Positions 1 to 46,069 of a DNA stretch of 46,069 nucleotides are shown here, piece after piece. The notes under the pieces were generated by a model. It searched no databases, was not told the DNA's origin, and saw only the letters and a list, made by a program, of their open reading frames with translations. Position 1 is the stretch's first letter; each line of letters opens with the position of its first letter. The position numbers and the translations under genes are program-made. This DNA comes from an archaeon BMS3Bbin15 (lineage in GTDB: Archaea; Hydrothermarchaeota; Hydrothermarchaeia; Hydrothermarchaeales; BMS3B), in the NCBI GenBank assembly GCA_002897955.1, contig BDTY01000059.1:1-46069 (forward strand). The letters are read 5' to 3'.

Positions 1-263
1 ACTCTTGATTTTCCTTGCTGCAAAAGTACTCTTGCCTTTCTCGGTGTTGTTGGCATTAACGGTTTTCCATGCATGTTTATGACAGGGACGCTTAACACCT
101 GTCCACTCTTGCCAGAGTGTTGGTCCTGAGCGGAGCTGTTATTGGCCAGTACTTTGTAAGGCACACTGAGAGTTTCCTCTCTGTTTAATGCCTCACTTAC
201 AGAGCAGGGGACTTGAGGAGCATCACCTGATGTGTTCTCGAACTCTACCAATAACTTCTGCAT
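1..263 (-). CDS. iscB: IscB-like RRXRR-domain nuclease, N-terminal part (runs off window)
   Basis: The frame is open from an ATG at 263 to the window edge. Its last visible residues, around GKPLMPTTPRKARVLLQQGK, are the signature N-terminus of IscB proteins (PLMP plus RRXRR region), the RNA-guided HNH/RuvC nucleases encoded by IS200/IS605-type elements and regarded as Cas9 relatives. The RuvC and HNH domains would lie beyond base 1. An AGGAGG stands 9 nt before the ATG at 263. However, the first 55 codons do not look like IscB protein and are full of perfect RNA hairpins, so translation may really begin at the GTG at 98, giving a start of MLSVPVIN. The family is clear from the PLMPTTPRKAR block; the start and the integrity of the gene are not known. 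Confidence 0.8.
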   Translation of the reverse strand, partial: MQKLLVEFENTSGDAPQVPCSVSEALNREETLSVPYKVLANNSSAQDQHSGKSGQVLSVPVINMHGKPLMPTTPRKARVLLQQGKSR

Positions 264-345
264 TCTTCAATGCCTCCTAATCAACCTGTTACCCCAGACT
301 CTCACGAAACAGGCCACCAATTTTAATGGGTGGTGATTGACGAAG
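99..345 (-). ncRNA. Candidate omega RNA (HEARO) of the IscB element
   Basis: IscB nucleases use a structured RNA encoded just upstream of, or overlapping, their ORF. Reading the minus strand from 345 downward there is a dense series of stems. They are CCACC/GGTGG near 334-315, CCTGTT/AACAGG around a 17-nt loop, GCATT-GAAG-AATGC spanning the ATG at 263, CATC-AGGT-GATG, GAGAG-GAAA-CTCTC (a GNRA-type tetraloop) and CACTCT-GGCA-AGAGTG at about 118-103. The last ends just before the likely IscB GTG at 98. The guide would lie 5' of the first stem, that is across the rpl15e stop codon. The structure is seen by eye; calling it HEARO/omega RNA is inference from position and from the IscB gene. Confidence 0.6.
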
Positions 346-347
346 CT

Positions 348-932
348 TTACTTGCCTCTTTTCTTGTTTGCTCTTATGCTTGGCCTTACTTTCTCTGCAC
401 CTTCGCCTTTATTTCTCAGGCCTCTGGAGGTTTTTCCTGCGCCGGTAAGCCCTCTGAAAACTCTACCCCTGTGTTTGCCTGAAGCAATCCACCCTAAGTC
501 ACCGTCTTTTTTTATGGATGGGTGACTTGGGTCAAGGAATATAACCTCGTAATATTCATATCTGCCATCTTTTCCTATCCAGTATGAGTTAAGAACCTCA
601 AGGTTGGGATATCTTCTCTGAGCTCTCTCCTCAGCCAGCCATTGTAGACTTTTCTGGGGTGTATATTTGACAACACCCATACGCTTTGGTCTTCTGCCTT
701 TGTTAAGTCTCTGTTTTTTCCTTCCACCTTTTCTGATTCTTGACCTCACGACAATGATTCCCTGCTTTGCTTTGTAGCCCAGAGCCCTTGCTCTGTCAAC
801 CCTGGTGGGGGTGTCGACTCTCACAACACTCGCACCAGCCCTCCACTCGGGTATTCTCCTTCTGAGCAGTTCATGAAGATAACCTTCTTTTGGTCTTTTC
901 CATGCCTGAGAAATATATTTATATATAGCCAT
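348..932 (-). CDS. rpl15e: Large ribosomal subunit protein L15e
   Basis: This is an archaeal/eukaryotic-type ribosomal protein of the 50S subunit that contacts 23S rRNA. The 194-residue product is the normal family length and very basic. It carries the family blocks [13 protein letters not shown] at the N-terminus, [15 protein letters not shown] near residue 50 and [15 protein letters not shown] at the C-terminus. The frame can be extended to a GTG at 941, but AGGTGA overlaps that codon and stands correctly spaced (5 nt) before the ATG at 932, so 932 is the start. A TATA-like box lies about 50 bp upstream. The IscB element begins directly after the stop codon. Confidence 0.97.
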
Positions 933-982
933 GTTGTTCACCTAGAAATCGTTAAAATGTATTCCTTGAGTTCTGGAGTTAT

Positions 983-994
983 CATATATAAAAA
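983..994 (-). promoter_or_regulatory. TATA box of rpl15e
   Basis: On the minus strand this reads TTTTTATATATG, an archaeal TATA box. It would place the transcription start near 957-960, leaving a short leader of about 25 nt with AGGTGA before the rpl15e ATG. Confidence 0.6.
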
Positions 995-1096
995 TTACTG
1001 AGAATGATTCTGTTGATTTATTGATGGTATAACAGTATTAAGGCTGAAGTCGCCTGAGCTGGATTTTGATAGAATAAAGCGTGGTCAACCATTTAG

Positions 1097-1143
1097 ATGG
1101 GCGTTGTGAACGAACTGCAATCTGCTGTTAGACAAGCGCCCAT
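1097..1143. other. Long stem-loop in the gene-poor region
   Basis: ATGGGCGTTGT (1097-1107) pairs with ACAAGCGCCCAT (1132-1143), an 11-bp stem with one bulged base. The loop can fold further through AAC/GTT and GCA/TGC. It lies 4 bp beyond the stop of the broken ORF at 1148-1414 (minus strand), so it could be that gene's 3' structure, a mobile-element end or part of a small RNA. Confidence 0.5.
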
Positions 1144-1147
1144 GTAG

Positions 1148-1414
1148 CTATTTCTTCTTTCGGGTATTTCTCCTCCTTATGAACTCGTCATAAATCTCTC
1201 TCTGCCGATTTCTTATTTTGTCCATTTTCCTATCTATCTCATCTATTTGCTTTCTTTCCCCTATATTAGGGGAGTTTTGTCCCAAGAGAGAATCATATTC
1301 GTATGTTCCCCTATGTTCCCCTATCTTCCCTCAATATTTCCAGTTTTTACCCAATTTCCTATGTTCTTCTTTCAATTCTTCGTCACTCATTTTCTTCACA
1401 TCTTTATTGGCTAT
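1148..1414 (-). pseudogene. Remnant of a small charged protein, start lost and internal TGA
   Basis: AGGAGGTG is followed after 5 nt by ATA, where a start codon would be expected, and then by a frame reading ANKDVKKMSDEELKEEHRKL. That frame is broken by TGA at 1331-1333 (codon 28) and then stays open for 60 codons to a TAG at 1148-1150. The second half (ERKQIDEIDRKMDKIRNRQ and onward) is a lysine/arginine/glutamate-rich helix-like sequence. A properly spaced SD, a matching frame on both sides of the stop and a consistent charged composition suggest a decayed gene of about 88 codons. I do not recognise the family. Alternatively it is chance; an ATG start downstream would give only 19 residues. 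Confidence 0.35.
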
Positions 1415-1817
1415 TTTTACACCTCCTTTTCTTGTATTTGCTACATTGGCGAATGGACGTTCCGCCTACTGACTATTCCTATAACTTTTTATTCGCACAA
1501 CTTCCCGGATGAGTGTTAAACTGAAGTTTTTAAGGCTTGATTTTCTCCTGGCTTTTGACATTAAAAAGCTTTTGCCACAGGAGGTGTGGCTAGTGTCTCA
1601 GCAACTTAATTTTATGACAACTTTATAATCTCCAAATACTATACTGTCTTCATGGATTGGGGGAAGAAATGACCTGAAAAAGAAGATAGATTGAAAGTTC
1701 ATGAGAGAGAGAGTTGATAGCAAACTATCTAGGTATTATGTCACATAATTAAATTGGCATAACACTAGTGTTACTATCCAGTCAGATGTCTTCTTATTTC
1801 AAAATTTAATGGATAGT
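1415..1817. other. Gene-free stretch with two perfect inverted repeats
   Basis: I see no gene here. It holds GCCACA-GGAGG-TGTGGC at 1574-1590, a 6-bp stem displaying GGAGG in the loop, and the 14-bp perfect palindrome TAACACTAGTGTTA at 1760-1773, lying 45 bp past the stop of the phosphohexomutase gene. The short open frames here lack family signatures. Confidence 0.4.
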
Positions 1818-3179
1818 TTATTCAATCTCTTTTTTTGCATCTTCAAAAATATCCCTGACCATTCTGGTAAATTCCCTCAGCCTCTCCTCATTCCTGGCCT
1901 CGACAGTGGCCCTGATTAATGGTGTTGTATTGCTTGCCCTCAGAAGAGCCCAGCCGTCATCGAATTCTACTCTTGCTCCATCAGTGATGTCAATCCTGTA
2001 GCCCCTTGCCCTGAACTTCTCAATTATCTTCTCTATGACTCTGAACTTTATACTATCCTTGCAGGAATAGTTCTCATGAGCCTTTGGATAGCTTGAGATA
2101 TCATCTGCCATCTTGCTGAGTTTTTTATCCTTTTTTGATAGAATCTCTGCAAGCTTGAGGCTGACAACAAGAGGGTCGTCGAAATAGTAAAAGTCGGGAT
2201 AGAAGTAATGGGCCGAGGTTTCCATCGCAAAGATTGCAGAATATCTTTTAATAGCATCACATACAAAGACATCTCCAACCCTTACCCTTGCCACCTCACC
2301 ACCTGCCCTTGAAATCTCCTCTTCCACTATGCTGGAGCATTCGACATTGGCAACAACTGTTCCGGAACCTTTCTCCCTGAGAATCTCTCTCGCAACAATT
2401 ATGCCTATCTTCTCATTCTGTACCACCCTGCCAAGGTCGTCAATAAAAACCACCCTGTCAGCATCGCCGTCATAGGCAATTCCAAAATCAGATTTCATCT
2501 CTCTCACACTCAGCATAAGGTCTTTTAAATTCTCTTCTTTTGGTTCATTCGGTCTTCCCGGAAAAGTTCCATCTGGTTGAGCATTGAGAGTTCTGACATC
2601 AAAACCAAGCTTTCTGAAGAGATAGGGAGATGTGAGTGAGGCTGTTCCATTACCGGAGTCTATAATAACCTTTAAACTCCTTTCAGGAGAAAATCTTGGT
2701 AGAAGGTATTCTTCATACTCTTTAAGTGTTGATTCTGGACTTATTGTAAAGAGACCACCGACTCTGTTCCAGTTAGCAGTTTTAAATTTTCCACTGAAAA
2801 AAATCTTCTTTATCTCTTCATTTTCTTCAGTGTAGCCTGTGCCATCGCTTCTCCTGAACCTTATGCCGTTATACTCCGGAGGATTATGGGAAGCGGTGAT
2901 ATAGGCTCCAGCCTTAAAATCTCCTTTCATTGTTTTAAAGTTTGCAACAGGTATTGGTACTACTCCTGTGGAGTAGACATCTATTCCTGTGGAAGCCAGA
3001 CCAGAGCAGAAGGCTCTCTCTATAATTGAGCTTGTAACTCTTGAATCCATACCCACCAGAACCTTACCCTCTCCTCCGAGATAGGTTCCAAATGCAGTGC
3101 CGATTGTAGCTGCGTTTTCAGCATAAAACTCTTTATTAAAAATTCCCCTTATATCATAGGCTCTAAAAATATGCTCCAT
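1818..3179 (-). CDS. Phosphomannomutase/phosphoglucomutase family protein
   Basis: This is an alpha-D-phosphohexomutase, interconverting hexose 1- and 6-phosphates for sugar-nucleotide and glycan synthesis in the cytoplasm. All four family signatures are present in the 453 residues: the catalytic phosphoserine loop TASHNPPEYNG (Ser97), the Mg-binding DGDADR (237-242), the sugar-specificity loop METSAHYF (about 319-326) and the C-terminal phosphate-binding RASNTTPLIRATVEA (about 414). Substrate (mannose, glucose or glucosamine phosphate) cannot be fixed from motifs; archaeal ManB and GlmM look alike. The start ATG has AGGTGATGGC before it. The gene lies 76 bp downstream of ppsA on the same strand, so it may be read from the same transcript and draw on gluconeogenic sugar phosphate, though an AT-rich TATA-like stretch in the gap could give it its own promoter. 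Confidence 0.93.
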   Translation of the reverse strand: MEHIFRAYDIRGIFNKEFYAENAATIGTAFGTYLGGEGKVLVGMDSRVTSSIIERAFCSGLASTGIDVYSTGVVPIPVANFKTMKGDFKAGAYITASHNPPEYNGIRFRRSDGTGYTEENEEIKKIFFSGKFKTANWNRVGGLFTISPESTLKEYEEYLLPRFSPERSLKVIIDSGNGTASLTSPYLFRKLGFDVRTLNAQPDGTFPGRPNEPKEENLKDLMLSVREMKSDFGIAYDGDADRVVFIDDLGRVVQNEKIGIIVAREILREKGSGTVVANVECSSIVEEEISRAGGEVARVRVGDVFVCDAIKRYSAIFAMETSAHYFYPDFYYFDDPLVVSLKLAEILSKKDKKLSKMADDISSYPKAHENYSCKDSIKFRVIEKIIEKFRARGYRIDITDGARVEFDDGWALLRASNTTPLIRATVEARNEERLREFTRMVRDIFEDAKKEIE

Positions 3180-3255
3180 GCCATCACCTGATTTAACTTA
3201 TCAGGATAGTTATTTAATATTTGGGAATAAAAAACATAGAAAAGTGAGTGAGAAG

Positions 3256-5514
3256 TCAGTCTCTTATGCTATCAAGGAGCAGCCTCTTCTCAGTCTTTGC
3301 CACCATCTCCCGGATAGTTTCCACTGCATCGGGATTGGCTGAAATACTTGTTATTCCAAATTCAACAAGCTTCTTTGCCACCTGCGGGTCACTCCCTGCC
3401 TGTCCGCATATACTTGTATCGACACCAGCCTTTCTACACGACTTTATAACCATCTCTATCAGCTTGAGCACTGCAGGATGCTTCTCGGAATATAGTTTTG
3501 CAACCCTTTCATTGTTTCTGTCCAGAGCAAGGGTATACTGGGTCAGGTCATTTGTCCCAAAACTTATAAAGTCTAAACCTTCGGCTATGAAATCATCAAT
3601 TATGAGAGCAGCAGCAGGTATCTCAACCATTATTCCAAATTTCACATCTTTGTGAGGCCTCAATCCCACGCCTGCGGCAATTTTTTTGGCAGCTTTCAGC
3701 TCTTCAGGATGCTGGACAAGTGGTATCATAACACCTATATTTACGAAGCCCTCATCCACAAGGCGCTTTATTGCCTTAAACTCTGCCCTCAGAAGCTCAG
3801 GCTGGTCAATTCCACGACGAATACCACGCCATCCCAGCATGGGATTGTGCTCATGGGGTTCATCCTCTCCGCCCTCGAGTGTTCTGAATTCATCGGTAGG
3901 AGCATCGAGAGTTCTGTACCATACCGGCTTTGGATAAAAGGCTCTGGCAACCTTTCTCACACCTTCAGCAATCTTATCAATAAGCTTGTCTTCCTCGCCA
4001 TCTTTTATGAACTTTATTGGATGCTTTCCTATGCCAAGAATCATGTGTTCCACTCTAAGCAGACCAACACCATCGGCAAAAGGAGCAATCCTGGGAGCCA
4101 CTTCAGGTATGGAAATATTTGCCTTGACATCTGTGGCTGTGATTATCTTTGTGGCAGCAGGCGCTGGAGCCTCTTTCACCTCATCAGCTTTTTCTGTTAT
4201 TCCCCTGTATACTACACCTCTGTAACCATCTACTGTAATCTCCATATCATTGCCCAGCTGCTTTGTGGCATCTCCGGTACCGACAACACAGGGTATACCG
4301 AGTTCTCTGGATACTATGGCAGCATGGCATGTCATACCACCCTCATCAGTTAATATGGCTGAAGCACGCTTCATTGCTGGCACCATGTCCGGGTTCGTCA
4401 TGGTGGCCACAAGAATATCTCCCTCCTTGACCATATCAAGCTCCTTTGTGCTGGAGATTATTCTCGCCTTGCCTGTTCCAATGCCCGGTGATGCTCCCAG
4501 ACCTTTAATGATGACCTCGTTTTCATCCTCTTTAATCTCCTCTCTGTCACTTTCCTTCCCATATAATACTGTTATGGGTCTTGCCTGAAGAAGGTATAAA
4601 TTTCCTGCTTCGTATGCCCATTCAATATCCTGAGGAGAATCATAATGCTTCTCAACCTTCTTCCCAATCTCTGCCAGATTTAAAATTTCATCATCGCTGA
4701 GAACCTGTGCCGTGGCTTTGTCATCAGGCACCTTTATTTTGACGGTTTTCCCGGTTTTTTCGTCTCTTGTAAACATTGTTTCCTTTTTGGCAATATCTAT
4801 CTGAATTATCTTATTTTCGCTTTTGCTGACAATATAGTGGTCTGGTGTAACGCTCCCTGAGACCACACCTTCACCCAGTCCCCAAGCAGCCTCAGTAACA
4901 ATTTCATCTGTGTCGCCGGTTGCAGGGTGAACAGAGAACATTACTCCTGCCTTCTCGGCATTCAGCATTCTCTGAATAACAACAGCGATACTTACCTTGC
5001 TATGGTCGAAGTTCTGCTTTTCTCTGTAGAAAATTGCTCTCGGAGTGAAAAGAGAAGACCAGCACTCTCTGACATATTTTACAACCTCGGCTTCACCTTT
5101 AACATTTAGAAAAGTGTCCTGCTGCCCTGCAAAGCTTGCCCCCGGCAGGTCTTCAGCAGTTGCAGAACTTCTGACTGCAACAAATATAGATTCTGAACCT
5201 GAAAGTTTTCTGTAACTCTCAATTATATCCTTTTCAATATCCTCAGGTACAGGCATCTCGTCTATAAGTGCCCTAATTTTCTCTGAGGCTTCGGTTAACT
5301 CGTCATTGTTATCCACATTGGCCAGGGAGAGAATTTCCATCACACTGTCAGTAATCCCGCTTTTCTTCATAAATTTGTTGTAAGCCTGTGAAGTTATAAC
5401 AAAACCCTCGGGAACATGCAGCCCGGCCGCTGTAAGTTCTCCCAGATTTGCACCTTTTCCACCTGCTATGTCAATATCACCTTTCCTAATCTCACTAAAC
5501 CATACAATATTCAT
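3256..5514 (-). CDS. ppsA: Phosphoenolpyruvate synthase
   Basis: It converts pyruvate, ATP and water to PEP, AMP and phosphate, the entry step of gluconeogenesis. Domain order in 752 residues is an N-terminal ATP-grasp domain (GGKGANLGEL at 18-27, VRSSATAEDLPGASFAGQQD near 114-133), the swivelling phosphohistidine domain with GGMTCHAAIVSRELG (catalytic His397), and a C-terminal PEP-binding TIM barrel with GTNDLTQYTLALDRN and the catalytic SICGQAGSD (Cys703). Length and motifs are complete. The ATG overlaps the upstream regulator's stop codon (ATGA), so translation is coupled to it. No frameshift or missing residue is seen. Confidence 0.97.
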   Translation of the reverse strand: MNIVWFSEIRKGDIDIAGGKGANLGELTAAGLHVPEGFVITSQAYNKFMKKSGITDSVMEILSLANVDNNDELTEASEKIRALIDEMPVPEDIEKDIIESYRKLSGSESIFVAVRSSATAEDLPGASFAGQQDTFLNVKGEAEVVKYVRECWSSLFTPRAIFYREKQNFDHSKVSIAVVIQRMLNAEKAGVMFSVHPATGDTDEIVTEAAWGLGEGVVSGSVTPDHYIVSKSENKIIQIDIAKKETMFTRDEKTGKTVKIKVPDDKATAQVLSDDEILNLAEIGKKVEKHYDSPQDIEWAYEAGNLYLLQARPITVLYGKESDREEIKEDENEVIIKGLGASPGIGTGKARIISSTKELDMVKEGDILVATMTNPDMVPAMKRASAILTDEGGMTCHAAIVSRELGIPCVVGTGDATKQLGNDMEITVDGYRGVVYRGITEKADEVKEAPAPAATKIITATDVKANISIPEVAPRIAPFADGVGLLRVEHMILGIGKHPIKFIKDGEEDKLIDKIAEGVRKVARAFYPKPVWYRTLDAPTDEFRTLEGGEDEPHEHNPMLGWRGIRRGIDQPELLRAEFKAIKRLVDEGFVNIGVMIPLVQHPEELKAAKKIAAGVGLRPHKDVKFGIMVEIPAAALIIDDFIAEGLDFISFGTNDLTQYTLALDRNNERVAKLYSEKHPAVLKLIEMVIKSCRKAGVDTSICGQAGSDPQVAKKLVEFGITSISANPDAVETIREMVAKTEKRLLLDSIRD

Positions 5515-5933
5515 TTTATCACCTTGAGTATTCTCTTTTTAGAACGTAGATATCCTTTTTCGCCGAGGTTGTATAGAAGTTTGACATCCTGACCCGGAAG
5601 GTTAAGATAAATTCTGAGGAAATTTGGCCTTAGAAGGTTGAACTCTTCCTTTTTAATCAGAGAGGCATCTTCTCTGGCGAAAAGTTCTCTTATGGCCCTT
5701 AGAGCTGCAATGCTCCTGGAAAAATTCTTAAGGGATGTAAAACTGGGACTTATATTACCATTCTCTATTCTTGATATGGTCTCCCTCCTCAATCCGAGAA
5801 GTTTTCCAATCTCTTCCTGAGTAACACCCATACTTTCCCTGAGCTCTTTTATGGTTCTGCCCGGAATCTCCGAGGCTACAATTTCCCCCCCAATCTCCTG
5901 AACACTCTCCTTAAATCGCTGTGCAGTTACCAC
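5511..5933 (-). CDS. XRE-type helix-turn-helix regulator, probably of ppsA
   Basis: This 140-residue protein has a Cro/C1-type HTH at about residues 26-72 (KELRESMGVTQEEIGKLLGL, then RRETISRIENGNISPSF). The C-terminal basic half has no family I recognise (FLRIYLNLPGQDVKLLYNLG). The start is GTG at 5933, preceded by GTGAT. Its last codon overlaps ppsA by four bases, so it is made together with PEP synthase. An imperfect palindrome sits against its TATA box, which suggests autoregulation of the pair. In other archaea glycolytic/gluconeogenic switching uses unrelated regulators such as TrmB-family proteins; that this one controls ppsA is inference from coupling. Confidence 0.8.
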   Translation of the reverse strand: MVTAQRFKESVQEIGGEIVASEIPGRTIKELRESMGVTQEEIGKLLGLRRETISRIENGNISPSFTSLKNFSRSIAALRAIRELFAREDASLIKKEEFNLLRPNFLRIYLNLPGQDVKLLYNLGEKGYLRSKKRILKVIK

Positions 5934-5967
5934 AATATCACATCTCTGTAATAAAAACTGTTAGGAG

Positions 5968-6000
5968 TTAAAATATAAAAACCTTTTGTTACGTATTACA
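5968..6000 (-). promoter_or_regulatory. Promoter and possible operator of the regulator-ppsA operon
   Basis: On the minus strand TTTTTATATTTTAA (5968-5981) is the TATA box. Immediately upstream, where BRE and TBP/TFB would bind, lies TGTAATACGTAACA (5987-6000), a near-palindrome of form TGT-A-N4-T-ACA centred on ACGT. It is a plausible binding site for the HTH protein encoded downstream. Confidence 0.45.
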
Positions 6001-6028
6001 TCACAAAAATAAAAATAGAGGTTAAAGG

Positions 6029-6154
6029 TTAACCGTGTCTTCCAGTTACCTCTACCTGTGTAACAGCTGTTGAGCCGCATTCACGGCACTTCGCAATTGA
6101 ACCTTCTATATGGTCAAAAACTGTTTGACATTTTGCACACTGATAATGGCTCAC
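6029..6154 (-). CDS. Zinc-ribbon microprotein (41 residues)
   Basis: This small gene starts at GTG 6154 behind a perfect GAGGTGAT and ends at TAA 6029-6031. The product begins MSHYQCAKCQTVF and carries two knuckles, CAKC (Cys6, Cys9) and CREC (Cys23, Cys26), followed by a short beta-like tail ending VEVTGRHG. This four-cysteine spacing is that of a rubredoxin-like zinc ribbon. Such proteins in archaea bind nucleic acid or other proteins, but the role here is unknown. It stands alone, divergent from the NOG1 GTPase, with which it shares one AT-rich promoter segment. Strong SD, intact knuckles and coding-like composition make it a real gene despite its size. Confidence 0.75.
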   Translation of the reverse strand: MSHYQCAKCQTVFDHIEGSIAKCRECGSTAVTQVEVTGRHG

Positions 6155-6159
6155 TATAT

Positions 6160-6198
6160 CACCTCAGAGAGGTGAGGTTAAACTCATATAAAAATCTT
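6160..6198. promoter_or_regulatory. Shared divergent promoter with palindrome
   Basis: CTCATATAAAAATC (6185-6198) reads as a TATA box on both strands, serving NOG1 (plus) and, better matched as TTTTTATATG, the zinc-ribbon gene (minus). Next to it lies the perfect inverted repeat CACCTC-AGA-GAGGTG (6160-6174). It overlaps the expected minus-strand transcription start and includes the SD of the microprotein gene, so it may be an operator. Confidence 0.45.
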
Positions 6199-6276
6199 TC
6201 CTGTTCCGTTCTGTTGTTCAGAGTTCCAATATTCTGTACTTTTGTAAACTCTCTGTTATGTAGTATGAGTTATAAT

Positions 6277-7278
6277 ATGAATTTTAAGAAAATACCTAGA
6301 ATTATGACCTCACAGGAACTTATAGATATGGCCTTCAGCAGAAGTATAAAAGAGACAAAGAAAAAGTTATCTTATCTTAAAGGCAACAGATTGAACAATG
6401 CAAGAAAAATAGAGCAAAAAAAATTGGAGATTGCTTCTAAAGAGTCCAGGCAATATCTCGACACAATTTTAAAAAAGACACCATCTTTCACATCTCTTCC
6501 AGATTTTTACTATGAACTCATATCTTTAACAATTGATATAGATAAAACCAGAAAGGCACTGGGGGCCCTCAAGTGGGCAAGTGAAAGAATAGGGTCTCTT
6601 GAAGGCTATTACAGAGGGAAGATAAAAGCTTCTCAGACCAAGGAAGAGTTTAAAAAGAAGAGAAGAGAGTTCTTCGGAAGGCTGGCATCAGTACTCAGAC
6701 AGATAGATGGTGAACTTGAGTACCTTCAGGTTATGAAAGGAAAACTCAAGAATCTACCGATATTTAAGGAAGAATTTACTGTAGTAATAGCTGGAGCTCC
6801 AAATGCTGGTAAATCCTCCCTGCTTAAGGCTATAACCGGCGCTTCCCCGAAGATTGAAGGTTATCCTTTTACCACCCAGAAACTTCTTCTGGGTTATATG
6901 CTGGATGGAGTTAGAGAGTATCAGATTGTCGATACCCCCGGGCTTCTTGATAGGAACATAGAAGAGATGAATCCTGTTGAAAGACAGGCAATTCTGGCCC
7001 TGGGCAATCTTGCTGATATTATAATATTTGTTTATGACCCAAGCGAGACATGTGGATTTTCAAAATCCAGCCAGTTTGATATACTTGAAAATATTCAAAA
7101 AAATTTTAATAGCAATGTTCTTGTTATGCTTAGCAAGGCCGATCTGCTGGAAAAAGATGAGATAAATGAGATAGTAAAATTTTTCCATGATAAAATATAT
7201 ATATGTTCTGTAAAGGATAATTATGGGATAGATAAAATAAAAGAATATATTATCACTGAAGCAAAACGAATAATTTAA
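6277..7278 (+). CDS. NOG1-family GTPase
   Basis: This is an OBG/NOG1-class GTPase linked in eukaryotes to 60S ribosome assembly, with archaeal counterparts of about this size. The N-terminal helical domain (1-165) starts MNFKKIPRIMTSQELIDMAF, which matches the family and decides the start; the frame is open further upstream to 6070, but that part runs through the divergent promoter and zinc-ribbon gene and is not coding. The GTPase domain has G1 GAPNAGKSS (173-181), G3 DTPGLLD (219-225), G4 SKAD (286-289) and a G5-like SVKD (311-314). It has 333 residues with no C-terminal extension. An alternative in-frame ATG is at 6265. A CheY-like receiver and a MinD-type ATPase follow, with a separate promoter between. 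Confidence 0.9.
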   Translation: MNFKKIPRIMTSQELIDMAFSRSIKETKKKLSYLKGNRLNNARKIEQKKLEIASKESRQYLDTILKKTPSFTSLPDFYYELISLTIDIDKTRKALGALKWASERIGSLEGYYRGKIKASQTKEEFKKKRREFFGRLASVLRQIDGELEYLQVMKGKLKNLPIFKEEFTVVIAGAPNAGKSSLLKAITGASPKIEGYPFTTQKLLLGYMLDGVREYQIVDTPGLLDRNIEEMNPVERQAILALGNLADIIIFVYDPSETCGFSKSSQFDILENIQKNFNSNVLVMLSKADLLEKDEINEIVKFFHDKIYICSVKDNYGIDKIKEYIITEAKRII

Positions 7279-7288
7279 ATATGATAAT

Positions 7289-7300
7289 CCTTTTATATTA
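7289..7300 (+). promoter_or_regulatory. TATA box of the receiver-minD pair
   Basis: CCTTTTATATTA lies 11 bp after the NOG1 stop and about 30 bp before AAGGAGGAATTAAAGTGG, the SD and GTG start of the receiver gene. This puts transcription start near 7322 and makes the receiver and MinD a unit of their own. Confidence 0.5.
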
Positions 7301-7329
7301 TAATTATTCCTTTATAAGGAGGAATTAAA

Positions 7330-7719
7330 GTGGCTAAAATACTTGTTGTTGATGATGAGCCTGATGTTGCGTATCTAGTTAAAAAAATTCTAACTGATAT
7401 CAACCATGAAGTTGAAACAGCTAATTCGGGGAAGGAAGCTCTTGATAAGATACATTCTGGTTATAAACCTGATTTAATCCTTCTGGATGTTATGATGCCT
7501 GAGATGGATGGCTGGGAGGTCTCAAGGAGGATTAAGGAGAATCCATCTACTAAAGATGTGATTATAACTATGTTTACAGTCCGTTCAGATGACGAAGATA
7601 AAGTTACAAGTCTCGATAGAGGTCTTGCAGACTGGCATATAAGCAAGCCGTTTAAAAAGGATACCTTAATAAGAACAGTTGAGTGGCTTCTCACAAAACC
7701 CCTCAAAAGAGAGGACTAG
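7330..7719 (+). CDS. Stand-alone CheY-like receiver domain protein
   Basis: This is a single REC domain of 129 residues without an output domain. It has acidic pocket VVDDE (8-10), phospho-acceptor Asp53 in [11 protein letters not shown], hydroxyl residue Thr83 and Lys106 in SKPF. The GADD loop before the lysine is changed to LADWH, which is unusual. Start is GTG with AGGAGG 8 nt upstream. The MinD-type ATPase gene follows after two bases, so the two are co-translated. This suggests a phosphorylation signal feeding a MinD-type ATPase, as in positioning of motility or chemosensory machinery, but no kinase is in the window and that role is inference. Confidence 0.9.
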
Positions 7720-7721
7720 TT

Positions 7722-8495
7722 ATGGGTATTTCTATAGCTGTTTGTTCCGGAAAGGGCGGTACAGGCAAAACTACAATTTCGGCTAATATGGGCGTGAGCT
7801 TGGCTCAATTTGGTAAGAACGTGATTATTATAGATTCTGACATTGAAATGGGGAATATAGAGCTTATACTCGGTCTTGAAGGAGTGTATAAAACGCTTCA
7901 CGATGTTCTTGCCGGAGATGTTGATGTATCAGAGGCAATATATGATGGGCCTGGCGGCGTTAAGGTTGTGCCGGCAGGAATTTCTCTCGACTCTTTGAGA
8001 AAGGCGGACCCCGATAAGCTGGAAGATGTCATAAATGTTCTGAAGGAAGCTGAAATATTAATAATAGATGCTCCTGCTGGTCTGGGAAGGAGTGTTCTGA
8101 CAGCTATATCCTCTGCTCAGGAAGTCCTTCTTGTTGTAAACCCGGAGATTTCAAGTATGAGCGATGCCCTGAAAACAAAGATAGTCGCAAATAAGCTTGG
8201 AGCTCATATACTCGGAACTGTACTGAACAGAGCTACCTCGGACAGCACGGACCTTACAGTAATGGAGATAGAGTCTATTCTTGAAACTCCTATACTTGCT
8301 GTTGTGCCAGATGACCCTGAGGTTAAACATAGCAGTGCCTTTGGAGTTCCTGTGGTGATTAAAAGCCCAAACGCTCCTGCTGCAGTTGCAATTAAAAAGC
8401 TTGCGGCTGACCTCATTGGAGAGGAATACATTGTACCTGTTGAGGAGAAACCATCCTTTGTGAATAAGCTGATTTCAGGGCTGTTTGGAAAATAG
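7722..8495 (+). CDS. MinD/ParA-type ATPase, paralogue 1
   Basis: This is a deviant Walker A ATPase of the MinD group. [18 protein letters not shown] holds the signature lysine (KGGTGKT); Walker A' is [10 protein letters not shown], and Walker B is [11 protein letters not shown]. The 257 residues end in [14 protein letters not shown], an amphipathic helix like the membrane-targeting tail of MinD. The ATG at 7722 (GAGG upstream) matches the family N-terminus; the frame upstream overlaps the receiver gene and is not used. It closely resembles the product of 42369-43148, with shared blocks such as [17 protein letters not shown]. No MinC or MinE is visible; archaeal MinD homologues position other structures. 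Its coupling to a receiver points to signal-controlled localisation. Confidence 0.92.
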
Positions 8496-8497
8496 AT

Positions 8498-8525
8498 AAA
8501 AATATAAGAAAGTTATATTTTTTTA
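8498..8525. terminator. Bidirectional terminator between convergent genes
   Basis: AAAAATATAA (8498-8507) and TTATATTTTT (8513-8522) form a perfect 10-bp A/T stem around GAAAG. The T-runs on both strands end transcription of minD (plus) and the PAPS-reductase-like gene (minus), whose stop codon lies inside the right arm. Confidence 0.55.
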
Positions 8526-10348
8526 AGTACAAGCTTTCGTTTTCTGTATCTAACCACAGGGCACCTGTTGTGGCAGGCTGAACAGTGACTGCACTTATCA
8601 GTAAGAATTCTCGCCTTTTCATCAAGCTCTATGGCATTATTTTTGCACTGTGCAAGACATACACCGCATCCAAGACATAGCTCGCTTCTTTCTTTTGCTT
8701 CAATTATACTCTCAATAATTTTTCTGAAATTCCCTGAATTTTTAACCTCAGCCACTGAGTCATCAAAAATTTTTACTCCTTTAACCTCTATATAATCCGT
8801 ACATCTTTCAACTCTTCCGAGAGCTGAGAGCATATTAACAAATCTCTCCCGTTCTTTAATCTCTGGTAATTTTACAGTTATTTTACCATGTTCTTCTGAA
8901 TAATTCAGGATATAGTCTATCCCTTTTTTCTCTAACTTTATTCCGATATTCTCAGCCATCTGTCTCTGTCCGCTTGGAAGAGAGCGCCATCTCCATAAAC
9001 CAAGTTCAGCCTCTTCTCTTGAATATTCCCTGAGAAGATTCTCCTCCAGTATTGAATAGAGGTCACTGTGAATATCCTTCACCAGCATCAACTCTGACAC
9101 CTCGCTTCCCGGACATGCCCAGCAGCCAATTCTTTCGAAGCCCCTGAAATAGAGCTCGTTAATCTCGACTCCCTCTCTCACAATGTAAAGCCATACATGG
9201 AGAGCAGTCCAGTTCTGTATCGGTGAGGCACCAAGCTGGAATGGGAGCCAGGGGTTCCTCCACACTCTGTTGCTCTTTGACCTGGCCTCGGACTCATAAC
9301 GCCTCTGACCTATAAAGCTGAGGCAGCCCTCAGGAAAGTTCTCCTTTATAACTTTAGCTGTGGGCCCAAGCTTTATTACTTTGCAGCACCACCTGTAGTC
9401 TCTTGCAGGAAATCCAAAGACCTCAATTCCTCTGAAGAACCTGTCACCTGCTTCAGCCATGAGAAGCTTATCCTCGGGTACAATCTTTTTCACAGCTTCA
9501 ATAGTCTCTGGAAATTCTATACCTGTATCTGTGAATAGCACTCTGTAGTTCTCAGTAGCTTTATCAACGAGTAGAAGGGTGGCAAGACTGTCTTTGCCGC
9601 CCGAAAATGCCACGACAACAGGCAGTTTATTTCTCTCCACAGTGCTCTTTATAAAATCAAGAGCTTCTCTTTCATAGCTGTCAATTACTTCAAGGTTGGC
9701 TTCAATCGCCTTCTTCAGATTTCCTTTATTTGAGAGAGTTCTGCTTTCAAAATCCCGGGAAAATCTCCTGAGCTTTACAAACATACCTTTCTCTCTTTTT
9801 TCTGCCTCTTTTCCTGAAAACCTTGCTTTACCCACACCCACAACTCTATCCATGGAAATAACAATCACACTGTCTCCTGCTTCTATGCTCTCATCAAAAC
9901 TCTCAACTCCCGGCATGAGAACACTACCCTTATCCAGAAATTCGAGTACATCCTCCTTAACCTCCACAAATTTTCTCTTTCCCCCTGCATATAGCCTTGA
10001 AGCCCCTTCAAGAGAAGGTAAAAAGGAGAAACCTCTCTTTTCAAGGTCATAGTAGAGGCTTCCAAGCACAATGCCATCCTGTATAATCTCATCGAAACGG
10101 TCAAAGCCGGAGCTCTTGTTGAGAAGGCATATTTTCTCTGGGTCAATCAGAGGAGAGCCAAATTTTTCAAGAGTTGTTGAGTTTATAAGCTCAATATCAC
10201 TGGGAAAAGCAGGTCTGACGTCACCTGGCGGTGAAATCGCAACTTCTTCAGTTTCACTGCTGCATATTGAGCATCTCCTTCCGAGTACAGGCAGGTTGCA
10301 ATTTCTGCACCATCTCAAGTTTATTCTTCCCAGATAGGGCGACTTCAT
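8513..10348 (-). CDS. PUA / PAPS-reductase-like PP-loop / ferredoxin fusion protein
   Basis: This is a 611-residue multidomain protein. In order: a zinc ribbon (Cys14, Cys17, Cys26, Cys29), a linker, a PUA-like RNA-binding segment around 122-197, and a PP-loop ATPase domain of the PAPS-reductase family with FSGGKDSLATLLLVD (about 248-262). Then come a zinc or cluster site (GCWACPG) and a C-terminal two-cluster 4Fe-4S ferredoxin (CLGCGVCLAQC and CSHCSACHNRC). Such fusions are known only in archaea and are usually annotated as PAPS reductases; the PUA domain and zinc ribbon rather suggest an RNA-sulfur or assimilation role, which is not established. Start 10348 has AGGAG 7 nt upstream and begins MKSPYLGRI; the frame is open to 10447, overlapping cbiJ, a less likely start. 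Confidence 0.85.
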   Translation of the reverse strand: MKSPYLGRINLRWCRNCNLPVLGRRCSICSSETEEVAISPPGDVRPAFPSDIELINSTTLEKFGSPLIDPEKICLLNKSSGFDRFDEIIQDGIVLGSLYYDLEKRGFSFLPSLEGASRLYAGGKRKFVEVKEDVLEFLDKGSVLMPGVESFDESIEAGDSVIVISMDRVVGVGKARFSGKEAEKREKGMFVKLRRFSRDFESRTLSNKGNLKKAIEANLEVIDSYEREALDFIKSTVERNKLPVVVAFSGGKDSLATLLLVDKATENYRVLFTDTGIEFPETIEAVKKIVPEDKLLMAEAGDRFFRGIEVFGFPARDYRWCCKVIKLGPTAKVIKENFPEGCLSFIGQRRYESEARSKSNRVWRNPWLPFQLGASPIQNWTALHVWLYIVREGVEINELYFRGFERIGCWACPGSEVSELMLVKDIHSDLYSILEENLLREYSREEAELGLWRWRSLPSGQRQMAENIGIKLEKKGIDYILNYSEEHGKITVKLPEIKERERFVNMLSALGRVERCTDYIEVKGVKIFDDSVAEVKNSGNFRKIIESIIEAKERSELCLGCGVCLAQCKNNAIELDEKARILTDKCSHCSACHNRCPVVRYRKRKLVLKKI

Positions 10349-10430
10349 ATTCCAGCTCCTGTCATGCTTCTGAACTCTTGCTTCTCTCTTAAAAATCTTC
10401 CCATATTCAGCAGAGAAAGCCTTAACCACA

Positions 10431-11171
10431 TTAAAGGATTTCTTCAATAATCTTCATGAGTTCTGAATAGCTGTTGACAGCTCTTGGGTACTCCATCCCG
10501 GGTCTTCTTATAATTATTAGAGGTATATCTAAATCGCTGCAAGCACAGGCTTTTTCCCTAAGACCGCCTTTCTCTCCGCTTTCTTTGGAAATCACAGCAT
10601 CAGCACCGAACTCTGAGAAGAGGGCTCTATTCAATGCTCTTGAAAAGGGTCCCTTCATGGCAACAATATTCTCTCTGGCAATGCCCAGAGCTTCAACTTC
10701 GGCTATAACCTCGGGAGTGGGAATAATTCTTACAACAACTCTGTTTTCCTGTCCAAGAGCGGAAAGAAATTCACTTAAACCTTTACTTCCTGCAGTATAA
10801 AAAATATTTGAAAAGCACACTGAAAGCTCTCCTGCCTCTTTTATATCTGAAACACATATAGCATTTTCAGGCAGAAAGCTCTCCCTCTCATAGCGGAGAT
10901 ATTCAACCCCTGTCATCTTTGCTGCATATATGGCATTCCTGCTTGCCTCAACAGCAAAGGGATGGGTTGCATCTATTATCAGTTTCACCTCTCTATCTTT
11001 AATAACTCTGAGCATATTGTCTTTATTCAATTTTCTCCTCAGGATATCTCCTCCCTCAAGCAGAGATTCTCCAAATGTAGTTGTCACAGTTATAAAAAAG
11101 GGGTAATCTCTCTCTTCGAGAAGAGCTGCTATTTCTCTGCCCTCTGTTGTCCCTCCAAGGAGCATTATCAT
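10431..11171 (-). CDS. cbiJ: Cobalt-precorrin-6A reductase
   Basis: It reduces a double bond of (cobalt-)precorrin-6A with NADPH in cobalamin ring synthesis. The 246 residues begin MIMLLGGTTEGREIA, the dinucleotide-binding start of the CobK/CbiJ family, and carry the second signature IIDATHPFAVEASRNA. The C-terminal ISKESGEKGGLREKA is also typical. The ATG overlaps the stop of the upstream methyltransferase (ATGA), showing co-translation; longer starts upstream lie inside that gene. Only these two corrin-ring genes are in the window, so the rest of the pathway must be elsewhere. Confidence 0.92.
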   Translation of the reverse strand: MIMLLGGTTEGREIAALLEERDYPFFITVTTTFGESLLEGGDILRRKLNKDNMLRVIKDREVKLIIDATHPFAVEASRNAIYAAKMTGVEYLRYERESFLPENAICVSDIKEAGELSVCFSNIFYTAGSKGLSEFLSALGQENRVVVRIIPTPEVIAEVEALGIARENIVAMKGPFSRALNRALFSEFGADAVISKESGEKGGLREKACACSDLDIPLIIIRRPGMEYPRAVNSYSELMKIIEEIL

Positions 11172-11911
11172 CTTTTTCCAACTCTGTATCCCCGCGGGGT
11201 TATTATCCATTTTTTATAGATATAGCTATGTGAATTTCCTATGATAACAGTTGTGAGCATGTCAATCTCTTTATGAAGCATCTCCTTAAGGGTGGCTATT
11301 TCAACTTTCTCGCCATTTCTGCAGGCATCTGCAACAATACCCACAGGCGTTTCCGCATCTCTGTATTTCAGAAGTATTTCTCTTGCAAGAGCTATCTGCC
11401 TTACTCTCTTCATACTTTTCGGGTTATATAGGGCAATAACAAAATCTCCGGCACCGGCTGCATGAAGTCGCTTTTCAATCACTTCCCAGGGTGTTAGAAG
11501 GTCACTTAAACTTATTACAGCAAAATCATGACCGAGAGGTGCGCCCAGAAGAGCAGAGGCTGCAAGGGCTGAGGTTACACCAGGAACAACCTCGAAATCA
11601 ATATCCAGCTTCTTCTCAGCCATAAGTTCAAGCACAGGACTAGCCATACCATAAACTCCCGCATCGCCAGAGCTTACCACCACAACCTTCTCACCTTCCT
11701 GGGCGAGGGATAGAGCTTTTTCTGCCCTCTCAATCTCCTGCCTCATTCCGGAGGAGAAAATCTTCTTATCACCGGCAAGCTCTTCTATGAGCTTTATATA
11801 ACTCTTATACCCAACCACAACACTGCTTTCTTCAATTGCCTTCTTTGCTCTTGCAGTGATGTGCTCCTTATACCCAGGTCCTATGCCAACTATACTGAGC
11901 TTCCCGAGCAT
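11168..11911 (-). CDS. cbiH: Precorrin-3B C17-methyltransferase
   Basis: It transfers a methyl group from SAM to C17 of the corrin precursor with ring contraction in anaerobic cobalamin synthesis. The 247 residues have the tetrapyrrole methylase fold marks: LSIVGIGPGYKEHITARA at the N-terminus, the VVVSSGDAGVYGMASPVLEL block near 75-95 and PGVTSALAASALLGAPLGHD at about 109-128. ALYNPKSMKR is CbiH/CobJ-specific in look. It is first gene of a minus-strand unit followed by cbiJ with a 4-nt overlap. The promoter region is shared with the divergent PLP-enzyme gene. Confidence 0.93.
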   Translation of the reverse strand: MLGKLSIVGIGPGYKEHITARAKKAIEESSVVVGYKSYIKLIEELAGDKKIFSSGMRQEIERAEKALSLAQEGEKVVVVSSGDAGVYGMASPVLELMAEKKLDIDFEVVPGVTSALAASALLGAPLGHDFAVISLSDLLTPWEVIEKRLHAAGAGDFVIALYNPKSMKRVRQIALAREILLKYRDAETPVGIVADACRNGEKVEIATLKEMLHKEIDMLTTVIIGNSHSYIYKKWIITPRGYRVGKR

Positions 11912-11962
11912 AGTTTCTGAGTAAAGGGTAACTATTTATTTCAATTATTATAATAAAAAACT

Positions 11963-12934
11963 ATGTTCATGCATAGAAGGCCCAGCTTAAAGGCAAGGGA
12001 GGCTATGGCAGAAGCTGCCATGAAGCTTGGGGAAGGGGCGGAGTCGGCAGAAGAGCACCATCAGGTTAAGGAGGCAGAGAAGGTTCTCTCTGAAGCTCTC
12101 GGCAGGAGAGTCAGGCTTATGGCAAGTGGTGATTCTGCAATTCTGGCTGCAGTTAAGATAGCGGGGAGAAGAATTTTAATCCCTGACCAGGGAGGATGGA
12201 AGAGTTTTAGAACCATTCCGGAGATACTGGGAAAAAAAGTTGTTGAATTGGAAACCGAACTTGGAATTATAGAGCCTGAAAAACTTGAAGATGCCATACA
12301 TAAGTTCCAGCCCAGTGCCTTTCTATTCACCTCTTCTGCCGGGTACATGGCCGAGCAACCTGTGGAAGAGATTGTGAGGATATGCAGAGAGGAAGGGGTT
12401 TTAACTATAGAGGATATTTCAGGTGCTTTCGGGGACCGTTTTTCAGGCAGGGCTGATATTGTGGTATGCTCAACGGGGGCTCCGAAGATATTAAATTTAA
12501 CCTCGGGAGGTTTTATAGGCGGGAAAGAACTGGATGGGGCAATGGAGATAATAAGAGCTTCAAGAATTTCTCCGGTGATGGCTTCAGGTCTGATCGAGGA
12601 GATAAAGTTTGCACGCCATGTCATTGACAGGCTTTACAGGGGAGTGGTGGTTATCAAAGAGGAGATTCCTGAGGCATTGTTTCAGGAGAGCAGGGGTATA
12701 GCAGTGGGCATACTATGCAACAATCCAAAGAAGGTGGCATACAGAGCGAGAGCTCAGGGTATGGTTACTGACATAGGAAGGAGTTTAATAACCACATGTC
12801 CCAGATATGAAAGATTTAATGATAGAGGTATAGTTGTGGAACTCAAGAAGGTTGATGTTCTGGACCTTGGTGATGAGGATTTTAAAGCCATGGCAGATAT
12901 GGTTGGGAGGGCTCTGTCACCTGAAATAGTATAA
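11963..12934 (+). CDS. PLP-dependent fold-type I enzyme, function unknown
   Basis: This 323-residue protein resembles DegT/aminotransferase class V enzymes. Visible features are LMASGDSAILAAVKIAG for cofactor phosphate binding (about 52), the pyridine-nitrogen aspartate in IEDISGAFG (Asp151) and the candidate Schiff-base lysine in STGAPKILNLTSGGFIGG (Lys175). It is shorter than full aminotransferases (about 370-400 residues), lacking part of the C-terminal domain. The start ATG lies about 25 nt downstream of ACTATTTATT, so the mRNA is probably leaderless; a second ATG at 11969 is possible. It is divergent from cbiH by 51 bp. I cannot name a substrate. Confidence 0.75.
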   Translation: MFMHRRPSLKAREAMAEAAMKLGEGAESAEEHHQVKEAEKVLSEALGRRVRLMASGDSAILAAVKIAGRRILIPDQGGWKSFRTIPEILGKKVVELETELGIIEPEKLEDAIHKFQPSAFLFTSSAGYMAEQPVEEIVRICREEGVLTIEDISGAFGDRFSGRADIVVCSTGAPKILNLTSGGFIGGKELDGAMEIIRASRISPVMASGLIEEIKFARHVIDRLYRGVVVIKEEIPEALFQESRGIAVGILCNNPKKVAYRARAQGMVTDIGRSLITTCPRYERFNDRGIVVELKKVDVLDLGDEDFKAMADMVGRALSPEIV

Positions 12935-12938
12935 GCAT

Positions 12939-13577
12939 TTATTCCTTTCCAACAGGGCACATATCTGTACACATAGTACATTTTTTATGTTTATCAAGCC
13001 TTGAATTGTACTCGTCACAGGCCATCAGATTATAGCCATGATTGAGAGCTCCAGCCGGGCAGGCTTCAACACATTTATTGCAGTGGAAGCATGGATTCTC
13101 ATTTATTTCAATTGAGAAGTGTTTCAGGGGCACTGAAAGTAAGACTCCTCCGAATCTCACCCTTGGACCGAATTCTTCAGTTATCACAAGGCTGTTCTTT
13201 CCATAGAAACCCAGTCCAGCATTTACAGCCAGTCTTCTAAGGTCAAGTTCTGGCAGGGCGGCAGAGAGCACTTTCACCTTAACTCCCATTTCAGTCAGTT
13301 CCATACCAAGTCTGTTACCAATATAATCAAGCAGTATATCTACAAACTGTCTCCTTTCACTCCACTTTCTCAGCTTTGCATTGAGTAGAAGAGCTTCATC
13401 TTCCACCCCAATCCCGTAAATCACAACACTTTTAACCCATGGATAGCCTATCTCTGCGTCAAGCTCAGAACTGTAATAGATTCCTACAAGGTCGGCACCA
13501 TCTGCATTGAGAATGGTGTTAATACTCTCATAAAGCTTTCTCTGTGCCACGAGTGTAATATTAAGGACTTCTCTCAA
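12939..13577 (-). CDS. QueG-like double 4Fe-4S protein (epoxyqueuosine reductase relative)
   Basis: This 212-residue iron-sulfur protein matches the core of QueG and reductive-dehalogenase relatives: a cobalamin-fold-like N-terminal part, the LAVNAGLGFYGKNSLVI block followed by FGPRVRFGGVLLS (about 115-145), and a ferredoxin module with CFHCNKCVEACP and CTMCTDMCPVG. It lacks the C-terminal HEAT repeats of bacterial QueG. Start is TTG at 13577, supported by GAGGTGAA seven bases upstream. Archaea normally make archaeosine, not queuosine, so the bacterial reaction is unlikely and the substrate is unknown. It stands near cobalamin genes, in keeping with a cobalamin-dependent family, but it faces the PLP gene convergently. 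Confidence 0.8.
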   Translation of the reverse strand: MREVLNITLVAQRKLYESINTILNADGADLVGIYYSSELDAEIGYPWVKSVVIYGIGVEDEALLLNAKLRKWSERRQFVDILLDYIGNRLGMELTEMGVKVKVLSAALPELDLRRLAVNAGLGFYGKNSLVITEEFGPRVRFGGVLLSVPLKHFSIEINENPCFHCNKCVEACPAGALNHGYNLMACDEYNSRLDKHKKCTMCTDMCPVGKE

Positions 13578-13692
13578 TGGGATTCACCTCTATTCCAGCG
13601 GCCTGAATAACTAAATAGTTGAGCGTATCCTCATAAAATTTAGAAAAATCAATATAAAAATAGTTGGAACCCCGGGTTCTCCTCAGGTTCTC

Positions 13693-14049
13693 TTATATAA
13701 CATTTCTGCCTATTCTTGATGAGCCATAACTCTGCTGGGAACCTGTAATAGGAAGTCCCATTCTAAGCCAGGAGATTATACCACCATGGATATGGGAGAC
13801 ATTGTTAAAACCCATGCCTCTTAGATAGGTGCAGGCGGAATAACTTCTGCTGCCGCTTCTGCAGTAAAGCAGTATCCTCTTATCCTTTGGCAACTTGTTA
13901 GCCACATAGGGCAGCTGGTTCACAGGTATAAGATTTGCACCGTCAATATACCCCTGAGCATGTTCGGAAGGGGTTCGTACATCCAGCAAAATAACATCAT
14001 TATTCTTCAGCATATTATGTGCTCTATCTGGCAGGACATTTTCACACAT
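13693..14049 (-). CDS. Rhodanese-domain protein (single domain)
   Basis: This single-domain sulfurtransferase has 118 residues. The substrate loop is LLYCRSGSRSYSACTYLRGMG with the persulfide-forming Cys63, and LLDVRTPSEHAQGYIDGA is the rhodanese N-terminal signature. It would carry sulfur as persulfide for thiolation or cyanide/sulfide handling; the partner is unknown. The C-terminal tail (GSQQSYGSSRIGRNVI) is polar and probably disordered. It has GAGGTGATATGAA before the ATG. Upstream on the minus strand is a tandem direct repeat TGAACATAA at about 14066-14084. Confidence 0.9.
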   Translation of the reverse strand: MCENVLPDRAHNMLKNNDVILLDVRTPSEHAQGYIDGANLIPVNQLPYVANKLPKDKRILLYCRSGSRSYSACTYLRGMGFNNVSHIHGGIISWLRMGLPITGSQQSYGSSRIGRNVI

Positions 14050-14343
14050 TTCATATCACCTCTTTATGTTCAATTATGTTCACAACATGTGTACAAACAT
14101 TAACTAAAACCAAAGTTTTGAAAAGTTCAGAATTTACAGATAATAGGGAAAAATACATGATAAATCATGAAGATTATTGAAAATTTAGGTTGGTATCCTA
14201 TTTTCACATTAGGTAGGTGGCTATCTTTATTCAAGCTGGCAAACTTGATGTTACTGCCAGCTGGATTTCAGTGTTTATGCATCTGATATCCTCTCGCACT
14301 AAAACCTGACTTTAATATCGGTTGCTATGGCTATGAGCCATAG
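14050..14343. other. Gene-free region with three perfect inverted repeats
   Basis: I see no gene. It contains CATGAT-AA-ATCATG (14156-14169), AGCTGGCA/TGCCAGCT around a 13-nt loop (14234-14262) and GCTATGGCT-ATG-AGCCATAGC (14324-14344). The last is a 9-bp perfect stem abutting the stop of the UspA gene and is the likely 3' hairpin of its mRNA. There is no T-run. Confidence 0.5.
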
Positions 14344-14796
14344 CTACCTCGCCACGAGAACACTGCATGGTGATAGTTCAACAACCTCTCTTGCAACGCT
14401 GCCCATAATCAGACTCTTGCGCTTTGAATGTGGTCCCAGAACGATGATGTCGACACCTTCCTCTTCAGCGGTCTTTATTATTCCCTCTGCTGGATTGCCA
14501 AGCTTTACAATCTCTTTTGCCACGGGAACGCCGCTTCCAAGACGGGCAATACCTGCCTTGAGTATCTTATTTCCCTTCTCTTTAAGAAGGTCGGTGATGT
14601 CTTTTCCTTCCCGCTTCAGACTTTCCAGGACTTCTGTAAACTCGGGCCCCAGGAGTATAGGGTCGTAAAAGTCTCCCAACCGAGCAATATGTACAAGATA
14701 AAGCTCGGACCCAAATTTTTCAGCTAGTTTACCCCCTATATCCAGTGCCTTAATCGAACTATCACTTCCGTCTATGGCTATGAGCACCTTTTTCAT
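14344..14796 (-). CDS. Universal stress protein, UspA family
   Basis: This is a 150-residue single-domain Usp. The N-terminus MKKVLIAIDGSDSSIKALDI has the conserved Asp and hydrophobic first strand. The ATP-binding loop near 122-135 is LGPHSKRKSLIMGSVAREVV, where the usual G-x-H/R-G pattern is GPHSKRK, followed by the conserved GSV and the terminal strand PCSVLVAR. It probably binds ATP and acts in stress response; specific role unknown. GGAGGTGTAATCT stands before the ATG and lies between AGATTA and TAATCT, which could pair. An upstream TATA-like TTTTTATACC lies at about 14846-14855. Confidence 0.9.
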   Translation of the reverse strand: MKKVLIAIDGSDSSIKALDIGGKLAEKFGSELYLVHIARLGDFYDPILLGPEFTEVLESLKREGKDITDLLKEKGNKILKAGIARLGSGVPVAKEIVKLGNPAEGIIKTAEEEGVDIIVLGPHSKRKSLIMGSVAREVVELSPCSVLVAR

Positions 14797-15317
14797 AGAT
14801 TACACCTCCACAATCTAATCTATATAATAATTCTTTTATTATGGTATAAAAATTTTTGTATAATATAATCCAGGTCAGCCTCTCAAACTATACTTTAAGG
14901 ACATGCAACAGGCCTTTCAGTCATCTGCAATATATCAACGAAGTGAAGTTCTACTCATCATTCAAAACCTAACCTGTGATTGTTATACTATTAGCGTATT
15001 GTAAACTGGCTGAGAGCACAGGAAAGGTGGAAAGTAGCCTTAAAAGTTGTCAACTACTGTTCCGGGCGTTAACTTTATATCCTTTTATAAATAATATCCA
15101 TATAGAGATAAAATTTCCATGCAACAATTTAATAGAATATCTGCATTGGATATGACAGGGAAGCCTATAATATTTGAGGAGAGAGGCTTGGAGGTAATTG
15201 CCGGTATAATAAGGTTTATATTTTCCTTTTCCTTCATTATAAGAGGAACTTTGCATTATATCCTCAACCATGTAGGAGATAATGTAGTACCTCATATTAT
15301 TGAATCGAGGGTATAAT
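14797..15317. other. Intergenic region with a decayed transposon-like fragment
   Basis: This holds the UspA promoter on the minus strand and, at 15006-15036, a segment matching 27684-27714 in 25 of 31 bases. In the forward frame at 14973 onward it reads PVIVILLAYCKLAESTGKVE with a stop just before it. A 65-codon open frame (15119-15316) ends at the DtxR gene start but shows no family signature. I see no other gene. Confidence 0.4.
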
Positions 15318-15743
15318 ATGGCGATTTCAGAGAATATTGAAGAATACCTTGAATCTCTATGGATAATTACTGTGGAGAGGAATGAAGCTCTTGCCAAGAT
15401 TAACGAGATAGCCGAGGCTCTGAAGATTTCACCACCCAGTGTTGTGGAGATGCTGAGGAAAATGGAAAAGCTTGGTCTTGTGGAATATGAGGCAAGGACA
15501 GGTATAAGGCTGTCAGAGGAGGGAAGAAAAAAGGCTGAGAGGATTATAAGGCAGCATCGCCTTGCTGAGCTTCTTTTAACTGAAATTCTTGACCTCAAGC
15601 TGAGCGATGATACCCATAATAAAGCCTGTGACCTGGAGCATCACATAAGTAAAGACGTGGCAGAAGCAGTGTGTATGAAACTCAATCATCCCAGGAAATG
15701 TCCACACGGCAAACCGATTCCCCGTGGTGAATGTTGCCCTTAA
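15318..15743 (+). CDS. DtxR/MntR-family metal-dependent transcriptional regulator
   Basis: This is a 141-residue regulator with the DtxR winged HTH at the N-terminus (ISENIEEYLESLWIITVE, then INEIAEALKISPPSVVEMLRK) and the dimerisation/metal domain with RQHRLAELLLTEI, EHHISKDVAEAV and CPHGKPIPRGECC. Metal-binding residues (Glu/His in EHHIS, Cys and His in the CPHGKPIP loop) are present. There is no SH3-like third domain, as in many archaeal members. It would repress iron or manganese uptake genes in response to metal. The ATG at 15318 has GAGGGT upstream; the GTG/TTG-type extension is not needed. The 3' end overlaps the convergent pcm gene by four bases. Confidence 0.9.
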   Translation: MAISENIEEYLESLWIITVERNEALAKINEIAEALKISPPSVVEMLRKMEKLGLVEYEARTGIRLSEEGRKKAERIIRQHRLAELLLTEILDLKLSDDTHNKACDLEHHISKDVAEAVCMKLNHPRKCPHGKPIPRGECCP

Positions 15744-16405
15744 TGCCAGGCATTCTCTCCTATAAGAGGTACAAAGACACACCCTCCGAGGTTCTCTTCG
15801 ATATACCTGTCTTTGCCAGTTTTTGTTATTCTCAGAAGCTCCTGTACACCCCTCGAGCCGACAGGAATTAAAAGCTTACCCCTTATTTTCATCTGTTCCT
15901 TGAGCACTTTGGGAACTTTCGGAGCGCCGGCAGTCACACATATTCTGTCATAAGGTGCAGCTTCTGCATAACCTTTACTCCCGTCTCCAACAATTATTTT
16001 TACATTTCTGCACAGTCCTGCTCTTTCTATATTCTTTCTTGCTATTTCGGCAAGTGATGCGAGCCTTTCGACAGAATAGACCTCTCCTTTATTTGCGACA
16101 AAGCCAGTAACACAGGCATGATAACCAGAGCCAGAACCAACCTCAAGAACCCTGTGCTCAGCTTTGATATCCAGTGCCTCGGACATAAGTGCTACCATAT
16201 GGGGTGCAGAGATTGTCTGCCCTTCGCCTATATGAATGGGCATATCTTCATAGGCTATATCTTCATATCTATCTGGCACAAATAAATGCCTGGGCACAGT
16301 GAGCACGGCTTCTTTAATCCTGCTGTCTCTGATAATTCCCTCAGCTTCGAGCTTTTCTACCATTTCCTTTCTGAGTCTCTCGAAGGGCAAAGAATTTTTA
16401 TCCAT
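15740..16405 (-). CDS. pcm: Protein-L-isoaspartate O-methyltransferase
   Basis: It methylates isoaspartyl residues in damaged proteins using SAM, starting their repair. The 221 residues carry the family start RLRKEMVEKLEAEGIIRD, the VPRHLFVPDRYEDIAYEDMP block, GEGQTISAPHMVALM and the SAM-binding motif LEVGSGSGYHACVTGFVA, followed by the acidic VYSVERL. Length is normal. The start codon is only 17 bp from that of the divergent DUF371 gene, so promoter elements of each must lie partly in or next to the other gene. Confidence 0.96.
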   Translation of the reverse strand: MDKNSLPFERLRKEMVEKLEAEGIIRDSRIKEAVLTVPRHLFVPDRYEDIAYEDMPIHIGEGQTISAPHMVALMSEALDIKAEHRVLEVGSGSGYHACVTGFVANKGEVYSVERLASLAEIARKNIERAGLCRNVKIIVGDGSKGYAEAAPYDRICVTAGAPKVPKVLKEQMKIRGKLLIPVGSRGVQELLRITKTGKDRYIEENLGGCVFVPLIGENAWH

Positions 16406-16422
16406 ATATACTATTTACCTTT

Positions 16423-16860
16423 ATGATAGAAAAAGTTATAGTCACAGCCAGAGGTCATGAGAATATAAAAGCACTTCACAGAACAACCATTGAAATTACA
16501 AAGCATGAGAATTTAAGTGAAAGGGGAGACTGTATAGCAGGAGTTGGTGCAGATAAATCAATGAAGGATTTTCCTGATAGCTTCAAAGAACTTGCCAGAG
16601 ATGAAAGAGTTAGAATAACTGTGACTCTGGAGGCAGAGGACATAAAAGAGGTTATTACTGGCAGAGGTGATTCATCTTTGACTTTTGAGCATGTTGATGA
16701 TATTGTGATAAGGAAAAGTAGGTTTACATGTCCCAGAACTCTTATGGTTGAGGCAGATAAGGCTGCAAAGGATATTTCAAGGGAGCTTGTAAAAAAACTG
16801 AAAAATCCCGGGGTTATACTTAAAGTTGAGATTGTGGCGGAGTTGATAAAGAGTTCATAA
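16423..16860 (+). CDS. DUF371 family protein
   Basis: This 145-residue archaeal conserved protein of unknown function starts IEKVIVTARGHENIKALHRT and has RGDCIAGVGADKS near 34-46, both typical of DUF371. No membrane segment or catalytic motif is seen. A TATA-like TTTTTATCC lies about 26 bp upstream of the ATG, so the mRNA is probably leaderless. It sits divergently from pcm and ends about 115 bp before the nuo operon. Confidence 0.85.
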   Translation: MIEKVIVTARGHENIKALHRTTIEITKHENLSERGDCIAGVGADKSMKDFPDSFKELARDERVRITVTLEAEDIKEVITGRGDSSLTFEHVDDIVIRKSRFTCPRTLMVEADKAAKDISRELVKKLKNPGVILKVEIVAELIKSS

Positions 16861-16927
16861 TGGTATATATTTATTCACACAATTTTCAAGGGAATAGTTA
16901 AATAAATTTTGAACGCCAATAGTAAAG

Positions 16928-16935
16928 TTTTTATA
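16928..16935 (+). promoter_or_regulatory. TATA box of the nuo operon
   Basis: TTTTTATA lies about 45 bp before nuoA, putting transcription start near 16958. The short leader contains GAGGTGATAAC, the SD for the TTG start. No second promoter is apparent within the tightly packed operon. Confidence 0.55.
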
Positions 16936-16975
16936 GGTAATCCACATAGTAGCTAACGGCTTTAGAGGTGATAAC

Positions 16976-17362
16976 TTGGGCCTTTCAGAGGATTTCATAC
17001 CGATTGCTATTTTCGTTGTAGTAGGACTGATGTTTCCTATGGTTACAGTATTTGTTTCCAGCCTTCTAAGGAGGCAGAAGAAGCCTGAGCCAGATAAGTA
17101 TTTAACATACGAGTGCAGTGTAATCCCCACTGGTTCTGCATGGATGCAGCATAATGTTGAGTATTATATGTATGCTTTGCTTTTTGTTGTATTTGATGTT
17201 GAAACAGTGTTCCTTTATCCATGGGCGGTTGTATTTAAGAAGATTGGGATTTTTGCTACGATTGATGTTATAATTTTTATTTTTGTTCTGGCTTTCGGTC
17301 TGGTTTATGCGTGGAAAAAAGGAGCTCTTGAGTGGATGAATGGAGGCGCTTCATGGAGATAA
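16976..17362 (+). CDS. nuoA: Complex I-like subunit A (NuoA/FpoA)
   Basis: This is a small membrane subunit of the proton-pumping NADH/F420H2-quinone oxidoreductase family. The 128 residues hold three membrane helices (about 8-30, 63-85, 93-112) and the conserved loop [12 protein letters not shown] between the first two, which in the family closes over the quinone site; the usual YECG is YECS here. Start is TTG at 16976 behind GAGGTGATAAC. First gene of an 11-gene operon; its 3' end overlaps nuoB by 10 bases. Confidence 0.93.
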
Positions 17363-17823
17363 GGCTTCCCGGTGTGGTTTTAACAAAACTTGATAGACTG
17401 GTTTTTGATAGGGCGAGGGCCTATGCGATGTGGCCTCTTACCTTTGGTATAGCATGCTGTGCTATTGAGATGATGGCAACGGGCACATCCAGATATGATG
17501 CTTTTGAACGCTTTGGTATGCTTTTCAGGGCTACGCCAAGGCAGGCAGATTTGATGATAGTTGCTGGAACAGTTACTGAAAAGATGGCACCCAATGTCAG
17601 GAGACTATATGAGCAGATGCCAGAGCCCAAATATGTTATTGCAATGGGTGAGTGTGCCATCTCTGGTGGCCCTTTCTATGAAGGCTACAGCGTGGTGGAT
17701 GGCGTAGATAAGGTTATACCTGTTGATGTTTATGTGCCTGGCTGTCCGCCAAGGCCTGAAACACTTATTGATGCGATTGTAAAGCTTCAGAAGAAAATCA
17801 TAGCAGGAAAGATAGAGAGGTAA
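17353..17823 (+). CDS. nuoB: Complex I-like subunit B (NuoB/FpoB)
   Basis: This hydrophilic subunit carries the terminal iron-sulfur cluster N2, which passes electrons to the quinone. The 156 residues have all four ligands: the paired cysteines in [25 protein letters not shown] and [15 protein letters not shown]. Start 17353 is chosen because GGAGG stands 6 nt before it and MEIRLPG fits; an ATG 21 bases earlier lies inside nuoA. Confidence 0.96.
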
Positions 17824-17827
17824 GCTC

Positions 17828-18310
17828 ATGACAGAGGATAAGCAGGAGCTAACACATGAAGTACTTGAAAAATTAAAATCTGAGTTTGGCGATAAAATTG
17901 TAGAGGCCGAAGTAAAGAGAGAGACACGACTCAGGATAAAAATTAAGGGTGAAGATGTCTTTGAAATTGCTGGTTATCTTAAGAATCAGCTTGATTTTGA
18001 CCATCTATCCAGCATAGCATCAGTGGATTATCCCGAGACGTTTGAAGTGGTCTATCATATATGGTCTTACCCAAGGAAGGTTTTGATACAGGTGAATGCT
18101 CTGGTGGATAAGGAGAGTGTCAGAATAAAAAGCCTGACACCACTCTGGAAGTCTGCCGACTGGCATGAGAGAGAAGTCTATGATATGATGGGAATTATCT
18201 TTGAGGGGCACCCTAACCTGAAGAGAATGCTTTTACCTGAAGACTTTAAGGGCTATCCGCTGAGGAAGGATTTCAAACTAGAGCCCAAGCCATGGTATAA
18301 GGAGGATTAG
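17828..18310 (+). CDS. nuoC: Complex I-like subunit C (NuoC/FpoC)
   Basis: This is the 30-kDa-type subunit of the peripheral arm. The 160 residues have the family mark [28 protein letters not shown] at about 117-144 and end with the conserved [13 protein letters not shown]. It is separate from nuoD, as in archaea, not fused as in some bacteria. AGAGAGGTAAGCTC precedes the ATG; nuoD follows after two bases. Confidence 0.95.
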
Positions 18311-18312
18311 AG

Positions 18313-19422
18313 ATGGATGAAGAGATTAGAACAGAGGAATTTATTCTTAATATAGGTCCGCAGCATCCATCGACCCATGGTGTTGCAAGGCTTGTTACCA
18401 GACTCAATGGAGAAACGGTTGTCGGAATTGAGCCCGTTATTGGCTACCTGCATAGAGGTCTGGAGAAGATTGGTGAGAACAAAACATATGAGAAGTTTCT
18501 GCCTTTAACAGATAGAATGGATTATATCTCTTCCATGACCAACAACCATGCATATGTGCTTGCTGTTGAGGAGCTTCTCGGGATTGAAGTGCCTGAGAGA
18601 GCAGAGTATCTCAGGGTTACTCTTTCTGAACTTCAGAGAATAGCTAACCATCTTATGTTTATAGCAGCTTTTGGCGCTGACCTTGGTGCATGGACTATTA
18701 TGATGTACGGCTTCAGGGAGAGAGAGATGGTTCTTGACCTTATGTCGATGGTCACAGGGCAGAGGCTTCTTTACAATTTCATGAGAGTGGGTGGCCTTAA
18801 GGAGGATGTGCCTGTAGGCTGGGTTTCAAAAGTTAGAGAATTTCTTAAGGCTCTTCCAGAGAGGCTTGAAGACTATAGAACTTACTTCTTCAACAATGAA
18901 ATATTTCTTGGCAGAGTTGAGGGTGTTGGTATACTCAAGGCAAAGGATGCCATAAATATGGGTGTTACAGGCCCTAATCTCAGAGCCGCGGGTGTGGCAT
19001 ATGATGTAAGAAAGGACGACCCATATTCCTATTATGATAGATTTGATTTTGATGTGATTACTGAGAAGGAAGGGGATACTTTTTCAAGGTTCAAGGTCAG
19101 GTTTAATGAGATTTATGAAAGTTTGAAGATAGTGAAGGAGGGTATTGAAGCTCTGCCAGAAGGTGAAGTCAGAGCCAAGGTACCGAAGATTATTAAGCCT
19201 CCTGCCGGGGAAGCTTATTCAAGAATAGAGTCGCCAAAGGGTGAACTTGCCTTTTATATAGTGAGTGACGGGAAAACAGATAAGCCTTACAGGGTTAAGG
19301 TAAGAAGTCCTGCTTTCTGTAATTTATCCTCTTTCCCTCATTATGCTGTTGGTGATATTATTCCTGATATGATTGCAAATTTTGCAAGTATTGATATAGT
19401 AATGGGTGAAATTGACAGGTAG
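18313..19422 (+). CDS. nuoD: Complex I-like subunit D (NuoD/FpoD)
   Basis: This 49-kDa-type subunit forms the quinone pocket with NuoB and is related to the hydrogenase large subunit. The 369 residues start with the QHPSTHGVARLVTRL loop (quinone-head His) and include EPVIGYLHRGLEKIGE, PLTDRMDYISSM and the C-terminal FASIDIVMGEIDR. The nickel-binding cysteines of hydrogenases are absent, as expected, so this is a respiratory enzyme rather than an Ech-type hydrogenase. Confidence 0.96.
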   Translation: MDEEIRTEEFILNIGPQHPSTHGVARLVTRLNGETVVGIEPVIGYLHRGLEKIGENKTYEKFLPLTDRMDYISSMTNNHAYVLAVEELLGIEVPERAEYLRVTLSELQRIANHLMFIAAFGADLGAWTIMMYGFREREMVLDLMSMVTGQRLLYNFMRVGGLKEDVPVGWVSKVREFLKALPERLEDYRTYFFNNEIFLGRVEGVGILKAKDAINMGVTGPNLRAAGVAYDVRKDDPYSYYDRFDFDVITEKEGDTFSRFKVRFNEIYESLKIVKEGIEALPEGEVRAKVPKIIKPPAGEAYSRIESPKGELAFYIVSDGKTDKPYRVKVRSPAFCNLSSFPHYAVGDIIPDMIANFASIDIVMGEIDR

Positions 19423-19430
19423 GCGAGGTT

Positions 19431-20474
19431 ATGCTAGAGAATATTTTATACGGAGCAAGTGGCGTTGAGAAGGGACTTATAAGAGGTATAGTTGGAGTTA
19501 TTGCAACTATAATCTTTGTTTCGCTGAATGTGCTCTTTCTCACATGGCTGGAGAGGAAGATAATTGCTAGAATTCATGTAAGGTACGGACCAAACAGGAC
19601 GGGACGCTATGGTTTGTTCCAGCCTGTTGCTGATATGATGAAGCTTCTAACAAAAGAGGACATTGTGCCTAAGGATGCAGATAAGATTGCTTATAATACT
19701 GCTCCATGGCTTGCATTCCTCTTTGCTCTACTTCCTGCTGCAGCTATAGGCATAGCTACGGGCTTGATAGCAACCAATATAAGTGTTGGATTGCTATATA
19801 TCGTGGCAGTTTCTTCCCTTTCAACGATTGCAGTGATTATGGCAGGATGGGGGTCTAACAACAAGTATTCTCTTCTGGGTGCCATGAGAACTGCTGCTCA
19901 GAGTTTGAGTTATGAAATGCCACTGGTTCTGAGCATGATAGGTATAGTTGCTATTGTCGGCTCTCTGAATACTCAGAATATTGTTGCTGCCCAGTCTCAT
20001 GCCTGGTTTGGCATTATACCCAAGTGGTTTATTTTCTATCAGCCTTTAGCCTTTGTTGTCTTTTTCTCTGCAGTGGTTGCTGAGATGGGCAGAATACCTT
20101 TTGACCTTCCAGAAAGTGAATCTGAACTTGTTGCAGGGTTTCATACAGAATATGGAGGGATGAAATTTGCAATGTTCATGTTTGCGGAATATATTCACCT
20201 TGTTGTTGGTGCTGCTCTTGTTGTAACTCTATTCTTTGGAGGCTGGTATTTACCTGTGATTTCGGGTATCTTTGCGAATACGGGTTATCTAAATTATATT
20301 GTCCAGATAGTAATCTTTATTGCCAAGATGTATGCTATAATCTTCATACTCATATGGATTCGTGGTACTCTTACAAGAACTAAGATTAATCAGATGCTTA
20401 GCTTTGGCTGGAAGGTTTTACTTCCTCTGGCTCTTATAAATATAGTAATAACTGGAGTGATTCTAAGCCTGTAG
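19431..20474 (+). CDS. nuoH: Complex I-like subunit H (NuoH/FpoH)
   Basis: This membrane subunit joins the peripheral and membrane arms and lines the quinone channel. The 347 residues have about eight helices and the conserved loops ERKIIARIHVRYGPNRTG, QPVADMMKLLTKEDI and AEMGRIPFDLPESESELVAG. GAGG precedes the ATG. Nothing is truncated. Confidence 0.96.
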   Translation: MLENILYGASGVEKGLIRGIVGVIATIIFVSLNVLFLTWLERKIIARIHVRYGPNRTGRYGLFQPVADMMKLLTKEDIVPKDADKIAYNTAPWLAFLFALLPAAAIGIATGLIATNISVGLLYIVAVSSLSTIAVIMAGWGSNNKYSLLGAMRTAAQSLSYEMPLVLSMIGIVAIVGSLNTQNIVAAQSHAWFGIIPKWFIFYQPLAFVVFFSAVVAEMGRIPFDLPESESELVAGFHTEYGGMKFAMFMFAEYIHLVVGAALVVTLFFGGWYLPVISGIFANTGYLNYIVQIVIFIAKMYAIIFILIWIRGTLTRTKINQMLSFGWKVLLPLALINIVITGVILSL

Positions 20475-20483
20475 GTGATTGTT

Positions 20484-20939
20484 ATGATTGAGAGAATGAA
20501 GAGATTGAGTCATATTCTGCCCATGTATGTAACCTTCAAGCACCTTTTCAAGCCACCAATTACAATTCAATATCCCGAGGTAGTAGAGGAGCTTCCCCCT
20601 CGATACAGGGCAAGGCACAGGTTTGTTATTGAGAACTGTATGTCATGTGGTGCCTGTGCAAGGGCATGTCCAAACCAGACTATCAGGATGAAGCTTGTCA
20701 GGGTGGATGAAAAGAAGGTCAAGGACAGGGTTATTAAAAAGAAGATACAGCATCCTGAGATTTACTATGGCAGGTGTATGTTCTGCGGTCTATGTGTTGA
20801 AGCCTGCCCTGCAAAGCCAAAAGCTCTTGTATGGAGTAATAAGGAAATGGAACTGGCAGAGTATACAAGGGAAGAGCTCTTCTATCCTTACTGGAGGCTG
20901 GCAGGTTTATCAGAACCCCCGGAGGAGGATAAACAATGA
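20484..20939 (+). CDS. nuoI: Complex I-like subunit I (NuoI/FpoI), 2x[4Fe-4S]
   Basis: This ferredoxin-like subunit passes electrons to NuoB. The 151 residues carry two complete cluster motifs, CMSCGACARACP and CMFCGLCVEACP, with the KFRPR-like entry replaced by PPRYRARHRFVI. The ATG at 20484 has GGTGAT 4 nt upstream; the GTG at 20475 is less likely. The stop overlaps nuoJ (ATGA). In a headless complex this subunit is a probable docking site for an electron donor such as ferredoxin or an F420H2 module. Confidence 0.95.
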   Translation: MIERMKRLSHILPMYVTFKHLFKPPITIQYPEVVEELPPRYRARHRFVIENCMSCGACARACPNQTIRMKLVRVDEKKVKDRVIKKKIQHPEIYYGRCMFCGLCVEACPAKPKALVWSNKEMELAEYTREELFYPYWRLAGLSEPPEEDKQ

Positions 20940-21430
20940 TGAATATTATAGTTTTTTTTATTATAAGTGCTATAACTGTACTCTCGGCTATTGCTGTAAT
21001 TTCAACCCAGAGGATTATGCATTCTGTTCTTTCTCTTGCTGTGATGCTTCTCAGTGTGGCAGCACTATATGCAACTCTCAATGCTGAGTTTCTTGCAGTT
21101 ATTCAGGTTCTTGTTTATGCGGGTGGTGTTGTTGTTCTCCTGCTCTTTGCAACAATGCTCACAAGGAGTGACCTTCAGATTAAAAGAGAGCCGAGTGATG
21201 ATATAAAGCCGGCTGCTGCTGCTGTCTTTGCCATTGGCCTGCTTTTCTATATAGTTGGAAACAACTGGGAAAGTTTGAAGGGTCCAGAGGTGGTGGGCAG
21301 TGTTAAAAATATAGGTATGCTCATCTTTAATGTGAAAAAGGATGTAATACCTTTTGAGATTATTTCTCTTGTGCTTCTCGCCGCCATGGTCGGAGCAATA
21401 TTTCTGGGTAGAGAGGAGGCTGGACAATGA
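20936..21430 (+). CDS. nuoJ: Complex I-like subunit J (NuoJ/FpoJ)
   Basis: This membrane subunit has five predicted helices in 164 residues, including the conserved AEFLAVIQVLVYAGGVVVLLLF, which carries the pi-bulge helix linked to coupling. It is a single full-length gene, unlike methanosarcinal fpoJ, which is split in two. It overlaps nuoI and nuoK by four bases on each side. Confidence 0.93.
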   Translation: MMNIIVFFIISAITVLSAIAVISTQRIMHSVLSLAVMLLSVAALYATLNAEFLAVIQVLVYAGGVVVLLLFATMLTRSDLQIKREPSDDIKPAAAAVFAIGLLFYIVGNNWESLKGPEVVGSVKNIGMLIFNVKKDVIPFEIISLVLLAAMVGAIFLGREEAGQ

Positions 21431-21735
21431 CCGAAGTTACAGTTTTTTATTATCTTGTGCTTTCAGTGGTAATTTTTTCGATAGGCGCATATGGAATGTT
21501 AAGTTCAAAGAACGGTGTAAGGCTTTTGATGAGTATTGAGATTATGTTAAATGCCGTAAATATCAATCTGGTTGCTTTCTCCAGTTTTCAGGGAAATCTT
21601 ACAGGTCAGGTTTTTGCTGCCTTCACAATAGCTATAGCTGCAGCAGAGGCGACTGTGGGACTGGCAATACTTCTTGCCCTATACAGGAGCTTTGGCACAG
21701 TAAATCTTAGAAAGATTTCCAAAATGAGGTGGTAA
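21427..21735 (+). CDS. nuoK: Complex I-like subunit K (NuoK/FpoK)
   Basis: This small subunit of 102 residues has three helices and the two conserved membrane glutamates of proton transfer, in LLMSIEIMLNAVNINLVAFS and AIAAAEATVGLAILLAL. ATGA overlap with nuoJ. Confidence 0.94.
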   Translation: MTEVTVFYYLVLSVVIFSIGAYGMLSSKNGVRLLMSIEIMLNAVNINLVAFSSFQGNLTGQVFAAFTIAIAAAEATVGLAILLALYRSFGTVNLRKISKMRW

Positions 21736-21737
21736 AG

Positions 21738-23603
21738 ATGATAGTGGAGTACGCCTGGATAATACCTCTTCTCCCAGCAATAGCCTTTCTATTAATTATC
21801 CTATTTGGAAAGGACAGAAAAGAAGGAGGAGGCTATATTGCAGTTTCTCTGATAGGTACTTCAATGATTCTCTCTCTTTTGACTATTGCAGAGGTAGTTT
21901 TGACTGGTAAGGGTTATGAGAGCACAGGAACAAACTGGCTTGGCATTAAAGGGTTCCAGTTCGGTCTTCTTGTCGACCAGCTTTCTTCCGTTATGCTCTT
22001 TGTTGTTTCTGTTATCGGTTTTGTGATTGTTGTTTACTCTCTTGGTTATATGAAAGGAGACCATGATGTTCAGCGTTACTATGCTGAGATGAGTCTATTT
22101 ATAGCAAGTATGCTTGCTCTGGTTATATCCTCAAATCTCGTACTTTTCTTTATAGCATGGGAGCTTGTTGGACTTTCTTCATATCTATTAATAGGCTTCT
22201 GGTACCGCAAGCCAAGTGCAGCCAGCGCCGCAAAGAAGGCTTTTCTTGTAACGAGAGTTGGAGACATAATGCTACTTGCTGGAATAATTATACTCTATAT
22301 AAACCTCGGTACAGCAAATATAAGGGAGCTCTTTGTGCTGGCTCCACATGCTAACGTAGGAATGTTAACTCTTGCCACTCTACTCATCTTTGGAGGTGCA
22401 GCAGGTAAGAGTGCCCAGTTTCCACTACATGTTTGGCTGCCGGATGCCATGGAGGGTCCGACTACGGTATCAGCATTGATACATGCGGCTACAATGGTTA
22501 CTGCTGGAATTTTTCTTGTTGCAAGAGTATATCCACTGTTCACCTCAGAGTCTCTGATGGTAGTTGCCTGGATAGGTGGAATAACTGCTTTAATGGCTGC
22601 TGCTATGGCTGTTGTGATGACAGATATAAAGAGGGTAATAGCATACTCCACCATATCACATCTGGGTTTTATGACTGTGGCTCTTGGAGTGGGTGGTTAT
22701 TTTGCTGGAATCTTCCACCTGTTTAATCATTCTTTCTTTAAAGCTCTTTTATTCCTGTGTGCGGGTGCGGTTATTCATGCTACCCATACTCAGGATATCC
22801 GTGACATGGGCGGACTGTGGAAGAAGATGCCAATAACAGGGACTGCCTTCTTTATTGGTGCCTGGTCACTTTCAGGTTTCCCGCCATGGAGTGGTTTCTG
22901 GAGTAAGGATGCGATTCTTGATAAAGTTTATGCGTATAATCCTGTGCTTTTCGCAATTATTGCCGGGGCAGTAATTCTATCAGCTGTGTATATCTTCAGA
23001 CTCTTCATCATAGTATTTATGGGTAAGGAGGGAAAGGCCACAAAACACGCACATGAAGTGTCTCGCGTAATGACTACTCCTTTAATAGCCCTCAGTATAG
23101 GTGCTCTTTTTTCCGGCTTTTTGGTGTTCTTCGGATTCAAATCATTTTTGATGAAATCACTGCCAGAGAATTTTGCGGGAGCACTGGAGAAAGTTTCAGT
23201 AGCCGGTGCAGGTGCTCATGAATATGTTACGTACCTCAGTATATTTCTGGTTGCTCTTGGTATAGTTGCTGTGTGGGCAGTTTACAGCCTGAAAATAGTT
23301 GAGGCAAGAAGTATAAGGCACACCTTTTCTCCTATCCATACACTTCTCATAAACAAATTTTACATAGACCATATATATCTGTTCATATCCAAGAAGGTGA
23401 TTTGGGATATAGGCATAATAGTGAATGGTATAGATGAATATTTTGTTGATGGCACAGTGAATGGAATAGGAAAGCTCAGTATTGCCTTTGGTGAAAAACT
23501 GAGAAAACTTCAGACAGGTGTTGTACAGGATTATGCTGCCTGGATCCTTTTTGGTACCGGGATAATTCTGATTATATTTAAAGCTAAAGGAGGAATGATT
23601 TAG
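21738..23603 (+). CDS. nuoL: Complex I-like antiporter subunit L (NuoL/FpoL)
   Basis: This Mrp-antiporter-like proton-pumping subunit has 621 residues and about 16 helices. Conserved features are FIAWELVGLSSYLLIGFW (key Glu of TM5), AAGKSAQFPLHVWLPDAMEG (key Lys), SALIHAATMVTAG and FNHSFFKALLFLCAGAVIH, plus the long C-terminal extension with the lateral helix. Start 21738 has GAGGTGG 5 nt upstream; an earlier GTG lies in the end of nuoK. Confidence 0.95.
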   Translation: MIVEYAWIIPLLPAIAFLLIILFGKDRKEGGGYIAVSLIGTSMILSLLTIAEVVLTGKGYESTGTNWLGIKGFQFGLLVDQLSSVMLFVVSVIGFVIVVYSLGYMKGDHDVQRYYAEMSLFIASMLALVISSNLVLFFIAWELVGLSSYLLIGFWYRKPSAASAAKKAFLVTRVGDIMLLAGIIILYINLGTANIRELFVLAPHANVGMLTLATLLIFGGAAGKSAQFPLHVWLPDAMEGPTTVSALIHAATMVTAGIFLVARVYPLFTSESLMVVAWIGGITALMAAAMAVVMTDIKRVIAYSTISHLGFMTVALGVGGYFAGIFHLFNHSFFKALLFLCAGAVIHATHTQDIRDMGGLWKKMPITGTAFFIGAWSLSGFPPWSGFWSKDAILDKVYAYNPVLFAIIAGAVILSAVYIFRLFIIVFMGKEGKATKHAHEVSRVMTTPLIALSIGALFSGFLVFFGFKSFLMKSLPENFAGALEKVSVAGAGAHEYVTYLSIFLVALGIVAVWAVYSLKIVEARSIRHTFSPIHTLLINKFYIDHIYLFISKKVIWDIGIIVNGIDEYFVDGTVNGIGKLSIAFGEKLRKLQTGVVQDYAAWILFGTGIILIIFKAKGGMI

Positions 23604-25061
23604 GTGATGGTGCCTCTTCTAATCTCAGTACCCTTTATTGGAGGAATAATTGGTTATTGTGTATCAAAGTATGATAATACTAAAGTAAAGGCTGTTGCTT
23701 TAACTACTGCTCTTTTTGAGTTTCTCCTTACCCTGGGGTTTCTTTCAAGCTTAATTTCAGGAGGTGCCAGAAGCCAGACTTACAGCTACTGGATTAAGAG
23801 CTTAAATATAAATTTCACCTTTGGAATAGATGGTCTGACTGTTGCTATGGTGCTTCTGACTGGGTTGATATTTGTAGTTTCGGTAGTATCTGCCTGGGAC
23901 AGAATAAAAATGAGAGAAGGAACTTTCTATGCTCTCCTCCTGTTCATGGAAGCAGGGCTTATGGGAGTTTTTACGTCCTTTAATCTCATTATTTTCTATG
24001 TATTCTGGGAAATAGTGCTTATTCCAGCTTTCTTCTTGGTAGGGATTTATGGAGGTAAGAATCGTAAATATGCTGCCTTAAAACTCTTCATGTATACTCA
24101 TCTTGGAAGTTTGTTCATGTTTATTGGTATTCTGATGCTCTATTTCAATACAGGTAGTTTCAATATATATGAAATTTCAAAGTTGAGCTCGGCAATACCG
24201 CCACATGTCAGGACTCTAATTTTCCTGCTACTCTTCATAGGATTTGCTGTTAAAATACCTCTGGTTCCATTTCATTCATGGCTTCCTGATGCGTATACTG
24301 AGGCACCCTATCCTGTCAGTATAATACTATCTGGCCTGTTATCAAAGATGGGCCTCTATGGCCTTATAAGGCTTGGAATTACTCTCTTACCTTCGACCTA
24401 CGCACAGTATGCAGACCCGATTGCTATCATCGGGCTGGTTACAATCTTCTATGCTGCTTTCTCAGCTCTTGCTCAGAAGGATATAAAACGTCTTGTGGCA
24501 TTTTCCAGCCTGAGTCATGTGGGCTTTATAACTCTGGGTATTGCATCTTTAAGCCTCATTGGGCTGAATGGTGCAATATTTCAGATGGTTTCCCATGGGC
24601 TTATGATTGCTCTTCTGTTCCTGCTTGTTGGATTGTTAAGGAGGAGTACGGGTACGAGTTCAATAAGTAAGCTCAGGGGTTTCGTATCCAGGAATCGTTT
24701 TGTCGGCTGGTTTCTGGTCTTTGCGTCTCTGGCCTCTCTCGGTTTACCCGGATTGAGTGGCTTTGTTGGTGAGATAACCATACTTATGGGTACCTATAAG
24801 ACCTTCTCTGTCTTTGCCTTTATTGCCATTCTGTCTCTTCCGCTGACAGCAGGCTACTACCTCTGGATGCTTCAGAGAAGTGCGTTTGGTACAGAGAACG
24901 AGAGGGTTAAGAGAGCATACTTTAAAATTAAGGGTAGTGAAGCTTTTGTGGTTGTAGTTTTAGCTATTTTAATCGCATGTCTTGGGCTTTATCCAGCACC
25001 TCTTATGCATCTTGTATCGGCAACATCGCAAACTCTCCTTAAACTGACCGGAGGTATATAA
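23604..25061 (+). CDS. nuoM: Complex I-like antiporter subunit M (NuoM/FpoM)
   Basis: This is the second antiporter-like subunit, 485 residues, about 14 helices. Key blocks are FYVFWEIVLIPAFFLVGIYG (TM5 Glu), AVKIPLVPFHSWLPDAYTEA (TM7 Lys), SIILSGLLSKMGLYGLIR and SSLSHVGFITLGI. The GTG directly follows the nuoL stop, with GGAGG about 10 nt before; ATG 23607 is an alternative. Confidence 0.95.
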   Translation: MMVPLLISVPFIGGIIGYCVSKYDNTKVKAVALTTALFEFLLTLGFLSSLISGGARSQTYSYWIKSLNINFTFGIDGLTVAMVLLTGLIFVVSVVSAWDRIKMREGTFYALLLFMEAGLMGVFTSFNLIIFYVFWEIVLIPAFFLVGIYGGKNRKYAALKLFMYTHLGSLFMFIGILMLYFNTGSFNIYEISKLSSAIPPHVRTLIFLLLFIGFAVKIPLVPFHSWLPDAYTEAPYPVSIILSGLLSKMGLYGLIRLGITLLPSTYAQYADPIAIIGLVTIFYAAFSALAQKDIKRLVAFSSLSHVGFITLGIASLSLIGLNGAIFQMVSHGLMIALLFLLVGLLRRSTGTSSISKLRGFVSRNRFVGWFLVFASLASLGLPGLSGFVGEITILMGTYKTFSVFAFIAILSLPLTAGYYLWMLQRSAFGTENERVKRAYFKIKGSEAFVVVVLAILIACLGLYPAPLMHLVSATSQTLLKLTGGI

Positions 25062-26570
25062 ATGGTACTTGAACACTTTTATCCAGAGATTATCATAGCA
25101 TTTTTTGCTCTTGCAACGTTGTTTATTGACCTTACTCTAAAGAAAGATTATAAGGAGTTCCTTGGTTACTTCAGCCTTGCTGGTATAACACTTGCTCTCA
25201 TATCAGTAATTATGCAGTCAATCTCTACCATGGCATCATATTCGGCAGGAAAGGAAGTCCAGGTTGTCTTCTTTAACGGTATGATATACAATGATTTATT
25301 TGCTATATTCTTCAAGGTTGTATTTCTTGTTGTAGCACTATTCGTTGTACTTGCTTCAATAGACTACACCAGGAAGGACAATAATAAGGGCGAATATTAT
25401 TCTCTCATACTCTTCGCCACCTTTGGAATGATGCTTGTTGCTATGGCTGGCGATTTAATACTGCTCTTTGTCTCTCTTGAGCTTGCCAGTATATCAACAT
25501 ACGCTCTGACAGCCTTCAGGAAGAATAAAGCAAATACTGAGGCGGCTATGAAGTACTTTATTATTGGTGCATTGTCCTCAGGGATTATTGTTTTTGGTAT
25601 GTCTATTCTCTATGGTGTAACAGGTACAACAAACATATATGAGATTGCTAAGATTATCCCTCATGTAAAGGACAGCTTCAATTCTGCCCTTATGCTTTCT
25701 GTTGTACTTCTTATAGGAGGCTTTGGTTATAAGATAGCTGCCTTTCCATTCCATATGTGGGCACCGGACGCTTATCAGGGTGCACCGAGTACAATAAGTG
25801 CATACCTCGCTGCAGCTACCAAGAAGATGGGCTTTGTTGCTATTATCAGAATATTGGTCATAGCTCTACCATTATATGTGTCAGAGTGGAGTGTAATTCT
25901 TGGAGTTCTGGCTGTTCTTACAATGACCGTGGGCAATTTCAGTGCCCTAAAGCAGACAAATATAAAGAGGATGCTTGCCTATTCAAGTATTGCTCAGGCA
26001 GGATATGTTATTGCAGCTATTGCAGTACTCTCTTCCACAACACCCAATGTCAAGTATCTTGCAGTTGCAGCAGCTCTTCTTCATATTCTCACCCATGCTC
26101 TGATGAAGGGTGGGGCATTTATTGCAGTAGCTGGTGTCTCTCTGCTTGGTATTGGTACAGAAATTAAAAATTACCGCGGGCTTGGAAAGAGAATGCCTGT
26201 GACAGCTATGGCACTGACTATATTTCTGCTTTCCCTTGCAGGAATACCCTTCTTTGCAGGCTTTATAAGCAAGTTCCTGATACTTGCAGCCACTGTTGAT
26301 GCGGGTGGGATTTACATCTGGCTGGGTATATTTTTAATAATAAACAGTGTTGTCTCCATCTACTATTACGGCAGAGTTATAAAATATATGTACTTTGAGG
26401 ATTTTCATGGAGATAGACTTAAAGAGCCTAAACTTATAGCCACATCTCTTGTTGTGCTTGCATTCTTGGTTGTGCTTATAGGGATTGCACCCCAGAACTT
26501 TGTTCATTTCTCCCTGTATGCAGCAGCAAGTCTTTTCAGTCATGGTCATGGTGTGGTAATGTTACATTAG
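25062..26570 (+). CDS. nuoN: Complex I-like antiporter subunit N (NuoN/FpoN)
   Basis: This is the third antiporter-like subunit, 502 residues, about 14 helices. Blocks: LFVSLELASISTYALTAFRK, YKIAAFPFHMWAPDAYQGAP, SAYLAAATKKMGFVAIIR and AYSSIAQAGYVIAAIA. GGAGG lies 7 nt before the ATG, and the gene abuts nuoM. It is the last gene: no nuoE, F, G or fpoF/fpoO homologue follows, so the complex depends on another electron-input protein encoded elsewhere or on direct reduction by ferredoxin. Confidence 0.95.
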   Translation: MVLEHFYPEIIIAFFALATLFIDLTLKKDYKEFLGYFSLAGITLALISVIMQSISTMASYSAGKEVQVVFFNGMIYNDLFAIFFKVVFLVVALFVVLASIDYTRKDNNKGEYYSLILFATFGMMLVAMAGDLILLFVSLELASISTYALTAFRKNKANTEAAMKYFIIGALSSGIIVFGMSILYGVTGTTNIYEIAKIIPHVKDSFNSALMLSVVLLIGGFGYKIAAFPFHMWAPDAYQGAPSTISAYLAAATKKMGFVAIIRILVIALPLYVSEWSVILGVLAVLTMTVGNFSALKQTNIKRMLAYSSIAQAGYVIAAIAVLSSTTPNVKYLAVAAALLHILTHALMKGGAFIAVAGVSLLGIGTEIKNYRGLGKRMPVTAMALTIFLLSLAGIPFFAGFISKFLILAATVDAGGIYIWLGIFLIINSVVSIYYYGRVIKYMYFEDFHGDRLKEPKLIATSLVVLAFLVVLIGIAPQNFVHFSLYAAASLFSHGHGVVMLH

Positions 26571-26571
26571 G

Positions 26572-26602
26572 TTAGAGTCTTTAAGCTCTAAACTCTTTTT
26601 TT
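26572..26602 (+). terminator. Intrinsic-type terminator of the nuo operon
   Basis: TTAGAG (26572-26577) pairs with CTCTAA (26586-26591) and is followed by ACTCTTTTTTT. The T-run overlaps the stop codon of the convergent receiver-DUF835 gene. Confidence 0.6.
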
Positions 26603-27518
26603 ACTTCAAAACAAGGGTCTTTTGATTGGAAGGTTTAAAAAGGGAGTCTAAAATAGTTCTCTGCTCTGGTGTGATGCTGTCCTCTCTTATGCAAAAAATT
26701 AAGTCAATTCCACTAAAAACAGCTTTTTCAGATAGTCTCAGGATACTTATAACTGTATCAGAGAACCCGAGTATAGCATTAATTTCATCCAGTGATACAA
26801 ATACAGTTTCTTCTTTTAGATTTCCAAAGAGATACACAAGGTCATCTAAATTTGGGACTTCAATAATTTCAGTATTACCAATATTTTTCTTCATAAGCTC
26901 TTCATTTTCATTAAAAGTCATGCTGAATAATTTCATTTTTTTCGCATATTCCTGTACCGGTATTATATCTAAGATTATATCTAAGATTTTCGGTAGAGAA
27001 GCAGCAAACACGACAGTTTTCCCTTTATCCAGATACTCTTCTATAATCCTGTAAAAATCTTTAGAGGATTTAAACATAACAATATCAAGACTGCCGGTTT
27101 TCTCTGATTTTTCTTCTATTTTTTCAGAAATTTTCTCTACTTCGCCTTTTATTGTTCTTCTCAGAATAGCTTTGATTTTGGCAGTTAGAATCTGCTTGTT
27201 GAAGGGTTTTGTTATATAATCTTCTGCTCTGTATTTGAGTCCCTTTATTATATCAATCTCTGAAGAGCGTACAGAAAGGAATATCACCGGGATATGGGCT
27301 GTTTTCATACTGGTTTTTATTCTTCTGCAAACTTCATAGCCATCCATTCCAGGCATCATAATATCAAGAATAACAAGATCAACATCTAGCTCTGCAAGTC
27401 TGTCCAGTGCGTCCTTTCCGCTATAAGCTTTTATTATGTCATAGCCTTCGATTTCGAGTATTCTTTCAAGCAGAGTTACAGTATCAGGTTCGTCATCAAC
27501 TATAAGAATGTTCGCCAT
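26601..27518 (-). CDS. Response regulator with DUF835 output domain
   Basis: The N-terminal REC domain (1-120) has VDDE (8-10), phospho-acceptor Asp52 in ILDIMMPGMDG, hydroxyl Ser82 and Lys104 in YITKPF. A charged linker (about 122-145) leads to a C-terminal alpha/beta domain (146-305) resembling DUF835: VMFKSSKDFYRIIEEYLDKG, a strand TVFVSLDEINAILGFSD with the acidic turn, and LIFCIREDSITPEQRTILD. DUF835 is frequent in archaeal sensors and resembles P-loop-like folds without a nucleotide motif; its role is unknown. It has no DNA-binding domain. Probably leaderless, with its TATA box 24 bp upstream. Confidence 0.85.
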   Translation of the reverse strand: MANILIVDDEPDTVTLLERILEIEGYDIIKAYSGKDALDRLAELDVDLVILDIMMPGMDGYEVCRRIKTSMKTAHIPVIFLSVRSSEIDIIKGLKYRAEDYITKPFNKQILTAKIKAILRRTIKGEVEKISEKIEEKSEKTGSLDIVMFKSSKDFYRIIEEYLDKGKTVVFAASLPKILDIILDIIPVQEYAKKMKLFSMTFNENEELMKKNIGNTEIIEVPNLDDLVYLFGNLKEETVFVSLDEINAILGFSDTVISILRLSEKAVFSGIDLIFCIREDSITPEQRTILDSLFKPSNQKTLVLK

Positions 27519-27540
27519 ATTTGTAATATGGAGAAGACTG

Positions 27541-27552
27541 ATATAAAAATAT
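27541..27552 (-). promoter_or_regulatory. TATA box of the receiver-DUF835 gene
   Basis: ATATTTTTATAT on the minus strand lies 23-34 bp before the ATG at 27518, so transcription should start at or next to the start codon. Confidence 0.5.
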
Positions 27553-27639
27553 GCCTGAATATAAAACGTGAACTACCCCGTTACATCTTGCTTACTGGTT
27601 CATTGAGGCGACTTTTCCCGATATGGCCTGTAATGATAA

Positions 27640-27740
27640 CTGAGATTCATAATAACTATAATTTAGCTGTATTAACTTATATGTTGTCCGAGAGCGCCGG
27701 AAAGGTGAAAAGTAAAGTATTCCCCAGTGTACCTGGATAA
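27640..27740 (+). pseudogene. Decayed coding fragment, second copy of the 15006-15036 segment
   Basis: In one frame this reads NYNLAVLTYMLSESAGKVKS and then KVFPSVPG before TAA 27738-27740. The core 27684-27714 matches 15006-15036 in 25 of 31 bases and in the same reading frame (LAESTGKVES there). Two diverged copies in the same frame suggest remnants of the C-terminus of a mobile-element protein. No promoter, SD or start codon context supports an active gene. Confidence 0.35.
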
Positions 27741-27789
27741 TCCATAGCTAAGATTGTCAGCTAAAAACTTAAAAATAGGGGAGGGTTCT

Positions 27790-28059
27790 TTACTTACTCA
27801 AAGTGATTTCGAGAGAGGAAATGTTCATAGATGTGCCATCTTCTCTTGTTACAGTTTCTGTCCCTATCTGTATATCCTTTACCTTAAGACCCGATATGAA
27901 TTTATTACGTACTATTTCTGCTGTATCCACTGCTCTCGAAATTGCCCTTCCTCTTGATTTTATAATCACTTCGCTGGCATTGCTTAACTGGGTTGCTACA
28001 GCGAGCACATAGCTCATTACAGGTTTGTTGCCGATATATACAACGTTGTCTTCTGCCAT
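27790..28059 (-). CDS. albA: Alba chromatin/RNA-binding protein
   Basis: This abundant archaeal DNA- and RNA-binding dimer has 89 residues, complete length. Family marks are [20 protein letters not shown] with the conserved lysine in the DNA-binding loop (Lys12), the [21 protein letters not shown] block and [18 protein letters not shown]. It coats the chromosome and may be regulated by lysine acetylation as in other archaea. GGAGGTCAACGGT precedes the ATG, and a strong TATA box lies 38-49 bp upstream, in keeping with high expression. Confidence 0.96.
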
Positions 28060-28096
28060 ACCGTTGACCTCCTCAGTGTATTTAAACTTCTGTGAT

Positions 28097-28108
28097 ACTT
28101 ATATATTT
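28097..28108 (-). promoter_or_regulatory. TATA box of alba
   Basis: AAATATATAAGT on the minus strand; the expected start near 28076 gives a 15-20 nt leader containing GGAGGT. Confidence 0.6.
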
Positions 28109-28187
28109 CGATAACAACTAAAAGAGAACAAAATCAAAGATTTTTATTAAATGTGTAATTATTAAGTTTAATTAGTTATTAATCCAT

Positions 28188-28601
28188 TTATAATGCTGTC
28201 ACATTCTCTTCCAGACTACATTTTACTCTATTCACAAAATCATCAACTTCAAATGGTTTTATTATATAATCATCTGCTCCAGCTCTTTTTGCTTCTCTGG
28301 CGATTCCTTCAATCTCACTCAGAACGCTGAAAAGGATTATAGGCTTTCTAAAACCATTCTCTCTCAATTTGATTGTTGCATCCACACCTGATGTGCTTGG
28401 AAGGAATATATCCATAAGTATCAGGTCAGGGTTTCCATCAGCAGCCTTTATTAATCCGTCTCTGGCATCTCTGGCTATCTCTACCATAAAGCTATGTTTT
28501 TCAAGGATTATCTTTACAAGTTCGCCTATTTCAGGTACATCATCTACAAGAAGGATTTTTTGTTTTTTATTCTCTTTTAAAATTTTAGTAATTGCCTGCA
28601 C
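28188..28601 (-). CDS. Stand-alone CheY-like receiver domain protein
   Basis: This is a single REC domain, 137 residues, with a basic 14-residue N-terminal extension. VDD (19-21), phospho-acceptor Asp64 in LMDIFLPSTSG, Ser92 and Lys115 in DYIIKPF after a canonical GADD are all present, so it should be phosphorylatable. No output domain or kinase gene is adjacent. Start is GTG at 28601 behind GGTGATATA. TATA-like AATATATATATATC lies just upstream. Confidence 0.9.
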   Translation of the reverse strand: MQAITKILKENKKQKILLVDDVPEIGELVKIILEKHSFMVEIARDARDGLIKAADGNPDLILMDIFLPSTSGVDATIKLRENGFRKPIILFSVLSEIEGIAREAKRAGADDYIIKPFEVDDFVNRVKCSLEENVTAL

Positions 28602-28731
28602 TATATCACCAGATAAGATATATATATATTATTTTTACTATTTTCTTATATAAGACTTGTTACCAATATAAAATATATGTAAATAGGGTACAAATCAGGA
28701 CATATATTTGATTTTTTGATTTAAACTGATT

Positions 28732-29850
28732 TTAGATGGAATATTTACTCCTTCTGGATTTTTCTTCTGCCCTGACAATATATTCCTCTACAGCTTTATC
28801 TATTCTTGGCCTGAAGTACTCCACCCTTTCTCCTGCTCTTCGGGATACCACAGGAATCCTGGAATTAAAAAGGGCATAGGGGTTTCTATCCTCTTCAAGT
28901 TCTTTCTCCCCCTTCAGAACCTTCCAGTCTGAGAAGGTGCCAAGAAGTTTTCTGTTGGCAAGCTTTGTCTCCTGCTCCACTCTCTTTCCAAGGTGATTTC
29001 CGAACATTGAAAACAGAGGGAACTTTGTTATACCATTGGCTCCAGCCAGAAGATTCATTCCTATGCCAGGAAGCTGGTCCGCCCATGTACCGCTTATAAT
29101 TTTTATATCAGGAAAACTCACTCTTGTGATAGCCACGACCCTGCTATGATAAAGAGAGGCTGGCGAAACTCTATTTTCAAACTCTGTGCCTTCATGAGGA
29201 TTTAAAGAATAAAAAATCACCCTGTCAACATCATTCTCATCAATAAAATTCAGAAGGTTTGATATTGCCTCAAGGTTTTCGCCAAGCCCCAGAATAATTG
29301 TTATTCCTGTCTTAAATCCCTGAGACTTTGCATTGATAAGCATATCTCTTATCGGTTTGACTGGCTTTCCGGGTACAATTTTACTTCTTATTCCAGAGTC
29401 AAGAGTTTCTATACTTCCTGTAACGCCTTCTACTTCTTCTCCAAAAAAAGAGAGCTCATCCTCGTTCAGAACGCCAATATTCAGCCATACAGCCTTATGT
29501 GTGGTATAAACTATCATCTCTGCAATTTCTTTTATTTCCTCCCTCTCCATGGCACCGTATCCTGAGGATAGAAATTCAATATTCCAGCCTGCTCTCCTGC
29601 ATAGTTCTGCCTCGGCGAGAATTCTCCAGGGTGCTCTTTTTGCCTTTTCTCTATCAACTCTACTGCCATGTGCAGACATATAGCAGAAGGCACAGCTTGC
29701 AAGGGAACAGTACCAGGAGAGAAATATCGCCCTTTCAAGAGTGATATAATCACCATGTCTTGCCCTGGTGATTCTATCAGCCTCTTTCATAAGCTGAAGG
29801 TAACTCTGGGAAGATTCAAAAACTTCATTAATTTCATTTTCTGTTAGCAT
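28732..29850 (-). CDS. Radical SAM protein with BioB-like architecture and CX4CX2C motif
   Basis: The product has 372 residues. The cluster motif near residue 50 is WYCSLASCAFCYMS, with spacing CX4CX2C instead of the canonical CX3CX2C. Later blocks such as GWNIEFLSSGYGAM, GVTGSIETLDSG, GFKTGITIILGLGE and IFYSLNPHEGTEFE resemble the BioB/HydE/PylB side of the superfamily, ending near PGIGMNLLAGANGITKFPLF. I cannot name the product. The ATG at 29850 follows the serS stop by one base; a TTG 18 bases earlier is inside serS. It is last gene of the rps15 operon. The unusual spacing may be real or reflect a subfamily. Confidence 0.8.
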   Translation of the reverse strand: MLTENEINEVFESSQSYLQLMKEADRITRARHGDYITLERAIFLSWYCSLASCAFCYMSAHGSRVDREKAKRAPWRILAEAELCRRAGWNIEFLSSGYGAMEREEIKEIAEMIVYTTHKAVWLNIGVLNEDELSFFGEEVEGVTGSIETLDSGIRSKIVPGKPVKPIRDMLINAKSQGFKTGITIILGLGENLEAISNLLNFIDENDVDRVIFYSLNPHEGTEFENRVSPASLYHSRVVAITRVSFPDIKIISGTWADQLPGIGMNLLAGANGITKFPLFSMFGNHLGKRVEQETKLANRKLLGTFSDWKVLKGEKELEEDRNPYALFNSRIPVVSRRAGERVEYFRPRIDKAVEEYIVRAEEKSRRSKYSI

Positions 29851-29851
29851 A

Positions 29852-31138
29852 TCAATCTTTTTTCCCAATTATCTCAAGACCATCCATATATTTTCTTAGC
29901 ACCTCGGGAACCTCAATACTGCCATCTTCAAGCTGGTAGTTCTCCATAATAGCAACAAGAGTTCTCTCTGTTGCAATAAGTGTGCTATTAAGAGTATGTA
30001 TATATTTTGTGGGTTTACCTGGCTTATCTCTGAATCGTATTTTTGCCCTTCTTGCCTGATAATCTGTGCAGTTACTGCAGCTCACCACCTCTCTGTATTT
30101 CTCCTGTCCTGGAAGCCAGGCTTCTATGTCATATTTCTTGGCAGCTACAGTACCTATGTCGCCTGTGCATATATTCACAACTCTATAGGGAATTCCAAGC
30201 TTCCTGTATATTTCCTCCGCATTGGCAAGTAGCTTCTCATGCCATTCCCAGCTTTCCTCTGGATTTGAATAAATAAACTGTTCAAGCTTCTCAAACTGGT
30301 GGACTCTGAAGATTCCCTTTGTATCCCTGCCATGGGCGCCTGCCTCCTTTCTGAAACATGTGCTCACGCCAGCATAAAGCAGAGGAAGGTTCTTTTCATC
30401 TAAAATTTCATCCATATGATATGCCAGAAGCGCATGTTCCGAAGTTGGTATAAGATAGAGGTCTTCATTCTCCACCTTGTATATTACATCTATAAAATCA
30501 TCAAGGTCAGTGGCAGCCCTTTCAGCCTTTTCTCTGAGCATATAGGGTGGCTGGAATATGGTAAAACCTTTCTTCTGAATAAAGTCAAGACCAAAATTGA
30601 TAAGAGCATAGTTCATCCTTGCAAGCTCTCCCTTAAGGTAGTAGAATCTGGAGCCTGCAGCCTTTGCGGCCCTTTCAATATCGAAGAGGTCGAGCTTTTC
30701 TGCTATTTCAATATGGTCATTAGCTTTAAAGTCAAACTCTCTGGGTCTGCCCCATTTCCTGATTGTCACATTGTCCTCCTCACCTTCTCCATAGGGTACA
30801 CTTTCATGGAGAATATTCGGGAGACGCATGAGAATCTGCTCAATTCTCACCTCTTTTTCCTTTATCTCAGCATCATGCTTAGAAATTATCTCTGGTATTT
30901 CTTTAACCTCTTTTATCTTCTCGCTAACATCCGTACCTGTCTTTTTAAGCTCGGATATATCCTTTGAAATAATATTTCGCCTGTGTTTAAGTTTATTAAC
31001 TTCAAATCTCAGTTTTCTCCACTCATTATCAAGATTTATAACTTCATCCAGCAGTGGAATTGTCTCAAAGGCTTTTCTTCTTTCGAGGTCTCTTCGTACC
31101 ACCTGAGGATTCTTCCTTATAATATTTATATCAAGCAT
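29852..31138 (-). CDS. serS: Seryl-tRNA synthetase
   Basis: This class II synthetase charges tRNA-Ser and, where present, tRNA-Sec. Its 428 residues begin with the tRNA-binding coiled-coil arm (about 30-100), followed by the catalytic domain with motif 1 near FTIFQPPYML, motif 2 STCFRKEAGAHGRDTKGIFR and motif 3 STLIATERTLVAIMENYQ. This is the common bacterial/eukaryotic-type enzyme, not the divergent form of some methanogens. Three bases separate it from pcc1. Confidence 0.97.
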   Translation of the reverse strand: MLDINIIRKNPQVVRRDLERRKAFETIPLLDEVINLDNEWRKLRFEVNKLKHRRNIISKDISELKKTGTDVSEKIKEVKEIPEIISKHDAEIKEKEVRIEQILMRLPNILHESVPYGEGEEDNVTIRKWGRPREFDFKANDHIEIAEKLDLFDIERAAKAAGSRFYYLKGELARMNYALINFGLDFIQKKGFTIFQPPYMLREKAERAATDLDDFIDVIYKVENEDLYLIPTSEHALLAYHMDEILDEKNLPLLYAGVSTCFRKEAGAHGRDTKGIFRVHQFEKLEQFIYSNPEESWEWHEKLLANAEEIYRKLGIPYRVVNICTGDIGTVAAKKYDIEAWLPGQEKYREVVSCSNCTDYQARRAKIRFRDKPGKPTKYIHTLNSTLIATERTLVAIMENYQLEDGSIEVPEVLRKYMDGLEIIGKKD

Positions 31139-31140
31139 TT

Positions 31141-31377
31141 TTATAGCTCCATGACCTGAGAAATCAGTTTTTCGGTGAATATCAGGTCTTCAAGGGTTGC
31201 AGCAAGAGTTGATATCTTTGTGTGCTCAACAAGAGTAATTACTTTTTTTCCCTCTGAAAAGGTTTCTATTTTTAATTTTCTGGGAGCAACTTTATTGTCT
31301 ATCTCAAGAAGTTCAGCAATAAGCTCTGCTTTTTCTTCTGTTTCATAGCTGAACTCAATTCTTGACATTGAAAGCAC
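31141..31377 (-). CDS. pcc1: KEOPS complex subunit Pcc1
   Basis: This is the small dimerising subunit of KEOPS, which makes t6A37 in tRNAs that read ANN codons. The 78 residues show the Pcc1 pattern: SRIEFSYETEEKAELIAELL, NKVAPRKLKIETFSEGKKV and HTKISTLAATLEDLIFTEKL. Start GTG at 31377 has GGTGG just before it; ATG 31368 (MSRIEF) is an alternative. It abuts the recJ-like gene and is followed by serS, a translation-linked setting. Confidence 0.88.
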   Translation of the reverse strand: MLSMSRIEFSYETEEKAELIAELLEIDNKVAPRKLKIETFSEGKKVITLVEHTKISTLAATLEDLIFTEKLISQVMEL

Positions 31378-32796
31378 TTAACCACCCAGCTGGTCTGCTA
31401 TCATCTCTTCAACATATTCTAAAAATTCTTTCTCTCTACCCTTTTTAATTTTTGCACCTGCAGCTATATCATGGCCTCCTCCTTCTCCGCCAACCTTTTC
31501 ACTGGCATAGTGCATTGCTTTACCCAGATTTATTCCTCTTTCAACAAGCTCTCTGTTAGCCCTTGAGGAAACCTTAATTTCATCCTCGTCAGTATCAGCG
31601 AGGGCAATAACAGGTTTGACTTCTGCCAGAATTCGTGAATTTAATACCATTCCAGCTATAGTTCCGATTACATTTTCATTTATTTCTTTTCCGGCCATAA
31701 TGGTATATATATTATCGGAGTCTATGATTTTATCCATGTTTTCTGAAATCCAGGAGTAGCAGTAACCTATATATTCTCTGTGCTGTGTGAGCATATCCAG
31801 TGAACTGGTATAGATGTCTTCCCTTTCTCCCATAGCCACAGCCAGACCGATGCCATACTTTTCATTCTTGCCACAGGAATTTAACAGTGTTGCAAATTCT
31901 CTGGCATCTCTCAGAGGTGTGCGCTTCTCTTCCTTGAGGAGAGTTATAACCTCACCTATAATACTTTCAGCTATTTTTATTGGCACATTGTTCTCGACCA
32001 TTTTAAGCACAAGAGCATTGGCCATGAGCTTTTTCTCGTTGTCATTTAAATCTGCCAGCATTGTAAAGTCTTCGCCCTTCTTGATGGGTATCTCCAGCTC
32101 CTTGAGAAAGACTATAGAGGAACTTTCAGAACCGCTCACTCCCGGAATAATGGGGTCAGTTGTGTACTCCAGTGCCTTGTACAGTGGTCTTGTCTGTCTT
32201 CCATATATTCTAAGGTCTTTCTCTATCCTCAATATTCCGTCTTTAACTCCCTCTCCGGCTATCAGTCTGTTAACTCCAAGAAGTTTACCGTTGGTGTCCT
32301 GGAGGTCTCCGACAGCACCTACAATAGCGAGAGCAGCAAGGTCTTTATTTTCCTCTCTTAAGCTTCTGGCGAAAAGATAAGCCATACCTGAGCCACTTAT
32401 CTCGCTTGCCCCATCTATGCCATGTTCATGAGCGTTTAGCTGGAATCCAGAAAAATCAGCATCCTGCGGCTCATGATGGTCTATAATTATTATTTCAGTT
32501 TCTTTGAGGTATTTTTCAATATTTTCAAGCTGACCACTTCCCAAATCAGAGAAAATAATAATTTCAGGTTTTTCGTCAGCCAGCTCTACAATTATTTTTT
32601 CTTCAAGCTGCTTGACACACCGGGTATGAACTTTAAAACCCTCTCTTTCCAGTGCCAGATGAACAATTGCACCTGAACTTATCCCATCAGCATCATTATG
32701 GGTTATAATCCTTATAGGAATATCGTTAAAAGAATTAACAATTTCTCTGGCTTCATCGAGCCTTTTTTCAAGACTTCTTGCCATACTCTGGAGCAT
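31378..32796 (-). CDS. DHH-family nuclease, archaeal RecJ-like
   Basis: This is a single-strand-specific 5' exonuclease of the archaeal RecJ/GAN group. GAN, in complex with GINS, works at the replication fork; others act in repair or RNA decay. In 472 residues: motif I RIITHNDADGISSGAI (Asp35, Asp37), motif II SDLGSG, motif III DHHEPQDAD (106-114) and the DHHA1 domain with GGEGGGHDIAAGAKI near the C-terminus. All metal-binding acids and histidines are present. Start has GTGAT 3 nt upstream. Which of the archaeal RecJ paralogues it is cannot be told from motifs. Confidence 0.92.
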   Translation of the reverse strand: MLQSMARSLEKRLDEAREIVNSFNDIPIRIITHNDADGISSGAIVHLALEREGFKVHTRCVKQLEEKIIVELADEKPEIIIFSDLGSGQLENIEKYLKETEIIIIDHHEPQDADFSGFQLNAHEHGIDGASEISGSGMAYLFARSLREENKDLAALAIVGAVGDLQDTNGKLLGVNRLIAGEGVKDGILRIEKDLRIYGRQTRPLYKALEYTTDPIIPGVSGSESSSIVFLKELEIPIKKGEDFTMLADLNDNEKKLMANALVLKMVENNVPIKIAESIIGEVITLLKEEKRTPLRDAREFATLLNSCGKNEKYGIGLAVAMGEREDIYTSSLDMLTQHREYIGYCYSWISENMDKIIDSDNIYTIMAGKEINENVIGTIAGMVLNSRILAEVKPVIALADTDEDEIKVSSRANRELVERGINLGKAMHYASEKVGGEGGGHDIAAGAKIKKGREKEFLEYVEEMIADQLGG

Positions 32797-32821
32797 AATA
32801 TCACGGGAAAGGGGTGAGGTT

Positions 32822-33277
32822 TTACCTCACCAGAAGTTTCGCAGAGGATATGGTATACTTCCAGCCCTCTGGTAGCTTACCTCTTGATATATAGTACTTC
32901 ACTAATCTTCTTATTTTTGCTTCTGTGAGCTGAAGTGCTCTCTTGGAAATCATATCTTTCTTATTTTCCTGAAGATGGTTGTGAATCTTGACAGCTCTCT
33001 TTATAAGGTTCATCAGGTCCTCGGGTATATCAAACTTTATACCCTTATCTTCCAGTGATTTTGTAATCTTCTTCTTGGTGAAATATCTTGCTAACGGTAT
33101 GCCATAGTTGTCGCGCAGGATGATTCCTATTTTGCTTGGGCTCTCACCCTTTTTTGCCAGCTTTACTATAATATCCTCTATCTCATCAGTATTCATCTCA
33201 ACCCAGTTAGGTGCCACTGTTCTGAATGGCCTTGTTGAACCTGATTTGCCTTTTCTTCTTATATGCATTCTTGCCAT
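32822..33277 (-). CDS. rps15: Small ribosomal subunit protein S15 (archaeal S15p/S13e)
   Basis: The 151-residue protein has the archaeal/eukaryotic N-terminal extension (ARMHIRRKGKSGSTRPFR, then PNWVEMNTDEIEDIIVKLAKKG) and the core S15 helices near NLIKRAVKIHNHLQENKKD with LTEAKIRRLVKYYISRGKLP. Start 33277 has GGAGG 7 nt upstream; the longer frame to 33307 lacks an SD. First gene of the rps15-recJ-pcc1-serS-radical SAM operon, with its TATA box about 35 bp upstream. Confidence 0.97.
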   Translation of the reverse strand: MARMHIRRKGKSGSTRPFRTVAPNWVEMNTDEIEDIIVKLAKKGESPSKIGIILRDNYGIPLARYFTKKKITKSLEDKGIKFDIPEDLMNLIKRAVKIHNHLQENKKDMISKRALQLTEAKIRRLVKYYISRGKLPEGWKYTISSAKLLVR

Positions 33278-33310
33278 ATTATTCCTCCAAAGTGAGCAGT
33301 TATACAAAGT

Positions 33311-33324
33311 TAGTATATAAATAG
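33311..33324 (-). promoter_or_regulatory. TATA box of the rps15 operon
   Basis: CTATTTATATACTA on the minus strand lies 34-47 bp before the rps15 ATG. Confidence 0.6.
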
Positions 33325-33684
33325 AAGGTAAAGGATTTATTATAAGTTACCCCTTTATATATCTTTCCCTCACTGTTCTGTCATGGACATCTCGTTGTTC
33401 ATCCCGCAGCAGAATAGATAACTTTGGAAATCCTTTAGCCAGCGAGATTAAAAAATGCCATAAACCTGTTGTAAATGAGGCATAAGGCATTGTTACATTA
33501 TGGAAAATATTTTTGCGCAACTTCTTCATTCTGTTATGAAAAAAGTATTTCAATATGGCATTCCAACTTTATCTTGGAAAGGAGTTGACAAACAGGGTAT
33601 GAACGTTGTGAAGTGCATCCCTGCTCAGATAACTTGCGTGGTTATTTCTGGTGCTGTTGTTTAAATGCAAATGAGGTAATTGAC
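33325..33684. other. Intergenic region with unassigned short ORFs
   Basis: A 68-codon minus-strand frame (33347-33553) has a coding-like C-terminal part (SLAKGFPKLSILLRDEQRDV, ending VRERYIKG) but no SD or family. A 42-codon plus-strand frame begins at the ATG near 33535 (MKKVFQYGIPTLSWKG). Either may be a remnant. GAGGTAATTGAC at the right end is the SD of the methyltransferase gene. I see no other feature. Confidence 0.35.
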
Positions 33685-34302
33685 ATGGGCGAATATATAA
33701 AGAAGGGGTTGGATAAGAAGAGATATGATAAGGCGGCAGCACGTTATGATATTTTTGAGTTTCCCATGGAATTAATATTTTTTTCCAGATGGAGGAAACT
33801 GCTTTTTGATAGGATTGAGGGAGACCATATTCTCGATGTTGGCATAGGAACCGGGAAAAATATACCGCATTATGGAGAGGGAAGGTTTATCGGGGTAGAT
33901 ATCAGCATAAAGATGCTTGAAAAAGCAAAAAAGAGAGCAGAAAAACTGGGAAAGAAGATGGAGCTTATTCAATGTGATGCCGAGGCACTGCCATTCAAAA
34001 GCAAAGTCTTCGATGCAGTGGTGTCCACATATGTGTTCTGCTCAGTCGAGAATCCTGTAAGGGGCCTCAGAGAACTTCACAGGATACTGAAACCGGGGGA
34101 TAGAGTTTATTTTCTGGAACACATGAGATGTGAAAGTGAAACTGGCGGGGTGATTCTTGATGCGCTTAATCCTCTGGTGAGGAATTTTGGGCCTGAGATA
34201 AACAGACGAACAGTTAAAAACATAGAGGAAGCAGGATTCAGAGTGGTTAAAGAGAACTGGCTTTTGACTTCGGTTTTTCGTTTTATCATTGCAGAAAAAT
34301 AG
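33685..34302 (+). CDS. Class I SAM-dependent methyltransferase (UbiE/phospholipid-type)
   Basis: This Rossmann-fold methyltransferase of 205 residues has motif I HILDVGIGTGKNIPHYG, the acidic ribose-binding FIGVDISIKMLEKAKK, motif II IQCDAEALPFKSKVFDAVVS and EHMRCESETGG at motif III. The N-terminal KKRYDKAAARYDIFEFPMEL is like the UbiE/MenG or phosphatidylethanolamine-methyltransferase lead. Substrate unknown; a quinone or lipid methylation is possible and would fit the prenyltransferase nearby (35710-36561). Start 33685 has GAGGT 8 nt before. Residues encoded upstream in the open frame (cysteine-rich) are not part of it. Confidence 0.82.
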   Translation: MGEYIKKGLDKKRYDKAAARYDIFEFPMELIFFSRWRKLLFDRIEGDHILDVGIGTGKNIPHYGEGRFIGVDISIKMLEKAKKRAEKLGKKMELIQCDAEALPFKSKVFDAVVSTYVFCSVENPVRGLRELHRILKPGDRVYFLEHMRCESETGGVILDALNPLVRNFGPEINRRTVKNIEEAGFRVVKENWLLTSVFRFIIAEK

Positions 34303-34366
34303 ATATTTGCAGGGAAAAGACCTGTTATATTTGAAATAAAAGGGTAATCAGAGCTTGCCTGTAAAC

Positions 34367-35518
34367 CTAAGAATCCCTGACTGAAAGATACAGAAAGGCC
34401 AGATAGAGGGGTATACTCAGGCTGTTAAAGCCAATATCTGTCAGAGTTAGAGTGTGGGCAAGGGCTGCTGCATAGATTGCAAGGCTTACTGCTCCTGACC
34501 TTTTATAAAGTATTCCAAGGACAGCTCCAGCAAATCCTCCTGCCATAATAACACCTGGAAGTCCGAAATCCAGGGCAAAAGGCCCGAAAAAAGAGGAAGT
34601 AATAAGCACAGGATTGTGGTAATTAAGGACAACCATGCTTGTGATTTTATCCACTGCCATGGGATTTAAAAATCCCAGACCTTTAAGATATCCAAAAGGG
34701 AAAGATATACTCGCAACGCCTGAGAATACCCGGGTGGTAAAGCCTGCCCTGTATATTGGGTAGAGGTAGGGTGGAATATTCCAGTGAACATATGTGGTAT
34801 GGGCGATAAATGTGGCTGCTGCTATGAATATAATAAATGCAGTTGCCAGTACCGGCCACAGAGCTCTTAAACTGAAGCTTTTTCTTCCTGCATAAGCAAT
34901 AATAAAGGTCAGGATAATAGCTAAAAAATCTACCTTAAATCCTTCCAGGATTGCAATGCCAGCCAGAAGGCTAACCACCATAATAGCTTTTTTTCTCGAC
35001 AGTATTACGGCACAGAGACCTGCTGTAATCAGGGCGAAGCTGTAGAAAAAAGGTCTGATTGGATTATAAACCTGAGTCCCCCTATAGTATCCAGAAGTAA
35101 TGCCTATTCCATGAAATAGGGTTATAATCCCTGCCACAAAGGCAAGAACTGTTACAGCTATTGTGAATCTCTCCAGGCTGAGCCTCTTCAGATAGTATAT
35201 CAGCAGGAATATGACTGCTGCGGTTATAATAGAAAAAAAGAAATTTCTAAAAAAGATAAAACCGACAAAAAAAAGAGAAGCAATCAGGGCTGCTGCCACT
35301 ATCTTCTCGTTAATCTTTTCAATTTTCTGGACAAGAAGAGAGAAGAAAATAAATGCCAACAATCCTGCAATTATCATAATTACGGCATCAATTCCAAAGG
35401 CAGGTAGGGCTGTCAGATAACTGGCGGTCTGATGTATAAAAAGAGATATAAGTGCAAGCAGTAAAAATGCCAGATAGAAAGCAGGGAAGGTTCTCCAGGG
35501 ACTTAAAAGCTTGTCCAT
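34367..35518 (-). CDS. Polytopic membrane protein, possible oligosaccharide-repeat polymerase
   Basis: This 383-residue protein has about 10-11 predicted membrane helices and few charged residues. I do not recognise a family with certainty. A large loop with YRAGFTTRVFSGVASIS and GYLKGLGFLNPM, followed by a terminal GPFALDFGLPGVIMAGGFAG, resembles the layout of Wzy-type O-antigen polymerases and ligases, in which arginines in the large loop act on glycan-lipids. A transporter is possible too. No neighbour glycan genes support the guess except the distant phosphohexomutase. Confidence 0.55.
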   Translation of the reverse strand: MDKLLSPWRTFPAFYLAFLLLALISLFIHQTASYLTALPAFGIDAVIMIIAGLLAFIFFSLLVQKIEKINEKIVAAALIASLFFVGFIFFRNFFFSIITAAVIFLLIYYLKRLSLERFTIAVTVLAFVAGIITLFHGIGITSGYYRGTQVYNPIRPFFYSFALITAGLCAVILSRKKAIMVVSLLAGIAILEGFKVDFLAIILTFIIAYAGRKSFSLRALWPVLATAFIIFIAAATFIAHTTYVHWNIPPYLYPIYRAGFTTRVFSGVASISFPFGYLKGLGFLNPMAVDKITSMVVLNYHNPVLITSSFFGPFALDFGLPGVIMAGGFAGAVLGILYKRSGAVSLAIYAAALAHTLTLTDIGFNSLSIPLYLAFLYLSVRDS

Positions 35519-35680
35519 GATGTATATTTGGTGAAGGAGAAAATAATCCTTTCTATAATTTCACTTTCAATAAGCCTTCCACAAGATTATATTTTTGTTT
35601 CTGCTTATTCTAATCTTGCTGCATAAACTTCATTCATAGAAAAACTCGGGAGAAAAGTTTGCCTGAAAGTATACGCAAAA

Positions 35681-35690
35681 GTTATATTAT
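35681..35690 (+). promoter_or_regulatory. TATA box of the prenyltransferase gene
   Basis: GTTATATTAT is centred about 25 bp before the ATG at 35710, so the mRNA is leaderless; this decides the start over the longer open frame from 35659. Confidence 0.5.
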
Positions 35691-35709
35691 TCTTCTAAAT
35701 ACTATTCTT

Positions 35710-36561
35710 ATGCTTCATAAACTTAAGGTAATCCTTGAGATGGTAAAGATTGAACACACGCTCTTTGCCATGCCCTTTCTATATTCAGGTGCGATTCTTG
35801 CCTCGGATGGGTTTCCCTCGCTATGGGTTCTCTTCTGGATAACCCTCGGTCTATTCTCAGCAAGGTCTGCTGCTATGAGCCTCAACAGACTCATAGACAG
35901 AAATATAGATGCTTTAAATCCGAGAACAAGGGAAAGAGCTATAGTAACAGGCGCACTTACTCCTGGTGAAGTTAAGGTAATAATCGCTATCTCCCTGCTT
36001 GTTCTCCTGCTTTGCGCTGCCATGCTCAATACTTTCACCCTTGAACTCTACCCTCTTGCTGTGGCAATAATATGGTTATATCCATATACAAAGCGCTTCA
36101 CATGGCTCTCTCATGTAGCTCTGGGTTTTGCTCTTGGTATGGCACCTGCCGGTGCCTGGGCTGCAGTGAAGGCAAGTTTAGATGTTCCTGCTATTCTTCT
36201 GGCTCTTTCTGTAGTAGCCTGGGTGGCTGGCTTTGATATTATATATGCCCTCCAGGACATTGAATTTGACAGGAAACACAGACTGTTCTCAATACCAGCG
36301 ATATTTGGAGTAAAAAAGTCCTTAATAATCTCCAGCTTTTTTCATTCGCTTATGTTCATATTTCTCTTTGCCCTATACTTTGTCACATCTCTTGGGGGCA
36401 TATATCTCCTTGGTCTTGCGGTTATCGCCTTTCTTCTCTTCTATGAACACAGACTTATCTCCCCTGAGAATATATCCCGGGCAGGAGTTGCTTTTTTCAA
36501 TATAAATGCTGCAATAAGCTTTGTTCTCTTTCTCGCAATAGCTCTTGACATTTTCCTTTGA
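35710..36561 (+). CDS. UbiA-family prenyltransferase, MqnP-like
   Basis: This membrane-bound polyprenyltransferase has 283 residues, about eight helices, and both metal/diphosphate motifs: NRLIDRNID (Asn59-Asp67) and LQDIEFDRKHRLFSIP (Asp183, Asp187). The N-terminus LEMVKIEHTLFAMPFLYSGA and ARSAAMSLNRLIDRNIDALN match the UbiA subgroup that includes MqnP, the futalosine-pathway menaquinone prenyltransferase. It would attach the isoprenoid tail to the quinone head. Together with the complex I-like operon this points to menaquinone respiration; 4-hydroxybenzoate or another acceptor remains possible. Confidence 0.85.
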   Translation: MLHKLKVILEMVKIEHTLFAMPFLYSGAILASDGFPSLWVLFWITLGLFSARSAAMSLNRLIDRNIDALNPRTRERAIVTGALTPGEVKVIIAISLLVLLLCAAMLNTFTLELYPLAVAIIWLYPYTKRFTWLSHVALGFALGMAPAGAWAAVKASLDVPAILLALSVVAWVAGFDIIYALQDIEFDRKHRLFSIPAIFGVKKSLIISSFFHSLMFIFLFALYFVTSLGGIYLLGLAVIAFLLFYEHRLISPENISRAGVAFFNINAAISFVLFLAIALDIFL

Positions 36562-36586
36562 TGTTATCTTTCTTTTATACTATAGA

Positions 36587-38548
36587 ATGCGTGTACTTGG
36601 TATAGACATACTTTCAGGAAGTATAAATTCAAAAAGCAGACCAAGATATTCTGCTGTGTTATTTGAAGATGGCGAGATTGTTCTGAGAGAGGAGCTGGGA
36701 TACAGAAAACTGTTGAATTTTATCTTCATGGTGAGACCAGACTTTATTGGAGTTGACAATATATTCGAGCTCTTTACAAAGAAAAGGGTGAGAGATTTCT
36801 TTTTCAGGCTGTCAGATAAGACAAAGGTGCTTCAGGTGAATGGAGCACCTGAGAGGCAGGAGCCCCTTCATGTTGTTGCAAGAAGGCATGGAATACCAAT
36901 TACCTCCAGAGCAAGCTCCATGGAGGAGGCTGAGGCCTGTGCCAGACTTGCAAACATGGGTGTCGGGTATCTTGCGGAGCTCTTTGAAGACAGAACTGAA
37001 ATAATAGTGAGCAGGGCAAGGAGTATGAACAGGGGAGGGCAGAGTAAGGAGCGCTACAGGAGGAAAGTTCACAATATGGTCGCTCTGAATGTCAAGATAA
37101 TAGAGCAGGAACTCAGGGAGCTTGGATTTGAGTATTCCCTTGATATTAAAAAGGCTGACTCTGGCATGGCCAGAGGTGCTTTTTATATTAAGATACCTCG
37201 CTCTGAACTTAAAGGTATAAAGAGCACCAGGGGTACAGATGTTCAGATTAAGGTTTCACCTGTAGAAAAGCAGAAGCTCAGCTTTAAACCTCTACGGGCA
37301 AAGGAGGAAATTGTTATTCTTGGTGTTGACCCCGGGACAACAACATCAATAGCTGCCCTTGACCTTGGTGGAAGGGCAGTTGAGGTAATAAGTCAGAAAG
37401 AATTATCACTTGAGGGTGCACTGCTATATGCCCAGAAGTTCAGAAAGGTGGTTATAGTTGCAGCAGATGTTTCACCTGCCCCCAGGTTTGTGTCAAGGCT
37501 GGCCTCAAAGCTCAATGCACAGCTCTTCGTTCCCCCGACATCAATACCCCTTGATGAAAAGAGAAAACTTGTTGAGGGTGAGCTAAAGAGCTTCTTTACC
37601 AATCCCCATGAGAGGGATTCTCTTGCTGCAGCAGTAAAGGCATATAAGGCTTACAGGAAAACAATATCAAAACTCAGAAGAAGGCTTGCAGAACGAAATC
37701 TCGGGCATCTCTTCGATGAGGCACTTTTTAAAGTGCTCAGAGGCGACAGTCTTGAGGCTGCTCTCGATTCTCTTATTAAGGAGAAGGGAGGGGACAATGA
37801 GAAGAGAGAACAGGTATTTAATAATATCAGAGATGAAAATGCGGGAGTGATTAAAACCCTCAGGGAAGAGATAAAGCAGCTAAGAGCTATGATTGATGAA
37901 AAGGATATGGAGATTAATGAAAAAGAGAAAATAATTACGGACATAAATGCGAAGTTAAGGTACTTATCCTCGGACCTCGGATACAGGGTAAGAAAGGAGA
38001 AAGAAATTAAGGTGAGGGAGTCAAAGATAAGTTATCTGAACAGAAAATTAATGGAGGAGAAGAAGCTGAGGGAGAGAATTCAGAAAGAGCTAAATCAGGT
38101 GAGAAGAGCAAATCTTCTGAAGAGCAGAAAGGAGTTTGCTCTGGTATGGGTGGTCGATAAGTTTAATCTTGAAGAGATTCTAAAGCTGAAGGCAACTTCA
38201 GCTGTGGCTGATGGCAGTGCTCTATACTACTTCAGAGATGCCAGTGGAGCAGGAAAGAATGCTGCTGAGAAATTTCTTGAGCTGGAGCCGAGAGCAATTA
38301 TTGCAGAAAGGAAAAAGATGTCCCATCTCGCCGTGGAAATCCTCTTTACTCTGCCTGTGATTCCTCCCGGTGATATAGAGCTAAGCTTTGTTGGCGGTTT
38401 TGCCATTGCTGAAAAGGAAAAACTTGAAAAGCTCATATCAGAGGAAAAGGAAAAAATAAAGATGAGAATTGCGGAAAGGGAAGGGGAGAATCTTAAAAGC
38501 ATTATAAATAAATACAGGGATGAGAGAAAGCTTCTTTTAAAAACTTAA
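36587..38548 (+). CDS. DUF460 family protein with RNase H-like domains and coiled coil
   Basis: This 653-residue archaeal conserved protein starts MRVLGIDILSG, a RNase H-fold first strand with an acidic residue, and repeats the pattern at ILGVDPGTTTSIAALDLGG (about 245-263). It then has NPHERDSLAAAVKAYKAYRK and a long charged coiled coil (about 410-530), followed by a C-terminal globular part. The domain set suggests a nucleic-acid-processing role, and the GVDPGTT phosphate loop is RuvC/RNase-H-like, but function is not known. Earlier codons in the open frame (to 36545) overlap the prenyltransferase. It converges on SAM synthetase with a 4-base overlap. Confidence 0.88.
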   Translation: MRVLGIDILSGSINSKSRPRYSAVLFEDGEIVLREELGYRKLLNFIFMVRPDFIGVDNIFELFTKKRVRDFFFRLSDKTKVLQVNGAPERQEPLHVVARRHGIPITSRASSMEEAEACARLANMGVGYLAELFEDRTEIIVSRARSMNRGGQSKERYRRKVHNMVALNVKIIEQELRELGFEYSLDIKKADSGMARGAFYIKIPRSELKGIKSTRGTDVQIKVSPVEKQKLSFKPLRAKEEIVILGVDPGTTTSIAALDLGGRAVEVISQKELSLEGALLYAQKFRKVVIVAADVSPAPRFVSRLASKLNAQLFVPPTSIPLDEKRKLVEGELKSFFTNPHERDSLAAAVKAYKAYRKTISKLRRRLAERNLGHLFDEALFKVLRGDSLEAALDSLIKEKGGDNEKREQVFNNIRDENAGVIKTLREEIKQLRAMIDEKDMEINEKEKIITDINAKLRYLSSDLGYRVRKEKEIKVRESKISYLNRKLMEEKKLRERIQKELNQVRRANLLKSRKEFALVWVVDKFNLEEILKLKATSAVADGSALYYFRDASGAGKNAAEKFLELEPRAIIAERKKMSHLAVEILFTLPVIPPGDIELSFVGGFAIAEKEKLEKLISEEKEKIKMRIAEREGENLKSIINKYRDERKLLLKT

Positions 38549-39744
38549 AATGTGGTGAGCTTCCCCTCAATAAAGAGATCAGTAATTCCTGTTATATTTG
38601 CAAGGTGTTCGTCCATAATACTCTTAATAGTGCTCTTATACTTTGCATAGCTTTCGCCCTCTTCCATTATAAGCTGTGCACTGGCCGCCTTTGGAAGGTC
38701 TATGGGTTTACCTATCTGGGACAGAAGCCTCACATAGACTTCTCTTGCCGGTATCTCCTTTGCTATATCCTCTGCCATCATTTTTGCCAGGAGGTTGTAG
38801 ATTTTACCGACATGGTTAACAGGGTTTTTACCTGCTGCGGCCTCCATACTCATAAATCTGTAGGGTGTAATCAGTCCATTAACCCTGTTCCCTCTTCCAA
38901 CACTTCCGTCATCGCCCATCTCTGTTGAGGTTCCTGTTGCAGTTAGGTATACCACTTTCCTGTCATAATCATCAGCGGTATTTATATTAACTTCAACTTC
39001 CCTGGAGGTTATCCCTGATACAAGTTTCTGAACCTCTTCTTTTATATCTCCTATAACACCTGCATAGTGGTCAATATCAGGAATATACTTTGCTACCATG
39101 GCCATGGAGATTGTCAGGCTGATTTTATCTCCTTCTCTCAGGCCCATAACCTTGATATCCTCCCCACTTCCAGGATACTTATCTTTAAAACTATCACTGT
39201 TGAGAAGCTTTTCAGTTTCCAGACATAGCTTTTCAACATCGCTGAAAGGAGCATGCCCCACGCCAAAACTTGTGTCATTGGAGAGAGGTACAGCTTCGCA
39301 GCGTCTGAAAACATCAACGAGGTCAATACTACCACGCCCAATTCTCGAATCTATAATCACATCTCTGTCAGCATCCAGGTTCCTTATAGTCTCCCTCAGG
39401 TATTCCCTTGCCGCATGAATAGCTATACTGTGCACAGGTATGTGCCTCTTGTCTGCCACATCTGCTGCTCGACCTGAGAGAAGAATATAAATAGGGGCAA
39501 GAACTTCTCCTCTACCAAAACTTACATCTGCTCTTCCTCCAACAAGCTCCACCTGGTCAGTGTTATGATGAAGAACACAGCCAACACGTTCTCTATATTC
39601 TTTGCACAGGGCTCTGCTAACACTGTCAGCTATTCCATCGGCTAGACTGTCTGGATGCCCCATGCCCTTCCTTTCAACAACCTCTACTCTCTGTTCTTCT
39701 ATTGGTGTTTTTATAATTTCTTCAACAATAATATTTCTCTTCAA
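38545..39744 (-). CDS. mat: S-adenosylmethionine synthetase, archaeal type
   Basis: It makes SAM from methionine and ATP. This is the archaeal form, distantly related to bacterial MetK: ERKGMGHPDSLADGIADSVS (substrate/metal site), GVGHAPFSDVEKLCLETEKL, LTATGTSTEMGDDGSVGRGN and EAAAGKNPVNHVGKIYNL. 399 residues, complete. It lies 24 bp downstream of dacZ in one unit, so the two are probably co-transcribed. Confidence 0.97.
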   Translation of the reverse strand: MKRNIIVEEIIKTPIEEQRVEVVERKGMGHPDSLADGIADSVSRALCKEYRERVGCVLHHNTDQVELVGGRADVSFGRGEVLAPIYILLSGRAADVADKRHIPVHSIAIHAAREYLRETIRNLDADRDVIIDSRIGRGSIDLVDVFRRCEAVPLSNDTSFGVGHAPFSDVEKLCLETEKLLNSDSFKDKYPGSGEDIKVMGLREGDKISLTISMAMVAKYIPDIDHYAGVIGDIKEEVQKLVSGITSREVEVNINTADDYDRKVVYLTATGTSTEMGDDGSVGRGNRVNGLITPYRFMSMEAAAGKNPVNHVGKIYNLLAKMMAEDIAKEIPAREVYVRLLSQIGKPIDLPKAASAQLIMEEGESYAKYKSTIKSIMDEHLANITGITDLFIEGKLTTF

Positions 39745-39768
39745 TCAAATTCCTCCAGCGATTTTTCT

Positions 39769-40647
39769 TCAGAATTTTGATATAAAAATTCTTTTCTGGG
39801 GTTCTATAGTTAATGTAACTTTCCCATTCTTAAATACTCTTACTATGCCTCCACTCTGGCTCACAGTAATTCCAATACAATCCACCTCTGCAGTGAGAGC
39901 AGCAACAGCAGCATGCCTTGCACCGAGACCCTGGGGTAATTCTGCACTCCCTGTGTCAACATTTATATAAACTCCTGCCGACTGAATAATACCATCTTTA
40001 GAAATAACAAAAACTCCATCAAGCTGTGAAAATTCCTTTACTGTCTCCTTTATTTTTGGAGAGGTAATTACTCTCTCCTCAATACTATGGCCCTTAAAGG
40101 GGTTGAGGATGATCTGCTTTGAACGCTTCATTATGTCATTTTCGTCGCCGATAATAAAGGCTGTGCCTATAAGTCTTCCTTCTCTTCCTTCTCTTCCAAT
40201 CTCCATGGCAATTTCAAGAACAGTCTGAAAAATCTCCTGCTTTATGTGTATATTTCGCAGGAACTCATAGAGAGACAGATTTAGAGTTTCTCTGTCCACA
40301 GAATAGAAGAAGAGGGAGCTGGCCTCCCAGGCAGGAGTTGAGCCTAGGACAACAACTTCATCTCCTTCAGAGATATAACTTTTATCAAGAGCCAGAACAA
40401 GAGCCTCCTGAATTGTTGAGATTACATCTCTCCCTCTGTAGGGGAGTTTAACAGCACGCCATCTCTGGTCCAGCACCTTTCTGTAAATCTCATTTGAAGG
40501 CGTTGCAACTATTATATCAATTTCTGGCTTGAGAGCTTCAATAGCCCTTAGACCCTCTCCAGTTTCAGTTAGAAGTAAAAATGAAGAAGATGAAATTTCC
40601 CGAGCTATTTCAAGGCTGTGTTTTACAAAAATCCCAATGTTATTCAT
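39769..40647 (-). CDS. dacZ: Diadenylate cyclase, DacZ type (c-di-AMP synthase)
   Basis: This enzyme joins two ATP to c-di-AMP, which in archaea and bacteria controls osmolyte and potassium balance. The N-terminal half (1-125) resembles the C-terminal domain of pyruvate kinase (ATPSNEIYRKVLDQRW, then GDEVVVLGSTPAWEASS), as in euryarchaeal DacZ. The C-terminal DAC domain has LDGVFVISKDGIIQSAG (210-226), GLGARHAAVAALTAE (240-254) and VSQSGGIVRVFKNGKV. The usual DGA and RHR/RHT motifs read DGV and RHA. 292 residues, complete. Its SD GGAGATGA lies inside a long inverted repeat of an inserted element. Confidence 0.88.
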   Translation of the reverse strand: MNNIGIFVKHSLEIAREISSSSFLLLTETGEGLRAIEALKPEIDIIVATPSNEIYRKVLDQRWRAVKLPYRGRDVISTIQEALVLALDKSYISEGDEVVVLGSTPAWEASSLFFYSVDRETLNLSLYEFLRNIHIKQEIFQTVLEIAMEIGREGREGRLIGTAFIIGDENDIMKRSKQIILNPFKGHSIEERVITSPKIKETVKEFSQLDGVFVISKDGIIQSAGVYINVDTGSAELPQGLGARHAAVAALTAEVDCIGITVSQSGGIVRVFKNGKVTLTIEPQKRIFISKF

Positions 40648-40652
40648 CTAAT

Positions 40653-40701
40653 CATCTCCAAGGAGGCCCACCCCCTTCAGGGGTGGGAGGAATTGGAGAT
40701 G
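40653..40701. repeat. Extended inverted repeat at the left end of the TnpB element
   Basis: CATCTCCAA (40653-40661) pairs with TTGGAGATG (40693-40701), and inside it CCCACCCC (40667-40674) pairs with GGGGTGGG (40680-40687) around CTTCA. The inner 8-bp hairpin is typical of IS200/IS605 left ends. On the minus strand the outer arm GGAGATG is also the dacZ SD. Confidence 0.7.
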
Positions 40702-40741
40702 TTTTAAATACTTTAAAAACAATCTATATACAGGTGAGACA

Positions 40742-41962
40742 TTGAAAAAGACGGTATTACTTAATTGCCTTCCCCTAACAGCAAAGAAACAAAATACCCT
40801 CGATAAATTTTTTATAGAATATCTCAGGGTTCTCAATCTCACTTTTACACAGTTACCCAATGCCAAATCTTCTACAGAACTACACCACTTAACATATTCA
40901 GACATGCGTAAAACCTCCTTTCTTCCCTCTGACATTGTTGAAGAAGCTCGTAAAGATGTTTGGGCAAAAAGAAAAACTATCAAAAAGGGATTTATCCGTT
41001 GTTCTATCAGGCTCAACAGAAGATGGTTCAAGTTCTTTATGACTGACAGAGGAACACCTTCTTTTAAAATCACCTATTCTCCACGTAAACATTTTGTTAT
41101 TCCTATAAGAATTGATGGGAGCTATAACAGATTTAAACAAGAGCTTAAATCTGGCTGGAACATTAAAACTATTTCCCTTCTTAATGGAAAGATTGCTGTT
41201 AGTATTGAAAAGGAATATCTGGAAGTTCCTGATAACAAAAGAAATATTGTAGGGGTTGATATTGGCTCTTCCACTCTCGCTGCTGTAACAGTTTATGCTC
41301 CCAGAAAAGCCAGAGTGATTAAACAGCTTTATTTTGGCAGGGCTCTTGCGAACAGGCAGAGAAAATATGAAGCTCGAATTGCAAAGCTTAGAAGCCATGC
41401 TGATAAAGGTTCTGAAAAGGCTAAGAAATACCTTAAAAAACTTAAACATAAACAGGCAAACTTTGTTAAGACCAGAAGCGCTCAGATTGCTAAAGAAATT
41501 GTAACACTTGCTACTAAATACAATGCTTCTATCGCTGTTGAAAAGCTCAATATTCGTGGTAGAAAACATAGAATGAATAAAAAGGCTAATAGAAAGATTA
41601 ACCATATTCCTTATGCTCAATTCAGAGAGTTTATTAAAAGTAATTCTTCTAAATATGAAATTCCTTTTCAAACAGTTGATGCTTATCACACTTCGAAGTG
41701 GTGTCCCGGGTGCGGTGCACTTAATAAAGGACACTCTTCTAATAACTATGCTATCTATAAATGCAGCAGGTGTGGTATGATTGTGAATAGTGATAGGAAA
41801 GCCTCGCTGGCTATTGCTATCAAATCTGCTCTGGTGCGGGAATCTTTTCAAGATTTCACTAATCCTAAATTGTTTTCCCAGCTTACCAGAGCTGGAGTCG
41901 CTGTAAACCAGCTCTTCCGTCCAGATGACAGGGTTCTCAGTGGTGCTGTGCACTATACTTAA
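40742..41962 (+). CDS. tnpB: TnpB RNA-guided endonuclease
   Basis: This is a TnpB/OrfB nuclease, the ancestor-type of Cas12, which uses an RNA from the element's right end. The 406 residues have an N-terminal HTH/REC-like part, then a RuvC domain with all three catalytic acids: Asp173 (GVDIGSST), Glu267 (AVEKLNI) and Asp351 (NSDRKASLA). A zinc finger (CPGC 321-324, CSRC 341-344) stands between. So it is likely active. Start is TTG at 40742 behind AGGTGA. No frameshift, and it is full-length. Confidence 0.95.
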   Translation: MKKTVLLNCLPLTAKKQNTLDKFFIEYLRVLNLTFTQLPNAKSSTELHHLTYSDMRKTSFLPSDIVEEARKDVWAKRKTIKKGFIRCSIRLNRRWFKFFMTDRGTPSFKITYSPRKHFVIPIRIDGSYNRFKQELKSGWNIKTISLLNGKIAVSIEKEYLEVPDNKRNIVGVDIGSSTLAAVTVYAPRKARVIKQLYFGRALANRQRKYEARIAKLRSHADKGSEKAKKYLKKLKHKQANFVKTRSAQIAKEIVTLATKYNASIAVEKLNIRGRKHRMNKKANRKINHIPYAQFREFIKSNSSKYEIPFQTVDAYHTSKWCPGCGALNKGHSSNNYAIYKCSRCGMIVNSDRKASLAIAIKSALVRESFQDFTNPKLFSQLTRAGVAVNQLFRPDDRVLSGAVHYT

Positions 41963-42005
41963 CCTCAGATGGAAAGCCAACGGCTTTAGTCGTGGGTAGT
42001 TTACT
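41963..42005 (+). ncRNA. Right-end stem and 3' part of the TnpB omega RNA
   Basis: TnpB guide RNAs end in the element's right end. Here CCAACGGC-TTTA-GTCGTGGG (41977-41996) forms an 8-pair stem with one mismatch and one G-U pair. It is followed by TAGTTTAC, which matches the layout of known omega RNA 3' ends, including the CGGCTTTAGTCG core. The scaffold would extend back into the end of tnpB; the guide would be the bases after about 42005. The 5' boundary is unknown. Confidence 0.5.
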
Positions 42006-42368
42006 ATAGATATTTCTCTGCCCGTACAATATAAAAGTTAGCATATTGATGCTATATTGCATGATGAATAAAATAGATTAATTTAGACATGTTTTTCAAA
42101 AATGAATATTCGTTGATATTTTTAATTAAAAGGGCATGTTTTTTTTTAATTGTAAAAGCATCGCTGATTAATATTTATATCAAAAATTTTAAAAAAAATA
42201 ATCAATAGAATCACATTTCATAGCTGTAATCTGATTTATCCTGTAATAACACCAGAATGTACTCTATATGTTTTAGAAATATTACATACCATTATACGAA
42301 AAACATTTATATGTATTTCCAATAAAGCATTACTACTTAAGGATATTAATTCTCGATGAGGTGTATAA
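42006..42368. other. AT-rich intergenic region with minD promoter
   Basis: Mostly A/T with runs of A and T; I see no gene. TAGCAT-ATTG-ATGCTA forms a small perfect hairpin at about 42037-42052. CATTTATATGTA (42304-42315) is the TATA box for minD at 42369, whose SD is GAGGTGT. Confidence 0.5.
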
Positions 42369-43148
42369 ATGGGAATTTCAATCACCATAGCCTCCGGAAA
42401 AGGTGGCGTGGGAAAAACTATGCTTTCATCCAATCTAGGTATAGCTCTCAGTCAGTTTGGCAAGGATGTTACAATCCTTGATGCTGATATTGAAATGGCA
42501 AATCTTGAGCTTCATCTAGGTCTGGAAGGCATGAAGGTTGCACTTCATGATGTCCTGGCTGGTGAAGCTGATATATCTCAGGCAGTATATAATGGCCCGG
42601 AAGGTATCAAGGTAATTCCTGCAGGAATATCTCTGGAGGGATTGAGAAAGGCTGACCCTGAGATACTTGAAGAGGTTCTGGGAAAACTGCTGAAAGATAC
42701 AGATATTTTAATTATAGATGCTCCTGCAGGTCTTGGAAGAAATGTTGTGACTGCTCTTGCTGCAGGACAGGAGCTTATTATTGTGGCTAACCCGGAGATT
42801 TCAAGCATGAGTGATGCTCTTAAAACAAAGATTGTTGCAGCAAAGCTGGGGAGTCATATACTCGGTACAGTGCTTAATCGTGTTGGCTATGATAAAACTG
42901 ACCTGACAGTACAGGAGGTCCAGCTTATACTAGAGACAAAGATTCTTGCAACAATTCCGGAGGACCCTGAGGTAAGGAGAAGTGCAGCATTTGGCAGTCC
43001 GGTGATTGTAAGAACGCCGAATTCGCCTGCTGCAATTGCGGTAAAGAAGCTGGCTGCAGATTTGATTGGTAAGAAGTATATACCACCCAAACCAAGGAAG
43101 GAATCATTTATGAAGAGACTGGTAAATGGTCTATTTGGAGGGATATAA
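42369..43148 (+). CDS. MinD-type ATPase, paralogue 2
   Basis: This 259-residue deviant Walker A ATPase has [18 protein letters not shown] (signature lysine present), [16 protein letters not shown] and [11 protein letters not shown]. The C-terminus [16 protein letters not shown] is an amphipathic helix like MinD's membrane tail. Most of the chain aligns with paralogue 1 (7722-8495) without gaps, so the two arose by duplication. GAGGTGTATAA precedes the ATG. The last base is shared with a small membrane coiled-coil gene, and the pair is likely functionally linked. Confidence 0.93.
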
Positions 43149-43342
43149 TGGATTTTACGACAATATTATATGCCATGCTTTCTTTAAGTATAGTCCTCAA
43201 TGTACTTCTTCTACTCAGGTTAAAATATCTCAAGGAGGATATACTGGAACTGAAGGGTGGCGTAGAGCTTTCCAAGGAGGAACTTGAGCTGCTTAAGGAC
43301 AGACTTACAAAAATAAAGAATTACGAAGACCTTAATGAGTAA
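43148..43342 (+). CDS. Small single-pass membrane/coiled-coil protein next to MinD
   Basis: This 64-residue protein has an N-terminal membrane helix (about 4-25, ILYAMLSLSIVLNVLLLLRL) followed by a charged helix rich in Leu/Glu/Lys (26-60) that could form a coiled coil. Its ATG shares one base with the minD stop (TAATG), and it overlaps the convergent third ATPase gene by 11 bases. I know no family for it. Coupling suggests it anchors, activates or positions the MinD-type ATPase at the membrane; that is inference. Confidence 0.7.
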   Translation: MDFTTILYAMLSLSIVLNVLLLLRLKYLKEDILELKGGVELSKEELELLKDRLTKIKNYEDLNE

Positions 43343-44090
43343 AAAGTCCAAGCAGCCTGTGCAGAAATCCTCTTCCTTCAGGGTTATAGGTAACTCCAAC
43401 GAGATTTGCTGCAAGGCTCAGGGTTTCCCTGGTAACTCTTGCTCTTGGATATTTGAGCACATATAACATCTCATAGGCAAGAGCCTCTCTTACTGCTTCG
43501 TCGTCAGGCAAAACTGCTATTACTGAGGTGTCAAGAGTATTCTCTATTTCCTCCACAGTTAGCTCATATCTCCTGCCTCTTGCCATATTAATCACTGCCC
43601 CGGTTACCTCTGCTCCCATTCTCTCTGCAAGAATTTTCATTTTGAGGGCGTCGCTCACACTGGAAACCTGAGGTACGGTAACTATAATCACCTCCTGTCC
43701 CCTGTCCATAACCATGGCAGCATCTCTTCCGGCAGGAGCGTCAATAACGAGAATTTCAATATAAGCTGGAATTTCTTTTAGAAGAGTTTTCAGAGTTTCC
43801 ATATTCTCCTCATTAAAGCCGTCAAGGGTTATACCTGCAGGAATAATTTTCACTCCCTCAGGCCCTTCGTATATAACATCTTCGACTTCTAGCCTTCCCT
43901 TGAGGACATCAATCAGAGCTACAGGCGGATTTTTAAGTCCCATGATTATCTCAAGATTTGCCATAACAATATCGGCATCTACAACAGCAACCTTCTTTCC
44001 AAAAAGTGAAAGGGCCACAGCCAGATTGGCTGCTATGGTGGTTTTTCCTACTCCACCCTTTCCCGAGGCCACAACAATAACTCTTGTCAT
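43332..44090 (-). CDS. MinD/ParA-type ATPase, paralogue 3
   Basis: A third MinD-group ATPase, 252 residues. It starts [20 protein letters not shown] and has VVDADIVMANLEIIMG and ILVIDAPAGRD. The C-terminus GRGFLHRLLGLFTH is another amphipathic tail. It is more diverged from paralogues 1 and 2 than they are from each other (for example SLFGKKVAVVDAD against [13 protein letters not shown]). Its start overlaps the stop of phosphoglycerate kinase by four bases (ATGA), so it is co-translated with a glycolytic enzyme, an odd pairing. Confidence 0.92.
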   Translation of the reverse strand: MTRVIVVASGKGGVGKTTIAANLAVALSLFGKKVAVVDADIVMANLEIIMGLKNPPVALIDVLKGRLEVEDVIYEGPEGVKIIPAGITLDGFNEENMETLKTLLKEIPAYIEILVIDAPAGRDAAMVMDRGQEVIIVTVPQVSSVSDALKMKILAERMGAEVTGAVINMARGRRYELTVEEIENTLDTSVIAVLPDDEAVREALAYEMLYVLKYPRARVTRETLSLAANLVGVTYNPEGRGFLHRLLGLFTH

Positions 44091-45304
44091 GAATCTTTCT
44101 CCCTGAGAGCCTCTATGCCTGGGAGTTTATCTCCACTGATCATAAGAAGAGAAGCCTTCCCTCCTGTGCTGATAAAGGATATCTTATCTTTTAGACCCAG
44201 TTTCGATGTGATTGCACCGATATGGCCTCCTCCTATACAGGTGAAAGCTCTGGTTTTTGCCATAGCTATGACAAGCTCCTCAGAGCCCAGTGCAAAGCCT
44301 TCAATCTCAAATACACCGCAGGGACCATTTGCAGCCACCACGCCAGCCTCTTTAATTATTGATGTATATTTTGCTATTGTTTCTATGCCAATATCCATAA
44401 TCTTCAGATTGGGTATATTTTTCACATCCACCTCCAATCTTTCAGAGTTTTCTTTCACTGCCACGTCAGATGGGGTTATAATTTTATCACCATACTTCTT
44501 CAGAAGTTTTTTTGCCTCCTTTAAAAGTTCCCCGTCTCTGGCTAAAGTAATATCTCTGTTAACCCTCCCTATATCTACACCCTTTGCAATTATAAAGAGG
44601 TTGCCTATTACCCCTGAGGTTAAAACTATGTCTGCTATACCTCTCTCCAGAACGTTGGCAATTCCTTTCAATGAAGCCTTAGCCTTGGCTCCGCCAAAGG
44701 AAAAAACCCTTGGTCTTGCCTCAGACTTTGCAATTGAACTCAGAGTTTTAACCTCTTTTTCAAGAAGTCTTCCTGCAAAGCTGGGCAGTACCTGTGGAAA
44801 ACCCACAACACTGGGCTGGTTCCTGTGAGACACTGCAAAGGCATCATTTATATAAAAATCAACATAGGAAGAGAGCTTTCTTATAAATATAGTTTTTGCC
44901 TGTTCTTCAGGAGGCTTTTTTTCTATGGCAGGATGAACCTCCTCTGAGAGAAATCTTACATTTTCGAGGAGAAGAATCTCACCATTCTCAAGCTTACCAA
45001 TATCCTCTCTGGCAGCTCTGCCGATTATATCATCAACGTATGTGACCTCTCTTCCAAGGAGCTGGCTTAACTTCTCGGCATGCATTTCAAGAGTTGTGAA
45101 ATCTTCAAGCCCCGGTCTTGACTGATGTGCAATTAAAACCAGTCTGGATGAAGAGAGTTCTTTAATTGTAGGAATATGTCCAGCGAATCTTGAGTCATCG
45201 AGGATTATTCCTGTATTTGGCTCGAGAGGCGAGTTGATATCTATCCTCATGAGGACCTTTTTACTCTCCAGTCTTGCCTTGTTGATTATGAGAAGATCTT
45301 CCAT
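44087..45304 (-). CDS. pgk: Phosphoglycerate kinase, archaeal type
   Basis: It transfers phosphate between 1,3-bisphosphoglycerate and ADP in glycolysis and gluconeogenesis. 405 residues, archaeal form: VLMRIDINSPLEP, DDSRFAGHIPTIKEL, IAHQSRPG, FYINDAFAVSHRNQPSVVGF and the nucleotide-binding GGGHIGAITSKLGL near the C-terminus. The archaeal family is usually of this length. The upstream promoter is leaderless in type, and MinD paralogue 3 is coupled to it. Together with ppsA it provides the gluconeogenic part of the window. Confidence 0.96.
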   Translation of the reverse strand: MEDLLIINKARLESKKVLMRIDINSPLEPNTGIILDDSRFAGHIPTIKELSSSRLVLIAHQSRPGLEDFTTLEMHAEKLSQLLGREVTYVDDIIGRAAREDIGKLENGEILLLENVRFLSEEVHPAIEKKPPEEQAKTIFIRKLSSYVDFYINDAFAVSHRNQPSVVGFPQVLPSFAGRLLEKEVKTLSSIAKSEARPRVFSFGGAKAKASLKGIANVLERGIADIVLTSGVIGNLFIIAKGVDIGRVNRDITLARDGELLKEAKKLLKKYGDKIITPSDVAVKENSERLEVDVKNIPNLKIMDIGIETIAKYTSIIKEAGVVAANGPCGVFEIEGFALGSEELVIAMAKTRAFTCIGGGHIGAITSKLGLKDKISFISTGGKASLLMISGDKLPGIEALREKDS

Positions 45305-45326
45305 ATAGTCAAAGTTTCATTACAAA

Positions 45327-45338
45327 ACATATAAAATT
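45327..45338 (-). promoter_or_regulatory. TATA box of pgk
   Basis: ATTTTATATGTT on the minus strand lies 23-34 bp before the pgk ATG, so the transcript probably begins at the start codon. Confidence 0.55.
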
Positions 45339-45342
45339 TTTG

Positions 45343-45590
45343 TGGTTTTTTGATAGGTTAGTGTTGAGACCATCCAATTACCCCCTTAAAACTCTGGTTC
45401 TAATTGGATAATCTCAATTCGAAACTCCTTCTCCTATATCTTCCGGCTAAAATTTATAGAAAATCAGTGGAACTGTGGTCTTTTAATCAGTCAACTTCCT
45501 CCCTCACCCTGCATCAGACACCAAAAGCCAATATTTTTAGATGGCTTTCACTAATTCAGACTTCTTCTCCCTGTATTTAACAGTGCAATT
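45343..45590. other. Intergenic region with 9-bp inverted repeat, likely transposon end
   Basis: ATCCAATTA (45372-45380) and TAATTGGAT (45401-45409) form a perfect 9-bp inverted repeat. It lies about 180 bp beyond the transposase stop codon and may be the end of that element or a terminator. No gene is seen. Confidence 0.4.
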
Positions 45591-46069
45591 TCAGAAATAT
45601 CTGGCAAAAGAATTAACAGGCTCTATGCCATTTTGTATATTGTTAAGAATCATCATCTGGTATGTCACGAAGCTGAGTTTACTGTAAAGTTCCTTTGAAT
45701 CATTGGGTATCCCTTTCACATTGAACTTCACAGTGTCTTTGATATAATCGTTAATCCTTTCGCATTCGCTTCTTTCTTTATATGATTTACCAAAATTATC
45801 ATCCAGAAGGTTCTGGTTCCTGAAATAAGCACCTACCTGTTCTGCCTTTCCATGCTCATAGAGGAATCTCAGTTTATCCATCAAGGGCATGTGGATATTA
45901 CCACCTTCCTTCCATTTCTTATTCACCCAATGGTCGATTCTATCCACAGTGCCCTCGTTATTTATAATTGCATTCTCCCTATTGTATATCCTTGGTGTGG
46001 CACCCAGGTGGTACCATATATCAGCATGATTTACATAGGAATCATAGCCACTATCCAGCAGGTACTCAT
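45591..46069 (-). CDS. IS4-family transposase, C-terminal part (runs off window)
   Basis: The frame is open from the right edge to TAA at 45591, 158 residues visible. It contains an acidic DSGYDS segment near the edge and the exact YREK signature Y-(2)-R-(3)-E-(6)-K of IS4-family DDE transposases in SYKERSECERINDYIK. The catalytic glutamate is that of the ECERIN segment. The C-terminus ends NGIEPVNSFARYF. A GTG at 45947 is not the real start since the frame continues. Whether the missing N-terminus is intact cannot be told. Confidence 0.85.
   Translation of the reverse strand, partial: EYLLDSGYDSYVNHADIWYHLGATPRIYNRENAIINNEGTVDRIDHWVNKKWKEGGNIHMPLMDKLRFLYEHGKAEQVGAYFRNQNLLDDNFGKSYKERSECERINDYIKDTVKFNVKGIPNDSKELYSKLSFVTYQMMILNNIQNGIEPVNSFARYF

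What the first reader, a model, noticed from the sequence alone, without database searches (positions are those of the whole stretch)
1..345. IscB gene with a folded leader: an archaeal OMEGA system at the window edge
The PLMPTTPRKAR block identifies IscB, and the bases upstream hold at least five perfect stems, including a GNRA-type tetraloop, packed into about 245 nt and ending at a GTG start at 98. IscB systems use such RNAs (omega RNA/HEARO). Archaeal examples are less studied than bacterial ones.
Basis: partly seen in the sequence, partly recalled or inferred. Interest (0 to 1): 0.75.

Follow-up and report, generated by a model that had tools for sequence, protein, structure and literature searches.

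The report
Archaeal IscB–guide-RNA element at start codon
The window edge holds a real IscB/omega-RNA mobile element in a hydrothermal-vent archaeon, one of about 30 omega-RNA copies in its genome; it is inserted exactly in front of the start codon of a housekeeping gene, and its far end appears to bring a replacement ribosome-binding site, which would make the insertion harmless.

Summary
The Rfam HEARO model hits window 341–119 (minus) with 99.6 bits (cut-off 83). The reading frame after it is the start of IscB, cut by the contig end. Fold energy alone is weak (z −1.4), but 42 sibling RNAs show covariation. The host is an archaeon of the genus of SZUA-158 (Hydrothermarchaeota), with 29 HEARO copies; the sister species has 31. 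Sibling IscBs carry RuvC and HNH with the catalytic residues.

New here: the sister species has the empty site (…rpl15e-TAA-AACTTT|ATGA…). The window element therefore sits precisely between rpl15e and the ATG of the next gene (PF01877), with no target duplication. The guide is the rpl15e end and the TAM (ATGA) is the next gene's start codon. Across both genomes 43 of 53 ATGA-class right ends sit on start codons of long frames (expected 16–26%). Nearly all carry a Shine-Dalgarno about 51 nt from the ATG, but only 8–13 nt if the terminal hairpin is skipped. ATAAR-class relatives in the host lack it. This looks like a "harmless landing" strategy: family known, strategy apparently a new variant. 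Key original papers were not held, so novelty is provisional.

The parts
342..358 (-). Predicted 17-nt guide of the omega RNA (GAGGCAAGTAAAGCTTC): last codons and stop of rpl15e plus 6 nt; host flank just outside the element
   Evidence: Sequence 5' of the HEARO match. The sister's empty site reads GAGGCAAGTAAAACTTT followed by ATGA. ~17-nt 5' guide of IscB: PMC9640706
119..341 (-). HEARO / omega RNA; base 341 is the element's left boundary
   Evidence: Rfam RF02033, 99.6 bits, positions 1-211 of 211; covariation in 42 copies; flank comparison with empty site
314..333 (-). Left-end hairpin CCACCCATTAAAATTGGTGG, the most covarying stem among copies
   Evidence: Alignment and pair counts, columns 11-33
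167..181 (-). GNRA-type hairpin GAGAG-GAAA-CTCTC within the RNA
3..263 (-). Open frame: 3' part of the omega RNA read in frame, then IscB N-terminus ...VINMHGKPLMPTTPRKARVLLQQGKSR, cut at the contig end; IscB proper from about 104
   Evidence: RRXRR PF14239 at 89-6
96..98 (-).
348..941 (-). rpl15e, archaeal ribosomal protein L15e, intact; upstream neighbour and source of the guide
   Evidence: PF00827 E=3e-81; C-terminus unchanged against relatives

Best explanation
This is the left half of an IscB-omega-RNA (OMEGA) element of the IS200/IS605-like ISC kind. It sits between rpl15e and the start codon of a PF01877 RNA-binding-protein gene, in sense with both. The omega RNA carries the end of rpl15e as its guide, and with IscB would cut the vacated site [rpl15e end]-ATGA on an empty sister allele, so that repair restores the element (cleavage inferred from the family). 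The TAM/target ATGA is the start codon of the next gene. The element's right end carries a Shine-Dalgarno followed by a terminal hairpin that leaves 8-13 nt to the ATG, so the displaced native ribosome-binding site is replaced and the insertion costs little. Shown here: family membership, exact insertion site, empty site in the sister species, start-codon enrichment, and the SD/hairpin geometry. Inferred: RNA-guided cleavage, hairpin bypass by the ribosome, and past mobilisation by a Y1 transposase acting in trans.
For: HEARO above cut-off; IscB domains in siblings and alignment to solved IscBs, 9k30 E=4e-51 and OgeuIscB 7xht 3e-43. Covariation. Empty site in sister G001, rpl15e 98% identical: TAA-AACTTT|ATGAAAATTC; contig C105 gives IscB C-terminus, right end, then ATGAGAATTC of the orthologous gene (PF01877 E=4e-26). 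Further empty sites: L21e|ATGA and several |ATAAR sites. Start-codon enrichment: 43/53 against 16-26% expected, p 3e-25 to 2e-16; G000 alone 18/22, p 2e-11 to 1e-7. Ten downstream frames are conserved genes starting at that ATG. SD to ATG: 51 nt linear, 8-13 nt skipping the hairpin, in 41 elements; the SD matches the host 16S 3' end GGATCACCTCCT; host-genome ATAAR-class ends have none. The same SD-hairpin-ATGA layout occurs in IscBs of Methanosarcinales and Methanophagales MAGs. At three shared sites the right end is 92-94% identical while the omega RNA is 83-86%.
Against: No cleavage, transcription or translation data exist. About 310 nt of this copy's IscB centre are unseen, and C59-C105 linkage rests on synteny, not on reads. 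The inferred C-terminal half carries a 111-nt in-frame repeat insertion just before RuvC-III, so this copy may be inactive. Guide and sister empty site differ at TAM-proximal positions 1 and 5, which would block cleavage if OgeuIscB rules hold (PMC9640706). No Y1 transposase was found in this genome, so it may be immobile today. Start-codon enrichment could reflect survival of harmless insertions rather than targeting.
Confidence: 0.8

Rival explanations
1. Relict: the element is dead in this genome (no transposase, IscB interrupted) and only its right end still matters, as the ribosome-binding site of the downstream gene.
For: No Y1 transposase in G000, 13 matches in sister G001. 111-nt repeat insertion in the IscB half on C105. 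Several copies lack IscB. At shared sites the omega RNA has diverged more than the right end.
Against: The interrupted frame stays open and HNH/RuvC-III motifs are intact. Several full-length IscBs remain in the genome. Compensatory changes keep the RNA fold. Several insertions are species-specific.
Confidence: 0.25
2. Domesticated RNA-guided regulator: IscB/omega RNA binds but does not cut, tuning the ribosomal/RNase P operon, as described for nuclease-dead TnpB regulators (recalled from memory).
For: Sits inside a housekeeping operon, co-directional; some sites are shared between species.
Against: Nuclease motifs retained. The guide's target plus TAM is destroyed by the insertion itself. The window site is empty in the sister species.
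Confidence: 0.05
3. Type II-D CRISPR-Cas or a stand-alone HNH gene rather than IscB-OMEGA.
For: CRISPR typing tools mistake archaeal IscB-HEARO for type II-D (PMC12988326).
Against: Full-length HEARO RNA just upstream, protein about 395-430 aa, best solved relatives are IscBs, transposon-like ends and empty sites.
Confidence: 0.02

Closest known systems
IscB-omega RNA (OMEGA) / HEARO RF02033 (OgeuIscB 7xht, TbaIscB 9k30)
   Same: 5' omega RNA with full HEARO match, RRXRR/PLMP N-terminus, split RuvC with HNH, 5' guide from the host flank, 3' TAM
   Different: High copy number in a ~1.7 Mb archaeal genome; ATGA-class elements sit on start codons and carry an SD before the terminal hairpin; several copies are omega RNA without IscB
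ISC / IS200-IS605-family elements (Kapitonov et al. 2016; archaeal members known)
   Same: Subterminal hairpins at both ends, insertion beside a short target motif, no target duplication
   Different: No Y1 transposase in this genome; the sister has a TnpA element whose end resembles the ATAAA-class end, suggesting mobilisation in trans
IStrons (IS element plus group I intron; PMC4227781)
   Same: A mobile element that makes its own insertion harmless
   Different: IStrons do it by RNA self-splicing; here it would be by landing before a start codon and supplying a ribosome-binding site
Nuclease-dead TnpB-like regulators (recalled, not tested)
   Same: RNA-guided transposon protein in a host operon
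   Different: Nuclease motifs intact here and no regulatory target found

Membership tests
IscB-omega RNA (OMEGA) | HEARO/omega RNA directly 5' of the gene | tested here: met
   RF02033 99.6 bits, full length; covariation in 42 copies
IscB-omega RNA (OMEGA) | PLMP/RRXRR N-terminal region | tested here: met
   PF14239 positions 1-28 in the window, full length in siblings
IscB-omega RNA (OMEGA) | RuvC and HNH nuclease with catalytic residues | tested here: met
   Met in siblings and in inferred other half C105; the window itself ends before these domains
IscB-omega RNA (OMEGA) | Guide from 5' flank and TAM on the 3' side, reconstituted at the empty site | tested here: met
   Sister empty sites join guide and ATGA or ATAAR; window guide has 2 mismatches to the sister allele
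IscB-omega RNA (OMEGA) | RNA-guided double-strand DNA cleavage | not testable with these tools
   needs biochemistry
IS200/IS605-like mobile element | Precise insertion without target duplication, hairpin ends | tested here: met
IS200/IS605-like mobile element | Y1 (HUH) transposase in the element or genome | tested here: not met
   0 hits in G000 at 98.6% completeness; 13 in sister G001. Present mobility in this genome is therefore not claimed
Type II-D CRISPR-Cas | CRISPR array and tracrRNA next to the nuclease | not tested
   Size and HEARO context argue against it

The most novel reading that the evidence does not exclude
A lineage of archaeal OMEGA elements is adapted to land immediately upstream of start codons and to re-supply translation initiation through a Shine-Dalgarno-hairpin bypass, so that many guide RNAs, several without a nuclease, can be carried in housekeeping operons without damage.
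Probability: 0.6. Interest if true: 0.7.

Novelty: new variant of a known kind. Interest (0 to 1): 0.55.

Why it matters
RNA-guided transposon nucleases are the ancestors of Cas9. How such elements reach high copy number in a small archaeal genome without wrecking genes is not obvious. An ATGA target that doubles as a start codon, plus a built-in ribosome-binding site, is a simple and testable answer. The pair of sister genomes with occupied and empty sites makes guide, TAM and insertion rules readable at base resolution for an archaeal IscB. Many of the insertions lie before the start codons of conserved host genes.

Tried and rejected
Fold energy alone was tried as evidence and rejected: z −1.4. 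GTG at 98 as the IscB start was set aside because siblings do not conserve it. The missing part of this IscB was looked for by contig overlap: only C83 shares the end (127 nt), so overlap gives no continuation; synteny with the sister was used instead. Whether the Y1 elements of the sister carry HEARO was tested: none found; one TnpA type only shares a similar hairpin end. The KaiC-gene site first looked like a shared insertion, but the middles align poorly (41%), so it is not counted as orthologous. The pattern-based sorting of right ends let three non-elements into class B (G000 C34:12349 and C94:2760, G001 C14:10648), which were left out of the comparison. An early count of 45/55 starts was corrected to 43/53. 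Weinberg 2009, Altae-Tran 2021, Kapitonov 2016 and Meers 2023 are not in the library, so whether start-codon placement was noticed before could not be settled; searches of the held papers found no mention.

Full report
What is there. The window is one whole contig (G000:C59) of an archaeal MAG of 1.74 Mb. On the minus strand its first bases hold, in order, rpl15e (941–348, PF00827), a full-length HEARO RNA (341–119, 99.6 bits) and the N-terminus of IscB, cut at base 1.

The RNA is real. Forty-two copies from two genomes align over the whole length, and 13 of 56 predicted pairs show compensatory change on both sides, strongest in the left-end stem. These copies are related, so the counts are not independent events, but the alternative stem sequences recur across loci.

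The host. The genome carries an archaeal 16S gene. Its only held genus partner, G001, has contigs of the same lengths as SZUA-158, which PMC6946796 places in Hydrothermarchaeota. HEARO occurs 29 times in G000 and 31 in G001, but not in the other eight family members searched. Related IscBs occur in Methanosarcinales, Methanophagales, Methanoperedens, Borrarchaea, Woesearchaeota and others, so archaeal IscB is not new; a recent survey also notes archaeal IscB-HEARO.

The missing half. Contigs C59 and C83 end in the same 127 bases, so overlap cannot extend the gene. In sister G001, rpl15e (98% identical) is followed by TAA-AACTTT-ATGAAAATTCTTTCCCTTGAAGCC, the start of a PF01877 gene. In G000 the orthologous gene start, ATGAGAATTCTCTCCCTTGAAGCC, lies on contig C105 directly after an IscB C-terminal half and a right end. 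C83 pairs with C21 by the same logic. The window element is therefore rpl15e-TAA-AGCTTC | omega RNA – IscB – right end | ATGA, inserted without target duplication. The C105 half contains HNH and RuvC-III and stays open, but carries a 111-nt repeat insertion just before RuvC-III.

IscB function. A complete sibling (C87) matches solved IscBs, and the motif positions (LGID, VEV, EIEHII, KSHVNDA) align with the catalytic residues named for OgeuIscB (residues from PMC9640706). RNA-guided cleavage is inferred from the family, not shown.

Guide and TAM. Comparing G000 insertions with G001 gives empty sites for ATGA-class insertions (window site, L21e) and for ATAAR-class insertions (C74, C87, C71+C111, C34, C94). 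For four ATAAR sites (C74, C87, C71, C34) the G000 guide matches the sister's empty allele exactly. For the window guide there are two differences, at positions 1 and 5 next to the TAM.

Start codons. Of 53 ATGA-class right ends in the two genomes, 43 have the ATGA as start of a frame of at least 80 codons. Among non-disrupting ATGA sites in 141 kb of these genomes 16% (strict) to 26% (generous) are starts, giving p from 3e-25 to 2e-16; without shared sites 39/49, p 2e-22 to 1e-14. Caveat: gene calls in the background are simple ORF calls. Ten of the downstream genes were checked and are conserved families (DNA ligase, L21e, KaiC, amino-acid-kinase family, SAM hydroxide adenosyltransferase, MobB, SNO, pyridine-nucleotide-disulphide oxidoreductase, TPP enzyme, PcrB).

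A built-in ribosome-binding site. Nearly all ATGA-class ends carry GAGGTGA, GGAGGT or GAGGTA just before the terminal hairpin; the true ATAAR-class ends of G000 have none, while the few TTGATGA-type ends of G001 have partial matches. The motif matches the host 16S 3' end, and the host uses such sites (33 of 79 ORFs against 10 of 79 random positions). In 41 elements the SD is 46–56 nt from the ATG in line, but 8–13 nt (median 9) when the hairpin is skipped. Three older insertions shared by both species keep the right end at 92–94% identity while the omega RNA is at 83–86%. The same layout is visible in IscB elements of UBA203, AUK006, CSMAG_2236 and a Methanophagales MAG. Because ATAAR-class ends have the hairpin but no SD, the SD is unlikely to be a transposase signal. 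The bypass itself is inference.

Mobility. G000 has no Y1 transposase; G001 has 13 matches of two kinds. One kind ends in a hairpin and ATT|ATAAA much like the ATAAR-class ends, without HEARO nearby, so it may have moved these elements in trans; this is a lead only. About eight G000 copies are omega RNA plus right end with no IscB, and could use IscB from other copies.

Verdict. Family membership is close to certain and by itself ordinary. The start-codon placement with a replacement ribosome-binding site is statistically strong and, as far as the held literature shows, undescribed; the main original papers could not be read.

Noticed in passing
L170 (G000:C105) 441-551: 111-nt insertion in frame within IscB, flanked by inverted TGTGTGAAAAC ends; the same repeat interrupts the 5' end of HEARO copies on C19 and C63 and occurs in G001.
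   Followed up: partly
window 3-263 (-) and sibling copies: The 3' half of the omega RNA is open in frame with IscB in many copies (MQKLLVEF...), so it could encode an N-terminal extension; other copies break the frame.
   Followed up: no
G000 copies C114 (two), C74:17303, C84:19535, C47, C75:14465, C89, C34:13477: Short elements with omega RNA and right end but no IscB, sharing one conserved spacer: a non-autonomous family with different guides.
   Followed up: partly
L279 (G001:C6:2766-3128) and L278: Y1 transposase element whose end (ATGGGTGGGATTCTTGGC...ATT|ATAAA) resembles the ATAAR-class IscB right end; none in G000.
   Followed up: partly
L016 (G000:C75:14465) and L251 (G001:C35): Different-looking elements sit before the same KaiC-family start codon in both species: repeated hits, or replacement at one site.
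   Followed up: no
L052, L054, L055: IscBs 65-66% identical to the archaeal one in MAGs labelled Elusimicrobia and Actinomycetes: recent transfer or mis-binned contigs.
   Followed up: no
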